From Candidatus Microgenomates bacterium (GTDB taxonomy: Bacteria > Patescibacteriota > Microgenomatia > UBA1406 > GWC2-37-13), in the NCBI GenBank assembly GCA_023245215.1, contig JAHFKS010000002.1, positions 1-60,568 of the forward strand: a stretch of DNA of 60,568 nucleotides, written 5' to 3'. The notes beneath the pieces are model-generated. The model was given only the letters and a program-made list of their open reading frames with translations, ran no database searches and was not told the origin of the DNA. Positions 1 through 60,568 of this stretch are shown here, piece after piece; the first letter of the stretch is position 1, and each line of letters begins with the position of its first letter. A program made the translations under genes and the position numbers.

Positions 1-3000
1 TTTATTGTATTTGAAGAAGCGGTACGGGTCACATATTTCAAATACTCATAAACTTGAGTTAGAGGTCTTGTAGCACAGTCGATTAACACATCATATGGAC
101 GGGCGCCATTGCCGTTATTCAAGTTTTGCGACGTGGCGCCGAAAGTTATTGTAATATCGCTGTAACCGGCGACGGTTCCGGAGGCAGTCTGGTTGTTGGA
201 ATCTGTAAAAGCTGCCAGAGGTACAGGATTCCGGCCGGTTGAAGCGTCAATCAAATAATGGTCATAAAGAGTCGAATATTGGCGGGCTAAAATCGTCAGG
301 TTTCCCGTGTCTATCTCTATCCCGGCTTCTTTGACTTTGACGAGAATATCTATCTGGCCGGCCGACCACCAAGAAGTAATTTGGGTGTCATTTTGATAAA
401 GATCAAGAGTGGTTCCGGCTACAAGCGTGCCTAAAGTAAAGATATTGGACCAGATATTTTCTCCTGAAAGCGAAACTCCTGAAGAATTACCGCTGCCTGT
501 TCCTGAAGTAATTGTCATTGCCGTGGCACCGGCAATCTGTGCCGGCGTGCTTCTGGTATCACGGACGTACCATTTAGAGCTGATACCGGCGGAAATAATT
601 TCATAATCAACCAAGGGGCCGATGGTAGTTGCGCCGGCTAAGACTGTTTTTGTAATGTCTCCGGAAACCGGATCGGCATAGGTACCGCCGGTAACCGTTA
701 ATATATGTATATTATAAGAGGCCTGGCCGCTTGTCTGGATGGCGCCCCCGCTTAAGTATTTAAAAGAGGTATTATCCATAAACCAGCCATTGACAAGAGT
801 GTATTCATTTGGAGTCTGGGCGCTCATTGGAATGGTTGTCGGCAGCAATGCCAGTTCGTCAAAATAGTCCATCAGCCAGGTATAAAGATCGTTAACTGTA
901 TAAACGGTCGTACCAGAAGTGTGTTTAACAGTTTTGGTTGTAGTATTGACAGCGAACTCGCCGGCGATGGTACCATTGGTCGTTGCGGCTGCGATTGATT
1001 CACTATCTTGGCTTACATAAACGTTTGCGGTCAAGTTGGTAATGGTGGCGTTAGTTTCAAAAGGAACATATTTTGGAGCTGCGCTTGATTTCCTGACCCT
1101 AATCCGCAACGTATCACCATTGGAAGCGACAAGAGACAGTGGACCTACGGTAACAAATGACGGCGAAGAATCTGCTGTTCCTGTTGCCAAAGTTGTCGAG
1201 CTGGTCACATTATATATTTCGTACCGCGAACTGGCTGCCACGTTACTTAAAGTGACTGTTGCCAAGTCAAGGGTATATTGGTATCCTTGCGATGTACTGG
1301 TGGAAACAGTCGGTATGGATAAAGTAGTCAGTAAATTAGTAGTTGCGGATGTATTAGCAAGTCCTCTTATTTTTAACTTGAATCCGGTTATCGCCGAAGT
1401 AATTGATTCGCCATTTATGGCTGAAAAAACAACTGATTGGGAAGCACCACCTGATACAGAATTTCCGGTGATTGTACAAGTAGTTTGAGCGGCATTTTTG
1501 GCTGTAACTGTTGCCCCCAAAGAGATATTTCCGGGAGTAGTAATATCAAATACATAGTCGCCGACATTGACTCCGTAAAAACTTTGAGTTCCAGTAATCG
1601 TTGTGCTCGATTGGGAAACAGTCGTATTTATAGTATAAGTTCCTACGCCACCGGTACCTGTTCCAAAACCGGTTATAAAATAAGTATTTGCAGCTAGTGA
1701 ACCTCCGGACAACAACATATTCAAAAGGACTACTCCAGAAGTTACGGCAGTGACTGTAAGCGTAGTTCCTGATATCGACCCGGTAACAACAGCGTTTGTG
1801 CCAGTGGTCAAGGTAAGGGTCGTAGTATTAGTAACGGCAACATTTGTCACACCCGGTTCAAGATAAAGATTCTTCCAAGTGCCGCCATAACCGCTGCCAT
1901 TGTCAATTTGATAATAAAGATAATGATTTTGGGGGTTGGTGGAAGTAAGCGTCGGAAAAGCTGACGTGCCGCCGGAAGTGAAAGCCGTGTGTCCGATAAT
2001 ATAATTTGGCGTTTCCCAGGTAATGTCATCGCTAGCAGTTATCATAGCGAGGGTGCCTACCGACGTGAACCCTGAACCTGTATTAAACTCTGCGACCGTA
2101 TAAGTAGAGGCAGAAGGATTAGCAGCTGTTTTTTCGTTCATTTGCAAGGCAATTCGTCCCGTGGTCGAAGTCAAGAATAAATCCATAAAGTGAGATCCAT
2201 AGACGGCAGTTTGGCCTGCTACGGCATTAGTGACCCCCATACCTTTTGACTGAGTATTAAGGCTTATCACAGGTTGCACAAGCGATGCTAAAGTCCAAAC
2301 GCTTTCCCAAATTACGGCGCTAACAGAGTTATCAAAGTTATTAATTCCCAAACCTCCAGTACAGGTAGTATAAATTCTTTTATATTCCAAGTTGTTTAAT
2401 CCGGCGCCAGCTATAGGAGTAGATGTTAGTGAACCTTGGGAAAATAGATAACGGATGGCATTAGTGGTCCCAGTATTTAATGGAGTTGTAGCAGTGCCGA
2501 TATTACGGACTTTAACATAGCTGCTGCCTCCGGTTGTACCCAGGGTTGTTTGGGCGCAGTATCCAACCAAGCCAAGATATGGCTGGACATTAGCAATGCT
2601 GCCAAAATCCAAGCCGTCAATTTTAATTAAAGTTGAGTTTGATTCAACATCAAAGGCGCATTGGGGTGCAGCAGTCAACGTAGTGGTTTTAATATCATCG
2701 GCATAATGACTGTTGGTAAAAGTCAGATTTGAACAGGTGGCCAAGAGTGCCCTACCGCTATTAATTATGGTATTGGTCCAGGTGCTATCGTTGACTCGGG
2801 TATATGATAAAGTTCCAACTACTGCAGGAGTAGTTGTAGATCTAGTGGTACCACCCATGGCAGTAGTAATATCAAAAACAAAACTCCTATCATTAGTAAC
2901 TATCATGCCGAAAATGTCGGTCCAAGTCTGACAATAATAGGCTGAGGTTCCAATATGAAACCTCGCCCAAGTACAGTTGCTGATAGTACCGCCGGCAAAA

Positions 3001-5825
3001 CACAGACCCAAAGTAAGGGCGCATACGGTTTGAGCATTTCCGGCAAGGTTGGAACCGCATCCCACTCCTACGTTACTTAGATTAAGAGGTGTTGCTACTT
3101 CGCTGATGTTTAAAGCATCAGAAATAATAGTGTCGGTAATATTTACCGAGAATGGCTGGCCCAAAATATAGTAAAAACTTCCAATAGTTTTATCAATGTT
3201 GATAACTCCACCACCAGTTGAAACAGTGTGCGCTCTCCTTGTAGCGATCGTTGTATTCGGAATCACCTGTGCATAGACACCATTAGTAACGACGGGCGTT
3301 GCAGTAGGGGTAACTATATTGGGAATTCTGATTTTTCTGCCGGAAGGCGGGAGATAGCCCCAGGCATTTGTACCATCACCGCCAATTCTTAAGACTCCGT
3401 TGGCAGATATTTTACAGACTTTACCGCGGAAGGCGTCAGTTGCAACCAATGACGCGGCAACTGTACCATCAGAAGGTGCAGAAGGATAAAACTCATATTT
3501 ATCGGCAACTTTAATTACACCACCTGAAGTCCAAGAAGCAGGCGTACCATTATTAGTTACTGTAAATGTATCTGTGGTAGGAACCGTAGCAATTGTAAAT
3601 GTACCGTCATATCCTGAAGGATTCGTGCCGGAGATGATAACCGTATCACCGACAACGAGTTTATGGGGGCCGGCTGTTTTTATAGTTTCAACAGTTCCGC
3701 TCCAAGCGGTGCCGGTGATAAGAACATTGGAATACTCAATAAAAACTCCTGGATAAAATGTATTAGCAGCAGTTGCCGGCAACTGAACAACCTGGTTGGC
3801 AACGCCGTTGGTACAGACCTGCCCCCAAAAAGCACCGGCAACTGTCTGTGCTCCAGGATCAGACATAACCACAGTAAAAGTATTAGTCGCAGGAACTGTT
3901 GCTACTGTAAAGACTCCATTATATCCGGCCGGGGTAAATCCTGTAATAGTAACGATACTTCCTACCGCCAAAGTGTGCAATAGATTTGTCGTATATGTAG
4001 CTGAACCGCCAGACCAGGCAACTGTCGCAGTACAAACAACGCTTTTTGGATAGTACCAGTCTCCCCGGACAGTTAATGCGCCGAAACGGGGAATTGTCCA
4101 GATTGAAGCAAGGTTTGTTCCATCTGCAGTCAGGACATCCATACTAGCTCTTTGTTCATGGTCTATAGCTGTCGCGACCGGCGAAGAACCGCCGGAAATT
4201 GTCAGAGTACCAGCCTGAAACTGCTGACCGGGTTCAATTGTCCCACCTGAAATCCATGTAGCCGTTGGGGCTCCATTGGCAACGGTAAAAGTATCGGCAG
4301 CAGGAGTAGTCAAAACAGTATAAGTGCCATCGTATGCAATCGGGTTCGTTCCTGTGACAACAACTGTTTGGTTAACAATTAAATTATGAGCACTTGCAGT
4401 TTTAAAGGTAATGGTGGCGCCCGACCAGGTTGTTCCCGAAATCAGGGTGTTTATTGGAGTGACAACCGCCTGATTATTGTCACTGACTACTTGTTTGACT
4501 TTCAGCCAACCCTGGGCAGGAATGGCATTGGCAACCGAAGGAGTCGGAGTACCGACACAAGCGCCGCTTGATACTGTCGCCGAAGTGCTTAAATTATATG
4601 TACCAGTACCGCCGGTCCCAGTACCTAACGATATAATAATTGTGCTAGCGGCAAATGTCGAACCAGTTACAACCATACCGACATTAATTGGCGCCGAACC
4701 TGCTGTCATGGCAGATACCGTCATCACAGTTGTGGCACCTGAAGCTGTAAAGTTGGCAACGGCTGACTGGCCTCCCCAGACTCCGCACTGGATTGATTTG
4801 ACGATTTTAGTGATTGTCCCTGCGGAACTCCAGGCGCCGGAAGTGTAATTATTAGTTACGGTAAATTGATTTGCCGCCGGTATGCTATTAACTTTGAAAA
4901 GTTTTGTCGCCGTGCCTCCTGATTGCCATGTCCCTGGAGACGCATAAGCGTTGATAAAAGCAAAAGTATTGGCAGCCGCTGTCGTTGTTACGACAAATAC
5001 GCCATTATAAGAACCGGTAAAAGCCGCATTAGATACGGTTCCAGTTAAAGCAATTTTGTCACCGACGGAAATATTATGATTTGCGGTCGTAGTTACCGTA
5101 CAAGTAGTGCCGGAGAATGATGCGGTAGATACTGTCCAAGCACTGTTGTAATAATTTGGAGCAGTTGAGTTTACCCCAGATATGTTTACCCAGCAACAGT
5201 TAAATAAATTATGATTGGCTGTTGTAGTATAAGTAAGGGTGCTGCCGTTTGTCGAAATTCCAGACACTGACCATGTTTGCGTCTGATCAACTCTATTGTG
5301 TTTTATAGCTTTAGCATTTGTCAGAGTTGAGGTGCCTGGACCTGCTTCTACTCTGTAACGTAAAGTTGTAGTTGTCGGAACGTCAAAAATTTCAAAAGTA
5401 CCGTCGTATCCGTTTAAAATTAACGAACCTTTTATGCTGCCGACTTCAATCCAATCACCTGCCACATATCCGTGTCCTGCACCAAAAGTCAAAGTTACAA
5501 ATGGTTCGGTGTATGTCGCCACTGTGGGTACGAGCGCAGTTGTAATTGGAATAGGAAGCGAGCCGGAACCACCGGAATAAGGTATCATCCAGACATTGGT
5601 TCCGTCCAGTTTCAATTCTCCTCCTATAGCTGTTGATACGATGTTTACCGAATCGAGGCGGCCGTTTGAGGCCGTATTAGTAGTTGCATGACCCGATGCA
5701 AATCTGGTATCTCCGTCTACGAGCAGTTGTCCGTTGTTAACTGTAAATAAATCAAGGGTAGCGGCTGTAGTCTGACCAGATAAAACGTCATAATTTGCAT
5801 TTGCATCTACTGTAATTGTCGCCAT
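1..5825 (-). CDS. Giant phage-tail/adhesin-like beta-repeat protein (C-terminus beyond window)
   Basis: An open minus-strand frame starts at ATG 5825 (MATITVDANANYDV) and runs off the left edge, giving at least 1941 codons. It contains at least five copies of a roughly 55-residue beta module of the type H-x-L-x-VGD-x-V-x-I-x-G-x-NP-x-GYDGTFT-x-A-x-VP-x-T-x-TFTV (near 5340-5525, 4935-5105, 4255-4440, 3855-4010 and 3530-3690). It also has two GTGTGG-x-GTY-type segments (about 4570-4760 and 1600-1830), both familiar from tailed-phage structural proteins. The part below about 960 is clearly homologous to the protein at 6170-8185 (shared PMSAQTP-EYTL, NIHILTVTGGTYADPV, YEYLKYVTR). No signal peptide or catalytic motif is visible. 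I infer a fibre or appendage protein; whether it is a prophage remnant or a domesticated surface protein is unresolved. Confidence 0.75.
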   Translation of the reverse strand, partial: MATITVDANANYDVLSGQTTAATLDLFTVNNGQLLVDGDTRFASGHATTNTASNGRLDSVNIVSTAIGGELKLDGTNVWMIPYSGGSGSLPIPITTALVPTVATYTEPFVTLTFGAGHGYVAGDWIEVGSIKGSLILNGYDGTFEIFDVPTTTTLRYRVEAGPGTSTLTNAKAIKHNRVDQTQTWSVSGISTNGSTLTYTTTANHNLFNCCWVNISGVNSTAPNYYNSAWTVSTASFSGTTCTVTTTANHNISVGDKIALTGTVSNAAFTGSYNGVFVVTTTAAANTFAFINAYASPGTWQSGGTATKLFKVNSIPAANQFTVTNNYTSGAWSSAGTITKIVKSIQCGVWGGQSAVANFTASGATTVMTVSAMTAGSAPINVGMVVTGSTFAASTIIISLGTGTGGTGTYNLSTSATVSSGACVGTPTPSVANAIPAQGWLKVKQVVSDNNQAVVTPINTLISGTTWSGATITFKTASAHNLIVNQTVVVTGTNPIAYDGTYTVLTTPAADTFTVANGAPTATWISGGTIEPGQQFQAGTLTISGGSSPVATAIDHEQRASMDVLTADGTNLASIWTIPRFGALTVRGDWYYPKSVVCTATVAWSGGSATYTTNLLHTLAVGSIVTITGFTPAGYNGVFTVATVPATNTFTVVMSDPGAQTVAGAFWGQVCTNGVANQVVQLPATAANTFYPGVFIEYSNVLITGTAWSGTVETIKTAGPHKLVVGDTVIISGTNPSGYDGTFTIATVPTTDTFTVTNNGTPASWTSGGVIKVADKYEFYPSAPSDGTVAASLVATDAFRGKVCKISANGVLRIGGDGTNAWGYLPPSGRKIRIPNIVTPTATPVVTNGVYAQVIPNTTIATRRAHTVSTGGGVINIDKTIGSFYYILGQPFSVNITDTIISDALNISEVATPLNLSNVGVGCGSNLAGNAQTVCALTLGLCFAGGTISNCTWARFHIGTSAYYCQTWTDIFGMIVTNDRSFVFDITTAMGGTTRSTTTPAVVGTLSYTRVNDSTWTNTIINSGRALLATCSNLTFTNSHYADDIKTTTLTAAPQCAFDVESNSTLIKIDGLDFGSIANVQPYLGLVGYCAQTTLGTTGGSSYVKVRNIGTATTPLNTGTTNAIRYLFSQGSLTSTPIAGAGLNNLEYKRIYTTCTGGLGINNFDNSVSAVIWESVWTLASLVQPVISLNTQSKGMGVTNAVAGQTAVYGSHFMDLFLTSTTGRIALQMNEKTAANPSASTYTVAEFNTGSGFTSVGTLAMITASDDITWETPNYIIGHTAFTSGGTSAFPTLTSTNPQNHYLYYQIDNGSGYGGTWKNLYLEPGVTNVAVTNTTTLTLTTGTNAVVTGSISGTTLTVTAVTSGVVLLNMLLSGGSLAANTYFITGFGTGTGGVGTYTINTTVSQSSTTITGTQSFYGVNVGDYVFDITTPGNISLGATVTAKNAAQTTCTITGNSVSGGASQSVVFSAINGESITSAITGFKLKIRGLANTSATTNLLTTLSIPTVSTSTSQGYQYTLDLATVTLSNVAASSRYEIYNVTSSTTLATGTADSSPSFVTVGPLSLVASNGDTLRIRVRKSSAAPKYVPFETNATITNLTANVYVSQDSESIAAATTNGTIAGEFAVNTTTKTVKHTSGTTVYTVNDLYTWLMDYFDELALLPTTIPMSAQTPNEYTLVNGWFMDNTSFKYLSGGAIQTSGQASYNIHILTVTGGTYADPVSGDITKTVLAGATTIGPLVDYEIISAGISSKWYVRDTRSTPAQIAGATAMTITSGTGSGNSSGVSLSGENIWSNIFTLGTLVAGTTLDLYQNDTQITSWWSAGQIDILVKVKEAGIEIDTGNLTILARQYSTLYDHYLIDASTGRNPVPLAAFTDSNNQTASGTVAGYSDITITFGATSQNLNNGNGARPYDVLIDCATRPLTQVYEYLKYVTRTASSNTI

Positions 5826-5907
5826 GTAAGTTTTATTTTAACGCATGTTATATAATTTTTGTAATCCCTATTTGATTATCAAAATAATTTCAGTAAACTA
5901 AACTTTA

Positions 5908-6090
5908 ATGAAGAAAAAAAAAGCCCTCCATTATGTCTGCACCGGCGGATGTAAATTTACTTCTCTTGAACCAGGAAAATGTCCAAGTTTTGGCTGCCCA
6001 AGGGCTCGTAATCCCCTGTCGGAATGTCGCTGTCGAAACGGAAAACACGGAAAATTACTTTTTCTTAATGCCAGCAGGATTGCAAAATGA
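5908..6090 (+). CDS. Small cysteine-rich, zinc-ribbon-like protein
   Basis: A 60-residue protein with regularly spaced cysteines: C-T-G-G-C near residue 11, C-P-S-F-G-C near 24, then C-R-C near 40, followed by NGKHGK. The spacing suggests one or two bound zinc ions. I recall similar short C/H-rich proteins from CPR genomes but cannot name the function. A promoter-like TTGATT-16-TAAACT lies just upstream, with the ATG 8 nt after the -10 box, which supports this start and leaderless expression. It sits between the two divergent phage-like giants. An antisense frame overlaps it but lacks a comparable motif. Confidence 0.5.
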   Translation: MKKKKALHYVCTGGCKFTSLEPGKCPSFGCPRARNPLSECRCRNGKHGKLLFLNASRIAK

Positions 6091-6120
6091 GTAATTTTTC
6101 TTACAAATATTACGATGCTC

Positions 6121-6150
6121 TTGACAATAATTGATATCAAACTTTATACT
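6121..6150 (+). promoter_or_regulatory. Promoter for the 6170 gene (CTCTTGACA type)
   Basis: TTGACA at 6121-6126, an 18-nt spacer and TATACT at 6145-6150, about 20 nt before ATG 6170. The -35 hexamer lies in the context CTCTTGACA, which recurs at several promoters in this window. Confidence 0.55.
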
Positions 6151-6169
6151 GAAATAAATATAATTAACT

Positions 6170-8185
6170 ATGCCAATATCGAGTGATTTTACAATTGATT
6201 ATGTAAATAAACGGGTTTATCATTCATCCGGAACTACAATTTACACTGTCAACGCGCTCTATTCTTACATAATGGATACCTTCGACGAGTTGGTCCAGAT
6301 GGATGACACTATCCCGATGAGCGCCCAAACGCCGACAGAATATACGCTCATTAACTCTTGGTACATGGATGATGTTTCTTTTAAATATTTAAAAACCGGC
6401 GCTGTCCAAACTAATGGCTGGACCAGTTATAACATTCACATTTTAACTGTCACGGGCGGGACATATGCCGATCCGGTAGCAGGAGACGTTGGTAAAACCG
6501 TCGTCGCCGGCGCCACCAGCATCGGACCTTTACTCGCTTATGAAGTCACATCAGTTGGAGTCAGTTCAAAATGGTGGGTCAGAGATACACGCGGTTCACC
6601 AGCCCAAATAGGAAGTGCTGTAGCAATGACTATTACGACAGGTACCGGAAGCGGCAATACTTCGGTCGCTTCAGTTTCCGGAGAAAACCTTTGGTCTAAT
6701 ATCTACACCCTAGGTTCTATTCAAGAAGGCAGCAGTCAACAAATCTATATCGAACAAAACGGCGCCCGTATTTTTTCCGGGTCTGAATGGTGGCCAGAAG
6801 GCGGGTCAGGCACTCAGCACATCGACGTTTTGATAAAAGTCAAAGAAGCAGGAACAGAAATCAACGGCGCTCTTATTACTGTTTATCTACGCCACTATCC
6901 ATCAGGTGGCAACGCCGATCTTTACGACCACTTCGGCATCGACCTGACCACCGGTGGACGTAACGCCGTACCTCTCGCCACTTCTCCTGATTTGAACAAC
7001 ACCACTGCCCAGGCAACCGTATCAGGCTACAACGACATAACTATTGCTTTTGTCAGCGGCACACTCACTTATAGTACTATCTCCGGTCCTTTTACCAATC
7101 TTGAATCAGTTTCGCAAGCCGTGTCAGGAGCGACAGGAATATTTTTGAAACAAACAACCACTACTGGTGCTGGAACGATGACGCTCGGCAATGTCGTTGG
7201 TACGTTTAATAATACTAATGTCATCACCGGCGGCTCTTCAGGCGCGACCGCCACGTCATCATCTACTCTAACCGAAGCCTACACAATGGCGAAAAACTTC
7301 ACCCAAGGCAGCAATTTTAACTATTCCGTCATTATTGGTGTGGCCACGCGCGTCTTGAGCCAGTTATACGAATATCTTAAATATGTAACGAGAATTGGCT
7401 CCACATTTACCATGTACCCGACGGCGACAGCCCAGGGCGGAGCCATCACCCATACCACCAAACAGGGCCAGCTTTACATCCGCGCCCACGAAGATAACCA
7501 AACGTCACCCACCAATACTTATTCACCTGTCAAAGCCTCGCCTTTTGGAACATTCGCTGGAGGCAAATTCTTCGGCGCCCAGGGAGTCTGGATCGAAAAT
7601 ATGGCATCGGCTGATGTTCAAAATTACCAGCTGATTGATTCGGGCGGCGTGACCCGCACACCACCCAACCAACAAGCAATTACTATTTCTAATCTTCTTT
7701 CAGGAGACCGCGTGGCAGTCTTTAAAACGACATCAGGAACAACCATTGACAAAGCCATGTATACGGCGGCAGCGGGTAATAATTCAGGAAACTCAACATT
7801 CGTAGTTAATGAAGCTATTCCATCAGATACGCCGACTTCCGGATCAATAAGGATTGTTGATGTATCAGATACTTCAGCTACCCGGGAAACTCGTTATACT
7901 TATACTTCTTGGGATGGCCCCAGTAAAACTTTTTCCGGACTCTCACCTACTCTTGATAGAACCTATACATCACCCGATGACACCGTTTATATTCCTTATA
8001 TCGACACCACAGCCGGTTCAACTTCAGCTTCGGTAACAGTTATTTACAGTTCTGACAGAACGATTCTTGTCAGAGTAAGAAGAAAAACCTCTGTTGCCAT
8101 CCTGCCTTTCGAAACAACCGGAACTTTTGGATCTACAGGTTATTCCACCTCTGCTATCCGCACCACCGACACTATCGTTACTTAA
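6170..8185 (+). CDS. Phage-structural-like beta-rich protein, paralogue of the giant minus-strand protein
   Basis: 671 residues, no signal peptide, rich in Thr, Ser and Gly. Residues about 10-290 align closely with the C-terminal part of the divergent giant protein at 1-5825: a VYHSSGTTIYTVNALYSY region, PMSAQTPTEYTL, NIHILTVTGGTYADPVAGD and VSSKWWVRDTR. The homology resumes at LSQLYEYLKYVTR (about 405) after an inserted Thr/Gly-rich segment. The C-terminus (VRVRRKTSVAILPFETTG) also resembles an internal segment of the giant (IRVRKSSAAPKYVPFET). The two genes are therefore rearranged paralogues transcribed divergently. The likely role is a fibre, baseplate or appendage component; no enzymatic motif is seen. 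A good CTCTTGACA promoter lies upstream. Confidence 0.75.
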   Translation: MPISSDFTIDYVNKRVYHSSGTTIYTVNALYSYIMDTFDELVQMDDTIPMSAQTPTEYTLINSWYMDDVSFKYLKTGAVQTNGWTSYNIHILTVTGGTYADPVAGDVGKTVVAGATSIGPLLAYEVTSVGVSSKWWVRDTRGSPAQIGSAVAMTITTGTGSGNTSVASVSGENLWSNIYTLGSIQEGSSQQIYIEQNGARIFSGSEWWPEGGSGTQHIDVLIKVKEAGTEINGALITVYLRHYPSGGNADLYDHFGIDLTTGGRNAVPLATSPDLNNTTAQATVSGYNDITIAFVSGTLTYSTISGPFTNLESVSQAVSGATGIFLKQTTTTGAGTMTLGNVVGTFNNTNVITGGSSGATATSSSTLTEAYTMAKNFTQGSNFNYSVIIGVATRVLSQLYEYLKYVTRIGSTFTMYPTATAQGGAITHTTKQGQLYIRAHEDNQTSPTNTYSPVKASPFGTFAGGKFFGAQGVWIENMASADVQNYQLIDSGGVTRTPPNQQAITISNLLSGDRVAVFKTTSGTTIDKAMYTAAAGNNSGNSTFVVNEAIPSDTPTSGSIRIVDVSDTSATRETRYTYTSWDGPSKTFSGLSPTLDRTYTSPDDTVYIPYIDTTAGSTSASVTVIYSSDRTILVRVRRKTSVAILPFETTGTFGSTGYSTSAIRTTDTIVT

Positions 8186-8187
8186 TA

Positions 8188-8224
8188 AAGATTCAAGATT
8201 CAGGATTTAAGATTTAAGAATATT
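8188..8224 (+). repeat. Left arm of AT-rich inverted repeat flanking the four-helix-bundle gene
   Basis: A GATTCAAGATT / GATTTAAGATTT-type sequence. Its reverse complement matches 8699-8733 at roughly 28 of 35 positions, most differences being C/T. The two arms bracket the 8307-8696 gene and could form a long RNA stem. Confidence 0.7.
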
Positions 8225-8270
8225 AGTTTGTCAAATCAATCTAAATCTATTTTTTGTTGATTATAGTCCG

Positions 8271-8299
8271 TTGACATAGTCCTTCATAATTGATGTAAT
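8271..8299 (+). promoter_or_regulatory. Promoter of the four-helix-bundle gene
   Basis: TTGACA at 8271-8276, a 17-nt spacer and TGTAAT at 8294-8299. Transcription would begin near 8306, practically at the TTG start codon. Confidence 0.5.
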
Positions 8300-8306
8300 T
8301 CTTGAA

Positions 8307-8696
8307 TTGGAACAAAAAAATATTTTAAAAACTAAGATAAAAGAATTTACTGATCTCTTTACTTGGCAGGAAGGACATAAATTAGTTTTGTTAGTATATG
8401 AATTAACTTCAAAATTTCCAACAAGAGAAAACTATTCTTTGACTGATCAAATGAGAAGAGCGGTTACATCAATTACTAGTAATATTGCTGAGGGATTTGG
8501 AAGACAAACTTATCGAGAAAAAACACAATTTTATTACCTGGCTCAAGGTTCTCTTGTTGAACTTAAGAATCAATTAATAATCGCTAAAGATATAAGATAT
8601 ATAAACGATAAAACATTTATCTTAATATCTGAAAGAGCTAATCTTACGCACAAGCTTCTTCAAGGTTTAATAAAAAAGACTAAATCTTTTATCTAA
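8307..8696 (+). CDS. Four-helix bundle protein (23S rRNA IVS / S23 family)
   Basis: 129 residues. It carries the family signature: an N-terminal F-T-W-Q-E-G-H-K-L helix, then LTDQMRRAVTSITSNIAEGFGR, then FYYLAQGSLVELKNQL, ending in a Leu/Lys helix. Proteins of this family are encoded within 23S rRNA intervening sequences in some bacteria and are related to the bAvd accessory protein of diversity-generating retroelements; their biochemical role is poorly known. The only usable start is TTG 8307, because the next in-frame Met falls after the conserved first helix. The gene interrupts a run of phage-like genes and is bracketed by inverted AT-rich repeats, which suggests it arrived as a small mobile cassette. 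Confidence 0.85.
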   Translation: MEQKNILKTKIKEFTDLFTWQEGHKLVLLVYELTSKFPTRENYSLTDQMRRAVTSITSNIAEGFGRQTYREKTQFYYLAQGSLVELKNQLIIAKDIRYINDKTFILISERANLTHKLLQGLIKKTKSFI

Positions 8697-8698
8697 AT

Positions 8699-8733
8699 AA
8701 TTCATGAATCTTGAATCATAAATCTTAAATCTT
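8699..8733 (-). repeat. Right arm of AT-rich inverted repeat
   Basis: Complementary to 8188-8224. Part of this arm (TTGAAT at 8711-8716), with TATAAT at 8735-8740 (18-nt spacer), also makes a promoter for the next gene, whose ATG at 8747 follows the -10 box by 6 nt. Confidence 0.65.
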
Positions 8734-8746
8734 ATATAATGATTAA

Positions 8747-10063
8747 ATGCCGCTACCATTAGTCTTTGATTTTTATAATTCAATCATCCAAGTTCCTGCT
8801 CCTGATACAAGCTTAGATTTGCAGTATCTTATCAATGAAATCCGTGACATCGAAGATGAATTAGAGCCCGGAATGGGTTATTCGAAGATTGCCGATGCTG
8901 CCGGAAAGTTCGACCTCGGCGGCGGAGTATTTACCGCCATTACCGTCAAACTTCTTGATAACTGGCGTGTCCGTTTTGAAGCGCGCGGCGGCCCGGACAC
9001 TATTCAAATGACAATAATTAATGGTAATCTCGTTGGTGGACCAGGCGGAAATCCGATTGCTCCGTCAGCTTACACTCAAGTCGTCCAACTTTCTTCCGCA
9101 GCTGGAACCATTGCTACACCATCAACTTCAAGCGAAAATATCAATATTAAATATCTTCTGGCTTCTATGGGGTCAAACCAAAGAGCCCTCGGCGACATTT
9201 TTTACTGGGATCCGGTTTCTGGAAACGATGCTAATAATGGTCTAACGCCGACAACGGCAGTGAAAACTTTTGCTCAAGCCCATACTTTGGTGACTAGCGG
9301 CGCCAACGACGTTATCTTCTGCCTTGCTTCTGACGCATCAGGAATAACAACGACAACCGAACTGTTAAACATTACAAAAAATAATGTCAAAATCAGAGGA
9401 CCAGGAGACATTTTTAAGATAATTCCTACGGCAACTTCAGCTGACACAATAACCATTGCCGCAGATAACGCCGAAATTACCGGGTTGTCAATATCAACAG
9501 CCGGTACCGGAACGAGAAATGCCATTTCAGTAACCGGAAATAATGCCTTTGTCCAGGACTGCTGGATAACCCAAGTTCAAGGGCACGGCGTCAGTTTGAC
9601 CAACTCAAATTCGAGCATCATCACCCTTTCAGTCATCGAACACTGCGGCCTGTCAGGAACAGGCAACGGCGTCAATTTAGGAAATTCCGTCAGCCAAACT
9701 ATGCTATCCAAATGTATTATTTTCGACAACGTCAATGGTGTAAATATATCCGGAACAACTCTGGCCGACAACGTGATGGAAAATAATCTGATTTATAAAC
9801 ACAGCGCTTACGGAGTGAATATCGGAAGCGGTATTTTGAGGAGCATTTTGAGAAGCGGAAATACTTTCAACAAAAACACAAGCGGAAATATCCAGGATGC
9901 CGGAACCGACACATATATTGAAACTCAGGCCGGCGGCGCTTCGGCGACCGAGATTGCCGACGCGGTCTGGGACGAAGTCCTATCGACACATACGACTTCG
10001 GGTACGGCCGGAAAGAATTTGAAAGACGCAAAAGTCAAAGCCACCCTGGCTTCATTGAAGTAA
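8747..10063 (+). CDS. Parallel beta-helix, phage-tailspike-like protein
   Basis: 438 residues. The N-terminus (MPLPLVFDFYNSIIQVP, then a short helix and an IPV-type beta region) resembles capsid or baseplate attachment domains of phage appendages. Residues about 150-390 read as a right-handed beta-helix: a DPVSGNDANNGLTPTTAVKTFAQA entry strand, then repeated N-x-V/I-x-G turns (NNVKIRGPGD, DNAEITGLS, NNAFVQDCWI, NSSIITLSVIEHC). The C-terminus has the motif IADAVWDEVLSTHTTSGTAGK, found in tail proteins and, in similar form, in the secreted protein at 12836-15436. There is no signal peptide. A role in sugar binding or host-surface contact is inferred. It converges with the dCache gene after only 3 nt. 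Confidence 0.7.
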   Translation: MPLPLVFDFYNSIIQVPAPDTSLDLQYLINEIRDIEDELEPGMGYSKIADAAGKFDLGGGVFTAITVKLLDNWRVRFEARGGPDTIQMTIINGNLVGGPGGNPIAPSAYTQVVQLSSAAGTIATPSTSSENINIKYLLASMGSNQRALGDIFYWDPVSGNDANNGLTPTTAVKTFAQAHTLVTSGANDVIFCLASDASGITTTTELLNITKNNVKIRGPGDIFKIIPTATSADTITIAADNAEITGLSISTAGTGTRNAISVTGNNAFVQDCWITQVQGHGVSLTNSNSSIITLSVIEHCGLSGTGNGVNLGNSVSQTMLSKCIIFDNVNGVNISGTTLADNVMENNLIYKHSAYGVNIGSGILRSILRSGNTFNKNTSGNIQDAGTDTYIETQAGGASATEIADAVWDEVLSTHTTSGTAGKNLKDAKVKATLASLK

Positions 10064-10066
10064 TAT

Positions 10067-11026
10067 CTACAAAGACCTAGACCTATCTTCTTGATATATA
10101 AAAAGACGCCAATTAACTAAAGTTATGATAAAAACAACTATAATTATGGCTAAAGCGACTGTTAGATTTCTTCTGAAGTCAGACTCTACCTGTCGATAAA
10201 TGATCGCCTCGGGAATACCAACCAAAATATATTTTTTCTTGCCGCTGGCAACCGGACTAAGTTGGGAATAAGAATAAAGACGAGTTATGCCATCGATCCC
10301 TTTTACCTGAAAGGGTGTCTTATCACCGGCGAGCGCCATCTTTATTTCCTCGACCGAAGACAGGTCTTTACCAACGTATTTTGTACTAGGGTAAGAAGAT
10401 AGCATTATACCTTGTTCGTCAAAAATTTTGATGGTAGACTGCGGTGGTAAAGGTTGAAGTCTGAGAAAATTATTTAGCCAGCTTAAATCTAAAGATATAC
10501 TAACAACCCCTTTAATGACTCCGTCTTCAGATAATACCGGATAGCCGGCAATCCATACAGGAACATTAACCAACCTGCCAATTTGATAATCTCCTAAAGA
10601 TAAATTCCGACTGCTTATCGCATGTACAAAATAACTCCTGTCGGCGATATTGATCGGTTTTGTAAGAGGAACGGCGCTGCAAAAAACGTTTCCTTGCAAA
10701 TCAGATACAAATAAATTTTTATACAAAGGATACTGTTTAAGAAGTTTTGCGAACAGTTGGTCGCATTTTGTCACATCATGATTTTGCACCTCGGACAATT
10801 TAGAAAGAGTAATCAAAAGATATTCTGTTCTTGACGTTATATTCTGTTCTGACACGACAATTTCCTTAACGATATTATTTACGTCTGTTTTGGCAGATTG
10901 GATTGCTTCTTCTCTTTGACCTAAATTCATGTAGAAAACCAGTCCAACTAAAGGAATTAAAGAATAAACTAAAACAAAAAGAGCCGCCTTCAAAATTTTA
11001 CCCCTGTGTTTCACTAATCTTTCCAT
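10067..11026 (-). CDS. Membrane-bound dCache-like sensor without output domain
   Basis: About 319 residues from ATG 11026. TM1 (KAALFVLVYSLIPLVGLVFYM) and TM2 (ALAIIIVVFIITLVNWRLF) flank a periplasmic-type domain. That domain has double-Cache features: FVSDLQGNVFCS, an RSYF-x-HAI segment, a GVVSISLDLSWLN strand and an IKIFDEQGIMLSS strand. Such sensors usually feed a histidine kinase, GGDEF or chemoreceptor domain, but here the protein stops 9 residues after TM2. A frame extending further upstream to 11050 exists, but TATACT overlapping its first codons, with the ATG at 11026 six nt later, favours the shorter leaderless start. It either signals through a partner or is truncated. Confidence 0.65.
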   Translation of the reverse strand: MERLVKHRGKILKAALFVLVYSLIPLVGLVFYMNLGQREEAIQSAKTDVNNIVKEIVVSEQNITSRTEYLLITLSKLSEVQNHDVTKCDQLFAKLLKQYPLYKNLFVSDLQGNVFCSAVPLTKPINIADRSYFVHAISSRNLSLGDYQIGRLVNVPVWIAGYPVLSEDGVIKGVVSISLDLSWLNNFLRLQPLPPQSTIKIFDEQGIMLSSYPSTKYVGKDLSSVEEIKMALAGDKTPFQVKGIDGITRLYSYSQLSPVASGKKKYILVGIPEAIIYRQVESDFRRNLTVALAIIIVVFIITLVNWRLFIYQEDRSRSL

Positions 11027-11157
11027 AAAATCAGTATACATCTTTATCAAAAAGTGTTGTAAGACTTGCTCTTTCCTCTTGCATTTTGTCCTGACAGTAT
11101 TATATGATTAATTGATACTGTAAATTAAAAAAATACTTAAAGGAGGTGAAAAAATAA

Positions 11158-11307
11158 ATGGCAGGAATCGGAACAAAAGAAATTATCCTCATCGCGATCG
11201 TTTTATTAATCCTTTTCGGAAGTCAAAAAATCGTTGAGTTCGCCCGTGGTTTGGGAGAGACAAAAAAAGAGTTGAAAAAAGTCAAGAAAGAGCTTGGTGG
11301 AGAGTAA
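11158..11307 (+). CDS. tatA: TatA-like twin-arginine translocase subunit 1
   Basis: 49 residues: a short N-terminal MAGIGTKEIILIAIVLLILFG transmembrane helix, the hinge SQKIVEFARGLGE and an amphipathic Lys/Glu helix. This is the classic TatA/E pattern for the pore that moves folded proteins across the membrane. A strong AGGAGGTGA ribosome binding site precedes the ATG. It is the first gene of the tatA-tatA-tatC-tatA cluster. Confidence 0.85.
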   Translation: MAGIGTKEIILIAIVLLILFGSQKIVEFARGLGETKKELKKVKKELGGE

Positions 11308-11344
11308 AATCTAATTTATCAATTAATACCTGGGGGTGAATAAA

Positions 11345-11485
11345 ATGTTTGCTAATATCGGGTCGACGGAAATTATTATTGTCTGTCTTATCATAATTTT
11401 TCTATTTGGCGCCAAAAAGATCCCCGAATTCATTCGAGGAGTAGGTGAAGCTATTAAAGAATTCCGCAAGGCATCAAAAGACTAA
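11345..11485 (+). CDS. tatA: TatA-like twin-arginine translocase subunit 2
   Basis: 46 residues: MFANIGSTEIIIVCLIIFLFG, then AKKIPEFIRGVGEAIKEF and a short basic tail. It keeps the F-G hinge and amphipathic helix of TatA. GGGGGTGA lies upstream. It lies 37 nt after the first tatA and 9 nt before tatC. Confidence 0.85.
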   Translation: MFANIGSTEIIIVCLIIIFLFGAKKIPEFIRGVGEAIKEFRKASKD

Positions 11486-11494
11486 GCCAAAATT

Positions 11495-12217
11495 ATGAAA
11501 GAATCTTCTTTAGAGCTGCAAGCCATCATCACACGTTACATGCCTTATTTAATGGAAATCAGAAAGCGGCTTTTGTTCATAGCCGCTTTGTTTTTGATTG
11601 GTGCAACGGTTGGTTTCATATATTTTGAGCCCATAATTAAAACAGTGATGAAATTTTATGACCTCAAAGGCCTGAATATTGTCTTTACTTCTCCGTTTCA
11701 GTTCATAAACTTGTCAATAGATGCCGCCGTGACAATCGGCATCATCGTTGTTTTTCCGGTTATTTTATACCAATTATTATCGTTCCTTAAACCGGCTTTA
11801 AAAGAAAAAGAATACCGATTAGTTATTTCTTCTGTTCCTACCAGCTTATTTCTTTTTTTGGTCGGTTTTGGCTTTGGAAGCTGGATTATGAAGTTTGTCG
11901 TTTCTGTCTTTTCGCAACAATCAAGCGAACTTCATATCCAGAATCTCTGGGATATCCAGAATTTTCTCGAAAATATATTCTTGACTTCACTGTTAATGGG
12001 TATTCTTTTTCAGTTCCCGGTCATTCTCACGCCACTCATCAGGCTAAAAGTGATTAAATATTCTACTATCGTCAATTGGAGGCTGCCAATTTATGTCATA
12101 CTATTAATTTTTACAATTATGATGCCTCCGACAGACATCCTTTCTGACTGCCTGATTTTTTTTCCGCTTGCTTTTTTGTTCGAAATTACACTATTATTAA
12201 ATAGAAGGTATAGATAG
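11495..12217 (+). CDS. tatC: Sec-independent translocase TatC
   Basis: 240 residues with six predicted TM helices. It shows the TatC N-terminal pattern (YLMEIRKRLLFIAALFLIG), the FTSPFQFINLSID first-loop element (family consensus P-x-E-x-F with Glu replaced by Phe/Gln here), the LYQLLSFLKPALKEKEYR cytoplasmic loop, and FQFPVILTPLIRL. TatC is the receptor for twin-arginine signal peptides. It is encoded with three TatA-like genes, so this organism can export folded, probably cofactor-bearing, proteins. Normal length for the family. Confidence 0.9.
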   Translation: MKESSLELQAIITRYMPYLMEIRKRLLFIAALFLIGATVGFIYFEPIIKTVMKFYDLKGLNIVFTSPFQFINLSIDAAVTIGIIVVFPVILYQLLSFLKPALKEKEYRLVISSVPTSLFLFLVGFGFGSWIMKFVVSVFSQQSSELHIQNLWDIQNFLENIFLTSLLMGILFQFPVILTPLIRLKVIKYSTIVNWRLPIYVILLIFTIMMPPTDILSDCLIFFPLAFLFEITLLLNRRYR

Positions 12218-12261
12218 TTAAATTGTTTTAATATCAGATATAAGGGGGTGAAGAAAGTTTT

Positions 12262-12435
12262 ATGCTAAATAATATCGGTACCACAGAAATAGTCGTCATC
12301 GCTTTAGTAATTTTGGTTTTCTTCGGAGGCAAAAAATTGCCTGAATTAGCCAAAGGATTAGCTGACGCAATCCGTGAGTTTAAGAAATCGGCCAGCGACG
12401 ATGATGAAGACAATGGAAAGAAAAAGAGCAAATAA
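12262..12435 (+). CDS. tatA: TatA/TatB-like subunit 3
   Basis: 57 residues: MLNNIGTTEIVVIALVILVFFG, GKKLPELAKGLADAIREFKKS, then an acidic DDDED stretch and a Lys tail. The longer acidic tail distinguishes it from the other two and may specialise it (TatA versus TatB-like); that is inference. A GGGGGTGA site precedes it. Its 3' end overlaps the start of the PrsW-like gene by 23 nt. Confidence 0.8.
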   Translation: MLNNIGTTEIVVIALVILVFFGGKKLPELAKGLADAIREFKKSASDDDEDNGKKKSK

Positions 12436-12850
12436 AATTGATGATAACAAAATACTTATAATTATTTTGTCACCATTAATGGCGCTTATGGCGCCATTTT
12501 TGGTCTGGCCGATCGAATATTTTTTTCCCTACCCTTATCTGGTTGAAGAGCTTATCAAAGGCATCTTTGTCTATTTTATTTTGCCTATCCCTGATAAATT
12601 CAGGCGGATAAAACTGGCAGTAACAATAGGCGTCCTATTCTCAATTTCTGAAACCATCCTCTATCTTTTCAATTTCTTTATGCTGAAGTCCCTCTCCCCT
12701 ATTTTTCTGCGTTTAATTTTGACGGCTTTTTTGCATGCTCTAACTATGGTAATAATTTTGCTGCCGACTTTTATCAATAAGAAGCTTCTGCCTTTAGGAA
12801 TAATTTTAGGTGTAATTATTCACTACTCCTACAACTTATTTGTCCATTAA
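12413..12850 (+). CDS. PrsW-like intramembrane protease family protein
   Basis: 145 residues from ATG 12413 (an in-frame start at 12374 would lie deep in tatA). About four TM helices carry a spaced set of polar residues: YLVEELIKG (EE-x-x-K), FSISETILY, FLHALTMV and IIHYSYNLF. This order of EE, E, H and H residues in membrane segments matches the PrsW/CPBP-type metalloprotease superfamily. Regulated intramembrane proteolysis is a family-level inference. It is short for PrsW, so activity is unproven. Convergent with, and overlapping by 15 nt, the gene at 12836-15436. Confidence 0.5.
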   Translation: MERKRANKIDDNKILIIILSPLMALMAPFLVWPIEYFFPYPYLVEELIKGIFVYFILPIPDKFRRIKLAVTIGVLFSISETILYLFNFFMLKSLSPIFLRLILTAFLHALTMVIILLPTFINKKLLPLGIILGVIIHYSYNLFVH

Positions 12851-15436
12851 GACAAATTCTTTGGAGACCCAGCCGGCGCCATCCTGAAGTTTAATTTGTA
12901 TCCAACCGTCTTGTTCCTTAACGAACGGATATTTTTCTCCAGCATATACCTTAGCGACAACCGCGCCTTTTGGCGACTCTCTGACCTTTAGAAAATCACC
13001 GGAGAGATCGGCGATTGTAACAGTTTTTTCCCGTTCTTGAATGCCTAAAACTTTTTCTTCTGGTATTGGACTGACAATATTTTCCTGGGCTTTGGCCTCA
13101 ACCTGGACTGATTGGTTGACCGGGCGTCCAACCATCTTGTAAACGGTAAAACTAGTCACCAATGACGTTACAGACCCGAATATAAAGAATATACTGGCGA
13201 AGCGGAACATCTCCGACCGGGTCAGCCCTGATTTGGTCTTTTTTTCCTTTTTGGAAACAGTCTCCCCGGCTGAATCCTCTCTTCCCCTTAGTACTCTCAT
13301 ATAGATTACTAAGAAGACAAATCCGGCCACCATAATGATTATTAATCCCCAAACGGCGACTGCTTGGGCGCCGCCGACAAATCCGGCCATCGAACCAAAT
13401 GATCCGGCCTGGGTAACCAGATCCTCCAGTTTGGCGATCTGGTCTTTGACCGCTTTTATTTCTATCTGCGATTCGTAATAGGTTTTTATTTTTGCTTCAG
13501 GAGTAATGGCTGCTTTCAAATCAACAAGGATTTTATCTAAGGTTACGTCGATGTTACTCTTTATGGTCACTCCCTGACCAAAATATGAGGTTTTCTCCAA
13601 CGGCTTCATCAAATCGTCTGCCTGGCGGCGCAAACTCGCGATTGAATCGCTGGTGATTGTCCATATGTCTGTAACTCGAACGGCGACTACTTTTGATTCG
13701 TCAGGACCCAAAGTAAAAATTCCTTCGACATAGAGCTGTTTTTTGTCAACGTCATAGTTAACTTTTAGGCCATCGTCGACGCTGATAATATCTTCTTTTT
13801 TTATTTCCGCCGGCAGATAGTATTTTAAAGGCACTTCCTGGCTGATTCTTGTTGACGGATTAGTCAAAAGAGTTTTGAAAATGACGCTTCCTTCTTCCAA
13901 CCAGCTGCTGCTAAAAGGTTTCGTCGATTTTCTTGCCAATAAAATTTTATTGGCTTGAATTGTCGCTTTGATTGATAAGACTCTATTTTTCAGTTTCTTG
14001 CTCAAATTATCCTCTGGAAACGAAGATACAAGGGCAATAGACTGGGGCAATTTGTTTATCTTTGCCAGCTTTTCAGCCATATCGTTGGTCTTTTTTTGGA
14101 TTACATCGGGTTGGTATTTATTCCAGTCGGACAATAATTTGTCGGCGTCAGACGAATAAAGATCAAATGTATCAGCCAGTTGTTTTATCTCGTTGATCTT
14201 TCCGTAGAAGGTATTTTTACTTGTTGAATCTTTGGCAGTTCCCAATGTATTTATAAAAGTATTTAATGAATCGCTCAAATTTCCCAAGTCAGTCAGGGCC
14301 ATTTTAGATTTGTCGTCAACGGCCAGTTCGCTTTGGACAATATCAAGGCGGCTTTTTAATGCCACAGCCTGAGTATTGATGCCTTCGGCAATGTCCAAAT
14401 TCCAAAGGTCTTTAATCTGTTTTGAGTTGTCTCCGATTGACGAAGTTAAAGCGGTAATTTCTTTTAAGGCCGAAGCCAGAGTTTTACCGTCTAAACTATT
14501 CCATTTGATGTCAATCATTCCCAGTTTGCTGTCCAATGAGTAGCTGTCGGCAAATAGTTTTGTCAGCAAAACCTGCGATTGATTTAATTTAGATTGCAGA
14601 TTGGCGTCTGATACCTGTTCGAGGGAATTGGTTATGATTGGCTTATTGGCGAGTTTTTCCAAGAGCGACTGGTTATATAACACTTCTGTTTTTAGACTAT
14701 CAACATCGGTTTTTTTTGCTAATGTGCTCGTGTCAATTGAGTTGGTCGTATTGTTATTGGTGGTATAGTTGTTAGTCGTTGTTGAACTGCTGCTACTTGT
14801 TAATGTTCTGGAATTATTACCCCAAATATTGGCGATTAAGTCTCCAAAAGACGACAGAGTTCTTGACGAATAACTCCAGATGTCAGACGGCAGCGTTCCA
14901 AAAGCCGACAATGTCCGTCCGGAATATCCCCAAACCGCTGAAGCTATGTCTGAACCTGAGGGAACGATATTCTGCAAAGCTTCTCCAAAACTGCCCGACT
15001 GGGTATGTGAAGCTCTTGACTCGTCCCAAACGGCTGAAGCTACATCCGTTTTTGTCAGCGCCGAAGCCGTTGCTTCTATTTTAAAACTTTTGTCTAAACA
15101 TAAATATTCTGTTCCCGTTTGACAGCAAAGCTGGGAACGATATAGACCGGCAGATCCGGTCGCTTGAACTTGATACGAATACCAGCCATCAGTCGTGCTA
15201 CTTGTTGTGTCCCCGTTTATAAAAATATCGCCATTTGGATAACGGCTGGTGAATCGACAGGTTGCAGAAGCTATTGGCACGTATGAATCGTCATATAAGA
15301 ATTCACCCACAGTACACGCCGTATCTTTATCGCATTTTTGATATTCATTATAAGCAAGACTTAATTTTGGAGCATAAAATAAGCCTAAAACAAAAAATAA
15401 TACTCCTAATGTTAGTGGTAAAAGTCTATTTTTCAT
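12836..15436 (-). CDS. Secreted, membrane-anchored coiled-coil protein with C-terminal SH3 domain
   Basis: 866 residues. A signal peptide (LLPLTLGVLFFVLGLFYAPKLSLA) is followed by an Ig-like Cys-containing domain. Next come three or four short repeats of the type A-V/D-I-W-x-Y-S-x-R-T-L-S (about 130-230), the first beginning AVWDESRASHTQSG, and a Thr/Asn-rich linker. A long helical, probably coiled-coil region spans about 230-640. Two TM helices follow (AVWGLIIIMVAGFVFLVIYM and SIFFIFGSVTSLVTSFTVY), and an extracellular bacterial SH3 domain ends the protein (DFLKVRESPKGAVVAKVYAGE through DGAGWVSKEFVL). SH3b domains usually bind cell-wall material. It probably links envelope layers or mediates attachment. 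The promoter is about 60 nt upstream, so this mRNA has a leader, unlike many neighbours. Confidence 0.75.
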   Translation of the reverse strand: MKNRLLPLTLGVLFFVLGLFYAPKLSLAYNEYQKCDKDTACTVGEFLYDDSYVPIASATCRFTSRYPNGDIFINGDTTSSTTDGWYSYQVQATGSAGLYRSQLCCQTGTEYLCLDKSFKIEATASALTKTDVASAVWDESRASHTQSGSFGEALQNIVPSGSDIASAVWGYSGRTLSAFGTLPSDIWSYSSRTLSSFGDLIANIWGNNSRTLTSSSSSTTTNNYTTNNNTTNSIDTSTLAKKTDVDSLKTEVLYNQSLLEKLANKPIITNSLEQVSDANLQSKLNQSQVLLTKLFADSYSLDSKLGMIDIKWNSLDGKTLASALKEITALTSSIGDNSKQIKDLWNLDIAEGINTQAVALKSRLDIVQSELAVDDKSKMALTDLGNLSDSLNTFINTLGTAKDSTSKNTFYGKINEIKQLADTFDLYSSDADKLLSDWNKYQPDVIQKKTNDMAEKLAKINKLPQSIALVSSFPEDNLSKKLKNRVLSIKATIQANKILLARKSTKPFSSSWLEEGSVIFKTLLTNPSTRISQEVPLKYYLPAEIKKEDIISVDDGLKVNYDVDKKQLYVEGIFTLGPDESKVVAVRVTDIWTITSDSIASLRRQADDLMKPLEKTSYFGQGVTIKSNIDVTLDKILVDLKAAITPEAKIKTYYESQIEIKAVKDQIAKLEDLVTQAGSFGSMAGFVGGAQAVAVWGLIIIMVAGFVFLVIYMRVLRGREDSAGETVSKKEKKTKSGLTRSEMFRFASIFFIFGSVTSLVTSFTVYKMVGRPVNQSVQVEAKAQENIVSPIPEEKVLGIQEREKTVTIADLSGDFLKVRESPKGAVVAKVYAGEKYPFVKEQDGWIQIKLQDGAGWVSKEFVLMDK

Positions 15437-15497
15437 GTTTGAGGCTTTATTATTTGATAAAAAATCATATCATTATCATTTCATGCCCCATACAATT

Positions 15498-15526
15498 ATA
15501 ATAAGGAGGAAAAAATCGTTTGTCAA
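15498..15526 (-). promoter_or_regulatory. Promoter of the 866-aa secreted protein gene
   Basis: On the minus strand: CCTCTTGACA (-35 core 15526-15521), a 17-nt spacer and TATTAT (15503-15498). It is divergent from the promoter at 15607. The two -35 boxes form an inverted TTGTCAAGAG / CTCTTGACAA pair about 80 nt apart, which could also serve as a shared operator. Confidence 0.6.
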
Positions 15527-15606
15527 GAGGTAAATACTACTGATTATTTATTGAAAATTACATTAAAGAGACTATTTATAATTTATATTGTCATAGTAAT
15601 TATCTC

Positions 15607-15635
15607 TTGACAAGATGAAAAGATTAAGATATGAT
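15607..15635 (+). promoter_or_regulatory. Promoter of the Fic-like gene
   Basis: CTCTTGACA with TTGACA at 15607-15612, a 17-nt spacer and TATGAT at 15630-15635. An ATG at 15631 lies inside the -10 box, so the in-frame ATG at 15646 is the likely start of a leaderless message. Confidence 0.65.
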
Positions 15636-15645
15636 TATTTTGACT

Positions 15646-16578
15646 ATGAAAAGCTTCTTTTACGCCAAATCGCAGGTATTAAACGAACAGATTTCTATCA
15701 TTGAGGATTTAAAAAAGGCGGTTTTATTGAAACCACTGTCTCCTAAAGAAAAAACTAAACTTCGTTGGCTGGCTTTAGTAAAAAGAATCCATACCTCTTT
15801 TTTATTAGCAAATAAAACAGCCACTTTGGAAACTATAAAAAAACTATTCACAACAGCGGGAAAAACTAACTTAACTTATTTGGAAAAGGAAATATTCAAC
15901 TATAAGAAAGCTTTGGATTTTTTATACCAGGACTGGCTTATCAATAATATTCCAATCACGCCCGATGACCTTATACGTCTTTATCGAATTGCTTTCGATA
16001 AAAAACAGCCAATTAATTATCTCGAACTTGAAGAATGCCTTAAATACGTCCAGATTAATACCGAACACCCTATCATTCAGGCCTCTCTGGCAATGATAAT
16101 CATCTTAAGCCTGTCCTCTACTCCTGAAAATGAGCTTTTTTCCTATCTAGTTTTTCTTTTATTTCTTTACAAAAATGGCTATGATTTCCGGCGCCTAGTT
16201 GTTTTCGAAGAATATTTTTTTCAAAATGGAAAAATCTATAAAGAAATGATTACTAAATCTATTAAAAAAGAGAATCTAACCGACTGGCTTGAATACGTCA
16301 GTCAAGCAATGAGCTACCAATTGCAAAAAACTCTGCGCGACATCGACTTTAAAGAAAAAGACCAGGAAGTTAATGCAAACTTTTTTGAATTAAACGACCG
16401 GCAAAAAAACATATTATCTCTATTTGACAGGCCGGATAATAAGATAAGCAACAGAGTTGTCATGAAAAAATTCAAGATTTCTCCCGTAACAGCTTCAAGA
16501 GACCTGTCTAAACTCGTCAACCTCGGCCTACTTTTGACGATCGGCAAAGGAAGATCTACCTACTATATTAAAATCTAA
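15646..16578 (+). CDS. Fic-like protein lacking the catalytic motif, with C-terminal winged helix
   Basis: About 310 residues. The layout follows long Fic proteins: an N-terminal helical region; EHPIIQASLAMIIILS, where active Fic proteins have the helix leading into HPF-x-DGNGR; LLFLYKNGYDFRRLVVFEEYFFQNGKIYKEMI, matching the conserved helix after the active site; LTDWLEYVSQAM; and a winged helix (LNDRQKNILSLFD through VTASRDLSKLVNLGLL and GKGRSTYYI). The HPF-x-DGNGR loop is absent, replaced by SSTPENELFSYLV, so AMP transfer is not expected. DNA or partner binding through the winged helix is the likely surviving role. It ends by overlapping the prepilin peptidase gene tail by 11 nt. Confidence 0.65.
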   Translation: MKSFFYAKSQVLNEQISIIEDLKKAVLLKPLSPKEKTKLRWLALVKRIHTSFLLANKTATLETIKKLFTTAGKTNLTYLEKEIFNYKKALDFLYQDWLINNIPITPDDLIRLYRIAFDKKQPINYLELEECLKYVQINTEHPIIQASLAMIIILSLSSTPENELFSYLVFLLFLYKNGYDFRRLVVFEEYFFQNGKIYKEMITKSIKKENLTDWLEYVSQAMSYQLQKTLRDIDFKEKDQEVNANFFELNDRQKNILSLFDRPDNKISNRVVMKKFKISPVTASRDLSKLVNLGLLLTIGKGRSTYYIKI

Positions 16579-17323
16579 TCAAGGACAGAATTTTGTCTCC
16601 AAAAAACATAGCTGTTATAAGGCCAACGACAAGAAACGGACCAAAGGCAATTTTGCTTTTCATTTTTTTATTTTTCAAAAAAATCAATAAAATCCCAAAA
16701 AATGCGCCCGTAACAAATGAAATATATAGAGCTAAATAGCCAGCTTTCCAACCAACAAGAAAACCGATTATGGCCGATAAATAAACGTCTCCCAAACCCA
16801 TCGCCCGCTCTTTCGACAGGTCATAAATCAGGTAGATTGGACCGGCGACCATAAGTCCTGACACTAAATAAAATGCCAAGTGAGAAATTGACGGCAGCCG
16901 GAATAAAATGGAAAAAACAAACAAAGCCAGCAAAATATAGTCAGAGATTAAATGATATTTGAAGTCGGAAAAAAAAATAACGATTAAACAGGATAAAATT
17001 CCCAAAGTGGATATAGATTTAAGATTGAAGATTGAAGAATTAACAAATCTTGAATCATAAATCATGAATCCTAAGAAAACTATTCCTGTTAGGAACTCTA
17101 CCAGAGGATATTGAAAGCTCAATTTTTTATGGCAATACCGGCATTTTCCCTTCAATAAAATAAATGAAATGATTGGAATAAGATCGTACCAAGCAATCTT
17201 TTTTTTGCAGTAATCGCAGTGGGAACGCCCGGTTATCGGTTCGTCGTTGGGCAGCCTGTCGATTAAAACATTCAAGAAAGATCCAATAGTGACACCGATA
17301 AAAAATAAAAATAGGCTAGTCAT
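16568..17323 (-). CDS. pilD: Type IV prepilin peptidase / N-methyltransferase (A24)
   Basis: 251 residues and about seven TM helices. It carries the cytoplasmic zinc motif CDYCKKKIAWYDLIP plus CRYCHKKL (two CxxC pairs), and two catalytic aspartate regions (SDFKYHLISDYIL and a GLGDVYLSA loop). It cleaves and methylates type IV pilin-like precursors, so pili or competence pseudopili are expected; comEA and comEC lie 30 kb away. The segment SRFVNSSIFNLKSIS between TM helices is encoded by an AT-rich repeat (17022-17080). Translationally coupled to the M16 protease (1-nt overlap). Confidence 0.9.
   Translation of the reverse strand: MTSLFLFFIGVTIGSFLNVLIDRLPNDEPITGRSHCDYCKKKIAWYDLIPIISFILLKGKCRYCHKKLSFQYPLVEFLTGIVFLGFMIYDSRFVNSSIFNLKSISTLGILSCLIVIFFSDFKYHLISDYILLALFVFSILFRLPSISHLAFYLVSGLMVAGPIYLIYDLSKERAMGLGDVYLSAIIGFLVGWKAGYLALYISFVTGAFFGILLIFLKNKKMKSKIAFGPFLVVGLITAMFFGDKILSLIRF
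17022..17080. repeat. AT-rich GATTCAAGATTT-type repeat inside pilD
   Basis: TTTAAGATTGAAGATTG followed by CTTGAATCATAAATCATG. It belongs to the same family as the arms at 8188 and 8699 and the palindrome at 42270, and it is translated in frame within a loop of the prepilin peptidase. Confidence 0.65.
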
Positions 17324-18600
17324 TATATATTGACTACATCAGCAAATTTATCCTGGTCGCTAAACGGCCCGATCAAGGCAAAATTCAAGCCTTTGGCAAC
17401 AAAAATCTGTTCAGCCAAGATTGATACTTCTTTTGCCGTCACCCTGTCAACTTTTTCAATAATCTCTTCGGGAGTCTCCACTATATTAAGCAGCAACTTT
17501 TTATTGCCGAAAAATGAGGCGATGTTTGCCGAATCCTCAAGAGACAATAACATCCGGCCTTTTATAAGCTCTTTGGCGCGTTTTAGTTCGTCTCCGGTTA
17601 TCTCCCCCTTGATAATCTTTTTGTGCTCTTCCAGGATGGTTCTGATGGCTTCTTTTACCTTACTTAAATCATTGGTGACCCCGGCCTGGGTAACGATGTT
17701 GCCGCAGTCGTGGTAGAGCTCGGCGCCTGTCGAAATGTAATAACACAAACCCCGCCTTTCGCGGACCTGGATGAACAGCCGACTCGACATTCCTCCGCCT
17801 AATACGGCTGATAAAATATTCAGGGCGAATTTTCGGTCATCGCTAAAAGAAAAAGCCCTGAATCCGAGCGACATGTGGGCCTGTTCGGTTTTTTTATATT
17901 TAACCAGCATTTGAGGTGCCGTCTGGTTTTCATTGATTGGAATAAACTTGGACAAAGTGCCATTTTTCCAATCTTTAAACTTCTCTTCAATAATCTTCAA
18001 GTATTTTTTCGTATCCTTTAATCCTCCGGCAACAACCAATACCGAATTTTCCGGGTAGTAAAGGTTTTTGATATAGTTCGTAAATGTTGCCTTGTCAAAT
18101 GACTGGACCGTTTCTTTTGTACCGGCAATATCATAACCCAGCGGGTTACCCTTATATAAAAGCTCTTCAAAAATCTCCCCCACCTTCCTGGCTGGGGTGT
18201 CTTCATACATATTGATTTCCTCGCTGATGACTCCTTTTTCCCGCTCTATCTCTTTCTCGTCAAGCAGAGGATGCAAGACCATCTCAGAGATTACATCAAT
18301 CACGGTTGGAAAATGCTCGACCGTTGATTTTATCCAATAACCGGTGTGGTCTTTTGAAGTGAAGGCATTGAAGACTCCGCCCTTGCCTTCGATAGTCGAA
18401 GAAATCACAAAAGAGTTTGGGTATTTTTTTGTTCCTTTGAAAGCCATGTGCTCAAAAAAATGGGCGATGCCGTTGTTTTTTACGTTTTCATAGCGGCTTC
18501 CGGCGCCTATCAGAAGAAGGGTCGTCATGGTCGGAAAAGTCTTCGTATCTACCAAGACGATTCGCAGTCCGTTTTTTAAGGTAAATAATTGCGGTTTCAT
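17323..18600 (-). CDS. M16-family zinc peptidase (processing-peptidase-like)
   Basis: 425 residues, the usual single-chain length for bacterial M16B enzymes. The inverted zinc motif is HFFEHMAFKGT (HxxEH, about residue 47) with the distal Glu in EEINMYEDTPARKVGEIFEELLY. The C-terminal half keeps the R/Y substrate pocket region (SSRLFIQVRERRGLCYYIS). It probably degrades or processes small proteins. It overlaps the EamA gene stop by 4 nt and the pilD start by 1 nt, so EamA-M16-pilD form one operon. Confidence 0.9.
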   Translation of the reverse strand: MKPQLFTLKNGLRIVLVDTKTFPTMTTLLLIGAGSRYENVKNNGIAHFFEHMAFKGTKKYPNSFVISSTIEGKGGVFNAFTSKDHTGYWIKSTVEHFPTVIDVISEMVLHPLLDEKEIEREKGVISEEINMYEDTPARKVGEIFEELLYKGNPLGYDIAGTKETVQSFDKATFTNYIKNLYYPENSVLVVAGGLKDTKKYLKIIEEKFKDWKNGTLSKFIPINENQTAPQMLVKYKKTEQAHMSLGFRAFSFSDDRKFALNILSAVLGGGMSSRLFIQVRERRGLCYYISTGAELYHDCGNIVTQAGVTNDLSKVKEAIRTILEEHKKIIKGEITGDELKRAKELIKGRMLLSLEDSANIASFFGNKKLLLNIVETPEEIIEKVDRVTAKEVSILAEQIFVAKGLNFALIGPFSDQDKFADVVNI

Positions 18601-19487
18601 TTACTTATTATTATAGCGCCGATAATTATTAAAACTATGGCGAATGTCTTTAAAAAAAGAGCTTTTTTTGAAATGTCCTCTTTAAGAAATCTTGGGTAAA
18701 ACAAAGTAATTAAAGTCGAATAGATTAAAATTACCATCGGCTGCGCGCCATTTAAAGCGACGACCAGCGAGGCGGGGCCGACTCCAAGAGAAAGCGTAAA
18801 ACTGCAGTTTGCCAGAAAGCCGATAAAACTTCTAAAAAAAATGAATGAGGATAAACGGATATTCGTAAAAGTTTTTTTGGTTTCTTCCAGAACTTGCTTA
18901 TTTAACAAAAGAAGTAAGTATAACGGCAGGGCAACTGAATAACCGACTACCTGAACTGTCAGGGCGGGCCAATATACCATAGCTTGTTTTGAGAGAACGT
19001 TACCGGCCGAAGCAAATACCGCCGATATTAAAGCAAAAACATAAGCGATATTGAAACCTTTTTTGGATTTTTTTCCTTCCCAGCTCGACAAAATTGCCCC
19101 GATAACAATAAGGAAAATCGCCAACCACTTAAGAACTGACAAAGATTCTTTCAAAAAAATTACCGCCATGAGAGCATTAAAAATGGGGCTGGTAAAAAAG
19201 ATAGCAATCACCCGGGAAACTTCGCCTGTAGCCAAACCCTTCCACCAGAAAATCCACATTGCATAATAAGATAAGCTCGCCATAACAGTCCAAAATAACC
19301 CGGCATTGAGGACAAAGGTTTTTCGGATAAAAAATCCCATGATTATAAAAAAAACCAGATAAAAAATATTAAGGATAACGGCAAACGAGTAGATGCTTTT
19401 GTATTTTTTGGAAACAAAATATTTATCGAATATATTGGCGACGGAGAAAAAATTTACGGCAAAAAAAGTATAGAGAATCCACGACAT
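18597..19487 (-). CDS. EamA/DMT-family permease
   Basis: 296 residues and ten TM helices in two repeats of five (boundary near the GKKSKKGFN loop at about 140), with EamA features such as SPIFNALMAVIFLKESLSVLKWLAI and a matching second copy ending AIVLIIIGAIII. Substrate unknown; relatives export metabolites or import nucleotides and amino acids. First gene of the operon with the M16 peptidase and pilD. Confidence 0.8.
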   Translation of the reverse strand: MSWILYTFFAVNFFSVANIFDKYFVSKKYKSIYSFAVILNIFYLVFFIIMGFFIRKTFVLNAGLFWTVMASLSYYAMWIFWWKGLATGEVSRVIAIFFTSPIFNALMAVIFLKESLSVLKWLAIFLIVIGAILSSWEGKKSKKGFNIAYVFALISAVFASAGNVLSKQAMVYWPALTVQVVGYSVALPLYLLLLLNKQVLEETKKTFTNIRLSSFIFFRSFIGFLANCSFTLSLGVGPASLVVALNGAQPMVILIYSTLITLFYPRFLKEDISKKALFLKTFAIVLIIIGAIIISK

Positions 19488-19545
19488 AATCCTAAAATTA
19501 TAACAGAAAACTTGACAGAGCTTAAAAAAAAGTTAAAAATGTATT

Positions 19546-20313
19546 ATGTCCTTCTTATTAAGAAAGGTAATCGATTACGGAGTCTGGGTGGTTTTTTTTA
19601 CCATCTTCGGTTATTCGTCTCTTTTTTATGTCACCAAAGACGCAGTCCCGGGCGATAGATTGTATGGAGCTAAATTAGCTACAGAAAAAGTATTGATCGC
19701 TTCAAGCTCGATACTTAATAAACAGGTCGACTTTCAGATTAACTTTGTCGCCAGACGCTACGACGAAATTAACAAAGTGCTCGCTTCTAAATACGGATCA
19801 GAGAGTCTGAGAAGACTGGACGGACAGGTGGTAGAAACCGGAGAAACAATCGCCAATATCAAAGACCCGGAACAAAGAAAAGAAGCCGCCAGCAAATATG
19901 TCGCCCAGCTGAACTACATTTCTTCAGGTCTCGCAAATGAACAGCAAAGATTTGTACCTTCTTATCAGCCCAACCCAACTTTACCCCCTGAAATCCCAAC
20001 GCAGACAACCATTGCATATGTTTCTCCACCGCCCAGCCAAACTGAAACTATATCTAACCAAATAAATACTACCCAGGAAACTATCCAGCAAACCATTGAA
20101 AATATGAATCAAATTCAACAAAACAATTTCCCCGCCCCGACAGAAATTCCGACACCTACGACAGAACCAACCCGCGTACCAACATCTACGCCGATACCTA
20201 CACGGGAGCCGACTCCGACCAATAAACCGACCCCAACTCCCCACAATGATTTATTAAAAAACCAAGAAAATAATGGCGATAATGGAAACCATTTCGGCAG
20301 TGAAAACAAGTAA
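19546..20313 (+). CDS. DUF5667-type membrane protein with Pro/Thr-rich stalk
   Basis: 255 residues. One N-terminal TM (YGVWVVFFTIFGYSSLFYV) is followed by the DUF5667 pattern VPGDRLYGAKLATEKVLIASS and a helical region that counts off KDPEQRKEAASKYVAQL. A long, low-complexity stalk of PTP/PTTEPT repeats runs to the C-terminus. It resembles domains of extracytoplasmic regulators in CPR and actinobacteria, but no sigma or anti-sigma domain is attached here. Function unknown; a surface-exposed or wall-spanning protein is likely. Confidence 0.65.
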   Translation: MSFLLRKVIDYGVWVVFFTIFGYSSLFYVTKDAVPGDRLYGAKLATEKVLIASSSILNKQVDFQINFVARRYDEINKVLASKYGSESLRRLDGQVVETGETIANIKDPEQRKEAASKYVAQLNYISSGLANEQQRFVPSYQPNPTLPPEIPTQTTIAYVSPPPSQTETISNQINTTQETIQQTIENMNQIQQNNFPAPTEIPTPTTEPTRVPTSTPIPTREPTPTNKPTPTPHNDLLKNQENNGDNGNHFGSENK

Positions 20314-20359
20314 ATCATTGTATAATTGCTCCTAAACTGATAAAATTATTTGTTAAATT

Positions 20360-20432
20360 GGGTCCGTAGCTCAACTGGTAGAGCAGTAGCCTTTTAAGCT
20401 ATTGGTTTCGGGTTCGAGTCCCGACGGACTCA
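20360..20432 (+). tRNA. tRNA-Lys (TTT)
   Basis: A 73-nt cloverleaf: acceptor GGGTCCG pairs with CGGACTC (one G-U pair), the D-arm is in the AGCTCAACTGGTAGAGC region, the anticodon loop CTTTTAA has anticodon TTT, and the T-arm is CGGGTTCGAGTCCCG. The 3' CCA is not encoded. A TATAAT box lies about 37 nt upstream. The CDF gene ATG follows after one base. Confidence 0.95.
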
Positions 20433-20433
20433 C

Positions 20434-21333
20434 ATGTCCCCTTCTCTTTCCAAATACGCCTGGTTGTCAATAGCAGCCGCGATTTTAACCATCGCTATAA
20501 AAAGTTTTGCTTTTTTTCTCACCGGATCAGTCGGCCTTCTGTCAGATGCAGTTGAATCAATCGTCAATCTGGCCGCCGCAATTATAGCTCTCTTCATGAT
20601 CAGATTGGCGGAAAAACCCCCGGACGAAGAACACCTTTACGGCCATTCAAAAGCTGAATATTTTTCCTCTTTTCTTGAAGGTGCTTTTATTTTTATCGCT
20701 GCTTTTGCCATTATCTATTCGGCGATCATCAGGATAATCCATCCCAAGGCTATTGAACAAGCTTATTTAGGCTTGGTTTTTTCCGGCCTGGCATCGGTGA
20801 TCAACTATGTTGTTTCTATAAAATTAATCAAAACCGGAAAACAACACCGCTCCATAACTCTTGAGGCTGACGGCCACCATTTGATGACCGACGTCCTAAC
20901 TTCGATTGGTGTAATTATCGCTGTTTTTATCGTTGCTGTAACTAATCTGCAGATTCTCGACCCTCTAATTGCCATTGCCGTCGCCGCCAATATTCTTATC
21001 ACCGGTTTCACCCTTGTCAGCAGATCGGTCAACGGACTCTTAGACAGGGCGATTCCCCAAGAAGAATTGACGATAATAAATAATATTTTAAAAAAATACG
21101 AACGTAAGGGTTTTTCGTTTCATGGTTTAAGAACACGCCAATCAGCCCAAAGAAGATTCGTCACTTTACACGTTCTCGTCCCTGGCCGCTGGTCGACGCA
21201 AAAAGGCCACGACCTTTTGGAAAAGATAGAAAAAGATATCAGGGACGAACTGCCAAAAACCACCATCACCACCCACCTTGAACCGGTTGAAGACCCTGTC
21301 TCCAAAGAAGACATTTCAATTGAAAGAAAATAA
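20434..21333 (+). CDS. Cation diffusion facilitator (Zn/Fe/Mn efflux)
   Basis: 299 residues: six TM helices, then a cytoplasmic ferredoxin-like domain. Metal site residues are recognisable in TM2 ([10 protein letters not shown]) and TM5 ([12 protein letters not shown]), together with a conserved cytoplasmic loop [13 protein letters not shown]. It exports divalent cations in exchange for protons; the metal cannot be told from sequence. The ATG lies one base after the tRNA-Lys discriminator base, leaving no room for a ribosome binding site. Because the first residues ([18 protein letters not shown]) belong to the conserved TM1, a later start is unlikely. Confidence 0.9.
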
Positions 21334-21358
21334 TACTAGAGCCTGCTAACGGTTCATC

Positions 21359-21387
21359 TTGACTAAATTAGAATATAATAGTAATAT
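21359..21387 (+). promoter_or_regulatory. Promoter for the small gene at 21395
   Basis: TTGACT at 21359-21364, a 17-nt spacer and TAATAT at 21382-21387; the ATG follows 7 nt later. Confidence 0.45.
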
Positions 21388-21394
21388 TTCTAGC

Positions 21395-21646
21395 ATGTTC
21401 CGTGAGAGATTTACACTTCATTCAGAGAAAAGAACCAGATTTATTCCTTTTTCTGGAATTGCATTTGCCATCATCAGTCTTGACGATGTATTACTTGATC
21501 TTGCAGAAAAATTTCCTGAAATAAAGAATAAAGTTAAAGCTGCAATTCCAAAAAAAATTAAATTAGTATCCGATTTCTACAGCAATACCCTTCATCGTGT
21601 TCAGGCAGATTTCCACAAATTTCTCAATCGGAAGATTCAATCCTGA
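21395..21646 (+). CDS. Small hypothetical protein, convergent overlap with HD gene
   Basis: 83 residues starting MFRERFTLHSEKRTRF, then a hydrophobic stretch (GIAFAIISLDDVLLDLA) and a Lys-rich helix. I do not recognise a family. The frame could be opened further up at TTG 21359, but that codon is part of the -35 box. The promoter and leaderless arrangement match many genes here, which is the main support. Its last 84 nt are antisense to the end of the HD protein gene. Confidence 0.4.
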   Translation: MFRERFTLHSEKRTRFIPFSGIAFAIISLDDVLLDLAEKFPEIKNKVKAAIPKKIKLVSDFYSNTLHRVQADFHKFLNRKIQS

Positions 21647-22153
21647 TGGATCAGCGCATTTTTTAATGTCTTCCCTTCGGGTTCCAGCAGCGAATCTTGG
21701 TTCTTTCAAAAGCCTTTTTACCACTGATGATAGTTTAACGTCTGCTAATTTTTTGCTTGGATAAACTAAAGTTACGGCCGTAATTAATCCTGTTAGACTG
21801 TCAGCACAGAATATCGACCACTCAGCTTTAGTTTTTATCTGGTAGCCTGTTAAATCAGGAGCGTGTGCTTTTATCAAATTATGAACTGTTTCAGAGATCG
21901 TTAATCCGTATTTTGCCAACGCCTCAAGAGTTTTCTGAGGATGGGTCGGCTTGAATTCACCTGAATAATCAATGTCGTGCAGGAGTCCCGCCAGCATCCA
22001 GTCTTCTTTTTTTGGTTCGGTATCGGTTAGCCCGCCGTTCGCTGATAAATAATCGTACAAACCCCCCATACAGGCTTCAAGAGCCAAAGAATGGTTAAAG
22101 ACATTCGGCTCCAACTGTTTTTTTGCCGCGTCAACATACTTTTGTCTATCCAT
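21563..22153 (-). CDS. HD-domain phosphohydrolase-like protein
   Basis: 196 residues with HD-superfamily metal ligands: an early His in NHSLALEA, the HD pair in LAGLLHDIDYSGEF, and later His residues in HNLIKAHAP, plus an Asp in FCADSLTGLI. Such proteins hydrolyse nucleotides or phosphoesters; the substrate is not evident. It starts 5 nt after the leuS stop, so it is co-transcribed with leuS and the NadM-PPAT-DUF359 fusion. Confidence 0.8.
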   Translation of the reverse strand: MDRQKYVDAAKKQLEPNVFNHSLALEACMGGLYDYLSANGGLTDTEPKKEDWMLAGLLHDIDYSGEFKPTHPQKTLEALAKYGLTISETVHNLIKAHAPDLTGYQIKTKAEWSIFCADSLTGLITAVTLVYPSKKLADVKLSSVVKRLLKEPRFAAGTRREDIKKCADPSGLNLPIEKFVEICLNTMKGIAVEIGY

Positions 22154-22158
22154 ATTTT

Positions 22159-24627
22159 TTAAATAATAAAATTTATAATTTTACCTGGAATATAAACGGT
22201 TTTTTTCACCTTACCGGTAATGAATTTCTTGACTTTTTCACTTTTAAAAGCTAATTTTTCTATTTCTTTTTGACTTTTGACTTTTGACTTTTGACTTTTT
22301 ATGGTGTCTCGGAACTTGCCGTTGACCTGAACCGGAATAATTATTTCCTCCTCAATTATTTCATCTCCGACTTTCGGCCAGGTTGATAAATGAATTGAGT
22401 TTTTTTCTCCAAAAAATGAATCCCAAAGCTCTTCGGTCAAAAAAGGCGCAAAAGGAGCCAATACTTGTAAAAACTTCTTGGCATTTTCTTTTTCTAAACC
22501 GTTGGGGTTTTTTTCCCAATAGTTTAAAAATTCCATCATGGCGGCAATCGAAGTATTGAATTTTACTTGCGGAATATCTGACGTAATTTTTTTAATGGTT
22601 TTAAAAAGTTTCGAGACTAATTTAGTATCTTCTTTTTGATCTTTGATATTTGAGTTTCGATCTTGTTTTTGATATAACTCCCAGATTCTTTTCACAAACC
22701 GGTAGCTTCCCTGCAAAGCTTTAGTCGACCAGGGAATCTCGGTATTAAAAGGGGCCATAAACATTTCATAAATCCGCAAAGCGTCGGCTCCGTATTCGGA
22801 AACCACGTCGTCGGGATTGATGACATTTCCGAAAGACTTGCTCATTTTTCTATGATCTTCTGCCAGTATCATACCTTGGTTGCGCAGCTTCAAAAATGGT
22901 TCTTTAAAATCCAAAAGCTTCAAATCATACAAAGCTTTTACCCAGAAACGGGAATATAATAAATGTAAAACTGCATGCTCGGCTCCCCCCAAATACCAAT
23001 CTACCGGTAACCAGTTACCGGAATTTTCAATTTGCAATTTCCAATTTTCAATGGAAGAATTGTCTTTTTGATCTTTGGTATTTGATTTTTGAATTTGAGC
23101 GAAGCGAATAAAATACCAGCAGCTGCCGGCCCAGTTGGGCATCGTATCGGTCTCTCTTTTGGCCGGGCCGTGACAGTTCGGGCATTCAGTATTTACCCAA
23201 TCTTTGACTGTTGCAAGCGGTGACTCTCCGGTTGAAGTCGGCTCGTATGATTTAATGTAAGGCAATTTTAAAGGCAGTTCGCCTTCGGCAACCGGCTGCC
23301 ACTGGCATTTTTTACAGTAAATCATCGGTATTGGTTCTCCCCAGTATCTTTGCCTGGAAAAAATCCAATCACGCAAGTGATAAGAAGTGATTCTTTTCCC
23401 GAGTTTTTTTTCTTCAAACCAGTCCATGATTTTCTTGGTCGCTTGATGAATATCCAAACCATTCAAAAATTCGGAATTAATCATGATTCCTTCTTTTTCC
23501 TGAACCTGTTCAATCCTGGTGATCGGAGATTTATCACCGTCGGATCCCACTACAACCCGAATAATATCAATCCCAAACTCCTTTGCAAATTCAAAGTCGC
23601 GGATATCGTGCCCGGGAACGCCGACAACTGCTCCGGTACCGAAACTGGCCAGGACAAAGTCAGAAACCCAGACTGGCATTTCCTTTCCGTTTAAATTGTT
23701 AATAGCATAAAAACCAGTGAAAACGCCGGTTTTTTTCTTGCCTTCGGCCAACCGTTCTATCTCGGATTTAGAAGCAGCTTCTTTGACATATTTTTTTACA
23801 TCTTCTTTTTGGATTTTTTTTACGAATTCGTGCTCCGGAGCCAAAACAATGAAAGTTGCCCCGAAATTGGTATCCGGCCGCGTCGTGAAACAGGTAATGA
23901 TTTCTTTGCTCCCTTTGACTTTGTAATCAATATTTATTCCTTGTTTTTTTCCTATCCAGTTCCTCTGCATTGCCAAGATCCCTTCGGGCCAGTCCAATCC
24001 TTTTAAATCTTCCAATAATCTGTCGGCATATTTTGTGATTTTAAAAATCCATTGCGGCAGGTCTTTTTTCGTAATTTTATTGCCGCACCGCTCGTGAGTA
24101 CCGTCCGCCAACACCTCTTCCTCGGCGAGACCGGTTTTACAGACAGGGCAGTAGTTTATCGGCGTATTTTTTTTGTACAAAAGACCCATTTTATAAAATT
24201 GGATAAAAAGCCATTGGGTCCATTTGTAGTAGGCCGGGTCAGTAGTCGTAAACTCGCGGTCCCAGTCGTAGGAAAATCCCAAAGACTTCATCTGCTTTTT
24301 AAAAGTAGCAATGTGCTCCGGCACCATATCCATCGGGTTTTTTTTGGCTTTGACAGCGGCGTTCTCTGCCGGAAGTCCAAATGCATCCCAACCCATCGGA
24401 TGAAGAACTGCGCGTCCGTTCATACGGTAGTAGCGGGCAACCACATCTGTGCCTGTATAATTACGGACGTGACCTACGTGCAGGCCGGCGCCTGAAGGAT
24501 AAGGAAACATCGCCAAGATATAAGATTTATTGGTCTTATTAGACTCATTGGACTTATACGTTTTATTTTTTTCCCAGTTTTCCACCCATTTTTTTTCAAA
24601 CTCATTGGGTTGATATTTTCTATTCAT
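22159..24627 (-). CDS. leuS: Leucyl-tRNA synthetase
   Basis: 822 residues. HIGH-type motif PYPSGAGLHVGHVRNY (about 43-58), CP1 editing domain (TTRPDTNFGATFIVLAPEH through GTGAVVGVPGHDIRDFEFA), the WYLGGAEHAVLHLLYSRF region, and KMSKS in HRKMSKSFGNVINPDD. It charges tRNA-Leu and edits mischarged tRNA. Three surface segments look inserted and come from AT-rich repeats: QIQKSNTKDQKDNSS and neighbours (23022-23098), DRNSNIKDQKEDTK (22630-22672) and KSQKSKVKSQKEIEK near the C-terminus (22263-22302). The enzyme otherwise appears complete. It follows the fusion gene by 18 nt. Confidence 0.97.
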   Translation of the reverse strand: MNRKYQPNEFEKKWVENWEKNKTYKSNESNKTNKSYILAMFPYPSGAGLHVGHVRNYTGTDVVARYYRMNGRAVLHPMGWDAFGLPAENAAVKAKKNPMDMVPEHIATFKKQMKSLGFSYDWDREFTTTDPAYYKWTQWLFIQFYKMGLLYKKNTPINYCPVCKTGLAEEEVLADGTHERCGNKITKKDLPQWIFKITKYADRLLEDLKGLDWPEGILAMQRNWIGKKQGINIDYKVKGSKEIITCFTTRPDTNFGATFIVLAPEHEFVKKIQKEDVKKYVKEAASKSEIERLAEGKKKTGVFTGFYAINNLNGKEMPVWVSDFVLASFGTGAVVGVPGHDIRDFEFAKEFGIDIIRVVVGSDGDKSPITRIEQVQEKEGIMINSEFLNGLDIHQATKKIMDWFEEKKLGKRITSYHLRDWIFSRQRYWGEPIPMIYCKKCQWQPVAEGELPLKLPYIKSYEPTSTGESPLATVKDWVNTECPNCHGPAKRETDTMPNWAGSCWYFIRFAQIQKSNTKDQKDNSSIENWKLQIENSGNWLPVDWYLGGAEHAVLHLLYSRFWVKALYDLKLLDFKEPFLKLRNQGMILAEDHRKMSKSFGNVINPDDVVSEYGADALRIYEMFMAPFNTEIPWSTKALQGSYRFVKRIWELYQKQDRNSNIKDQKEDTKLVSKLFKTIKKITSDIPQVKFNTSIAAMMEFLNYWEKNPNGLEKENAKKFLQVLAPFAPFLTEELWDSFFGEKNSIHLSTWPKVGDEIIEEEIIIPVQVNGKFRDTIKSQKSKVKSQKEIEKLAFKSEKVKKFITGKVKKTVYIPGKIINFII
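22263..22302. repeat. GACTTTT-type tandem repeat in leuS
   Basis: Four copies of TTTTGACTTTTGACT-like units encode KSQKSKVKSQKE in frame near the LeuRS C-terminus. Confidence 0.6.
22630..23098. repeat. Two AT-rich repeat insertions in leuS (22630-22672 and 23022-23098)
   Basis: TTTTTGATCTTTGATATTTGA and AATTTGCAATTTCCAATTTTC-type units encode Lys/Gln/Asn-rich in-frame inserts. The intervening sequence is ordinary leuS. Confidence 0.55.
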
Positions 24628-24645
24628 AAAAGAAATGATATCAAA

Positions 24646-26154
24646 TTAATCAAACTTTTTTATGAGAGAAATGATTTTTTCTTTGCTTTTTTCGGTTGCT
24701 TCCACGACCACTACTCCCAACTGCCAATGGCCGTAAAAAATTAAAGATCCCAGAGGCGCCAAAAGAATTGCCGGAAGAGCCAAGAGATCTTCTTCACCTT
24801 TTATAATCACCGTTTGCGGTTTTTTGGTTAATAAATATTTTTTTAAAGCGCTATTGATTACGGTTGATGATTTTGAATTAATAGTCCCGGGTTTATTTAA
24901 AATGGGTGTTGAGGGTTTAGGCAAAAAACCCAAGACAGGTCCTGCTGTTTTTATAGCTTGTCGACGGGACCTAAAGTCGATTATCTTCACGTCCGGAATA
25001 AATCCTTTTTTCTCCAACTCCATAGCGATTATGTCGCCTACTGCAACTATCAGTGGTGATGGTTTTTTTTTGATGTAATTTAACAAAGACTTTGTATTTT
25101 CAAACACCTGACCCAATGGTTTTCTTAATCTTTCTCTTAAATTTTCCGGTAGAAAAAGAGTTTTTTTGAAAACGTCTAAATAGATTTTTCCTTGTCTGTC
25201 AATCTCACCTGTTCGGATTCTTTCCGAACTCAATAACTTTCCATCGGCAGCTAAAACGTCTTTAATAACAAAAATTCTTAAAGGTTTTAGTTTATTTTTT
25301 TCCCTCAATTGGTTGATTTTCAAAGCGTTGGGATAAGTCAATCTAGAAACAACCATAGAATCAATATCCACCTCTTTGTCTGCGTCGCCTTTAAAATCAG
25401 AAAAGGAAATTAGAAACGTTTTTTTCAGAAAATTTTTTTTAGATAAAAAATCTAATACGTTTTGTTTCCTGATTTCAAAAGTCTCGATAATCTGGAAAAG
25501 TAGTTTATTTTTATAGAGTTTTTCCGTAGAGATTCCAATCGTGACTTTTTTTCCTATTCTGCAGGCAGTTTCAACTAATTTTTCATGGCCTAAATGAAAG
25601 TGATCAAATGTCCCTCCTAATACGACATGGTTGAATTTGGAAATTGGTTGTTGGAAATTTGGAGCTTGTTTAGAAATTAGAAATTTGAGATTAGAAATTA
25701 AGTAATCGGGAATCCTGTCTTCCCAAGGTTTATTTTCAGCAATTAATTTTCTGACCCTCCATCCTTCGTAGAGCGAGCGTTTAAAGTATGGAAAACGCCT
25801 GATTGAAAAACCCACTTTTTCCAGAATTTTATTGGTCCATTCGTTGTTTCCGACAACCAAATCAAAACTACCCGCCTGCTTTTTAACATTATTCAGCCAC
25901 TTTTTGTCGTTGAAAAAATCGTCTAAGGGGACAATTTTTATCAGTCTTTCCTCTAATTTTTCTTTATAAATAACTGCTTTGACAATTTTCATTCTTGTTT
26001 CATAATCCATCGGATTATTTTCATCGGAAATATTGGCGCTCCCTATTCCGACTACCAATTTATCCGCTTGTTGAAGGGCTTTTTTTAACAAATAAAGGTG
26101 GCCTTTATGAAAAGGCTGGAAACGCCCGATGAGTAAAGCAGTATGGTATTTCAT
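24646..26154 (-). CDS. Triple fusion: NMN adenylyltransferase + phosphopantetheine adenylyltransferase + DUF359 dephospho-CoA kinase
   Basis: 502 residues. Residues 1-150 are archaeal NadM-type: LLIGRFQPFHKGHL, SDENNPMDYETRMKI. Residues 175-330 are archaeal/eukaryotic-type PPAT: LGGTFDHFHLGHEKLV, FKGDADKEVDIDSMVVS, KLLSSERIRTGEID. Residues about 333-502 are DUF359: IVAVGDIIAMEL, IIDFRSRR, IKGEEDLLALPAILLAPLGS, IFYGHWQLGVVVV. DUF359 is the GTP-dependent dephospho-CoA kinase described in archaea. One chain would thus make NAD (with NadE next door) and perform the last two CoA steps. The linker at about 151-174 is encoded by AT-rich repeats (25650-25712), and a second repeat element (24904-24945) encodes a Pro-rich insert in DUF359. 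NadE is divergent 23 bp away. Confidence 0.9.
   Translation of the reverse strand: MKYHTALLIGRFQPFHKGHLYLLKKALQQADKLVVGIGSANISDENNPMDYETRMKIVKAVIYKEKLEERLIKIVPLDDFFNDKKWLNNVKKQAGSFDLVVGNNEWTNKILEKVGFSIRRFPYFKRSLYEGWRVRKLIAENKPWEDRIPDYLISNLKFLISKQAPNFQQPISKFNHVVLGGTFDHFHLGHEKLVETACRIGKKVTIGISTEKLYKNKLLFQIIETFEIRKQNVLDFLSKKNFLKKTFLISFSDFKGDADKEVDIDSMVVSRLTYPNALKINQLREKNKLKPLRIFVIKDVLAADGKLLSSERIRTGEIDRQGKIYLDVFKKTLFLPENLRERLRKPLGQVFENTKSLLNYIKKKPSPLIVAVGDIIAMELEKKGFIPDVKIIDFRSRRQAIKTAGPVLGFLPKPSTPILNKPGTINSKSSTVINSALKKYLLTKKPQTVIIKGEEDLLALPAILLAPLGSLIFYGHWQLGVVVVEATEKSKEKIISLIKKFD
24904..24945. repeat. Repeat element shared with transketolase gene
   Basis: The 18-mer GGGTGTTGAGGGTTTAGG at 24904-24921 recurs exactly at 37667-37684. 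In both places it is followed by AAAAAACCC, GACAGG or TACAGG, and a CC-rich end. Here it is translated on the minus strand as part of GPVLGFLPKPSTPILN. Confidence 0.65.
25650..25712. repeat. AT-rich repeats forming the NadM-PPAT linker
   Basis: GGAAATTGGTTGTTGGAAAT and TTAGAAATTAGAAATTTGAG-type units, read as YLISNLKFLISKQAPNFQQP, lie exactly between the two nucleotidyltransferase domains. Confidence 0.6.
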
Positions 26155-26177
26155 GCGTTAATTAGTATACTATAATC

Positions 26178-26945
26178 ATGATAACTCTGCCTAAGATCAA
26201 TCCAAAGTATGAAGTCGACAAGATCACAAGCTTTCTCAAAAAAATCCAAAAACAGACCGGCATTAGCAAAGTCGTCCTCGGCCTTTCCGGCGGAATCGAC
26301 TCCACCACCGTATATTATTTATTAAAAAAAACTTACAAGGCGAAAAATATTATCAGTGTTAGTCTTCCATATAAAAAAATAAAACCAATTATTGATTCGT
26401 TTCTTAAAGGAGGTTCGATACGAAATTTTTTAACTCTGTTGGAGCCGCCTCGCAGTCGCGAGGTCCAAAATCGTAAAAAATTTATATCTTCACCTCCTAA
26501 TCAAAAAATCCGTATAGGAAATATTATGGCCCGCGTCCGGATGATAATCCTTTTCGATTTAGCCAAAAAAAATAACGCCCTAGTCTGCGGCACTGAAAAT
26601 AAATCGGAAAAACTTCTGGGCTACTTCACCCGTTTTGGCGACTCCGCCTCAGACATTGAACCAATAAGCCACCTATATAAAACTCAGGTTTATGAATTGG
26701 CAAAGTATCTCAGAGTTCCGGAAAAAATTATCAAAGCCAAACCGACTGCTGGACTTTGGAGCGGACAGACTGACGAAGGAGAGTTCGGGTTTACCTACAA
26801 AGAAGCTGATCAAGTCTTACACCTTTATTTCGAAAAAAAATATAATTTAGAAAAAATTAAAAAATTGGGTTTTGTTAACGCACCAAAAATAATTAAACGG
26901 ACGTTTAATAATCAATTCAAACAGCAGACTCCTTATCATCTATAA
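26178..26945 (+). CDS. nadE: NAD+ synthetase, ammonia-dependent
   Basis: 255 residues. ATP-PPi motif VVLGLSGGIDSTTVYYLL, VCGTENKSEKLLGYFTRFGDSASDI and the KIIKAKPTAGLW-SGQTDEGEFGFTY region identify NadE. It lacks a glutaminase domain, so ammonia is the nitrogen donor. Two oddities stand out. Compared with E. coli NadE, about 20-25 residues appear missing between SLPYKK and IKPIIDSF. Then an insert of about 30 residues (FLKGGSIRNFLTLLEPPRSR and onwards) comes from a 91-bp palindrome. The active-site motifs remain, so the enzyme may still work, but the loss overlaps a core strand-helix pair. TATACT lies 6 nt before ATG. Confidence 0.9.
   Translation: MITLPKINPKYEVDKITSFLKKIQKQTGISKVVLGLSGGIDSTTVYYLLKKTYKAKNIISVSLPYKKIKPIIDSFLKGGSIRNFLTLLEPPRSREVQNRKKFISSPPNQKIRIGNIMARVRMIILFDLAKKNNALVCGTENKSEKLLGYFTRFGDSASDIEPISHLYKTQVYELAKYLRVPEKIIKAKPTAGLWSGQTDEGEFGFTYKEADQVLHLYFEKKYNLEKIKKLGFVNAPKIIKRTFNNQFKQQTPYHL
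26408..26498. repeat. 91-bp imperfect palindrome inside nadE
   Basis: The outer arms AGGAGGT and ACCTCCT enclose AAATTTTTTA / TAAAAAATTT inner arms and a central CCTCG-CAGTCG-CGAGG hairpin. It is translated in frame. The GCAGTCG core recurs in the transketolase insert at about 37700. Confidence 0.75.
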
Positions 26946-26977
26946 AATAAGGCCGAGTAAGAATACTCGGCCTTATT
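26946..26977. terminator. Bidirectional terminator between nadE and RRM gene
   Basis: A 14-bp stem AATAAGGCCGAGTA / TACTCGGCCTTATT with loop AGAA. A/T-rich tails on both strands let it end both converging transcripts. Confidence 0.85.
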
Positions 26978-26992
26978 GTTTATTCACCTGCT

Positions 26993-27361
26993 TTACACCT
27001 TTGGTTGTTCTTCTTCTGTGGGAGTCCCCATTGGGACTTCAACTGGAGGAGTTTCAACTGGTGTTTCAACTGGTGCAGCGCCTTGAGGAGCGTCTTGACC
27101 AACGCGACTTTCTCTTGGCGGTCTGGCTTCAGAAACGACTAGTTTCCTGCCTTTAAAATCCTGGCCATTTATCGTATCAATGGCTTTTTGAGCTTCCTCT
27201 TCAGTCGACATTTCCACAAAACCAAATCCTTTTGACCGTCCGGAATCTCTAAATCGGATAACTGTTGCAGAAACTACATTACCCAAGGTTGAAAAATGAG
27301 TTTTCAAATCCTCATCAGTAACTTCGTAAAGTAGATTTCCTACGTAAAGCTTTTTACTCAT
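26993..27361 (-). CDS. RRM RNA-binding protein
   Basis: 122 residues. One RRM domain: RNP2 LYVGNL at residue 5, RNP1 KGFGFVEM at about 44-51, ending in RKLVVSEARP. The tail is Pro/Glu/Val-rich (PVETPVETPPVEVP) instead of the Gly-rich tail seen in cyanobacterial RNA-binding proteins. It likely binds single-stranded RNA, perhaps as a chaperone or cold-response factor. A GGGTGGTGATAATAA sequence immediately upstream provides the ribosome binding site. Confidence 0.9.
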   Translation of the reverse strand: MSKKLYVGNLLYEVTDEDLKTHFSTLGNVVSATVIRFRDSGRSKGFGFVEMSTEEEAQKAIDTINGQDFKGRKLVVSEARPPRESRVGQDAPQGAAPVETPVETPPVEVPMGTPTEEEQPKV

Positions 27362-27535
27362 TTATTATCACCACCCTTCATAAGAAATATAAAACGTTTA
27401 AGCGAAGTAAAATTGAATTTGGAAAACTGACTCACAAGAATTTAACTAGCGGAAATATAAAAAATCCCCGAAACAAATAACAGATAAAATTATAACAAAG
27501 AAAAGAACTTTGTCAATTACAAGTTAATGAACCCA

Positions 27536-27564
27536 TTGCAAAAACAAAATTTGTTAGGTAGAAT
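27536..27564 (+). promoter_or_regulatory. Promoter for the gene at 27575
   Basis: TTGCAA at 27536-27541, a 17-nt spacer and TAGAAT at 27559-27564; the ATG is 10 nt later. This argues against the upstream in-frame ATG at 27527. Confidence 0.5.
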
Positions 27565-27574
27565 ACAAAAAAAT

Positions 27575-27835
27575 ATGCCACAAGAAGCTTTAAGAATTGC
27601 TGAAATTGCTGCAACAGTCGGCCTACCTTTAATTGTGACTGCTTTAATTTGTCTATCCAACAGAAAAAGATTAAAAAATAAATCTCAAGTAAATCACGAT
27701 AACTCTCCAATTCCTTCGGCACCATTAGGCAGACCGCAAACAGATCTTAAAGATCAGAGACCATTGACAACTAATGTAACACGAAGCGACAAACATACAC
27801 GAAGTCGTCACGCAAATCCAGGCAACCCTCGTTAA
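27575..27835 (+). CDS. Small single-TM hypothetical protein
   Basis: 86 residues: MPQEALRIAEIAATVG leads into a TM helix (LPLIVTALICLSN), followed by a hydrophilic, basic, Pro- and Asn-rich tail. No family recognised. The start was chosen from the leaderless promoter. It converges with tyrS, leaving a 2-nt gap. Confidence 0.5.
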   Translation: MPQEALRIAEIAATVGLPLIVTALICLSNRKRLKNKSQVNHDNSPIPSAPLGRPQTDLKDQRPLTTNVTRSDKHTRSRHANPGNPR

Positions 27836-27837
27836 TT

Positions 27838-28932
27838 TTATCTGGTAACTTGAAAGCTTCTGACTTGCTCTAAAAGTTTTTTTGCTTCTGGATCTTCTTC
27901 AAAATGGCGCCGCACCGGTTCAATAAGCTGGTCAAGTAATTTGGACAAAGTTGCTTTTAGATCCATCGGGTGGACTTTTTTTTCGGAAAAAGTTTTTTCC
28001 AATTCTTCAAAAGTCTTGAATGATAAGTTGCCTCCGAACTTTTCCGGCCTCTCGATTCTTAAATCTTGAATCTTCAATCTTTCAAAAGACTCAAAAATGA
28101 TATATTTGTAATATTCTAGAATAGGATTCTCTTTGATGTCTCCTTCAAGACAGTAAGCTTTGTTTATTTTCCTGACAATATCCTCTGTCGTGTCAGTCAT
28201 GAATACGGCTGTATCTGGTTTTGATTTTGACATCTTGACTTCGATTGTCCTCTGTAAAGCGTCTGCTTGAACTGATGCCGGCTTACCCAGACCCATTAAC
28301 ATATGGTGAGAGACGACAACCGGCTTCCAGAATCCGAGCATCGGGCCGACTTCCCTGGCCAGCATATTAACTTTTCTCTGGTCCATTCCCAGCTGGGTGA
28401 TTTTCGCTTTCAGCATAAAAATATCAGCCACCTGCATGCAGGAATAGATGATATGGGCTCCTGTCAGTTTATCCAAGGACTCTTCCCTCCCCATCATCTC
28501 GGCTGTCCTGATAAATCTTTTTAAGGCATTTGATTTTCCCACCTGGACGACCAGCTTCCAGTAGTCGGGATTTTTTGCCATGTCAGATGCCCACAAGAAT
28601 TCAACTTTTGATAAGTCCATTCCAGACGCTCTCCAGACTTCGATAAAATATTTTCCAACGATTTTAATTTTTTCCAAATCTCCTCCCATCTTATTATTCG
28701 CCATAGCATGCCAATCAGCCACCCACATGCGGAACTTTACACCCGCCTTAATCATTTTGTTGACATTAATGGCACGGAGAATCCCCTGGGCGATATGTAT
28801 CTGTCCTGACGGCTCAAACCCATCGTAGGCTATTAGCTCTTCTCCGCTTTCAAGAAGTTTTTTTAGCTCGTCTTCCTGAATAATTTCTTCTCCAACCTGC
28901 TTAATAAGATTTAATCTTTCTTTTGTATCCAT
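27838..28932 (-). CDS. tyrS: Tyrosyl-tRNA synthetase, archaeal/eukaryotic type
   Basis: About 364 residues from ATG 28932. AYDGFEPSGQIHIAQG carries the HIGH-equivalent; ASDMAKNPDYW, MGLGKPASVQ, KMSKSKPDTAVFM and the C-terminal IERPEKFGG plus KKVHPMDLKATLSKLL match archaeal TyrRS (for example Methanocaldococcus) rather than bacterial TyrS, and there is no S4 domain. It charges tRNA-Tyr. The segment ERLKIQDL before RIERPEKFGG is an insert from an AT-rich repeat (28052-28084). A TTG at 28947 is in frame but overlaps the TATAAT that precedes ATG 28932. It is the last gene of an operon headed by two Tyr/Phe leader peptides. Confidence 0.93.
   Translation of the reverse strand: MDTKERLNLIKQVGEEIIQEDELKKLLESGEELIAYDGFEPSGQIHIAQGILRAINVNKMIKAGVKFRMWVADWHAMANNKMGGDLEKIKIVGKYFIEVWRASGMDLSKVEFLWASDMAKNPDYWKLVVQVGKSNALKRFIRTAEMMGREESLDKLTGAHIIYSCMQVADIFMLKAKITQLGMDQRKVNMLAREVGPMLGFWKPVVVSHHMLMGLGKPASVQADALQRTIEVKMSKSKPDTAVFMTDTTEDIVRKINKAYCLEGDIKENPILEYYKYIIFESFERLKIQDLRIERPEKFGGNLSFKTFEELEKTFSEKKVHPMDLKATLSKLLDQLIEPVRRHFEEDPEAKKLLEQVRSFQVTR
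28052..28084. repeat. AT-rich repeat insert in tyrS
   Basis: GATTCTTAAATCTTGAATC-type sequence, same family as 42270 and 8188, translated on the minus strand as KIQDLRIE. Confidence 0.6.
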
Positions 28933-28956
28933 AGTTTTATTATACAAATTTATAAT

Positions 28957-29976
28957 TTACTTTAAAGCCTCTTTCAAATCATTAATCAATAGATCTGGAT
29001 CTTCAACGCCAATAGACAAACGGAAAAAATTATCGTCAATCTTTGAGGACAGAACCATCATTGACCCTGGATGTAAAATAGTTGACTCCACTCCTCCAAA
29101 ACTTTGAGCAATTTTTATACTTTTAAGCCTTTTTAAAAACATTTTTGCTGTATTTTTTCCGCCAATTGTAAAAGAGATTATTCCCGAAACACCGGGAAAG
29201 TTTGTTTTCTTTATTTTTTTATGATTTTTTAAAAAATTAAATATTTTGAAAGCGCTATCCGTTTGTTTCTTCATTCTTATGTCCAAAGTTTTTATACCAC
29301 GACTAACTAGATGACAATCAAAAGGCGAAAGAACCCACCCCAAAGTTTGCTGATTAAATTTCAACCTTTCAAATAAATCAATATTATTTGTCATGATTGA
29401 GCCTCCCAATACATCGTGGTGCCCGGAAATGAACTTAGTCAAACTATGGACAACTAAATCAGCTTCTTCAAGTAAAGGTTTTTGAAAAATCGGCGTACAA
29501 ATCGTGTTATCTACCGCGACTAGGATATTATTTTTTTTAGCTAACTCGGTGATATTTTTGACATTGATAACATCAAGATTAGGATTAGTTATGTTTTCAA
29601 AAAAAATCATCTTCGTTGACGGTCTGATTTTATTTTTGACTTCGTCTATTTTTTTTAAATCAATCAAATCAAACTCCAAACCAAATTTTTTCAAAATTTT
29701 ATCCAATATTCTGCGTGTCCCCTCATATATCTCACGATGGCACAAAATATGATCGCCTGCTTTGAGAAGCATAAACAGACATGCAATTGCCGAAGAACCA
29801 GAAGAAAAAGCCAACGCATGATTGGCCTTTTCAAGATCAGCTAATTCCCTTTCCAAAGCCAGCCGGGTCGGGTCGTCGACCCGGCTGTAGCCCCATTGAC
29901 TCGGAACATCTTGGGAGAAAGTTGTTGATAAAACAACCGGGCTATTTATCGGTTTTATATTTTTTTTAACTTTCAT
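28957..29976 (-). CDS. Cys/Met-metabolism PLP enzyme (cystathionine gamma-synthase/lyase family)
   Basis: 339 residues; family members are usually 380-400, so it is compact. STTFSQDVPSQWGYSR at the N-terminus, the PLP phosphate loop FSSGSSAI, the aspartate in ILVAVDNTICTP, the Schiff-base lysine in VVHSLTKFISGHHDVLGG, and FGGVESTILHPG near the end define the trans-sulfuration family. The reaction (gamma-synthase, gamma-lyase or methionine-gamma-lyase) cannot be told. No other methionine pathway gene is in the window. It sits between a methyltransferase-like gene (13-nt gap) and tyrS (24-nt gap). Confidence 0.85.
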   Translation of the reverse strand: MKVKKNIKPINSPVVLSTTFSQDVPSQWGYSRVDDPTRLALERELADLEKANHALAFSSGSSAIACLFMLLKAGDHILCHREIYEGTRRILDKILKKFGLEFDLIDLKKIDEVKNKIRPSTKMIFFENITNPNLDVINVKNITELAKKNNILVAVDNTICTPIFQKPLLEEADLVVHSLTKFISGHHDVLGGSIMTNNIDLFERLKFNQQTLGWVLSPFDCHLVSRGIKTLDIRMKKQTDSAFKIFNFLKNHKKIKKTNFPGVSGIISFTIGGKNTAKMFLKRLKSIKIAQSFGGVESTILHPGSMMVLSSKIDDNFFRLSIGVEDPDLLINDLKEALK

Positions 29977-29989
29977 AATAATTATGAAT

Positions 29990-30895
29990 TTATAACTTTT
30001 TCCTGAGGACTACATTGTGTCTTTCACATTCAAGAGGTGGAATATGGCTGTCCTTTCCCCGTCGACTGGCTATTTCTACTATTTCAAACCCATCCTCCTC
30101 CCAAGTCCTCTTATGATCTTCAAGTGTCCTGAACCATTCTCCATGACCTTGTTCATCCTCTCCGAAAACTACAAAACTTCGATTCGACTCTATCTCCATT
30201 ATGAGTCCTCTCAATGATTCCGCATTAATTTCCGGAAAAGCCTCACCTAGCTCTTTTAAATCATAGATATTATTTTTCAGCGCTTCTAATATGTCTTCCC
30301 CTAAACTCGCCCTTAAGTCATTAAAATTGATAACTTCTCTTGACTGAGACTCTATTAAAAAATCGCTCGTAGTAATATTGACGATTGATGTCCCACCCGT
30401 CTTGAGGATTCTCGAAGCCTCGGCGTCAATCTGCCTATCTATAGTCGGCGGACAACAGTTGCCGATATGATCCCGAAGATTAAAATCTTGGGACGACGTT
30501 TCAAGACCGGTAGTCCGAGCATCCCTCAAAAAACATTGGACGTCATCCAATCCTGATGCTTCAATATCGGCAAAAATTCCGTCGCTCAGGTCAACAGCAG
30601 TGGTAGAGATTTTTCCACCTCCTAATCCTTTTAAAAGTCTTTGGAAATCTCTAGGTCCTTCCGCTATAGAGATACCAAGCACTGCTACCGATAAATCACA
30701 ACCATTAATTTCATTGCCCAATCTTTGAACTGAATTCATTCTTGCCAAATGGGCTATATTGACGCCAACTGTCGGCGTTCTGTTTTCCACTTCTTCACTC
30801 AAACCAAGTTTTTCAAAAAGGTTTTGGGTATCAATGTAACGATTCGCATCTCTAAACTGATGACCATCGCTGAAACCTTTAATTTTATTTTCCAT
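29990..30895 (-). CDS. SAM-dependent methyltransferase-like protein
   Basis: About 301 residues from ATG 30895 (MENKIKGFSDGHQFRD); the upstream extension of the frame runs through a terminator and is rejected. The Rossmann pattern is visible: a VAVLGISIAEGPRDFQ strand-loop (degenerate glycine motif), an acidic strand end TTAVDLSDGIF, CFLRDAR, an FDxIxxxxx-like PPTIDRQIDAEASRILKTGG and a final VNITTSDF. The substrate is unknown. The acidic C-terminal region GEDEQGHGEWFRTLEDHKR is unusual. It is the first structural gene after leader peptide B. Confidence 0.55.
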   Translation of the reverse strand: MENKIKGFSDGHQFRDANRYIDTQNLFEKLGLSEEVENRTPTVGVNIAHLARMNSVQRLGNEINGCDLSVAVLGISIAEGPRDFQRLLKGLGGGKISTTAVDLSDGIFADIEASGLDDVQCFLRDARTTGLETSSQDFNLRDHIGNCCPPTIDRQIDAEASRILKTGGTSIVNITTSDFLIESQSREVINFNDLRASLGEDILEALKNNIYDLKELGEAFPEINAESLRGLIMEIESNRSFVVFGEDEQGHGEWFRTLEDHKRTWEEDGFEIVEIASRRGKDSHIPPLECERHNVVLRKKL

Positions 30896-30917
30896 ATTTA
30901 AAATAAAAAATTTATAA

Positions 30918-30942
30918 TAAAAAACCCCGCTTTTGGCGGGGT
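30918..30942 (-). terminator. Attenuator terminator B upstream of the methyltransferase-PLP-tyrS operon
   Basis: Minus-strand hairpin CCCCGC-CAAAA-GCGGGG followed by TTTTTTATT, 17 nt after the leader B stop codon. Its 5' arm CCCCGCC (30941-30935) is perfectly complementary over 7 bp to GGCGGGG inside leader B (30983-30977). Confidence 0.85.
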
Positions 30943-30959
30943 GGGTTAAAGCTAAAAGT

Positions 30960-31043
30960 TTAGGCAATAAACGGCTCCCCGCCGTAAAGCAGTTCGTAGT
31001 AGTAATAACTTGTTTGTCTTATCCAAAAATTTTTGTTTTCCAT
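30960..31043 (-). CDS. Leader peptide B, Tyr-rich
   Basis: A 27-codon frame starting at ATG 31043, 4 nt after the stop of the 83-aa gene and preceded by an AGAGGA ribosome binding site. The peptide begins MENKNFWIRQ and continues TSYYYYELLYGGEPFIA. Five of 27 codons are Tyr, four of them consecutive (codons 13-16). Codons 21-23 (GGC GGG GAG) carry the GGCGGGG antiterminator strand, 12 nt beyond the Tyr run. A terminator follows the stop. Ribosome stalling at the Tyr codons would leave GGCGGGG free to pair with the terminator arm and permit read-through towards tyrS. That mechanism is inferred from sequence alone. Confidence 0.7.
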   Translation of the reverse strand: MENKNFWIRQTSYYYYELLYGGEPFIA

Positions 31044-31047
31044 ATAT

Positions 31048-31299
31048 TTATCCTCTCATTCCTCTTAATCTTTCCTCCCTAGCTATAATTTTCGTCCGTT
31101 TGGCTTCATCGAGCTGGCCGGGTACTCTATCCATTAGAGCCTCTATTTCATTTATCCTTAACCGTCTGATATTTCTTAACTTCCAGCCTATTATGTCTCC
31201 ACCTGACAATTTTGGCACTAAAACTTGTTTCGGTGACAGACTGGCCAAAGCCGTCTGGTAAATTTCGCCTTGAGTTCTTTTTCCTTTTGTTTCTACCAT
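31048..31299 (-). CDS. Small hypothetical protein between the two attenuators
   Basis: 83 residues, starting MVETKGKRTQGEIYQTALASL. The middle (LSPKQVLVPKLSGGDIIGWKLRNIRRLRINEIEALMDRVP) looks like a compact helical, possibly nucleic-acid-binding domain, and the C-terminus is strongly basic (KRTKIIAREERLRGMRG). I do not recognise the family. A GGAGGTGA site gives a confident ATG at 31299. It is expressed only if terminator A is passed, so it shares aromatic-amino-acid-linked control with the genes below, and it may be a regulator of them (inference). Confidence 0.6.
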   Translation of the reverse strand: MVETKGKRTQGEIYQTALASLSPKQVLVPKLSGGDIIGWKLRNIRRLRINEIEALMDRVPGQLDEAKRTKIIAREERLRGMRG

Positions 31300-31320
31300 A
31301 TAAAATCACCTCCAAGCCAT

Positions 31321-31345
31321 TAAAAAACCCCGCATCTGCGGGGTT
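31321..31345 (-). terminator. Attenuator terminator A
   Basis: Minus-strand AACCCCGC-AGAT-GCGGGGTT followed by a T run. The 5' arm CCCCGC (31343-31338) is complementary to GCGGGG (31389-31384) in leader A. An alternative small hairpin CCGC/GCGG (31398-31395 with 31389-31386) would sequester the same strand, giving a 1:2, 2:3, 3:4 set of competing pairings. Confidence 0.85.
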
Positions 31346-31366
31346 GATGTAATTTATATTTACTTT

Positions 31367-31441
31367 TCAGCAATCACATTCACCCCCGCCTAAAGCGGAG
31401 TAAAAGTAAAAATAAAAGTTTTTGTTGCTCAAATTTTTCAT
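31367..31441 (-). CDS. Leader peptide A, Phe/Tyr-rich
   Basis: A 24-codon frame from ATG 31441. The peptide begins MKNLSNKNF and continues YFYFYSALGGGECDC. Codons 9-14 alternate TTT/TAT/TTT/TAC/TTT/TAC. The next two codons (TCC GCT) contain region 1 (CCGC) and codons 18-20 (GGC GGG GGT) contain region 2. The frame starts 11 nt after a TATAAT, so the message is leaderless. Peptides A and B share the NKNF start and the aromatic run ending in GGE. The arrangement is that of amino-acid biosynthesis attenuators such as trp and phe leaders. Confidence 0.7.
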   Translation of the reverse strand: MKNLSNKNFYFYFYSALGGGECDC

Positions 31442-31452
31442 AAGTAATAATT

Positions 31453-31480
31453 ATTATACATCTGAAATTTTTTATTGCAA
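31453..31480 (-). promoter_or_regulatory. Promoter of the attenuated tyrS operon
   Basis: Minus strand TTGCAA (31480-31475), a 16-nt spacer and TATAAT (31458-31453). It is back to back with the promoter of the 31526 gene. Confidence 0.65.
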
Positions 31481-31490
31481 CCGCAAATAC

Positions 31491-31518
31491 TTGACACGGA
31501 AAAAAGAGGGAGTATGAT
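31491..31518 (+). promoter_or_regulatory. Promoter of the PT-rich surface protein gene
   Basis: TTGACA at 31491-31496, a 16-nt spacer and TATGAT at 31513-31518, with the ATG 7 nt later. In-frame starts at 31475 and 31514 lie before or inside this promoter and are rejected. Confidence 0.6.
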
Positions 31519-31525
31519 TGTAGTA

Positions 31526-31975
31526 ATGAAAAAGCTGATAATTTCTCTCGTCTTGGTTTTTTCCTTCCTGGCTGTAAGACAAGTAACTGCTGATTGGTGG
31601 AGCCTCCCGACAATCTCTATCCCGACTATTATCATTAATACACCGACTCCGACTTTGTCGCTTTTAAAACTTGATCCGGGAGTTTTTAAACTAATCACGA
31701 CTTCAACGCCGACACCAACCAATACCCCGACAGCAACGCCTACCTCAACCCTCACACCTACTCCAACTACAACAGTCGAACCAACCGTTTCCGTTTCGCC
31801 GACATCGACAGCTTCGGCAACAACAACAGTCACGCCGACAACCAAACCAGAAGAGAAAAAAACATTGTCTCAAAAAGATATGATTTACGGCGGAACAATT
31901 AGCGGATTAGTTCTGGTAGTCCTCTACTTTGCCTGGCCGTCCATCAAGAAGCTCCTCCACGACAAAACTGCCTAA
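31526..31975 (+). CDS. Secreted Pro/Thr-rich protein with C-terminal membrane anchor
   Basis: 149 residues: signal peptide MKKLIISLVLVFSFLAV, a low-complexity TPTPT/TATPTST stalk (about 40-115), then a TM helix (MIYGGTISGLVLVVLYFAW) and a short basic tail (KKLLHDKTA). It probably spans the envelope as a spacer, possibly glycosylated on Thr. No enzymatic domain. Confidence 0.6.
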   Translation: MKKLIISLVLVFSFLAVRQVTADWWSLPTISIPTIIINTPTPTLSLLKLDPGVFKLITTSTPTPTNTPTATPTSTLTPTPTTTVEPTVSVSPTSTASATTTVTPTTKPEEKKTLSQKDMIYGGTISGLVLVVLYFAWPSIKKLLHDKTA

Positions 31976-31989
31976 TCAAAAACGAAGAT

Positions 31990-32238
31990 TTATTTTTTTT
32001 CTGAAGGATTGCGACCTGCTTCTTTATTTTTTGGCTTTATTTCCAAACCCATATCAGCCGCTATTTTAAGCGCTGCAAGAGCCTTAAATGTATATTCGTC
32101 TGGTTCGTCTGGGATATGATTAATCGGTCTTAGAGGTTGAACTTCGACTTTTACTTCCTTTTGAACGGGATTAGAAGATCTGAGTTTATTTACAATCGTA
32201 TGAACAAGAAGGCCTAAGTTAGGTATTTTTATTTTCAT
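31990..32238 (-). CDS. Small hypothetical protein
   Basis: 82 residues, MKIKIPNLGLLVHTIVNKLR followed by a charged linker (EVKVEVQPLRP) and the helix EYTFKALAALKIAADMGLEI. No recognised family. A TTGCAA-16-TAAACT sequence upstream supports the ATG at 32238. Convergent with the PT-rich protein gene. Confidence 0.5.
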   Translation of the reverse strand: MKIKIPNLGLLVHTIVNKLRSSNPVQKEVKVEVQPLRPINHIPDEPDEYTFKALAALKIAADMGLEIKPKNKEAGRNPSEKK

Positions 32239-32324
32239 TAATTTAATAGTTTAACAACATTATTTTTATTTGCAACTGTAAATATGCCATTGCTTTTTTT
32301 TGCTTTTTCAGCCAAAATCAAAAT

Positions 32325-34193
32325 ATGCTAATTAATCCTAAACCAGTGATAGTTGAAAACTCCTACATCAAAGATTACGAAAAGTTATATAAAGATTCTA
32401 TCGAAAACCCGGAAGCATTCTGGGAAAATATCGCCAAGGAATTGAACTGGTTCAAACCCTGGAATAAGGTCCTGGACTGGCAGTATCCTTATGCACGCTG
32501 GTTTGTCGGAGGGCAGACAAATATTGTCTATAACGCTCTAGACCGCTGGCTGAAGACAGATGTAGCAGATAAAACCGCTTTAATCTGGGTTTCCCAGGAC
32601 GGAACCGACAAAAAATACACATATAAACAACTCAACGACGAAGTAAGTAGATTCGCGAATGGTCTTAAATCTCTTGGGGTTAGAAAAGGAGACAAAGTTA
32701 CAATTTATCTGCCGAGAATTCCTGAACAGTTCATCGCCATGCTCGGCTGCTTAAAAATCGGCGCCGTCCACTCTGTTGTTTATTCTGGTTTCTCAGCCGC
32801 CGCTTTGAAAAACCGCGTCGAAGACGCCCAGGCTAAAGTCGTCGTCTGCTCAAACAGCTATCCGTATGGTAAAAAAACTGTCGAATCATTTAAAAATGTT
32901 GAGGAAGCATTAAAAGATAATAAAACCGTCGAAAACGTCATTGTCGTCAAACGCCTGGAAACAACTAATATCGTATTTCCAGCAACTAATTTCAAATTTC
33001 ATTGGTGGCACGAATTGGTGGCTAAACAGGATATCATCTGTTCGACAGAAATAATGGAAGCAACTGACACGGCTTTTATCCTTTATACTTCTGGAACAAC
33101 CGGTACGCCCAAAGGAATCATTCATGCCCACGGCGGTTACCAAGTGGGAATTTATCTGACTTTAAAGTATGTTTTTGACATTCGACCTGACGATATTTTC
33201 TGGTCGACAGCCGACGCCGGCTGGATTACCGGCCACTCATACATCCTCTACTCCCCGCTGATTAACGGAATAACAACTTTTGTCTACGAAGGAACTCCAG
33301 ACTATCCTGATATCGAAATCTGGTGGAAGCTGATTGAAAAATATAAAGTGACTAAATTTTATACAGCTCCGACTGCCATCCGCGCCCTGATGAAGTTCGG
33401 CGAAGAAGCAGTTAAAAAACACGACTTGTCTTCTCTAAAACTTTTAGGGTCAGTCGGCGAACCGATTAACCCTGAAGCCTGGTTATGGTTTTACAAAAAT
33501 GTCGGACGTGAACAAATACCTATTATGGATACCTGGTGGCAGACGGAAACTGGGATGTTTATGATTACGCCAGTGCCGTCTGCGGGTCTTAAACCAGGCA
33601 GCGCCTTCAAGCCTTTTTTCGGCGTGGAAACGGCAATCGTTGATGATAAAGGAAATCCGGTTCCCGTCAATACTCAAGGTTACCTGATTATTAAAAAACC
33701 CTGGCCTGCCATGTTCCTCGACGTCTACAACAATCCCGCCCGCTACAAAGAAACTTATTTTGAAAAAATCCCCAACGTGTACTTTGCCGGGGATTCAGCC
33801 AAAATAGACGAAGACGGCTACTATTGGATTACCGGACGCAACGACGACGTCATCAAAGTCTCCGGACACCGGCTTGGTTCGGCAGAACTGGAAAGCGCAT
33901 TTGTATCTAATCCTAAAGTCGCCGAAGCGGCTGTCATTGGAAAACCACACGAAGTCAAAGGTGAATCGATAAAAGCATTTGTCATTCTGAAAGTCGGCGT
34001 CGTTCCATCAGACGAACTAAAAGCAGAACTGGTGCAGACTGTCAGAAAATCAATCGGCCCTATAGCCACTCCTGATGAAATCGATTTTGTTGACAAACTT
34101 CCCAAGACAAGAAGCGGGAAAATCATGCGGAGAGTCCTTAAAGCAAAAGAGTTGGGACAACCCGTCGGCGACGTATCTACGCTGGAAGACTGA
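32325..34193 (+). CDS. acs: Acetyl-CoA synthetase, AMP-forming
   Basis: 622 residues (family about 650). Adenylation motif YTSGTTGTPKGIIHAHGGY, then DTWWQTETGMFMI, YYWITGRNDDVIKVSGHRLGSAELES and the C-terminal catalytic lysine motif KTRSGKIMRR, the site regulated by acetylation in other bacteria. It makes acetyl-CoA from acetate, ATP and CoA, linking to the CoA genes at 24646. For a fermentative CPR cell it could also act in scavenging acetate. Complete, with no inserted repeats. Confidence 0.95.
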   Translation: MLINPKPVIVENSYIKDYEKLYKDSIENPEAFWENIAKELNWFKPWNKVLDWQYPYARWFVGGQTNIVYNALDRWLKTDVADKTALIWVSQDGTDKKYTYKQLNDEVSRFANGLKSLGVRKGDKVTIYLPRIPEQFIAMLGCLKIGAVHSVVYSGFSAAALKNRVEDAQAKVVVCSNSYPYGKKTVESFKNVEEALKDNKTVENVIVVKRLETTNIVFPATNFKFHWWHELVAKQDIICSTEIMEATDTAFILYTSGTTGTPKGIIHAHGGYQVGIYLTLKYVFDIRPDDIFWSTADAGWITGHSYILYSPLINGITTFVYEGTPDYPDIEIWWKLIEKYKVTKFYTAPTAIRALMKFGEEAVKKHDLSSLKLLGSVGEPINPEAWLWFYKNVGREQIPIMDTWWQTETGMFMITPVPSAGLKPGSAFKPFFGVETAIVDDKGNPVPVNTQGYLIIKKPWPAMFLDVYNNPARYKETYFEKIPNVYFAGDSAKIDEDGYYWITGRNDDVIKVSGHRLGSAELESAFVSNPKVAEAAVIGKPHEVKGESIKAFVILKVGVVPSDELKAELVQTVRKSIGPIATPDEIDFVDKLPKTRSGKIMRRVLKAKELGQPVGDVSTLED

Positions 34194-34212
34194 CACAACA
34201 ATCCATATAGGG

Positions 34213-34218
34213 TATAAT
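34213..34218 (+). promoter_or_regulatory. -10 box for the 34228 gene
   Basis: TATAAT nine nt before ATG 34228; leaderless arrangement. No clear -35. Confidence 0.45.
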
Positions 34219-34227
34219 TAGCCTTCA

Positions 34228-35073
34228 ATGGCATACGAAGCAATATTAAAAAGGCTTGGATTTATTCCCCGAAGAGTTTCAGCAGAATCCCCTCAACATA
34301 AAGAAGAAATCGGGCAGACGTTTTATAGTCTTGTCAGGTCCGTGACGTCGAGATACCCCAGGCTGGTTCTTGATAACCAAAAAGAACTTCCCGAACTTAA
34401 ACTTCTGGAAGTAGAAAAAAAGATGGTTGGTTTTTTAAATAAAAATACAAGTCCTCAGCAAATAGTGAAAATAATATTTGATAATCCTCCTTCCGTATAT
34501 GCTACTATGGATGCAGACCCGGAAAATACCTTCATTCCTATAAAACCGCCCCAAAAAATAGTTATAGTTGAACCTCCAAGGCAAGATATAGAAACAGCAG
34601 ATAGAAAAATAACAATCCCTGGGAATATTGGTGAATTTCAGGCGCAGGCTTTAGCTTTGATAGTAAAGACTTGCCGAAATTATTTAAAGGCTCCAAAAAT
34701 CCTGGATGGATTCAGTGAAAAAGATATAAACCGGAGAAGTCTTTGGGTCTTAGGTGTTTCGACTGTTCTCCACCAATTGACTATAGACAGTACAAACGAG
34801 ACAAGATCTCATAAACCAAGATACGATTGGGCGACTTATTTTGAAGATATTTGGAATTATAACCGCTATGCCGGTACGAGAAGAAATGCCGTCTATATGA
34901 ATCTTCCATTAATCACAATGATGGAGTTTCCGCCAGAAATTAAAGAAAGCGTCAGATTAATTTTAGGAGAACTAGAGCAGACAAAATATATCTTTGCATC
35001 AGGAAATGTAGATGAGGCTACAGATATTATCGCCGCAGAATGCGCTAAAGTACTAGCATTATTTAGCAATTAA
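34228..35073 (+). CDS. Hypothetical protein
   Basis: 281 residues. The N-terminal part is helical with a basic start (AYEAILKRLGFIPRR); a Pro-rich middle (IPIKPPQKIVIVEPPRQD) joins it to a helical C-terminal domain with conserved-looking W/Y/R residues (HKPRYDWATYFEDIWNYNRYAGTRRN). No TM or signal peptide, so it is cytoplasmic. I do not recognise a family. Its last 4 nt overlap the end of the convergent GGDEF-like gene. Confidence 0.6.
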   Translation: MAYEAILKRLGFIPRRVSAESPQHKEEIGQTFYSLVRSVTSRYPRLVLDNQKELPELKLLEVEKKMVGFLNKNTSPQQIVKIIFDNPPSVYATMDADPENTFIPIKPPQKIVIVEPPRQDIETADRKITIPGNIGEFQAQALALIVKTCRNYLKAPKILDGFSEKDINRRSLWVLGVSTVLHQLTIDSTNETRSHKPRYDWATYFEDIWNYNRYAGTRRNAVYMNLPLITMMEFPPEIKESVRLILGELEQTKYIFASGNVDEATDIIAAECAKVLALFSN

Positions 35074-36767
35074 CTACCCAATATTTTCTTAATTCTTCTA
35101 AAAAGAACGTTTTGATCATATTTTTCCTTGCTATCCAGTTCAATCGTAGATTTCATATAACTAAAAGCTTCATTCATCACTCTTCTCAAGACGTTAAACT
35201 CTACTCCAGAGAATTCTCTTTCATGCATCAATGTCTGCAATAAGCTCGCCGATCTTTGGAGAGATCTTTTTCCGGTAAAAAATTCAATTATCAAAGATTT
35301 GAAAGGAGATAGGAACCCTGTATATCCAATAGAAAAAATTTTATTTAGATTTGGAATTCCGTCGGCTTCTTTTTTCATCAAATAAGTTATCATCTGTCTA
35401 TCAAAGGCTTTTTGAGCAGTTGTAAGAAGATTGTCAAAATCAACGCTGTCAAATCTTCTTTCATTTAATCTGCCTTTCCTGGAAGCATTTTCCACTGTCA
35501 AAGAATGTGAACCTAAAGGAATAAATACATCAATTCCTTTAAAATCTAACTGCAGTTCGTTTAGGGATTTTATTCTTTCAAAAACTTCGTTTAATCTGAC
35601 TTTGTTTGCTCTGGCAAAAGAACTTATGGTTCTTTTCATCCCGATGACAAAAGTACCACCTCTTCTTGCTATTTCGAAATAATTTGAAAGATCCTGTGGG
35701 ATTAATTCCCTTATTTTTTGGTAAAAAACAAAGATATGATCGTCTGCCTCGGCATAACTATACAGTTCGTTTGTTTCTTTAATAAATTTTAAATCAACGC
35801 AGGCAACCTTGTTATAATATGCCATATTTTTTGAAATTTCAGCGAAAGACAGAATTCTTGCCCCGAGTAAATGATCAAATAATCTTTTTTCCAAATAGCC
35901 TAAAACTTCGGCTCTTTGAGATTGACTAAATTCATCACTTTCAAGCAGCGCTCTGATTTCTATTGCAATTCCAAGATTGGAAAATCTTTCTGACAAAAAT
36001 TGCAGTTTTTCCTCAACTGTTGTAAGACCTTCCTGATATAGTTCTTCTGCTGCTTTTCTTGAATCCATTTTGCCGAAGTTTGCCAACCGCGACTTGACAA
36101 GCTGCTCTTTATTTAAAATCAGTCCTTTTTTAATAAAATCGTCAAAAATCTCCCTACTTCCTGGTTCTTCAGGCCTATCAATAATTTCAATTCCATGACC
36201 GTTTTCTTTTTCTTTTAAAGAAATCGGCTGTTTAACAATCGGGTCTGTTCCGGAAATTCCTTTTTTGTAGTAACCTTCGACTTTGTCTTTTTTGTACCTC
36301 TGTTCTATATATTCTGCCAATTTTTCTGACAATTCCCTAGTTAACCCCTGGCCTCTAAGAGAAACAACGAACTCGTCGCCTCCGTATCTTCCTGCTTCAA
36401 TAATAAGATCAGTCGTTTTTAGTTTTTCCTGTTCGATAAATGCAAAAACAGCCTGATTTAATTCTTTTGCCGCCCTGGCGATAACAAGGTCGCCGCTTCC
36501 CGACAGATTCGCAAAATACATATTGGCCAAATCAAACATTAAAAAACTAAGCCTTCCATTAGGATTTTTTTCCAAATAATCTATACTGTCGGCTATTATT
36601 GCATTACGATTTTTCATCAAAACGGCTTCTTCTGAAATTAAACCGTCGAAGTTAAATACTGTCTTTCGATTAAGACCTCGATCATAGTCTATTAATTTAG
36701 TAAGATTTTTTCTAATTTGATCATAGCTCATCCGCGGTTCCAATTTTCTTGACGCCGGTTCATTCAT
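35070..36767 (-). CDS. Tandem GGDEF-like cytoplasmic protein
   Basis: 565 residues, no TM segment. The first GGDEF domain (about 30-215) has RLSFLMFDLANMYFANLSG-x-GDLVI and an intact RYGGDEFVVSL (129-133). A second related domain (about 310-430) has VACVDLKFIKETNELYSYAEADD and a degenerate RRGGTFVIGM. The middle and C-terminal parts are helical. Diguanylate cyclases need two catalytic half-sites, so this may be one active and one regulatory domain. Whether c-di-GMP is made is unproven; no EAL, HD-GYP or PilZ partner is in the window. Confidence 0.7.
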   Translation of the reverse strand: MNEPASRKLEPRMSYDQIRKNLTKLIDYDRGLNRKTVFNFDGLISEEAVLMKNRNAIIADSIDYLEKNPNGRLSFLMFDLANMYFANLSGSGDLVIARAAKELNQAVFAFIEQEKLKTTDLIIEAGRYGGDEFVVSLRGQGLTRELSEKLAEYIEQRYKKDKVEGYYKKGISGTDPIVKQPISLKEKENGHGIEIIDRPEEPGSREIFDDFIKKGLILNKEQLVKSRLANFGKMDSRKAAEELYQEGLTTVEEKLQFLSERFSNLGIAIEIRALLESDEFSQSQRAEVLGYLEKRLFDHLLGARILSFAEISKNMAYYNKVACVDLKFIKETNELYSYAEADDHIFVFYQKIRELIPQDLSNYFEIARRGGTFVIGMKRTISSFARANKVRLNEVFERIKSLNELQLDFKGIDVFIPLGSHSLTVENASRKGRLNERRFDSVDFDNLLTTAQKAFDRQMITYLMKKEADGIPNLNKIFSIGYTGFLSPFKSLIIEFFTGKRSLQRSASLLQTLMHEREFSGVEFNVLRRVMNEAFSYMKSTIELDSKEKYDQNVLFRRIKKILGS

Positions 36768-36803
36768 ATATTATTTGACTCTCAAATCTGGTAATTTATT
36801 ACT

Positions 36804-38675
36804 ATGGATGTAAATAATCTGGAAAAACTCTGCAAACTCATCCGCTACGATATTCTCACCTCAACGACCGAAGCCGGCAGCGGCCACCCGACGTCTTCCC
36901 TTTCGGCAGTCGAACTGATGACGACTCTCTTTTTCGGCGGATTTTATCATTTTGATTTAAAAAATCCGAAAAATCTCAGCAACGACAGGGTGATTTTTTC
37001 CAAAGGTCATGCTTCTCCTCTTCTTTACTCATTGTATCACGCCGCCGGAGTTGTCGACACCAAAAAATTGATGACTTTGAGAAAATTCCAGAGTGAATTG
37101 GAAGGACACCCGACCCCGAGATTTACCTATGCCGATGTTGCCACTGGAAGTCTGGGGCAGGGATTATCAGTAGGAATAGGAATGGCACTAGGATTAAAAT
37201 TAAGGTTTAAAAACCCGCCAAAAATCTGGGTTTTGTTGGGCGACAGCGAAATGGCTGAAGGTCAGGTTTGGGAAGCAATGGAGATCGCTTCGCACTATAA
37301 ACTGAATAACTTGATTGCTTTTGTCGACGTCAACCGCCTCGGCCAGTACGGACAGACTCTGGCCGGCTGGGACCTCCAATATTACGCCAAAAAAGCCGAG
37401 GCATTCGGCTGGGAAGCGATTGTCATCGAAGACGGACACGACCTGAAACAGGTTTATTCTGCACTGGAAAAAGCTTCCGACCAAACGATAAAAAAACCCA
37501 AAATGATTGTTGCCAAAACAGTCAAAGGCAAAGGAGTTTCTTTTATAGAAAACAAAGACGGCTGGCACGGCAAACCGCTTGATAAAGAAGAATTAGCAAA
37601 GGCTTTGAAAGAATTAGGTCAAATTGATTTGAGCATTCGCGGAAAAATAGCTACACCAGAATTAGCGGGTGTTGAGGGTTTAGGGATCCCGACGGCGCGC
37701 AGTCGAGGGGTATTGTTCGAAGCGAGCACCGATGGGAAAAAACCCGATACAGGCCCCGTAGATAAACCAATTGCTACCCGCGAAGCCTATGGCGATGCCC
37801 TTGTTGAACTCGGTGAGAAAAACCCAGACATCGTCGTCCTTGATGGAGAAATTGCCAACTCCACTTACCAAAATAAATTCGCAAAGAAATTTCCTGAAAG
37901 ATTTTTTCAGATGTTCATTGCCGAACAAAACATGGTTTCTGTCGCTTTGGGCTTTTCAAAAGTCAGCTTTATTCCTTTTGTTTCCACGTTCGCCGCTTTT
38001 TTGACAAGGAGTTTTGATCAAATCAGGATGGCCCAGTATTCTCAAGCTGATTTAAAAATCGTCGGCTCACACGCCGGAGTCTCAATCGGACAAGACGGAC
38101 CATCGCAGATGGGCCTTGAAGATATTGCCATGATGAGATCCATATTAAAAAGCACCATCCTCTACCCGGCTGACGGAGTATCCAGCCGCAAACTGACGGA
38201 ATTAATTTCTGACAAACAAGGAATTTTTTATCTTCGCACGGCCCGCTTAAAAACGCCAATAATATATGATGAAACCGAAAGATTCAAAATTGGAGGATTA
38301 AAGATTCATGAATCTAAAATCCTAAATCATAAATCAAAAGCATTAATAATCGCTTCGGGAATAACCTTGCATGAAGCTTTAAAAGCTCAAAAAGAACTGG
38401 AAAAAGAGAAGATACAAACAGTTGTCATCGATCTTTACTCTGTCAAGCCTTTGGATGCCGAAACAATAAAAGAACTCGCATCTAAATATGCCCATATCAT
38501 TGTTGTCGAAGACCATTATCCTGACGGCGGCATCGGCGACGCTATTGCTTCCCTGGGTATTAAATTCAAGCACCTTGCGGTCAGTAAGCTGCCTTTTTCC
38601 GGCTCGCCCGAAGAACTATTACATTATGAAGAAATCGACTCCGAAGCCATCGTTAAAGCCGTACAATCTTTTTAA
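36804..38675 (+). CDS. tkt: Transketolase
   Basis: 623 residues as a single chain. TPP domain: AGSGHPTSSLSAVELMTTLFF, SKGHASPLLYSLYHAAG, the VLLGDSEMAEGQVWEAMEIAS metal/TPP loop. Pyrimidine domain: FIAEQNMVSVALGFS, GSHAGVSIGQDGPSQMGLEDIAMMR. C-terminal domain: VVEDHYPDGGIGDAIAS. It moves two-carbon units in the non-oxidative pentose phosphate pathway. Two repeat-derived inserts are translated: TPELAGVEGLGIPTARSRG and onwards between the first two domains (37667-37758), and KIHESKILNHKSKALII (38290-38340). The 3' end overlaps the convergent ATPase gene by 23 nt. Confidence 0.95.
   Translation: MDVNNLEKLCKLIRYDILTSTTEAGSGHPTSSLSAVELMTTLFFGGFYHFDLKNPKNLSNDRVIFSKGHASPLLYSLYHAAGVVDTKKLMTLRKFQSELEGHPTPRFTYADVATGSLGQGLSVGIGMALGLKLRFKNPPKIWVLLGDSEMAEGQVWEAMEIASHYKLNNLIAFVDVNRLGQYGQTLAGWDLQYYAKKAEAFGWEAIVIEDGHDLKQVYSALEKASDQTIKKPKMIVAKTVKGKGVSFIENKDGWHGKPLDKEELAKALKELGQIDLSIRGKIATPELAGVEGLGIPTARSRGVLFEASTDGKKPDTGPVDKPIATREAYGDALVELGEKNPDIVVLDGEIANSTYQNKFAKKFPERFFQMFIAEQNMVSVALGFSKVSFIPFVSTFAAFLTRSFDQIRMAQYSQADLKIVGSHAGVSIGQDGPSQMGLEDIAMMRSILKSTILYPADGVSSRKLTELISDKQGIFYLRTARLKTPIIYDETERFKIGGLKIHESKILNHKSKALIIASGITLHEALKAQKELEKEKIQTVVIDLYSVKPLDAETIKELASKYAHIIVVEDHYPDGGIGDAIASLGIKFKHLAVSKLPFSGSPEELLHYEEIDSEAIVKAVQSF
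37667..37758. repeat. Inserted repeat element in tkt
   Basis: Begins with GGGTGTTGAGGGTTTAGG, identical to 24904-24921, and ends AAAAAACCCGATACAGGCCCC, similar to the end of that element. About 52 bp of extra sequence lies between, containing GCGCGCAGTCGAGG, which resembles the core of the nadE palindrome. Confidence 0.65.
38290..38340. repeat. AT-rich repeat in tkt
   Basis: AAAGATTCATGAATCTAAAA then CCTAAATCATAAATC; same family as 8188, 17022 and 42270, translated in frame. Confidence 0.6.
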
Positions 38676-41067
38676 CTATCCTTATCCCCACTAATACAAA
38701 AAACGACACGAATAGGAATTCCAAATAAACTAAAGGTGAAACTTGATTAACTTTAAAAATACCCGCAGAAAAAGGATGGCTTAAAATAATTAGCTGCAAA
38801 ATCAAGGGAACGCTGAAAGCGAGAATAAAAAGCGGCGACATTAAGTGGGCCAGATTTTGGTGGATGTGACGGTGGCTCAACCAAAGGTCTATAAAAACAA
38901 AGGATTGAATCAGCGTTAAGACTGAAAATGCCGCGGTCGGACCCAGACTCTTTGAAAAAATAAAAAAGGAACTAATTACTAAAACGGCGCCTACTGCGCC
39001 TACTGCGCCAATAAATATCTGGTCTCGCTCCTTCAATAAAACCATTTCTTTTTCCGGAGTAATTCCCATGACATTGGGGTCGCGGGGGGAAAATGACAGC
39101 ATTAGAGCCGGCAGGCCGTCCGTAACAAGATTAATATATAAAAGCTGTATTGGGTAAAAAAGCGTCGGCAAACCCAAGATTAAACCGATAACTAAAGCCA
39201 GAGCTTCGGAAACGTTGCACGATAAAAGATATTTAATGGCATTTTTAATATTGTTTATAATCCCCCGCCCCTCTTCAATGGCAACTACAATAGTGGCAAA
39301 ATTGTCGTCGGTGATGACCATGTCGGCTGTCTCGCGGGCGACATCGGTGCCGACTTCACCCATGGCTACGCCGACGTCTGCCTGCTTCAAGGCAATGGCG
39401 TCGTTGACGCCGTCGCCTGTGACAGCAACAATTTCACCTAACTGCTGGTAAAGTTTAACGATGCGGTTTTTTTGGAAGGGATTTGTCCGGGCAAAAACTT
39501 TGACACGCGGCAGTAAATTAAGCAACTGATTATCGGTATATTCTTCGAGCTGTTCGCCAGTCAAAATTTCATCGCCTTCGGTTATCAAGCCGGCGCCGAC
39601 AGCAATCGCTTCGGCGGTTTTCTCGTTGTCTCCGGTAATCATTACTACTTTTATTCCGGCTGATTTAGTCTTGGCAACGGCCTCTTTGACTTCCGGCCGG
39701 GGTGCATCGTGGATGGCAACCATACCCAAAAACGTTGACCCGGTAGAAAAAGCCAATACCCGTAATCCTTTTTCCGCCCAATCAGAAACCTGTTTTTCAA
39801 TTTTTTTTCTCTCTTCTTTTGTTAACTTACATACATTAATAATCGATTCGGGTGCTCCTTTGGAAAAATGTATTTTTGATTTTTGATTTTTGATTTTTGA
39901 CTTAACTATTACTGTCATCATTTTTGTAACGCTGTCGAAGGGTTTTTCTTCTATGAGCTGCCATTTTTTTCTTTCTTCTTCAATGTTTAGGCCGTTTTGC
40001 TGGGCAAAATATAGTAAGGCTCCCTCTGTGGGATCGCCGAGAACATCCCAAGAGCCGTGGTCGTGGACATAAACAAGCGACGCAGTGGAACAGAGAATGC
40101 CGTTTAAAATTAACAACTCTTTTGTTTTATCATCTGCGGATATTTCTTTTACCTGCATTTTATTTGTCGTCAGCGTCCCTGTCTTGTCAGTAGCTATTAA
40201 GGTAATGCTTCCTAAAGCTTCAATAGCCGAGAGGCGGCGGACAATGGCTTTTTTAGCCGCCATCCTTTTCATACCGATTGCCAGAGTGATTGTCATAACA
40301 GCCGGCAGGCCTTCGGGGACAACGGCGACCGCCAAAGATACAGCCAGCAAAAAAGCCGGAAAATATCCCGAACCTTCAAGAAGCGAAATGGCAAAAACAA
40401 TTACTGACAATAAAATACCGCCGATACCGATAAACCTCGTCAGATCGCCCAATTTCTTTTGAAGAGGGGTTGCACCTTCTTTAATTGATGATAAATTTTT
40501 TGCAATCGCGCCGAATTTGGTTTGGTCGCCTGTCTCAACCACTTTGACAATCCCGCGGCCACGGGCGACAATTGTCCCGGAATAAACTGCCTCCGATTCT
40601 TTTTTGGCAACCGACAGCGACTCGCCTGTCAATGCAGACTCATTTATCTCTAAATTTATTGTTTCGACGACTTCACCGTCGGCAGGCACCTTTACTCCTT
40701 CTTCAAGATAAACAATGTCGCCTTTGACCAAAAATTTGCTATCAATTTCTATCTGTTTTCCTTCCCTGATAACTCTCACTTTGGTGACGGTCATTTTCTT
40801 TAAAGCTTTTAAGGATTCTTCTGCTTTTGCTTCCTGATAAAGGCCGAAAAATGCATTGAGAATGACAATGGAAATTATCAGCGAACCGTCAACCATCTCA
40901 CCCAAAAAAAGGGAGAAAACTGCCGCACCCAACAACAAAACTGTCAAAAAGTTATTAAACTGTTCAAAAAAATTCAGAAGAATATTCTTTTTGGGAGGCT
41001 CAGAAATAAGATTATAACCGTATTGTTTTAGAAAATCACTTGCTTGTTGATTTGTTAATCCTTTCAT
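38653..41067 (-). CDS. P-type cation-transporting ATPase (P2/Ca2+-type)
   Basis: 804 residues. N-terminal actuator (SALTGESLSVAKKE), phosphorylation site DKTGTLTTNKMQ, the P2-type ion-binding PEGLP in AVVPEGLPAVMTITLA, nucleotide domain FSKGAPESI, hinge MITGDNEKTAEAIA and TGDGVNDAIALKQADVGVAMG. The C-terminal six-TM region is present. It probably exports Ca2+ (Na+ or K+ are alternatives). The insert VKSKIKNQKSKIH (39874-39904 repeat) lies in the nucleotide-binding domain. The start overlaps the HEPN-like gene end by 32 nt, which suggests translational coupling. Confidence 0.93.
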   Translation of the reverse strand: MKGLTNQQASDFLKQYGYNLISEPPKKNILLNFFEQFNNFLTVLLLGAAVFSLFLGEMVDGSLIISIVILNAFFGLYQEAKAEESLKALKKMTVTKVRVIREGKQIEIDSKFLVKGDIVYLEEGVKVPADGEVVETINLEINESALTGESLSVAKKESEAVYSGTIVARGRGIVKVVETGDQTKFGAIAKNLSSIKEGATPLQKKLGDLTRFIGIGGILLSVIVFAISLLEGSGYFPAFLLAVSLAVAVVPEGLPAVMTITLAIGMKRMAAKKAIVRRLSAIEALGSITLIATDKTGTLTTNKMQVKEISADDKTKELLILNGILCSTASLVYVHDHGSWDVLGDPTEGALLYFAQQNGLNIEEERKKWQLIEEKPFDSVTKMMTVIVKSKIKNQKSKIHFSKGAPESIINVCKLTKEERKKIEKQVSDWAEKGLRVLAFSTGSTFLGMVAIHDAPRPEVKEAVAKTKSAGIKVVMITGDNEKTAEAIAVGAGLITEGDEILTGEQLEEYTDNQLLNLLPRVKVFARTNPFQKNRIVKLYQQLGEIVAVTGDGVNDAIALKQADVGVAMGEVGTDVARETADMVITDDNFATIVVAIEEGRGIINNIKNAIKYLLSCNVSEALALVIGLILGLPTLFYPIQLLYINLVTDGLPALMLSFSPRDPNVMGITPEKEMVLLKERDQIFIGAVGAVGAVLVISSFFIFSKSLGPTAAFSVLTLIQSFVFIDLWLSHRHIHQNLAHLMSPLFILAFSVPLILQLIILSHPFSAGIFKVNQVSPLVYLEFLFVSFFVLVGIRIVKKIVRL
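39874..39904. repeat. GATTTTT tandem repeat in the ATPase gene
   Basis: Repeated TTTTTGATTTTTGAT units encode KSKIKNQKSKI in frame. Confidence 0.6.
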
Positions 41068-41542
41068 AGGCTTCTTCCATGGTACTTAAAATGTCTTCGA
41101 CGATTTTTTCGGCTTCATTAAATGTAATTGCTTTTATATTATGGGGAAAGTAATGGAATATTTGATTTCGCCCAACCCGCCAGACATTCCAAATCCTCTC
41201 TGCCAGCTCCACATTGACTTTTTCTTCAACTTTTTTGTATAATGACCGGTCTCCCAGTTTGCCAATCAAATTGGGCGACATAAGCTTACCCAAGCGTAGA
41301 TGGTCGGAAATATAATCAAGGTGGCTTATTAATCCGACATCTTTAAACAGCTGCTTTAAGAATCCTTCGTAAGCTTTAGCAAAAGGAAAAACCAAAAAAG
41401 AATAGTCTTTAAACTGGTATGCCTGATCTTTAATGATGTCGTTCATCAGGTACTGGCCTTCTTTTATCAGATCTTTCTGATTTTGGCTCAAATATTGCCA
41501 AAAATCGCTCGTCCGTAAAATCAATCTGTTAAGTTTGTCCAT
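41036..41542 (-). CDS. HEPN-like protein with R-x4-H motif
   Basis: 168 residues, all helical. AKAYEGFLKQLFKDVGLI in the middle and VWRVGRNQIFHYFPHN at about 133-148 contain an R-x4-H arrangement (RNQIFH) like the catalytic motif of HEPN ribonucleases and of RnlA/LsoA-like toxins. No cognate nucleotidyltransferase or antitoxin is adjacent; the downstream neighbour is a cation ATPase that overlaps its end. It may be a housekeeping or stress RNase, or a non-catalytic HEPN protein. The ATG at 41542 is preceded by an AT-rich promoter region. Confidence 0.5.
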   Translation of the reverse strand: MDKLNRLILRTSDFWQYLSQNQKDLIKEGQYLMNDIIKDQAYQFKDYSFLVFPFAKAYEGFLKQLFKDVGLISHLDYISDHLRLGKLMSPNLIGKLGDRSLYKKVEEKVNVELAERIWNVWRVGRNQIFHYFPHNIKAITFNEAEKIVEDILSTMEEAYERINKSTSK

Positions 41543-41591
41543 ATATTTTGTCCATATATAATGTATATATTACATAATAACAAAATTTTGA

Positions 41592-41597
41592 TATAAT
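41592..41597 (+). promoter_or_regulatory. -10 box of the kinase-like gene
   Basis: TATAAT six nt upstream of ATG 41604; leaderless arrangement. Confidence 0.45.
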
Positions 41598-41603
41598 TTT
41601 TCC

Positions 41604-42278
41604 ATGAAAAGGATCTATCAACTGATTGAAAAAAATCTGTTTGAAAAAATCTTTTTATCCAACAAGCCAGGCAAGATCAAAGGCCCTTTGCCGATAATCA
41701 CCATCTCCAGGGAAATGGGCTCAGGCGGCAAGCCGATTGCCAATCTGGTTGCAAAAAGGCTGCAGGGGCAATGGAAGGTCTACGACCAGGAAATTATCGA
41801 TGAAATCGCCAAAGAATCCCATCTGGAAAAAAAACTGATAAAATCCATCGACGAAAAAAGGCTGCCCCTGGCAGAAGAATTGGTGGCAGAAATTTTTGGC
41901 CGCCGGTTTTTGAATCTATCCGGATATTATAAACACCTGGTTAAAGTTCTGTCCTTGATCGGCCAACGCGGTTATGCGATCATATTGGGACGCGGCGCCA
42001 ACTTTATATTTCCCCATGCCTTAAAAATCAGAATTATCGCCGACATGAATCAAAGAATTACTTGGGAAATTACAAACGAGAATATTTCCCGTACCGAAGC
42101 AGTGAGAAGAATAGAAGATTCTGACGAAGAACGCCGGATGTTTGTCCAAACCTTATTCAACCACGACCACAAAAAAGCCCACCATTACGACATGGTTATC
42201 CGCACCGGTCCAAACCTAACTATAGAAGATGCTACGGATATGATTATCGAGCTTGCCAAAAGAAGATTCAAGATTTAA
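41604..42278 (+). CDS. Cytidylate kinase-like family protein
   Basis: 224 residues. LPIITISREMGSGGKPIANLVAKRL is the P-loop variant of cytidylate-kinase-like proteins; VYDQEIIDEIAKES, ILGRGANFIF, RIIADMNQRITW and SDEERRMFVQTLFN follow in the family order. It likely phosphorylates a nucleotide or another small molecule; related to but distinct from canonical Cmk. The last four residues (RFKI) and the stop are encoded by the AT-rich palindromic repeat that separates it from rplA. Confidence 0.85.
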   Translation: MKRIYQLIEKNLFEKIFLSNKPGKIKGPLPIITISREMGSGGKPIANLVAKRLQGQWKVYDQEIIDEIAKESHLEKKLIKSIDEKRLPLAEELVAEIFGRRFLNLSGYYKHLVKVLSLIGQRGYAIILGRGANFIFPHALKIRIIADMNQRITWEITNENISRTEAVRRIEDSDEERRMFVQTLFNHDHKKAHHYDMVIRTGPNLTIEDATDMIIELAKRRFKI

Positions 42279-42312
42279 GATTCATGAATCTTAAATCTTT
42301 ATTCTTGAATCC
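42265..42312. repeat. Perfect 30-bp palindrome, element of the AT-rich family
   Basis: 42270-42299 is a perfect palindrome: AAGATTTAAGATTCA followed by its reverse complement TGAATCTTAAATCTT. GATTC flanks extend it. Both converging genes end inside it, and a hairpin with A/T tails could terminate both. It resembles the two arms at 8188 and 8699 joined without the four-helix-bundle gene. Confidence 0.85.
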
Positions 42313-43078
42313 TTAGCTTTATGGAAGGACTCATCGTTGACTTAAGATAAGCTTTTTGGATATTCTTGATTGCGACTGATTCGATGAATTTTTCTGCATT
42401 GGCGACTAAATTCTTTTCTTCAAAAGATATTTTTCCGATCATTTGATGAATCAAGGGAGCCTTGGGTTCGGTCTTCCATTTAAGCATTCCCTTGGAAAAT
42501 TTTTTGACGATTTCTTCGGGGTTCGGGGAAATTGTGCCGGCTTTTGGATTGGGCATCAGGCCTTTTGGACCCAAAACTTTGGCAAACTTTGCCAGGCGCG
42601 GCATAAAAGAAGGATGCGTAACAAGGATGTCAAAATCGAGCTTGCCTTTCTCAATATCGGCCAAAATTTTATCATCGACCACGGCGACCTTAACGATTTT
42701 ACCCGTTGTATAAGGCAGATCGACCTCACCTTTCAGCCCGGTCTCCAAAACGACAAAGTGAAGTTCAACGCTCTCATCAATCTTAGAAGATTTTATCTTT
42801 TTTAAGAGAGCCACCGCTTCTTTGAGCGAATAAGTTTTAGCTTTATCGACGAGTTTATTTGCTTCTTCATACCGTTTGCCGCGGGATTTAACCTTTGCTA
42901 CTGCTTTTTTAGCAGATTTGACTGGTTTTGAAGGCTCTTTTACAACGGTTTTTTCAACGGCTTCCGGCTCTACTTTCTTTTTGGCAATCTTTTTTTGAGC
43001 GGCTTTTTCCTTCTGCTCTTTTTTTTGCTTTTCCTCTACTTCTTCGTTTCCTAAAACCCTAGTTCTAATTTTTCCCAT
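42299..43078 (-). CDS. rplA: Ribosomal protein L1 with long basic N-terminal extension
   Basis: About 259 residues from ATG 43078; an in-frame TTG lies 6 nt earlier. Residues 1-85 are a Lys/Glu/Ala-rich extension (EEKQKKEQKEKAAQKKIAKKK and similar). The L1 body follows: YSLKEAVALLKKI, ESVELHFVVL, VLGPKGLMPNPKAGTISPN, GKISFEEKNLVANAEKFI, KSTMSPSIKL. Domain II seems about 18 residues shorter than in E. coli (KVAVV goes straight to DDKILADIEKG). L1 binds 23S rRNA at the E-site stalk. The last residues (RIQE) are encoded by the AT-rich repeat. Cluster with rplK, nusG and secE. Confidence 0.93.
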   Translation of the reverse strand: MGKIRTRVLGNEEVEEKQKKEQKEKAAQKKIAKKKVEPEAVEKTVVKEPSKPVKSAKKAVAKVKSRGKRYEEANKLVDKAKTYSLKEAVALLKKIKSSKIDESVELHFVVLETGLKGEVDLPYTTGKIVKVAVVDDKILADIEKGKLDFDILVTHPSFMPRLAKFAKVLGPKGLMPNPKAGTISPNPEEIVKKFSKGMLKWKTEPKAPLIHQMIGKISFEEKNLVANAEKFIESVAIKNIQKAYLKSTMSPSIKLRIQE

Positions 43079-43214
43079 ATTCAATCAATTTTCAATTTTT
43101 AATTTTCATTGAATTTTCAATGATTCAATTTTCAAAAAAAGCGAAGATACCTTTTTGAGACAATCGCCTGGGCCCCTTTGGGTGAGGCGGTCGAAAAAAG
43201 CGTATCGAGCTTTT
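43079..43214. other. rplK-rplA intergenic region with repeats and hairpin
   Basis: 43084-43138 is a run of CAATTTTCAATTTTTAATTTTC-type repeat units. 43160-43195 holds, on the minus strand, a hairpin of the form CGCCT...AGGCG enclosing CCC-AAA-GGG, followed about 25 nt later by CTTCGCTTTTTTT. It may be a partial terminator or a protein-binding leader between the two ribosomal protein genes; I cannot tell which. Confidence 0.4.
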
Positions 43215-43640
43215 TTACTGTTCAACATCAATTCCCATACTCCTTGCTGTCCCGGCAACAATTTTTTTGGCTGCCTCGACGTCATTGGCATTTAAGTCGG
43301 GTAGTTTTTCTTTGGCAATTTCCTCCAACTGAACTTTTGTCAATTTTCCAACTTTTTCCGTGTTTGGTTTGCCGGAACCTTTTGCTAAGGATAATTTTTT
43401 CTTAATCATGGCGGCCACCGGCGGCAGCTTGGTGATAAAGGTGAAACTGCGGTCTTCAAAGACGGTAATGACCGCGGGAATAACCTGTCCTTTCATTTTT
43501 GACGTCCGTGCATTATATTCCTTAATGAAATCCATGATTGGAATACCGTGCTGACCCAAAGCCGGTCCGACTGGAGGAGCTGGCGTCGCTTCTCCGGCAG
43601 GGAGATTTAATTTAACAATAGTTTTAACTTTTTTTGCCAT
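43215..43640 (-). CDS. rplK: Ribosomal protein L11
   Basis: 141 residues, the standard length. [40 protein letters not shown], and the C-terminal rRNA-binding [20 protein letters not shown] and [10 protein letters not shown] identify L11, part of the GTPase-associated stalk base. It starts 1 nt after the nusG stop, so the two are tightly coupled. Confidence 0.97.
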
Positions 43641-43641
43641 A

Positions 43642-44229
43642 TTATAATTTTGTCACTTGTAAAAAATCCAGTTCAACTGGTGTTTCCCGGTCAAAAATAG
43701 AAACCAATACTTTAACTTTTCCTCTTTCTTCGTCTATCGCCTCAACTGTACCCAAAAAGTCGGCAAACGGCCCTTCGGTTATCTTGACTGCTTCTCCTAC
43801 GGAGAACTTAGTCTTAAACTTAGGCTGTTCCTGTTCGACGAACTTCATAATGGCGTCGACCTCTTTTTCAGAAATTGCCGTCGGCTTTAAACCGGCGCCG
43901 ACAAATCCGGTCACGCCTTCTGTAGTCCTGACAACCAGCCAGGAATCATCGTTAAGGATCATCTTAACCAGAATATATCCTGGAAAAACTTTTTCTGTTG
44001 CTTTGGTTTTTTTGCCTTTTTTGACAACGACGATCTCCCGGGTGGGGATGACGACGCTGAAAATCTTGTCTTCAACTCCGAGTGATTTGATCCTCTGCTC
44101 CAACGCCTGTTTTACGCGCTGTTCATAGCCCGTTTGGATATGAATGACGTACCACTTGGCAGCTGATCCTACTACTTGGGTAACTTTTTCAACCTCTTTT
44201 TTCTCTTCAGTAATCTGTTTTTGATCCAT
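43642..44229 (-). CDS. nusG: Transcription elongation/antitermination factor NusG
   Basis: 195 residues. After a 20-residue charged tail come [49 protein letters not shown] and the KOW domain [23 protein letters not shown]. It binds RNA polymerase and couples it to ribosomes. That coupling is relevant to the attenuators proposed at 31441-30914. Genes upstream and downstream (secE, rplK) are the usual bacterial order. Confidence 0.97.
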
Positions 44230-44242
44230 AAATTAAGGTAGT

Positions 44243-44440
44243 TTATCTGAATTTAGTAATAAACTCCAATCCTTTTGCCAACAAAATGTCTATTATACCC
44301 ACATAAAGTCCAATTATCAAGGAAACACCAAGGACGACTGCTGTCAGTCTGATTGTTTGCTGCCGCGACGGCCAGTTGACCTTTTTCAATTCGTCAACTA
44401 TTTCTGTTCCAAAGTTGGGCTGTGCTTGTACATTTGCCAT
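44243..44440 (-). CDS. secE: Preprotein translocase subunit SecE
   Basis: 65 residues: amphipathic helix IVDELKKVNWPSRQQTIRLT and one TM helix (AVVLGVSLIIGLYVGIIDILL). It clamps SecY in the Sec channel. First gene of the secE-nusG-rplK-rplA operon. Confidence 0.95.
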   Translation of the reverse strand: MANVQAQPNFGTEIVDELKKVNWPSRQQTIRLTAVVLGVSLIIGLYVGIIDILLAKGLEFITKFR

Positions 44441-44484
44441 TTGAATATTTTAGCACAAATAAATAAATTTGTTATATTTAAACT

Positions 44485-45117
44485 ATGTCCAGAGAAATTA
44501 TCCATTCTGTCATTTTAATCATCGCCATCGTCCTGGGATTTGTTTTCCCAAGGACCAGCCTCGCCAACTACGACTTCCAGATCACCGCTTTTCTTTTTCT
44601 CATCCTTTATCTGGCCAAAAAATTCTTTATTGTCAAGAGCTCTCCTTCGCGCTTAATCGAGTCAGTTGTTTTTACTTTGATAATAATCAGCATCGTCAAC
44701 ACGACCGGCGGGGTCTCGTCTCCTTTTTTCTTTTTGATATATTTTCTCCTCTTTTCTTTATCGCTCCTTCTTGAACCTTTGATTTCCGTAACCACGACCA
44801 TCGCCTTGATAGTTTTTTACCTCCTCTCCCTTCCCCAAAACCAGGACGTCAAAACTCTCCTTCCTATTATTTCCCTGGCTTTCATCACGCCTTTTGCCTT
44901 GTTTTTAGGCAGCGAACACAGGAAAAACGAGAAGTTTAAAATTAAAAACGAGAAACTCCAGGCAGATGCTTTTCTTTTTGTCTCGCTTCTCTTGAAAAAT
45001 CATTTGAAAAACATCAAAGAGGCAGTGGAAAACTTCGTCGGCGACCACGAACTGGACATTATCAAAAAATCTGCCGACAGAATGGAAAAGCTCATAGAAA
45101 AATTTGAGAAAAATTGA
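44485..45117 (+). CDS. Multi-spanning membrane protein with C-terminal helical tail
   Basis: 210 residues. About six TM helices (residues 5-140) are followed by a cytoplasmic coiled-coil-like tail (EHRKNEKFKIKNEKLQADAF and onwards). Its layout is like the input half of some histidine kinases but no HisKA or HATPase follows; the tail has HLKNIKEAVENF, which is not a clear H-box. Function unknown. It abuts the next gene (stop TGA directly followed by ATG), so the products may work together. Confidence 0.55.
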   Translation: MSREIIHSVILIIAIVLGFVFPRTSLANYDFQITAFLFLILYLAKKFFIVKSSPSRLIESVVFTLIIISIVNTTGGVSSPFFFLIYFLLFSLSLLLEPLISVTTTIALIVFYLLSLPQNQDVKTLLPIISLAFITPFALFLGSEHRKNEKFKIKNEKLQADAFLFVSLLLKNHLKNIKEAVENFVGDHELDIIKKSADRMEKLIEKFEKN

Positions 45118-45831
45118 ATGAAAACTTTTTACTTTTTATTAGTTGTATTTTTGACTTTTGGTAAAGTTCTTGCCGTTGACATGGAATCGGCCCGCTTCCA
45201 GATCAAATCAGCCAATGTCAATTCAGCGGCCGGTGATAAATCATCTGAAGGATATAAACTTTCCGACACAATCGGCCAGCTGGCGGCCGGCGAGTTTTCT
45301 TCGACCGGTTATGTCGTCAAGGCGGGCTTTCAATACATTCATTCTATTATTCCATTTCGTTTTTCCGTCTCAAATATTAATGTCGCACTTGGCACTTTAA
45401 CACCCAATATTCCGTCGACTGCAACAACCAACCTGACGGTTTACTTCGGAAGCGCAGGCCAGTATCAGGTCACCGCCATTGAGGAAGGCGCCCTAAAAAC
45501 GCTTTCGGGCAACGCCATACCCGATACGAGCTGCAACGGAGGCATTGACACCTGCAGCGAGTCTGTGGCAAAAACCTGGAGCTCTTCAACTGCCTATGGC
45601 TTTGGTTATAATATGAACGGCGATGATATCCCAACAGACTTTATCAGCACTGCCTACTTCCGCCCTTTCCCCGACAGGACTGCCGCCGAATCTCCGGCCG
45701 TTGTCATGACTAGCATCAATGTCGGCAAAAACCGCCAGTCAACCATGACTTTTAAAGCTAATGTTTCCCCTATTCAAGAAGCCGGTAGCTACCAAACCGT
45801 TATTAATTTCGTGGCAACACCTTCATTTTAA
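45118..45831 (+). CDS. Secreted surface protein, beta-sandwich type
   Basis: 237 residues: signal peptide MKTFYFLLVVFLTFGKVLA, then an N-terminal segment (GYKLSDTIGQLAAGEFSSTGYVVKAGF) and a beta-rich domain with two Cys (TSCNGGIDTC). The C-terminus (QEAGSYQTVINFVATPSF) parallels the end of the 491-aa protein at 49995 (QPAGYYFNKVRYTATATF), as does STAYGFGYNMNG versus STAYYGLGFSLAN. Probably a paralogous surface-layer or fimbria-like subunit. Operon partner of the anchored protein that follows. Confidence 0.6.
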   Translation: MKTFYFLLVVFLTFGKVLAVDMESARFQIKSANVNSAAGDKSSEGYKLSDTIGQLAAGEFSSTGYVVKAGFQYIHSIIPFRFSVSNINVALGTLTPNIPSTATTNLTVYFGSAGQYQVTAIEEGALKTLSGNAIPDTSCNGGIDTCSESVAKTWSSSTAYGFGYNMNGDDIPTDFISTAYFRPFPDRTAAESPAVVMTSINVGKNRQSTMTFKANVSPIQEAGSYQTVINFVATPSF

Positions 45832-45846
45832 TGATGAAATAAACAA

Positions 45847-46821
45847 ATGAAAAATAAACAAATCAATTTCAAATTCATTTTCCAAATATTTATTTATTTA
45901 ATTATTTTTTTATTTATCCATTCTGCAACTGTCAAGGCCCAGCAGGTCTCTTTATCGATTTCTCCGCCTATCCTCGAACTGGTGATTAAACCGGGAAAAT
46001 CTATTATGGTCGCCTACCGGGTGGAGAATTTCGGCGACCCGGTTATACTGACCGCCAAGCTTCTTAATTTCGAGCCACGAGACATCTTGGGTAATATTAG
46101 GATTAAAAATGAATTCAGCGGCCCGATCAGATTCAGCCTTGACAACGCCGATCAAGAACTTGAACGTCCGTTTTTTTTAAAAACTGGCGGCTCCCAACAA
46201 CTTCTTTTGCGGATACGCGCGCCCGAAGGAGCTCCGGAAGGTGATTATTATTACTCCCTTCTGGCCGAAGCCGCGCCGCCCAATGGATTGGAAGGTGTTG
46301 CCAGTACACGGGCCCGGGCGACTATTGGCAGCAATATTCTGATAACAGTAACTGAAAATGGCCTTGTTGAAGTAAAACCAAAAGTGGTTCTTTTTGATGT
46401 TTTGAACAAGTTGAGAATTTTTGACAGCTTTGACAAAATTCCTTTGCTTTTTATCGTCGAGAATAAAGGAAGAAATATGATCAAACCCGAAGGGAAAATC
46501 ACTCTTTCAGGAAATTTTGGCGAGCAGATAAAATATGACGTCATTCCTAAAAATATCCTATCTCAATCGGAAAGGTTGATTGAGGCTAGCCCGTCGGCGC
46601 AAACTACTTTTGAAGAAAAACCAATCAGCCTTCTTTTGTCGGGATTTTTCATCGGCTTTTATCGGCTTTCCACCCAACTTACCTTTGGCGAGAATTCTCC
46701 GACGGTTTTCAGCGCTACCAGCTTCTTTGCCTTTCCAATTAAGCTCACACTGGGAATAATCTTTGTCCTGATAATAACGGTTATCATCGTAAAAAGATTT
46801 TCTCATGATGATGAAGATTGA
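45847..46821 (+). CDS. Membrane-anchored extracytoplasmic protein (DUF916/WxL-associated-like)
   Basis: 324 residues: signal peptide (FIYLIIFLFIHSATVKA), two Ig-like domains beginning VSLSISPPILELVIKPGKSI and continuing with EGDYYYSLLAEA, and a C-terminal TM (IKLTLGIIFVLIITVIIV) with an acidic tail. The domain order resembles the transmembrane partner of WxL surface proteins. The signal peptide region is AT-rich repeat-like DNA. A second protein of this type occurs at 51489. Confidence 0.6.
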   Translation: MKNKQINFKFIFQIFIYLIIFLFIHSATVKAQQVSLSISPPILELVIKPGKSIMVAYRVENFGDPVILTAKLLNFEPRDILGNIRIKNEFSGPIRFSLDNADQELERPFFLKTGGSQQLLLRIRAPEGAPEGDYYYSLLAEAAPPNGLEGVASTRARATIGSNILITVTENGLVEVKPKVVLFDVLNKLRIFDSFDKIPLLFIVENKGRNMIKPEGKITLSGNFGEQIKYDVIPKNILSQSERLIEASPSAQTTFEEKPISLLLSGFFIGFYRLSTQLTFGENSPTVFSATSFFAFPIKLTLGIIFVLIITVIIVKRFSHDDED

Positions 46822-46892
46822 TTGTCTATTGGAAGAGACTTCTTTTTAATATAATCCGCATTGTGTTTTTTGTAGCAGATAGTCTATAGACT

Positions 46893-46927
46893 CCCATGAG
46901 ACTAATTGTTCTAATTAGTCTCATGGG
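46893..46927 (+). promoter_or_regulatory. Perfect 15-bp hairpin covering comEA start codons
   Basis: CCCATGAGACTAATT (46893-46907), loop GTTCT, AATTAGTCTCATGGG (46913-46927). ATG 46896 lies in the 5' arm and in-frame ATG 46923 in the 3' arm. A second small palindrome AGTCTATAGACT is just upstream, as is TATAAT near 46850. There is no U-tract, so it is not a terminator. Confidence 0.75.
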
Positions 46928-47552
46928 TCAAATAAGTCTTGTCAAAAAACTCAAAAAATACCGAGGAGAGATGATTATTTTAACAGTCGCCTTTATAATC
47001 GGACTCGCATCTACAATAGTTTATCTAGGTAGTAATAGTGAAGAATCTGAAAATTTTAAAGAAGTTCCTCAGTCTACTAGCAATCCGTCAAAAATTCTCG
47101 TCGATGTTTCCGGTAGTGTCAACAAACCAGACCTTTACGAAGCCTCAAATTATACACGCTTAAAAGAGATTATTAAAAAAGCCGGCGGACTCTCAGAAAC
47201 AGCAGACAAAAATTTCTTCGGTCGAAATTTTAATTTGGCGAGGATAATCAACGACCAGGAAAAAATTTATATTCCTTCTGTTTGGGAAGTCAGCAATGGC
47301 TATTTTATTGAAAGTCAACAGACGTTAAATTACTCCTCGCCCGCCGAAATCCCACTTACTGGAACGAGGGAGGGTTTAGTTAACATTAATAAAGCCTCTC
47401 TTGAAGAACTAGATAAACTTCCCGGTGTCGGAAAAATTATTGGACAAAAAATAATTGAGGCTAGACCTTTTAAGGCTCTACAAGAACTTATAGATAAGAA
47501 GGTCGTCGGCAAAAACGTCTATGAAAACCTCAAAGATTTAATACAGATTTAA
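46896..47552 (+). CDS. comEA: ComEA-like DNA receptor
   Basis: 218 residues (209 if the start is ATG 46923). One TM (MIILTVAFIIGLASTIVYLG), an SLBB-like domain (ILVDVSGSVNKPDLYEASNYTRLKEIIKKAGGL), then a helix-hairpin-helix DNA-binding domain (LVNINKASLEELDKLPGVGKIIGQKIIEARPF). ComEA binds incoming DNA at the cell surface and delivers it to ComEC. A hairpin spans both possible starts. ComEC and the MBL gene follow at 4-nt gaps, making a competence operon. Prepilin peptidase at 16568 could process the matching pseudopilus. Confidence 0.9.
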   Translation: MRLIVLISLMGQISLVKKLKKYRGEMIILTVAFIIGLASTIVYLGSNSEESENFKEVPQSTSNPSKILVDVSGSVNKPDLYEASNYTRLKEIIKKAGGLSETADKNFFGRNFNLARIINDQEKIYIPSVWEVSNGYFIESQQTLNYSSPAEIPLTGTREGLVNINKASLEELDKLPGVGKIIGQKIIEARPFKALQELIDKKVVGKNVYENLKDLIQI

Positions 47553-47556
47553 TAAA

Positions 47557-48336
47557 ATGATTAATTCTTCTGTTTTTTCGTCAGTCATAAATAGTTATTT
47601 ACCAGAACCTCACGGATCGCTTTTAAACGGAATTATTTTTGGCATCAGTCTAAAAACAACTAAAGCCTTCTATAATGAGCTAAAGGTTGTCGGTTTACTC
47701 CATATAGTTGTCCTGTCCGGAATGAACATTACCATTTTAGCTGCCATTGTTGAGTCTATAACTAGTTCTTTTAGCAAACGATTGTCTATTCTGATAACGA
47801 TACTAACCGTAATTTTGTTTATTTTATTTGTCGGGCCGGAAGCCCCAGTTATCAGAGCGGGAGTTATGGGTATCTTAACGCTCGTAGCTATTTTATTTGG
47901 CAGACGAAATATCGCCTTATACGGTTTATTGTTGTCTTTAGTTTTTATTGCTCTATTTTTTCCAGACTGGATTGATAGTGTTTCTCTTAAGCTTTCTTAT
48001 GGTGCCACTCTCGGTATTATTTTTTTCGGGACAACCATGTCTAAAAATCCTGTTTGGAAAGATTTTAAAACAACTCTTGCCGCGCAAGTCTTTACCGTAC
48101 CGATTATTTTCTTCTATTTTAAACAGGTTTCCTTGATTGCTCCTCTTTCCAACCTTCTAGTGTCGCCAATCATACCTCCCTTGATGATTTTTGGATTCCT
48201 GACAGCTATCTTGGGCCGGATTAATTATTTTTTGGGGTTATTACCCGCTTATATCTGCTACGGCCTCCTCGCTTATATGGTTTGGGTTATCGAATGGCTC
48301 TCTAAACTACCATATATTTTTTTCCAGTTCAAATAA
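47557..48336 (+). CDS. comEC: ComEC/Rec2 channel domain
   Basis: 259 residues. Core competence domain: LLHIVVLSGMNITILAAIVE, PEAPVIRAGVMGILTLVAIL, LSYGATLGIIFF, PLSNLLVSPIIPPLMIFGFL. About eight TM helices form the DNA channel. The N-terminal OB-fold region and the C-terminal beta-lactamase domain of full ComEC are absent; the latter is the next gene. The start has no extended hydrophobic prefix, so the short form looks genuine. Confidence 0.88.
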   Translation: MINSSVFSSVINSYLPEPHGSLLNGIIFGISLKTTKAFYNELKVVGLLHIVVLSGMNITILAAIVESITSSFSKRLSILITILTVILFILFVGPEAPVIRAGVMGILTLVAILFGRRNIALYGLLLSLVFIALFFPDWIDSVSLKLSYGATLGIIFFGTTMSKNPVWKDFKTTLAAQVFTVPIIFFYFKQVSLIAPLSNLLVSPIIPPLMIFGFLTAILGRINYFLGLLPAYICYGLLAYMVWVIEWLSKLPYIFFQFK

Positions 48337-48340
48337 AGAA

Positions 48341-49174
48341 ATGAATCAAGGGCCGGTGACAAAAAAAGCTTTATTTATCTCTTTTGTTTTCAGCCTTGTA
48401 ATAGTCTTCTTTTTATTTGTCTCTGAAACCAACAACAGAGATACGAAGATTGTCTTCTGCGATGTCGGCCAGGGGGACGCTGCTTATATCCGAATCAAAA
48501 ATAAAATAGACATCCTTGTTGATGCAGGACCTGACAAGAAAATTTTAAACTGCCTAGGTAGACATATGCCTTTCTGGGATAGAAAAATTGAGCTAGCGAT
48601 TCTTAGCCACCCGAATTTCGATCACTATGGAGGTTTCTTCGACATTATAGATCGCTATCACATAGACAGGTTTATAACCATTAAGACTGTTATGATTAGT
48701 AAAACTTACACAAAACTTGTTGATAAAATAAACGCCAAGGAAATTCCTTTATTATATAAATCTTCTGGAAATAATGTTGCTTTTAATAACAGCCGGTTTA
48801 GCTTTTTATGGCCTCCTATTAATTTAAAATCCTACGACGACAATGATTTTTCCCTGGTGTTTATTTTTGATGAAAATGGTTTTAGAACGTTATTTACAGG
48901 CGACGCCACACCATATGTAATGAATAGATTGTCGGATACTCCTTTGGCAAAAATAAACATCCTCAAAATCCCCCATCATGGCTCAAAAAACGGACTGACT
49001 GAAAGTTTTTTACAATTAGCAGACCCTCAAGTTGCAGTGATAAGTGTCGCCAAAAACAACTCTTACGGGCATCCTAGCAAAGAAGTTTTAGATATTCTCA
49101 GGGCCCAAAATATTAAAATTAAACGGACGGACAAAGACGGCGACGTTGTTTTTAACTTAAAAGAATCGCCTTGA
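48341..49174 (+). CDS. ComEC-type metallo-beta-lactamase domain protein
   Basis: 277 residues: one N-terminal TM (ALFISFVFSLVIVFFLFV), then the ComEC-type MBL fold (VFCDVGQGDAAYIRIKNKIDILVDAG, LAILSHPNFDHYGG, LFTGDATPYVMNRL, LKIPHHGSKNGL, SYGHPSKEVLDIL). The HxHxDH site reads SHPNFDH; ComEC proteins often vary at the middle position. It probably degrades the non-transported strand or assists uptake, and its TM would hold it beside the channel. Convergent overlap of 23 nt with the PaaX-like gene. Confidence 0.85.
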   Translation: MNQGPVTKKALFISFVFSLVIVFFLFVSETNNRDTKIVFCDVGQGDAAYIRIKNKIDILVDAGPDKKILNCLGRHMPFWDRKIELAILSHPNFDHYGGFFDIIDRYHIDRFITIKTVMISKTYTKLVDKINAKEIPLLYKSSGNNVAFNNSRFSFLWPPINLKSYDDNDFSLVFIFDENGFRTLFTGDATPYVMNRLSDTPLAKINILKIPHHGSKNGLTESFLQLADPQVAVISVAKNNSYGHPSKEVLDILRAQNIKIKRTDKDGDVVFNLKESP

Positions 49175-49889
49175 TTTCCCGGAAGATATTCCAGCCTTCA
49201 AACCCAATCCAGCTATCGCCGACTAATTCCTTGGGAAGCCCCGGATCTTGACGGAGAACGTCAATATAATAAGATATGACTTTTTTGAATTTATCCAGTT
49301 TTTCCTCGCTTGAAGATAAAACGTCGTGCCATTTCTTGAAAAGCTCTCTATACTGCTTATCGAGATTGGTCTTCCCCCAGACCTTTTCAATTAAAATCGT
49401 CCGGTCGCCGAAAGTATGATCAGCTTCAAAAGCCTGGATAAATTTTTCTTCTTCCTTCTGGTCGGTCAAAGATTTTAAGTTAGGGATAATAGGATGAGGC
49501 GTCAACCAGAATGAACGGTGCCACGGGCCCAATCCCCAACCCTGCATTTCGCGCCGCAAACGGTCGCGAATTTCCCGCTTTTTTTCTGGGATTTCATAGG
49601 AAATCACGCGCCATTTACCGTCCCATTTTTCTTTTAAGAATCTAAAAGAAGGAAATTCCAAAGACAGAGAATTAAAGCCTTTTTCAGTCAGTAGATAATG
49701 ATTTTCCTTATCCCCTTTTGCAATCAAACCTTCTTTTATTAATCCTGATAGTGTCCCCCGGGTTTTTTGGTTTAAAGTAAGGTCAAAAACTTTTTGGATC
49801 TTATCGTCAAGAGCTGTATCAGAAAAATCAACGCCCGACGTCATAAATAATGAAAGTAAAATCTTCGTCCGTCTTTCTTTAACTCCCAT
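49152..49889 (-). CDS. PaaX-family transcriptional regulator (Cas2-like middle domain)
   Basis: 245 residues. Winged helix in residues 1-90 (TRGTLSGLIKEGLIAKGDKENHYLLTEKGF), then WDGKWRVISYEIPEKKREIRDRLRREMQGWGLGPWHRSFWLTPH, the Cas2-like ferredoxin fold of PaaX proteins, and a helical C-terminus. In proteobacteria PaaX represses phenylacetate genes; CPR members are usually without such genes, so the target is unknown. It is divergent from the surface-protein operon at 49995, with which it shares a promoter region, and may repress it (inference). Confidence 0.75.
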   Translation of the reverse strand: MGVKERRTKILLSLFMTSGVDFSDTALDDKIQKVFDLTLNQKTRGTLSGLIKEGLIAKGDKENHYLLTEKGFNSLSLEFPSFRFLKEKWDGKWRVISYEIPEKKREIRDRLRREMQGWGLGPWHRSFWLTPHPIIPNLKSLTDQKEEEKFIQAFEADHTFGDRTILIEKVWGKTNLDKQYRELFKKWHDVLSSSEEKLDKFKKVISYYIDVLRQDPGLPKELVGDSWIGFEGWNIFREIKAILLS

Positions 49890-49898
49890 ATAAGATAC

Positions 49899-49983
49899 AA
49901 TTTAACAGACGAAAAAATATCTGTCAAGAGGTAAAACTGTATCAGCCTATACTCTTGACATATATGTATATTTATACTAATAA
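49899..49983. promoter_or_regulatory. Divergent CTCTTGACA promoters for paaX-like and 49995 genes
   Basis: Minus: TTGACA (49927-49922), 17-nt spacer, TAAATT (49904-49899), ATG 9 nt later. Plus: TTGACA (49955-49960), 17-nt spacer, TAATAA (49978-49983), ATG 11 nt later. The -35 boxes form an inverted TGTCAAGAG / CTCTTGACA pair, like that at 15521/15607. Confidence 0.65.
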
Positions 49984-49994
49984 TTAATGTAAGA

Positions 49995-51470
49995 ATGAAA
50001 AAAATCTTCTATTTTCTATTAATTTTTGTATTGGCTACTTATCTTTTTTTGGTAATAATCCCCCAACAGTCAAAACTTGATTCGGCAAATTTTACCAATG
50101 CTTCCGATACTTTAAGCAATTCCCGCCTGTCTTACCGGGCTGGAGTCGCTACCGGCTCCTCTGGCTCTTCGGTCGTCACCATTGATTCTTCCGGCAACCC
50201 TGACAATAATACCAATCACCTTTTCCCCAAAGACGTCGTCTGTTTTACTGACACCGGATTAAATGGCTGCATCGGAAGCACTACTTATACTGTCGCTAAC
50301 GTGGTTAATTCAACTACATTTAACATCTCTCCTCCTCTGGCCAACGCCCTTGACACATCAGGCTTTGTAATTGCCACTCAATCAGCGATCCACACGGTTT
50401 CTTTTACTTTAGCCAACGCTGTACCGTCAAACGGAGATATTTTTATTACTGTCCCCGCTGTTGACGCTAATACGATTACCAATGACGGATTTCCCGACCC
50501 GGCAGACGATAGCACTTTAGCAGCCGCTAACGGATTTGACCTGAACACCCTGGGAACAACTAATATTTCTGTAGGTTCAAGCGGTTGTGCTAATAACTGG
50601 ACAGTAGCCAACGTCTCCCAAGGTTCAGCTGTAGCCGACCACACGATAAGAATTGACCGTTCTGTTGACTCTTGTGCAGCTGCATCTGTAATTACCGTGA
50701 CGATTGGAGACGGAAGCAAAAAATTTATCAATCCGGCCCCGGCAAATTCATCGCTACGCACCCAGGGAGTTGCCGATACTTATTCTATTAACCTAAAAAC
50801 CAGAGACGGTTCAGACAACACTCTTGACCAAAACAACATAAAAGTAGCTGTCATCGAAAGCGTTCTCGTATCGGCAACTGTCCAGGAAGCCCTATCATTA
50901 ACGGTTGCCGGTGTCAGTTCAACCACTGCCGCCTGTGGTCAAACTACCGACGTAACCACAACGGCAATGTCAGTTCCCTGGGGGACGATTGTCAATTATG
51001 CAACTTTCCAAGAAGCCGCCCAAACCGTCCTGGTTTCGACAAACGCCGCTTCGGGTTATACAGTCAAAATCGACGAAAACGATCAGATGGGTAGAGACGG
51101 CATCACCTGTACCGGTGCCGGCGCCGGAGAAGCCAATAACTGTGTCCAGGATACCACCTGTAATGGTACTGGTTGCACTGAATCATCTTCACAGGACTGG
51201 ACAAGCACTGCTTATTATGGCCTGGGTTTTTCATTAGCCAATATTTCCGGAACCGACGCTTCTTTTGCATATAATGAGTCAGCGAGGACATTTTCCAGCC
51301 GCCAGTTTGCCGACCAGGAAGCATCAGAAACAAAACAAAATATTATGTCAAAAGGCACTCCGACAGCTTCTTCTCAAGTCTATGTCTGTTATCGATTAAA
51401 TGTATCAAGCACTCAACCAGCCGGATATTATTTTAATAAAGTAAGATATACAGCCACGGCAACATTTTAA
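49995..51470 (+). CDS. Secreted Thr/Ser-rich surface protein
   Basis: 491 residues: signal peptide MKKIFYFLLIFVLATYLFLV, then beta-rich domains (VVTIDSSGNPDNNTNHLFP, HTVSFTLANAVPSNGDIFIT). The C-terminal domain has several Cys in a CTGAGAGEANNCVQDTTC region and ends STQPAGYYFNKVRYTATATF. The C-terminal half is related to the 237-aa protein at 45118. No catalytic motif. Likely an abundant surface or pilus-like subunit with the anchored proteins encoded after it. Confidence 0.6.
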   Translation: MKKIFYFLLIFVLATYLFLVIIPQQSKLDSANFTNASDTLSNSRLSYRAGVATGSSGSSVVTIDSSGNPDNNTNHLFPKDVVCFTDTGLNGCIGSTTYTVANVVNSTTFNISPPLANALDTSGFVIATQSAIHTVSFTLANAVPSNGDIFITVPAVDANTITNDGFPDPADDSTLAAANGFDLNTLGTTNISVGSSGCANNWTVANVSQGSAVADHTIRIDRSVDSCAAASVITVTIGDGSKKFINPAPANSSLRTQGVADTYSINLKTRDGSDNTLDQNNIKVAVIESVLVSATVQEALSLTVAGVSSTTAACGQTTDVTTTAMSVPWGTIVNYATFQEAAQTVLVSTNAASGYTVKIDENDQMGRDGITCTGAGAGEANNCVQDTTCNGTGCTESSSQDWTSTAYYGLGFSLANISGTDASFAYNESARTFSSRQFADQEASETKQNIMSKGTPTASSQVYVCYRLNVSSTQPAGYYFNKVRYTATATF

Positions 51471-51479
51471 AAAATTAAA

Positions 51480-51592
51480 AAGTCAAAAATGAAAATTCAA
51501 AATTACAAGCCAAAACTCAAAAGTTTTCTCAATACTTTTAACTTTTTAGTTGTGTTTTTGACTTTTGCCTTTTTACTTTTGACTTTATCGGC
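51480..51592. repeat. AT-rich repeat forming the signal peptide of the 51489 gene
   Basis: AAAAGTCAAAAATGAAAATTC on one side and TTTTTGACTTTTGCC / TTTTTACTTTTGAC on the other form loosely inverted copies of the GACTTTT repeat also found in leuS. The start codon and hydrophobic signal peptide are encoded within them. Confidence 0.5.
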
Positions 51593-52532
51593 TAAAGTTT
51601 CCGCACAAGAAACTCTACCTTTAATGGTTATGCCGGCAAGGATAGAACTGGAAGTCTCGCCTGGTGAAAAAACCGCCGTCACCATAAACTTTTTTAATAA
51701 GTCGAGCGATCCTATCTCCGGATTCTTTAAAATTGCCGACTTTCTCGTCTTAGACAAAAAAGGCACGCCAGTAATAGTTGATAACTTCAGTCAGTCACAG
51801 CCGCGTTTTTCAGCTTCATCATGGATGACTTCGACGATGGACCGGGCAACTCTGCCAGCTAACGAAAGGGTTTCTTTTCAGGCAAATATCAACGTTCCGT
51901 TTGACGCCCACCCGGGCGGCAGATATGTTGCTATTTATTTTGAGCCGGCCAGTGCTACTTTACAATCTAGCGGAAACACGCAGGAAGCTGGTACGGGTGT
52001 CTCTCCAAGAATCGCCGGTTTAATATATTTGAAAGTTAAAGGCGACATCAATGAAAAAGCTTTGGTCTCAAGATTCTTCACCCAGTCTTTCCTTGAATAC
52101 GGGCCGATCAAAGTCGAAACCGACGTCCTCAACCGCGGAGACCTCCATATCAGGCCGAGGGGAATTGTCAATCTAACCGATATGTTCAATGTTTTGGTCG
52201 ATCAACAGCGATTTGACGAACAAAACATCTTCCCTGACACGGCCAGGTCGTTTGAGAATGAGCTGGGGTCAAAGTGGCTGATCGGGCGGTATAAAATCAA
52301 CCTTGACTTATCTTATGGAGAAAAAGGCCAGGCCTTGAGCGCTTCAACTTATATCTGGATGTTTCCTTGGCGAGTAGCCTTAGTCGTAGTCCTGGCTTTG
52401 ATAATCTTCTACTTACTGGGTTCCAACCTTTACAAATCCTTAGTTATCAAAGAAACCTCACTTGAAGATGAATTGAAATCGGAAAAAGAAGAAATCGAGC
52501 GGTTAAAACAACAGCTGCGTAAACGTGACTAA
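51489..52532 (+). CDS. Membrane-anchored extracytoplasmic protein (DUF916-like)
   Basis: 347 residues: signal peptide (FLVVFLTFAFLLLTLSAKVSA) encoded by AT-rich repeat DNA, Ig-like domains (VMPARIELEVSPGEKTAVTINFFNKS; HPGGRYVAIYFEP), a C-terminal TM (VALVVVLALIIFYLLG) and a coiled-coil tail (LEDELKSEKEEIERLKQQL). Its architecture parallels the 45847 protein. It follows the surface protein by 18 nt. Confidence 0.6.
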   Translation: MKIQNYKPKLKSFLNTFNFLVVFLTFAFLLLTLSAKVSAQETLPLMVMPARIELEVSPGEKTAVTINFFNKSSDPISGFFKIADFLVLDKKGTPVIVDNFSQSQPRFSASSWMTSTMDRATLPANERVSFQANINVPFDAHPGGRYVAIYFEPASATLQSSGNTQEAGTGVSPRIAGLIYLKVKGDINEKALVSRFFTQSFLEYGPIKVETDVLNRGDLHIRPRGIVNLTDMFNVLVDQQRFDEQNIFPDTARSFENELGSKWLIGRYKINLDLSYGEKGQALSASTYIWMFPWRVALVVVLALIIFYLLGSNLYKSLVIKETSLEDELKSEKEEIERLKQQLRKRD

Positions 52533-52533
52533 A

Positions 52534-53490
52534 ATGAGAAAAAAACCTTTGCTCGTCTTTTTATTCATTTTTTTTCTTATCCCCTTCCAGTTAGGGTATT
52601 TATATCTAAAAACAGATAACCCGGGCAACGTCGCCGGAATAAAAACCAGCTCGATCCAACCTGCAGATACGGTCAACTCACTTTTTATCGGCGAATTCCG
52701 CTTTACCCTTTTTGGTTATACTTCGCCATCAGCTTTGGTCAATTTGGTCGGGCAAGGAATTGCCGACCAAACCTATGCCGACAAGACTGGTTATTTTGAA
52801 TTTACGAACCGTTTCCTGCCTCTTTCACCCCACGAGGCTTGCTTAAGCGCCCAAGACCAATTTGGCAGGGTTTCGACGCCGACCTGCCTGCCTCCTTTTC
52901 CTACCCAGGCTAGTGTAGTTATCGGCCCAGTGATAATCCCGCCGACTGTTTCCTTCGATAAACCCGATTACTTTGTCGGCGACGAAGCCATCTTAACCGG
53001 ACAAACTCTACCTGAATCTCCCATTAATCTATCTATGTTTACCAAGGCCTCGAAGTTTCCCAATCTATCCCTGGTAAAAAATGTCGAGGCTTTTGGCCTG
53101 CCAAAAATAAGCAGCCTGTCAGACGATAAAGGCAACTTTTCTTTTATTCTGCCGTCTTCACAAGCCCAGGACTACCGGCTTTTTACCCAGGTTGATTACC
53201 AGGAGCTGCCTTCGGCAAACAGCCTGGCTCTTTCCTTGAAAATTCTACCTGTTTGGATGGTGATAGTGAGATTTTTCAGCTTTATTTGGTCAGCATTGGC
53301 GCATAGATTGTTAGAGGTAGTCATATTTTTTGAGATAGTTGGACTTATCGCCTATTTTGTCCGGACCTTCTTTACGCCTTATCAGATTTCAAGGAGACGT
53401 GCTTTGGCATTGTTTAAGGCTCCCCTACCTGCGATTGAGGAAAAACACGAACTCATGATGAAAGAACACCGCGAATTAATTAAATACTAG
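52534..53490 (+). CDS. Membrane protein with extracytoplasmic beta domains
   Basis: 318 residues from ATG 52534, 1 nt after the previous stop; GTG 52525 is an alternative start. N-terminal signal/TM (LLVFLFIFFLIPFQLGYLYL), two Ig- or carboxypeptidase-regulatory-like folds (FTLFGYTSPSALVNLVGQG; PDYFVGDEAILTGQTLPES), then a TM pair (VIVRFFSFIWSAL; LLEVVIFFEIVGLIAYFV) and a basic cytoplasmic tail. Family not recognised. Third gene of the 49995 cassette. Confidence 0.55.
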   Translation: MRKKPLLVFLFIFFLIPFQLGYLYLKTDNPGNVAGIKTSSIQPADTVNSLFIGEFRFTLFGYTSPSALVNLVGQGIADQTYADKTGYFEFTNRFLPLSPHEACLSAQDQFGRVSTPTCLPPFPTQASVVIGPVIIPPTVSFDKPDYFVGDEAILTGQTLPESPINLSMFTKASKFPNLSLVKNVEAFGLPKISSLSDDKGNFSFILPSSQAQDYRLFTQVDYQELPSANSLALSLKILPVWMVIVRFFSFIWSALAHRLLEVVIFFEIVGLIAYFVRTFFTPYQISRRRALALFKAPLPAIEEKHELMMKEHRELIKY

Positions 53491-53889
53491 GTGAGCATTT
53501 TGCTTTAGGCTTTCATCATCGACTTTTACATCAAGGAAGTATTCTCCGACTTTACTCGCAGAGACGTCAAAATAAGCCTTGCCGAAGTTGTCTGTCAGAG
53601 CTTGGATATTTTCAACATTTAGGGCTTCATTTTGTCCTAAAATAACTTTTTTGCCGAGTACGCCCAACCCCTGGTCGTCAAGAACAAAAACAGTCACTCT
53701 TATCTTCTCCTGTGTGTTGGCTTTGGCTCGCAATGGAGTAATGAAAACATAGGAGTTATCTACCGAAAAAGAGACGCGCTTAATTGAAGCCCTGTTTGTA
53801 AAGAACTGGACTTCATAAAGCCCAAAAAATAATGCAAAAGCAAGCAAAATTACCAGAAAAAACAGTCCAAAAACAACCGGTTTCTTCAT
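53476..53889 (-). CDS. Membrane-anchored Big_1/invasin-like Ig-domain protein
   Basis: About 137 residues from ATG 53889: TM (VVFGLFFLVILLAFALFFGLY), then one domain with the Big_1 pattern (RVTVFVLDDQGLGVLGKKVILGQ, ALTDNFGKAYFDVSASKVGEYFLDV). The upstream in-frame ATG at 53925 lies within TTGACA-17-TAAGAT, whose -10 box precedes ATG 53889 by 7 nt, so the shorter start is chosen. Convergent overlap of 15 nt with the 52534 gene. Confidence 0.6.
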   Translation of the reverse strand: MKKPVVFGLFFLVILLAFALFFGLYEVQFFTNRASIKRVSFSVDNSYVFITPLRAKANTQEKIRVTVFVLDDQGLGVLGKKVILGQNEALNVENIQALTDNFGKAYFDVSASKVGEYFLDVKVDDESLKQNAHLVFN

Positions 53890-53925
53890 AGTTTTTATCT
53901 TAACTATAAATGTCACGATTGTCAA

Positions 53926-54362
53926 TAAGGCGTTTTTTAGTACTATAGGTAGCGTTTTTATATCGATCTTACAATGCCGGTAGCGTTTGGGCCGTCAAAT
54001 TAATTTATAAATGAACATGAAAAAAATAGCAGATAGACTATTTAGGTGATAAAATGACTAAAATCAGGCATAAATGGTTAAGAAAAAATTTATCATTGAT
54101 ATTTTATCGTAAAAAATTTAAAAAAACTATTTTTAGACTAGAAAAAAATTGAACAATAAAAAAAGAAGACCGGTGAAAAAAAATAATAAATAAAACCGAT
54201 ATGAAAAAACTGCCATTGATACTATGAGTCTAATGATATATATCGATATATTAAAGTAAAGAAAAAAATACTGCGGTAATTGTGTTAAATGTAATTAAAT
54301 AATATTATAGGTTATCAATAATTACGCATATCAACTATATCAAAATATAGTCAAAATACCTC
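53926..54362. other. AT-rich intergenic region, mostly featureless
   Basis: About 440 bp, very A/T-rich. GGTAGCGTTT occurs twice near 53950-53990. Two tiny frames occur: 54011-54049 (12 codons) and 54054-54152. No DnaA boxes, tRNA or clear terminator seen. Confidence 0.6.
54054..54152 (+). CDS. Possible basic micro-protein
   Basis: 32 codons, MTKIRHKWLRKNLSLIFYRK and on; 12 or so residues are Lys or Arg. AGGTGATAAA lies immediately before the ATG as a possible ribosome binding site. In A-rich DNA such frames arise by chance, so support is weak. Confidence 0.2.
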   Translation: MTKIRHKWLRKNLSLIFYRKKFKKTIFRLEKN

Positions 54363-54392
54363 TTGACATCCTTATTAATATTGTTTTATTAT
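54363..54392 (+). promoter_or_regulatory. Promoter of the giant surface protein
   Basis: CCTCTTGACA with TTGACA at 54363-54368, an 18-nt spacer and TATTAT at 54387-54392; ATG 54401 is 8 nt later. ATG 54391 overlaps the -10 box and is out of frame. Confidence 0.65.
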
Positions 54393-54400
54393 GAAATTGT

Positions 54401-57400
54401 ATGGAGAAAGGGTATAATCTTTATAATCTTGAGCCCCAATTCAGAAATTTTTTAACTGCGGAGAATGTTTCCGCAGTTACTTTAAAAAATTACCTTTCTG
54501 ACCTTCGTCATTTTTTCGGTTGGACCAACCTAAAAGTGGAATCGGAAAATTTGGAAATAAAAGAAAACGATTTTTCTTTTTTAAATCAAAATTTAGTTTC
54601 TGAATACCGAAGCTATTTATTAGAGAATAACCTTCCCCATAAAACGATCAACCGGCGCCTGTCTACGGTTAGAAAATTCTGCTCTTTTTGTATCTCCCAG
54701 GGTTGGCTCAAAGAAAACCCAGCCAAGAAAATAAGTAATATAGGACAAAAAGAAAAATCTAAGCCGGAAACTGTCGAGCCTATCATTATCCCAGTAATAA
54801 CTGATGCTGTTGTTAAATCTAAGGCTTGGCAAAGCCCTAAATTCTTTAATAAGATGCTTGCTTTTATAAAAAAACCGAGTCTAGGTAAAAAAGCGGAGGT
54901 CTCGTCTCCAGACGCTCCTTCTGGTTTCGGAATCCAGTATTATATCGCTTTTCTCATTCTTTTAATCTTTGTGGCTACTTTAGGCGCTGGAATCTATAAC
55001 CAGTTCTTTTTAAAATCAGAAAGAACTTTCGCTTACCCGACTGCTCCAACTAAAGCTGGAAGACTTTTGTCTTTCCAGGGCCGGTTGACAGATACTCTAG
55101 GCAACCCGATAACCACCGCTACCAATGTCACTTTCAAGCTTTATAACGTCGCAACTTTAGGTTCACCTCTGTATACAGCCGGCGCCTGTTCATTAACTCC
55201 TGACCAGGACGGAATTTTTAACGTCCTTATAGGAGGGTCAGGCTACTCACCCACTCCTCCGCAGGCTGTCTGCGGGAGCGAACTCGATCCGTCAATTTTT
55301 TCAGAAAACCCTAATGTATATTTAGGTATCACGGTTGCCGGCGATTCGGAAATGACTCCCCGTCAGCAGATTGCCAATGTCGGCTATGCTATAAATGCAG
55401 AGACTCTCCAAGGACTGCCTCCGGGATCAACAGTATCGACAATCCCTTATATAAATGTCGATGGTAATATTTTAATGTCAGCCGCTTCTCCTGGAATCCG
55501 TTCACAATACAGCAGCGCCACTTTTACCATTTCTTCGGCCAACGCCACTACCATTCAATCAGCCGGGTCCGGAGACATCATCCTCCAGGCAACTGAATCA
55601 GGTGCTTTGAGATTCCGCACCGGCGGAGCTGATGATACTTATACAAGAATCTTTGTCGATACTTCAGCTAATGGTGGGAATGTCGGCATCGGCACGGTCA
55701 ATCCTCTGGCTAAGCTCGACGTCAACGGCGACGCCAGCATCTCAGGAAATCTGACTCTTGCTGGAGGCGTCAGGACGATTGCTTCAACATCATTCAATCA
55801 GTTAAACATCGGCGATTCAAATACCGGAGACATTCTTTTAAATCCCGGGACTGCCAAACAAGTCAGATTCTTCAATACTTCAAACTATTTTGATTCATCA
55901 GGAAATCTGGTCATCGCCGGAAATATCACTGTCCCCGGAACCACGACTTTTAATGGAATCACTTACACATGGCCTGCATCTATTCCTTCCAATAACTATG
56001 TTTTGCAAACTCAGACTGACGGCACACTTGCATGGGTGGCCCAGACTGGAGGCACTAATTACTGGAGTTTAGCCAATGGTTCTCTTTTTCCTGTAAATTC
56101 CACGCTCGACGCATTTATAGGAGGAACGGCAACAACAAGCGCCAAGTTTGTTTTCAAAAATGTGAATTCCGGAACTCCGACTGCTTCTGTTTCCGGATCT
56201 TTGGCAAATGTAGCAACATTTTTAGACGGTAACGGAAATCTTTCTACAACCAATAGACAAGACCTAACTCTTGGCAATTCGGCAACATACGATTCAACAG
56301 GAAATGTGCTTTTTAATCCAAATGGAATCGGGTATGTCGGCATAGGTTTAACACAGCCAAAATATAATCTATCAGTAGCAGCCGGAACGTCCGCGTTTGG
56401 CATAGCTCAAGTTGATTCGGGTGGATGGGTCAGAGCATCAACTTATCTTGATGCTGGAAGCAATGGCGCTTTTCAGGCTTTTGATAGCGGAGGTAATTCT
56501 AAATTAATTTTGACCACAAATGGTGATTCATACTTAACTGGAGGCAGCGTTGGAATTGGCGATAACTCACCTGCTTCACTTTTTACAGTTGGTAATGGCG
56601 ATAAATTTCAAGTAGACAGCAGCGGAAACGTTATAAAAATTAATAATGTTGATTATTCTTGGCCAGGAACTCAGGGCGCAGCAAATACACTTTTGCAAAA
56701 TAATGGTACAGGTACTCTGTCTTGGTATGATATTGGTGCTGATCCAAGTTTTGGACCCTGGACAGTTGCCAATGGCAGTATCTATCCTGATAATTCCACG
56801 CTCGACGCTTTTATAGGAGGTACAGCCACCTCAAGCGCCAAGTTTGTTTTTAAAAATGTGAATTCCGGAACTCCGACTGCTTCTGTTTCCGGGTCTTTAA
56901 CAAATGTTGCAACGTTTCTTGATGGTAACGGAAATCTTTCCACAACAAATAGACAAGACCTAACTCTTGGCAATTCAGCAACTTATGATTCCACTGGAAA
57001 TGTTCTTATTAATCCTAATGGCACTGGTAGAGTAGGAATTGGTACGATATCTCCTTCAAAACCATTAGACATTAACGGTGATACTTTAATAAATGGTGAA
57101 ACAACTGTTACATCAAATCTAGTTGTCGGATTTTCAGGTCCAGGATGGAACACGTTAGATGTTCTTGGACCTGCGGCAATTGGAACATATGCGGGTACCG
57201 CAAATGCACCAACTAATGGTCTTATTGTTAGTGGTAGTGTCGGTATTGGAACAGATACTCCTTCTTCCCGCCTTACTGTTGTTGGTTCAAATTCACAAGC
57301 AGCGGCAGACGTGACTGATCTTTTAACAGCTGACGGAACATTCACGACTTCTTCGGGTTGGACAGCAGGAGCTGGTTGGACAATAGGTAGCGGTGTTGCC

Positions 57401-60400
57401 GACCATGCAACAGGCAACACGGCAACTCTTGACGGAACCTCTACCGCTTCATCCAACACAACCTTATATCGAGTGCAATTTTATACAGCCGTAACTACAC
57501 CCGGTGACGGCTTTAGTGTCTCTTTGGGCGGAGCTGACAGCGGAAGCACATTCACAACCACTGGATGGCAATCGGTAATAATTAAACCAAATTCCGGAGG
57601 GACATTATCCTTTATACCCGGAGCAGCCGGAACCTTTGTCGGTACTATCGATAATGTCACAATTAATGCCATTATTCCCTCCACTCCCGAATTGGCATTA
57701 ATAAGTAGTACCGGATCCAATTACAATAATATGGAATTTAGAACAGGGGCGGATTCTACCGAAAATGCCTTTATTGGCCAGAATGCGGGGAAAAATAGCC
57801 TTGGTTCTATAAACACTGCCTTTGGTAATTCTTCTCTCACCATGTTGGGTGTTGGAAACAGTAATACAGCCATCGGAGCCCGTGCACTTCAGTATCAAGT
57901 TAGTGGTAGTGGTAATACAGCCATCGGAGAATCTGCTTTGTGGGGTGTCGCCACCGGAAGCAACAACACCGCTTTGGGGCAACAAACTGGCTATAGTTTA
58001 AATACCGGCTCAAATAACCTCTTGCTTGGCAAGCATGTTGGATTCCTTTTAAATACCGGAAGCAACAATACTGTCTTAGGTTATAACATTGATCTTCCCA
58101 CAACAAGTTCCTCCAATATGCTTGATATCGGCAATCTTATTTATGCGACAGGGATTGACGGAACCGGGACGACTCTTTCTACTGGCAACGTCGGCATTGG
58201 AAAAACAACACCGCTTTATAAACTTGATGTTGCCGGAAACGCTTCTATTTCTGCAACCCTTTCTCTTGGCCCAATGCTCCAGATCGACGCTGGAACATGC
58301 GATGTTTCAAGCGCCGGTAAAGAATATTATGACGCTATCGACAACAAATACTATTTTTGCAATGGCACTGCTTGGACGGCTATGGGAAGTGGTGCTGGAG
58401 GAGGCAGCTCCTTATGGTCAATTGCAAACGGCTCTATTTATCCTATAAATTCTACTCTCGATGCATTCATTGGAGGAACCGCTTCATCTTCTGCTAAATT
58501 TGCCTTTTTGAATGTAAACTCAGGAACGCCGACTGCTTCAGTATCAGGTTCAATTGCCAATGTCGCCACCTACATAACCGGAGACGGGAATTTGGCAACA
58601 ACCAATATGCAGCCTCTTACTCTGGGAGGCGGCGGAACAACAGGCAACATTAATTTCTTTTCCTCTTCAAACTACATTGATTCTTCGGGAAATTTTGTCA
58701 TTACCGGAACGACAAAATTCAACAACCAAACTTATACTTGGCCTGCTTCACAACTTGCCAATGGAGTCCTGCAAACCAACGGTACCGGCGGTCTGTCTTG
58801 GTATGATATCGATAACAGTTTGACTGCCGGCCCATGGACAGTTGCCAATGGTTCGCTCTATCCTGATAATTCTACGCTCGATCTTTTTATTGGCGGGACA
58901 GCAACGTCTTCTGCTAAATTTGCTTTCATAAATGTCAATTCCGGAACGCCGACAGCGACTATTTCAGGAAATCTTGCTCTGGCAGTGCCAGCAGGTCCTG
59001 AACCAGCTACGCAGTTAAATATCCTAAACGGCGGCAAATTTGACTTACAAACATCAGTTGGCGGCGATACTGGGTTGACGCCGCGATTGACAGTATTAAA
59101 TAATGGTAATGTCGGCATCGGCAATAATAATCCTCAAGCCCGCCTTGACATCGGCGGCGCCTCTTCAAATATCACCAACACTTCCGGAGATATCACCATT
59201 GATGCTGCCTCAAATATAATCAGCTTTGCCGGCGATACCATCAGCAACTTTAGCCAGGCGCTTGGAGGTTCGGGCACTGTCTCGGCGCCCACCTATTCTT
59301 TCTCCTCGAGCACCAATACCGGGCTTTATCTGGCAGCGGCAAATATTTTGAGATTGGTCACGAATGGCAGCGATCGGGTGACAGTCGACGCAACCGGCAA
59401 TGTCGGCATCGGCACGACAACTCCCTCGCAGAAACTGGCAGTCCAGCAGGATAATGCAGCAGATTTATTTGGAATCTATGACGGAGCCAATAATAATCCC
59501 CTGCTTGTCGCCGACGGAGGTACAGCGACTTTTAAGCCGAGTGCTTTTGACAAAGTTTTCAATTTTGACGGCACTTCCACTTGGACAGATGATACTACTG
59601 AGGCAAAAACCATTGCCGGCACCCCTTATACAATTCTCGCTGATAATAATGATGTTTTTTACGTCGGCCTTGACCATAAATTCGCGACCGTTTACTTTGA
59701 TATCGCAACAGCCCTGTCAGGCACCGGAGCCACATTGGTTAAACAGTATTACAACGGCGGTTGGGCGACCTTGACTGTCACTGACAATACAAATGTCTTT
59801 ACCCAGGACGGCAGTATTTCTTTTACCGCGCCGTCTGACTGGACGACTTTCACGGTAAATGGAGTCAATAAATACTGGGTCCGTTTCGCCATTACTTATT
59901 CTGGGTTAACCACAGCGCCGACTGCCTATGTAACTTCTCCGACAACCGGCGGGCGTTTCTATGTCTACGGACAAAGCGGTGACGCATTACCAGCTCTTTT
60001 TGTAGACGACAAAGGCAATGTCGGTATGGGGACAACAACTCCGAACTACAAACTTGACGTTGCCGGAGTTATCGGCGCCAACTATTACGTTGACAATCAG
60101 AATAATAACTACGGTCTTGACCCGGGCGGCGTAGCTCAATTCGGCGGTTATTCTCTAAAAGTCACCGGCGGCTCTCTTCTTTCTTATGATTCGGGTGTTG
60201 TCGGAATCGGCAACCAGACGCCGATTGCCAAGCTCGACCTTCAAGGTGCCATCACCGGAAAAGCTTTGGCGATGTTTAATGAATTAGGCAACCAAGCACT
60301 TTTTACAGCATCTGCAAGCGGCGTTCCAAAATTTACCGTCAACCACGACGGAAGCATAACCTTGGCCGGTCAATCCAGCGCGCCGACATCACTCAATGGC

Positions 60401-60568
60401 GGCGGATTGGTCTCCGGAACAATTTATTACAATAGTACGACTATAACCGGCGGATTAAACGGCGTCAATGGAGCAACAAATGCAGGAGTGACAACCGGCG
60501 ATCTTTTCCTTTACGGACAGGATAGCGCCTGGCACCGGATTGCCTTAGATATGACTCAGTATTCTTCA
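54401..60568 (+). CDS. Giant membrane-anchored fibre protein with N-terminal tyrosine-recombinase core-binding domain (C-terminus beyond window)
   Basis: At least 2056 codons, open to the right edge. Residues about 10-110 match the SAM-like N-terminal domain of phage integrases and Xer proteins (LEPQFRNFLTAENVSAVTLK; NYLSDLRHFFGW; LPHKTINRRLSTVRKFCSFC; GWLKENPAKKIS); no catalytic R-H-R-Y domain follows. A linker leads to one TM (QYYIAFLILLIFVATLGAGI, about 178-198). Outside come a domain starting RLLSFQGRLTDTLGNPITT and many repeats: four copies of ANGS-x-x-P-x-NSTLD-x-FIGGTA (near 56080, 56780, 58430, 58850), GNVGIGTTTP-x-x-KLDV units, and YadA-head-like NTAIG/NTALG repeats (about 57760-58090). 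Predicted topology: DNA-binding-like domain in the cytoplasm, fibre outside. Confidence 0.85.
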   Translation, partial: MEKGYNLYNLEPQFRNFLTAENVSAVTLKNYLSDLRHFFGWTNLKVESENLEIKENDFSFLNQNLVSEYRSYLLENNLPHKTINRRLSTVRKFCSFCISQGWLKENPAKKISNIGQKEKSKPETVEPIIIPVITDAVVKSKAWQSPKFFNKMLAFIKKPSLGKKAEVSSPDAPSGFGIQYYIAFLILLIFVATLGAGIYNQFFLKSERTFAYPTAPTKAGRLLSFQGRLTDTLGNPITTATNVTFKLYNVATLGSPLYTAGACSLTPDQDGIFNVLIGGSGYSPTPPQAVCGSELDPSIFSENPNVYLGITVAGDSEMTPRQQIANVGYAINAETLQGLPPGSTVSTIPYINVDGNILMSAASPGIRSQYSSATFTISSANATTIQSAGSGDIILQATESGALRFRTGGADDTYTRIFVDTSANGGNVGIGTVNPLAKLDVNGDASISGNLTLAGGVRTIASTSFNQLNIGDSNTGDILLNPGTAKQVRFFNTSNYFDSSGNLVIAGNITVPGTTTFNGITYTWPASIPSNNYVLQTQTDGTLAWVAQTGGTNYWSLANGSLFPVNSTLDAFIGGTATTSAKFVFKNVNSGTPTASVSGSLANVATFLDGNGNLSTTNRQDLTLGNSATYDSTGNVLFNPNGIGYVGIGLTQPKYNLSVAAGTSAFGIAQVDSGGWVRASTYLDAGSNGAFQAFDSGGNSKLILTTNGDSYLTGGSVGIGDNSPASLFTVGNGDKFQVDSSGNVIKINNVDYSWPGTQGAANTLLQNNGTGTLSWYDIGADPSFGPWTVANGSIYPDNSTLDAFIGGTATSSAKFVFKNVNSGTPTASVSGSLTNVATFLDGNGNLSTTNRQDLTLGNSATYDSTGNVLINPNGTGRVGIGTISPSKPLDINGDTLINGETTVTSNLVVGFSGPGWNTLDVLGPAAIGTYAGTANAPTNGLIVSGSVGIGTDTPSSRLTVVGSNSQAAADVTDLLTADGTFTTSSGWTAGAGWTIGSGVADHATGNTATLDGTSTASSNTTLYRVQFYTAVTTPGDGFSVSLGGADSGSTFTTTGWQSVIIKPNSGGTLSFIPGAAGTFVGTIDNVTINAIIPSTPELALISSTGSNYNNMEFRTGADSTENAFIGQNAGKNSLGSINTAFGNSSLTMLGVGNSNTAIGARALQYQVSGSGNTAIGESALWGVATGSNNTALGQQTGYSLNTGSNNLLLGKHVGFLLNTGSNNTVLGYNIDLPTTSSSNMLDIGNLIYATGIDGTGTTLSTGNVGIGKTTPLYKLDVAGNASISATLSLGPMLQIDAGTCDVSSAGKEYYDAIDNKYYFCNGTAWTAMGSGAGGGSSLWSIANGSIYPINSTLDAFIGGTASSSAKFAFLNVNSGTPTASVSGSIANVATYITGDGNLATTNMQPLTLGGGGTTGNINFFSSSNYIDSSGNFVITGTTKFNNQTYTWPASQLANGVLQTNGTGGLSWYDIDNSLTAGPWTVANGSLYPDNSTLDLFIGGTATSSAKFAFINVNSGTPTATISGNLALAVPAGPEPATQLNILNGGKFDLQTSVGGDTGLTPRLTVLNNGNVGIGNNNPQARLDIGGASSNITNTSGDITIDAASNIISFAGDTISNFSQALGGSGTVSAPTYSFSSSTNTGLYLAAANILRLVTNGSDRVTVDATGNVGIGTTTPSQKLAVQQDNAADLFGIYDGANNNPLLVADGGTATFKPSAFDKVFNFDGTSTWTDDTTEAKTIAGTPYTILADNNDVFYVGLDHKFATVYFDIATALSGTGATLVKQYYNGGWATLTVTDNTNVFTQDGSISFTAPSDWTTFTVNGVNKYWVRFAITYSGLTTAPTAYVTSPTTGGRFYVYGQSGDALPALFVDDKGNVGMGTTTPNYKLDVAGVIGANYYVDNQNNNYGLDPGGVAQFGGYSLKVTGGSLLSYDSGVVGIGNQTPIAKLDLQGAITGKALAMFNELGNQALFTASASGVPKFTVNHDGSITLAGQSSAPTSLNGGGLVSGTIYYNSTTITGGLNGVNGATNAGVTTGDLFLYGQDSAWHRIALDMTQYSS

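Follow-up and report, generated by a model that had tools for sequence, protein, structure and literature searches.

Ribosome-mediated attenuation is textbook knowledge as a mechanism class, and T-box leaders are known to sense the charging of aminoacyl-tRNAs. CPR bacteria have reduced genomes and limited biosynthesis, and to our knowledge their adjustment to amino-acid supply is largely unknown. Among the described systems closest to the locus reported here is the Phe leader (pheA/pheST type, RF01859), in which an intrinsic terminator and an aromatic leader peptide go with 1:2, 2:3 and 3:4 pairings that exclude one another. According to the available part of a comparative study (PMC1262725), leader-peptide attenuators of Actinobacteria combine amino-acid leaders with competing hairpins outside Proteobacteria. 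In Salmonella, tandem attenuators with two successive short leader ORFs control one operon, mgtCBR, as given in the accessible text of PMC3641672.

We analyzed a window (the whole stretch of DNA, 60,568 nt) from a genome of Candidatus Roizmanbacteria (Microgenomates, CPR). Sequence comparison makes it highly likely that two modules on its minus strand, A and B, are trp/phe-type ribosome-mediated transcription attenuators in series. Element A shares with the Phe leader the three features named above, but it alternates Phe and Tyr codons, starts translation 11 nt past the -10 box, is followed by a second candidate attenuator and belongs to a TyrRS-containing operon of a CPR bacterium. Module B follows the same logic as the Trp operon leader (RF00513), from which it differs by its Tyr run, the lack of a separate promoter and a conserved flanking peptide. 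The T-box (RF00230) senses tRNA charging, as proposed for A, and a T-box-like leader precedes a tRNA-Tyr-aminotransferase-TyrRS operon in one relative (G016); unlike A, the T-box binds tRNA directly, without a leader peptide. The actinobacterial attenuators belong to another phylum, and no serial arrangement was seen in the available part of that study. The mgtCBR operon, as far as its report is accessible, serves Mg2+ transport and virulence and has both short ORFs in a single leader region, whereas modules A and B each have their own GC-rich intrinsic terminator. The initial annotation had known of no attenuator of this kind in CPR bacteria, and we found none described for CPR/Patescibacteria in the open literature searched. 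What appears to be new is the group of hosts, the leaderless layout in series and the breadth of use, the mechanism class being already known.

On the minus strand the locus runs from the promoter through leader A and terminator A, the 83-aa ORF, leader B and terminator B to the 301-aa protein, the PLP enzyme of the Cys/Met family and TyrRS:

31441-31322, minus strand: element A, whole
31048-31299, minus strand: 83-aa ORF between attenuators A and B, product uncharacterised
31043-30919, minus strand: module B, whole (leader B and terminator B), downstream of A
29990-30895, minus strand: 301-aa protein, uncharacterised, the nearest gene past terminator B
28957-29976, minus strand: PLP enzyme, Cys/Met metabolism family (PF01053; E 3e-102)
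28939-28944, minus strand: TATAAT, putative promoter of TyrRS itself, 6 nt 5' of the TyrRS start codon
27838-28932, minus strand: tyrosyl-tRNA synthetase, TyrRS (NF006330; 367.7 bits against a cut-off of 220)

The upstream neighbour of A is divergent, and no minus-strand gene ends ahead of A. Pfam and NCBIfam searches gave no match for the 83-aa ORF, whose sole homologue among 72 genomes (in G025) is also flanked by A and B; family searches gave none for the 301-aa protein. A TATAAT box or near match was found 5-14 nt 5' of the TyrRS start codon at all 31 TyrRS loci, and TyrRS thus has a probable promoter of its own. Since TyrRS carries this conserved -10 box, the attenuators would mainly control the genes between them and TyrRS, and a simple reading of the locus as a TyrRS attenuator is weakened. 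The short distance from box to start codon at TyrRS genes suggests that mRNAs of these CPR bacteria are commonly leaderless. As a separate observation, the TyrRS of the window is similar to homologues from Woesearchaeota and Nanoarchaeota genomes, and this likeness possibly reflects exchange with DPANN archaea.

Element A has the following parts:

31453-31480, minus strand: promoter, TTGCAA (31480-31475), 16-nt spacer, TATAAT (31458-31453)
31441, minus strand: start codon ATG of leader A, 11 nt past the -10 box
31367-31441, minus strand: leader peptide A, 24 codons, MKNLSNKNFYFYFYSALGGGECDC, stop at 31369-31367
31400-31417, minus strand: regulatory codons 9-14, F Y F Y F Y
31398-31395, minus strand: region 1, CCGC
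31390-31383, minus strand: region 2, GGCGGGGG
31377-31390, minus strand: region 2 with extension GGCGGGGGTGAATG, the 5' arm of the antiterminator
31384-31400, minus strand: 1:2 hairpin of region 1 around CCGC with region 2, -10.2 kcal/mol
31338-31350, minus strand: region 3 with extension ACATCAACCCCGC, common to antiterminator and terminator
31322-31343, minus strand: terminator A, 3:4 hairpin CCCCGC-AGAT-GCGGGG and T6, -14.8 kcal/mol

The initial annotation had proposed the promoter, the 11 nt to the ATG and the 24-codon ORF, all of which were present base for base; the alternation of Phe and Tyr in codons 9-14 was seen at 31417-31400, and CCGC, region 2 and the terminator with its T run lay on the minus strand where it had placed them. 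Folding also reproduced the competing pairings it described, except that the 2:3 antiterminator, in which GCGGGGgTGaATGT is paired to ACATcaACCCCGC, is longer than it had drawn. Its view of A as an attenuator was supported, although A does not stand alone and is the first of two candidate attenuators in series, the second (B) lying at 31043-30919. Computed energies in A were -21.3 kcal/mol for 2:3, -14.8 for 3:4 and -10.2 for 1:2. The leader folded with a z of -4.05 relative to shuffles, and a correctly placed leader ORF containing six or more consecutive F/Y codons occurred in 4 of 5000 dinucleotide shuffles. The best Rfam match of A was the Phe leader RF01859 (37.4 bits, E 1.3e-4; the gathering threshold of 55 was not reached), and Trp_leader RF00513 gave 22.4 bits, under its 41-bit gathering threshold. 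Because the start codon lies only 11 nt past the -10 box, the mRNA of leader A would be leaderless or almost so.

Module B has the following parts:

30960-31043, minus strand: leader peptide B, MENKNFWIRQTSYYYYELLYGGEPFIA, beginning a few nt past the stop of the 83-aa ORF
30996-31007, minus strand: regulatory codons 13-16, four Tyr
30977-30983, minus strand: region 2, GGCGGGG, also part of a CGGC-GGGGA-GCCG hairpin
30919-30942, minus strand: terminator B, ACCCCGCCAAAAGCGGGGT and T run, -13.3 kcal/mol

No promoter box was found ahead of the start of leader B. Its YYYY run was matched in 1 of 5000 shuffles, and its best leader match in Rfam was the Trp leader RF00513 at 26.3 bits, short of the 41-bit gathering threshold. 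The 2:3 pairing of B was computed at -17.7 kcal/mol and the local CGGC-GGGGA-GCCG hairpin at -7.9 kcal/mol. With region 4 included, the terminator is slightly stabler than the antiterminator, so that the outcome at B must be set by kinetics.

Both modules thus have a short leader ORF with an aromatic run (FYFYFY or YYYY) that is retained in relatives, and an intrinsic terminator and a mutually exclusive antiterminator with region 3 in common. The leader stop would let a terminating ribosome mask region 2, with the regulatory codons just upstream. In the proposed mechanism, a single transcript would begin immediately ahead of leader A and carry both attenuators. With Tyr-tRNA (at A, Phe-tRNA as well) amply charged, the ribosome would reach the leader stop codon and cover region 2, hairpin 3:4 would form and transcription would end. 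When charging is low, the ribosome would stall at the aromatic codons, leaving region 2 free to pair with region 3, and once this antiterminator had formed RNA polymerase would read through. Polymerase would have to pass A and then B, with its Tyr run, on its way to the genes of the 301-aa protein and PLP enzyme, and TyrRS would receive the read-through in addition to the output of its own promoter. The sequence, pairings, conservation, covariation and association with aromatic genes form the observed part of this model; from them we infer where transcription starts, its termination and how it responds to Tyr/Phe limitation or to the charging of tRNA.

To follow the modules in relatives, we compared three leader types: A (..NFYFYF..GG..), B (..RQTSYYYYxLLYGG..) and C (..AKYYYLQP). 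Homologues of A were found in G015, G016 (two copies), G017, G020, G025 and G068, and their occurrence is patchy: out of 20 genomes from the genus, 6 have A-type modules; leaders related to B were found in 9 further genomes. Two more TyrRS loci outside the close group have leaders MKIKASKNFFFYFYPVLRGAPFL and MVKKHNFKNYYYYYLPY, the latter immediately 5' of TyrRS. The initial annotation had suggested that relatives be compared for the aromatic codons, the GGCGGGG segment and covariation. All such modules near TyrRS homologues retain the aromatic run alongside the terminator, a region-2 complement to the terminator arm is detectable in nearly all of them, and covariation of the antiterminator pairing is seen beyond the search core. 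Variable loops put the terminator stems out of place when A and B were aligned with MAFFT, and pairs were instead counted on anchored elements. Every first-position leader (A or C, 12/12) has TATAAT or a one-off box 6-12 nt 5' of the ATG, whereas TATAAT precedes none of ten B leaders and a 5-of-6 box precedes one; because first leaders have -10 boxes and nine of the ten second leaders do not, A and B would act serially on one transcript.

The window operon contains TyrRS, and aromatic-pathway, tRNA-Tyr and DAHP synthase genes lie behind the leaders of relatives. In G068, A and B are followed by DAHP synthase, chorismate mutase, prephenate dehydrogenase, an aminotransferase and TyrRS, as read from the sequences. 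DAHP synthase follows A/B-type leaders in G017, tRNA-Tyr(GTA), an aminotransferase and TyrRS follow the leaders in G015, and a tyrosine phenol-lyase/tryptophanase relative does so in G016 and G048. The genes behind A and B vary from genome to genome yet seem to remain within Tyr/Phe metabolism or tRNA-Tyr charging. Taken with the covariation of the antiterminator, the comparison of relatives and these predicted aromatic genes support the trp- or phe-type attenuation proposed at the outset.

Some properties of B would be compatible with a further component. In the nine B leaders, a small sample, residues beside the Tyr run are kept as amino acids despite codon change (pN/pS 0.04 for LLY and 0.36 for R/K-Q-x-S, same small sample). 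Codon starvation alone fails to predict this conservation, so that a nascent-peptide component is possible in B. An arrest peptide in B, and perhaps A, whose amino-acid sequence itself would halt the ribosome and, like TnaC, possibly sense a free metabolite, would fit these residues, and some targets are indeed tryptophanase- or tyrosine phenol-lyase-like. We consider it rather unlikely, however: a ribosome stalled at the stop codon, as with TnaC, would here cover region 2 and promote termination, A- and C-type leaders conserve little peptide besides the aromatic run, and the LLY codons may pair in the RNA. It is very unlikely that the leaders act chiefly on translation or mRNA stability, for example with leader B and the 83-aa ORF coupled. 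The start of B does lie a few nt past the stop of that ORF, a typical coupling distance, but both modules keep intact T-run terminators with competing antiterminators, and the structures leave the start codon of the next gene unsequestered.

We further searched 72 family genomes for attenuators of this design with a pattern made of the cores of regions 2, 3 and 4 (the A/B core). The source genome (0.82 Mb) had four matches, A and B among them, and the reversed pattern had none; at least 58 of the 72 genomes were matched, with the reversed control almost without matches. Two more candidate attenuators in the source genome are a Trp-codon leader before trpB2, downstream of a TrpR-like gene (L077, G000:C36:5771), and a leader with F and H codons ahead of an aromatic ammonia-lyase (L074, G000:C11:4527). 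Among the matches listed, 80 of 85 terminator-tailed ones had a leader ORF that starts with ATG and ends at region 2 (19.8 expected from shuffles), and runs of at least three specific residues occurred in 35% of the terminator-tailed matches listed, compared with 1.7% in shuffles. The stops of all 80 leaders surveyed fell at -6 to +24 nt relative to the region-2 core, within a search window of -12 to +45 nt. Antiterminator pairing extended 2.3 bp past the fixed core in the 80 loci, compared with 1.69 in re-paired controls (maximum of 500 shuffles, 2.06), and the antiterminator was stabler (-17.9 against -15.8 kcal/mol). The GCGGG core was fixed, which makes its positions uninformative for covariation, misses attenuators with other stems and renders all counts lower bounds. 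About half of all family leaders have a -10-like box 6-12 nt 5' of the ATG and Shine-Dalgarno-like sites were seen at 4 of 80; because the boxes lie close to the ATG and such sites are rare, most of these leaders look leaderless.

The residue run of a leader matched the gene behind it:

HHH leaders: HisRS; CntK-like protein
W leader: TrpB, source genome included
FYFYFY leader: DAHP synthase; archaeal-type ADH synthase
YY.Y leader: prephenate dehydrogenase
CC..C..C leader: cysteine synthase (CysK)
SSS leader: SerB
LLL leader: isopropylmalate/homocitrate synthase-like (IPMS)
IVLVIIV leader: branched-chain aminotransferase (BCAT)
TTT leader: ThrRS
MMM leader: SAM hydrolase

With residues assigned post hoc from enzyme names and unblinded, none of 20,000 permutations agreed as well as the observed pairs; with one locus per gene class and the same unblinded assignment, none of 40,000 did. 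The CntK-like proteins, which resemble the histidine racemase (NF033599, E 2e-19, below cut-off), follow HHH leaders at three loci (L094, L096 and L232). Large proteins with weak or no family match lie behind Phe- or Ile/Val/Leu-run leaders at nine loci (L082, L084, L085, L188, L196, L259, L262, L265 and L245), hinting at unrecognised amino-acid-linked pathways in Roizmanbacteria. Leaders of this kind also lie ahead of genes with a likely catabolic role (aromatic ammonia-lyase, tryptophanase-like and histidine decarboxylase-like); there, starvation-driven induction is not obviously useful, and starvation logic leaves these leaders unexplained.

Across the phylum, a stricter pattern matched 21 of 380 genomes and its control none, a lower bound given the fixed stem. 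Other families had His leaders before HisRS, Trp leaders before TrpB, Thr runs before ThrRS and a Lys-rich leader before aspartokinase, with gene names read from the sequences. In one other CPR family (L285, G309), a leader MKYTTRTNNNNNNPA with six Asn codons has the same terminator architecture.

The least credible reading, extremely unlikely and rejected for this window on the rarity of the type, the leader features and the excess over shuffles, takes A and B for plain intrinsic terminators of unrelated short transcripts, with ORFs and complementarity arising incidentally in an AT-rich genome whose GC-rich terminator stems are stereotyped: hairpins of this type do recur within the family and the 5' arm of any such stem pairs with any nearby GGCGGG, but the divergent upstream neighbour leaves no minus-strand gene to terminate ahead of A, just four such terminators exist in the genome, three with leader and antiterminator and the fourth leader-like too, ORFs and residue runs lie far above shuffles, leaders agree with genes, and covariation reaches beyond the core.

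The T-box model RF00230 had no match within the window or elsewhere in the source genome, and a T-box reading of the window was rejected on this ground. In G016, a T-box-like leader and not A lies ahead of the tRNA-Tyr-aminotransferase-TyrRS operon (57.7 bits, E 4e-12, against a 93-bit threshold), and sub-threshold T-box matches occupy the same position in G017 and G022. Because a T-box-like leader substitutes for A at the tRNA-Tyr operon, the view that A reads Tyr-tRNA charging is supported. Separately, sub-threshold T-box-like leaders were seen in 36 of the 72 family genomes (for example L038, 3902-4133), one of them ahead of tRNA-Tyr. No paper linking T-box riboswitches and Patescibacteria was found in the open literature searched.

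Returning to attenuation, a wider proposal is that Microgenomates have a regulon of standardised attenuators (at least His, Trp, Tyr/Phe, Thr, Ser, Cys, Met and branched-chain) that would be leaderless, stackable, mobile between operons and interchangeable with T-boxes, with B acting also as a sequence-specific arrest peptide; we regard it as plausible though somewhat short of probable. The exchange of A for a T-box at one tRNA-Tyr operon makes the replacement of one tRNA-charging sensor by another directly testable.

The residue run of a leader provides a tool for predicting the amino acid behind unannotated genes, as illustrated by the His runs at the CntK-like protein, the Met run at SAM hydrolase and the Phe or Ile/Val/Leu runs at several unmatched families. 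Judged from sequence, the source bacterium appears to sense shortage of Tyr and Phe by ribosome stalling at short peptide genes, two in succession, and its relatives appear to apply the same RNA design to His, Trp, Thr, Cys and other amino-acid genes. The conserved attenuator suggests coupling of translation with transcription in CPR bacteria, together with the use of intrinsic terminators and a means of sensing whether tRNAs are charged.
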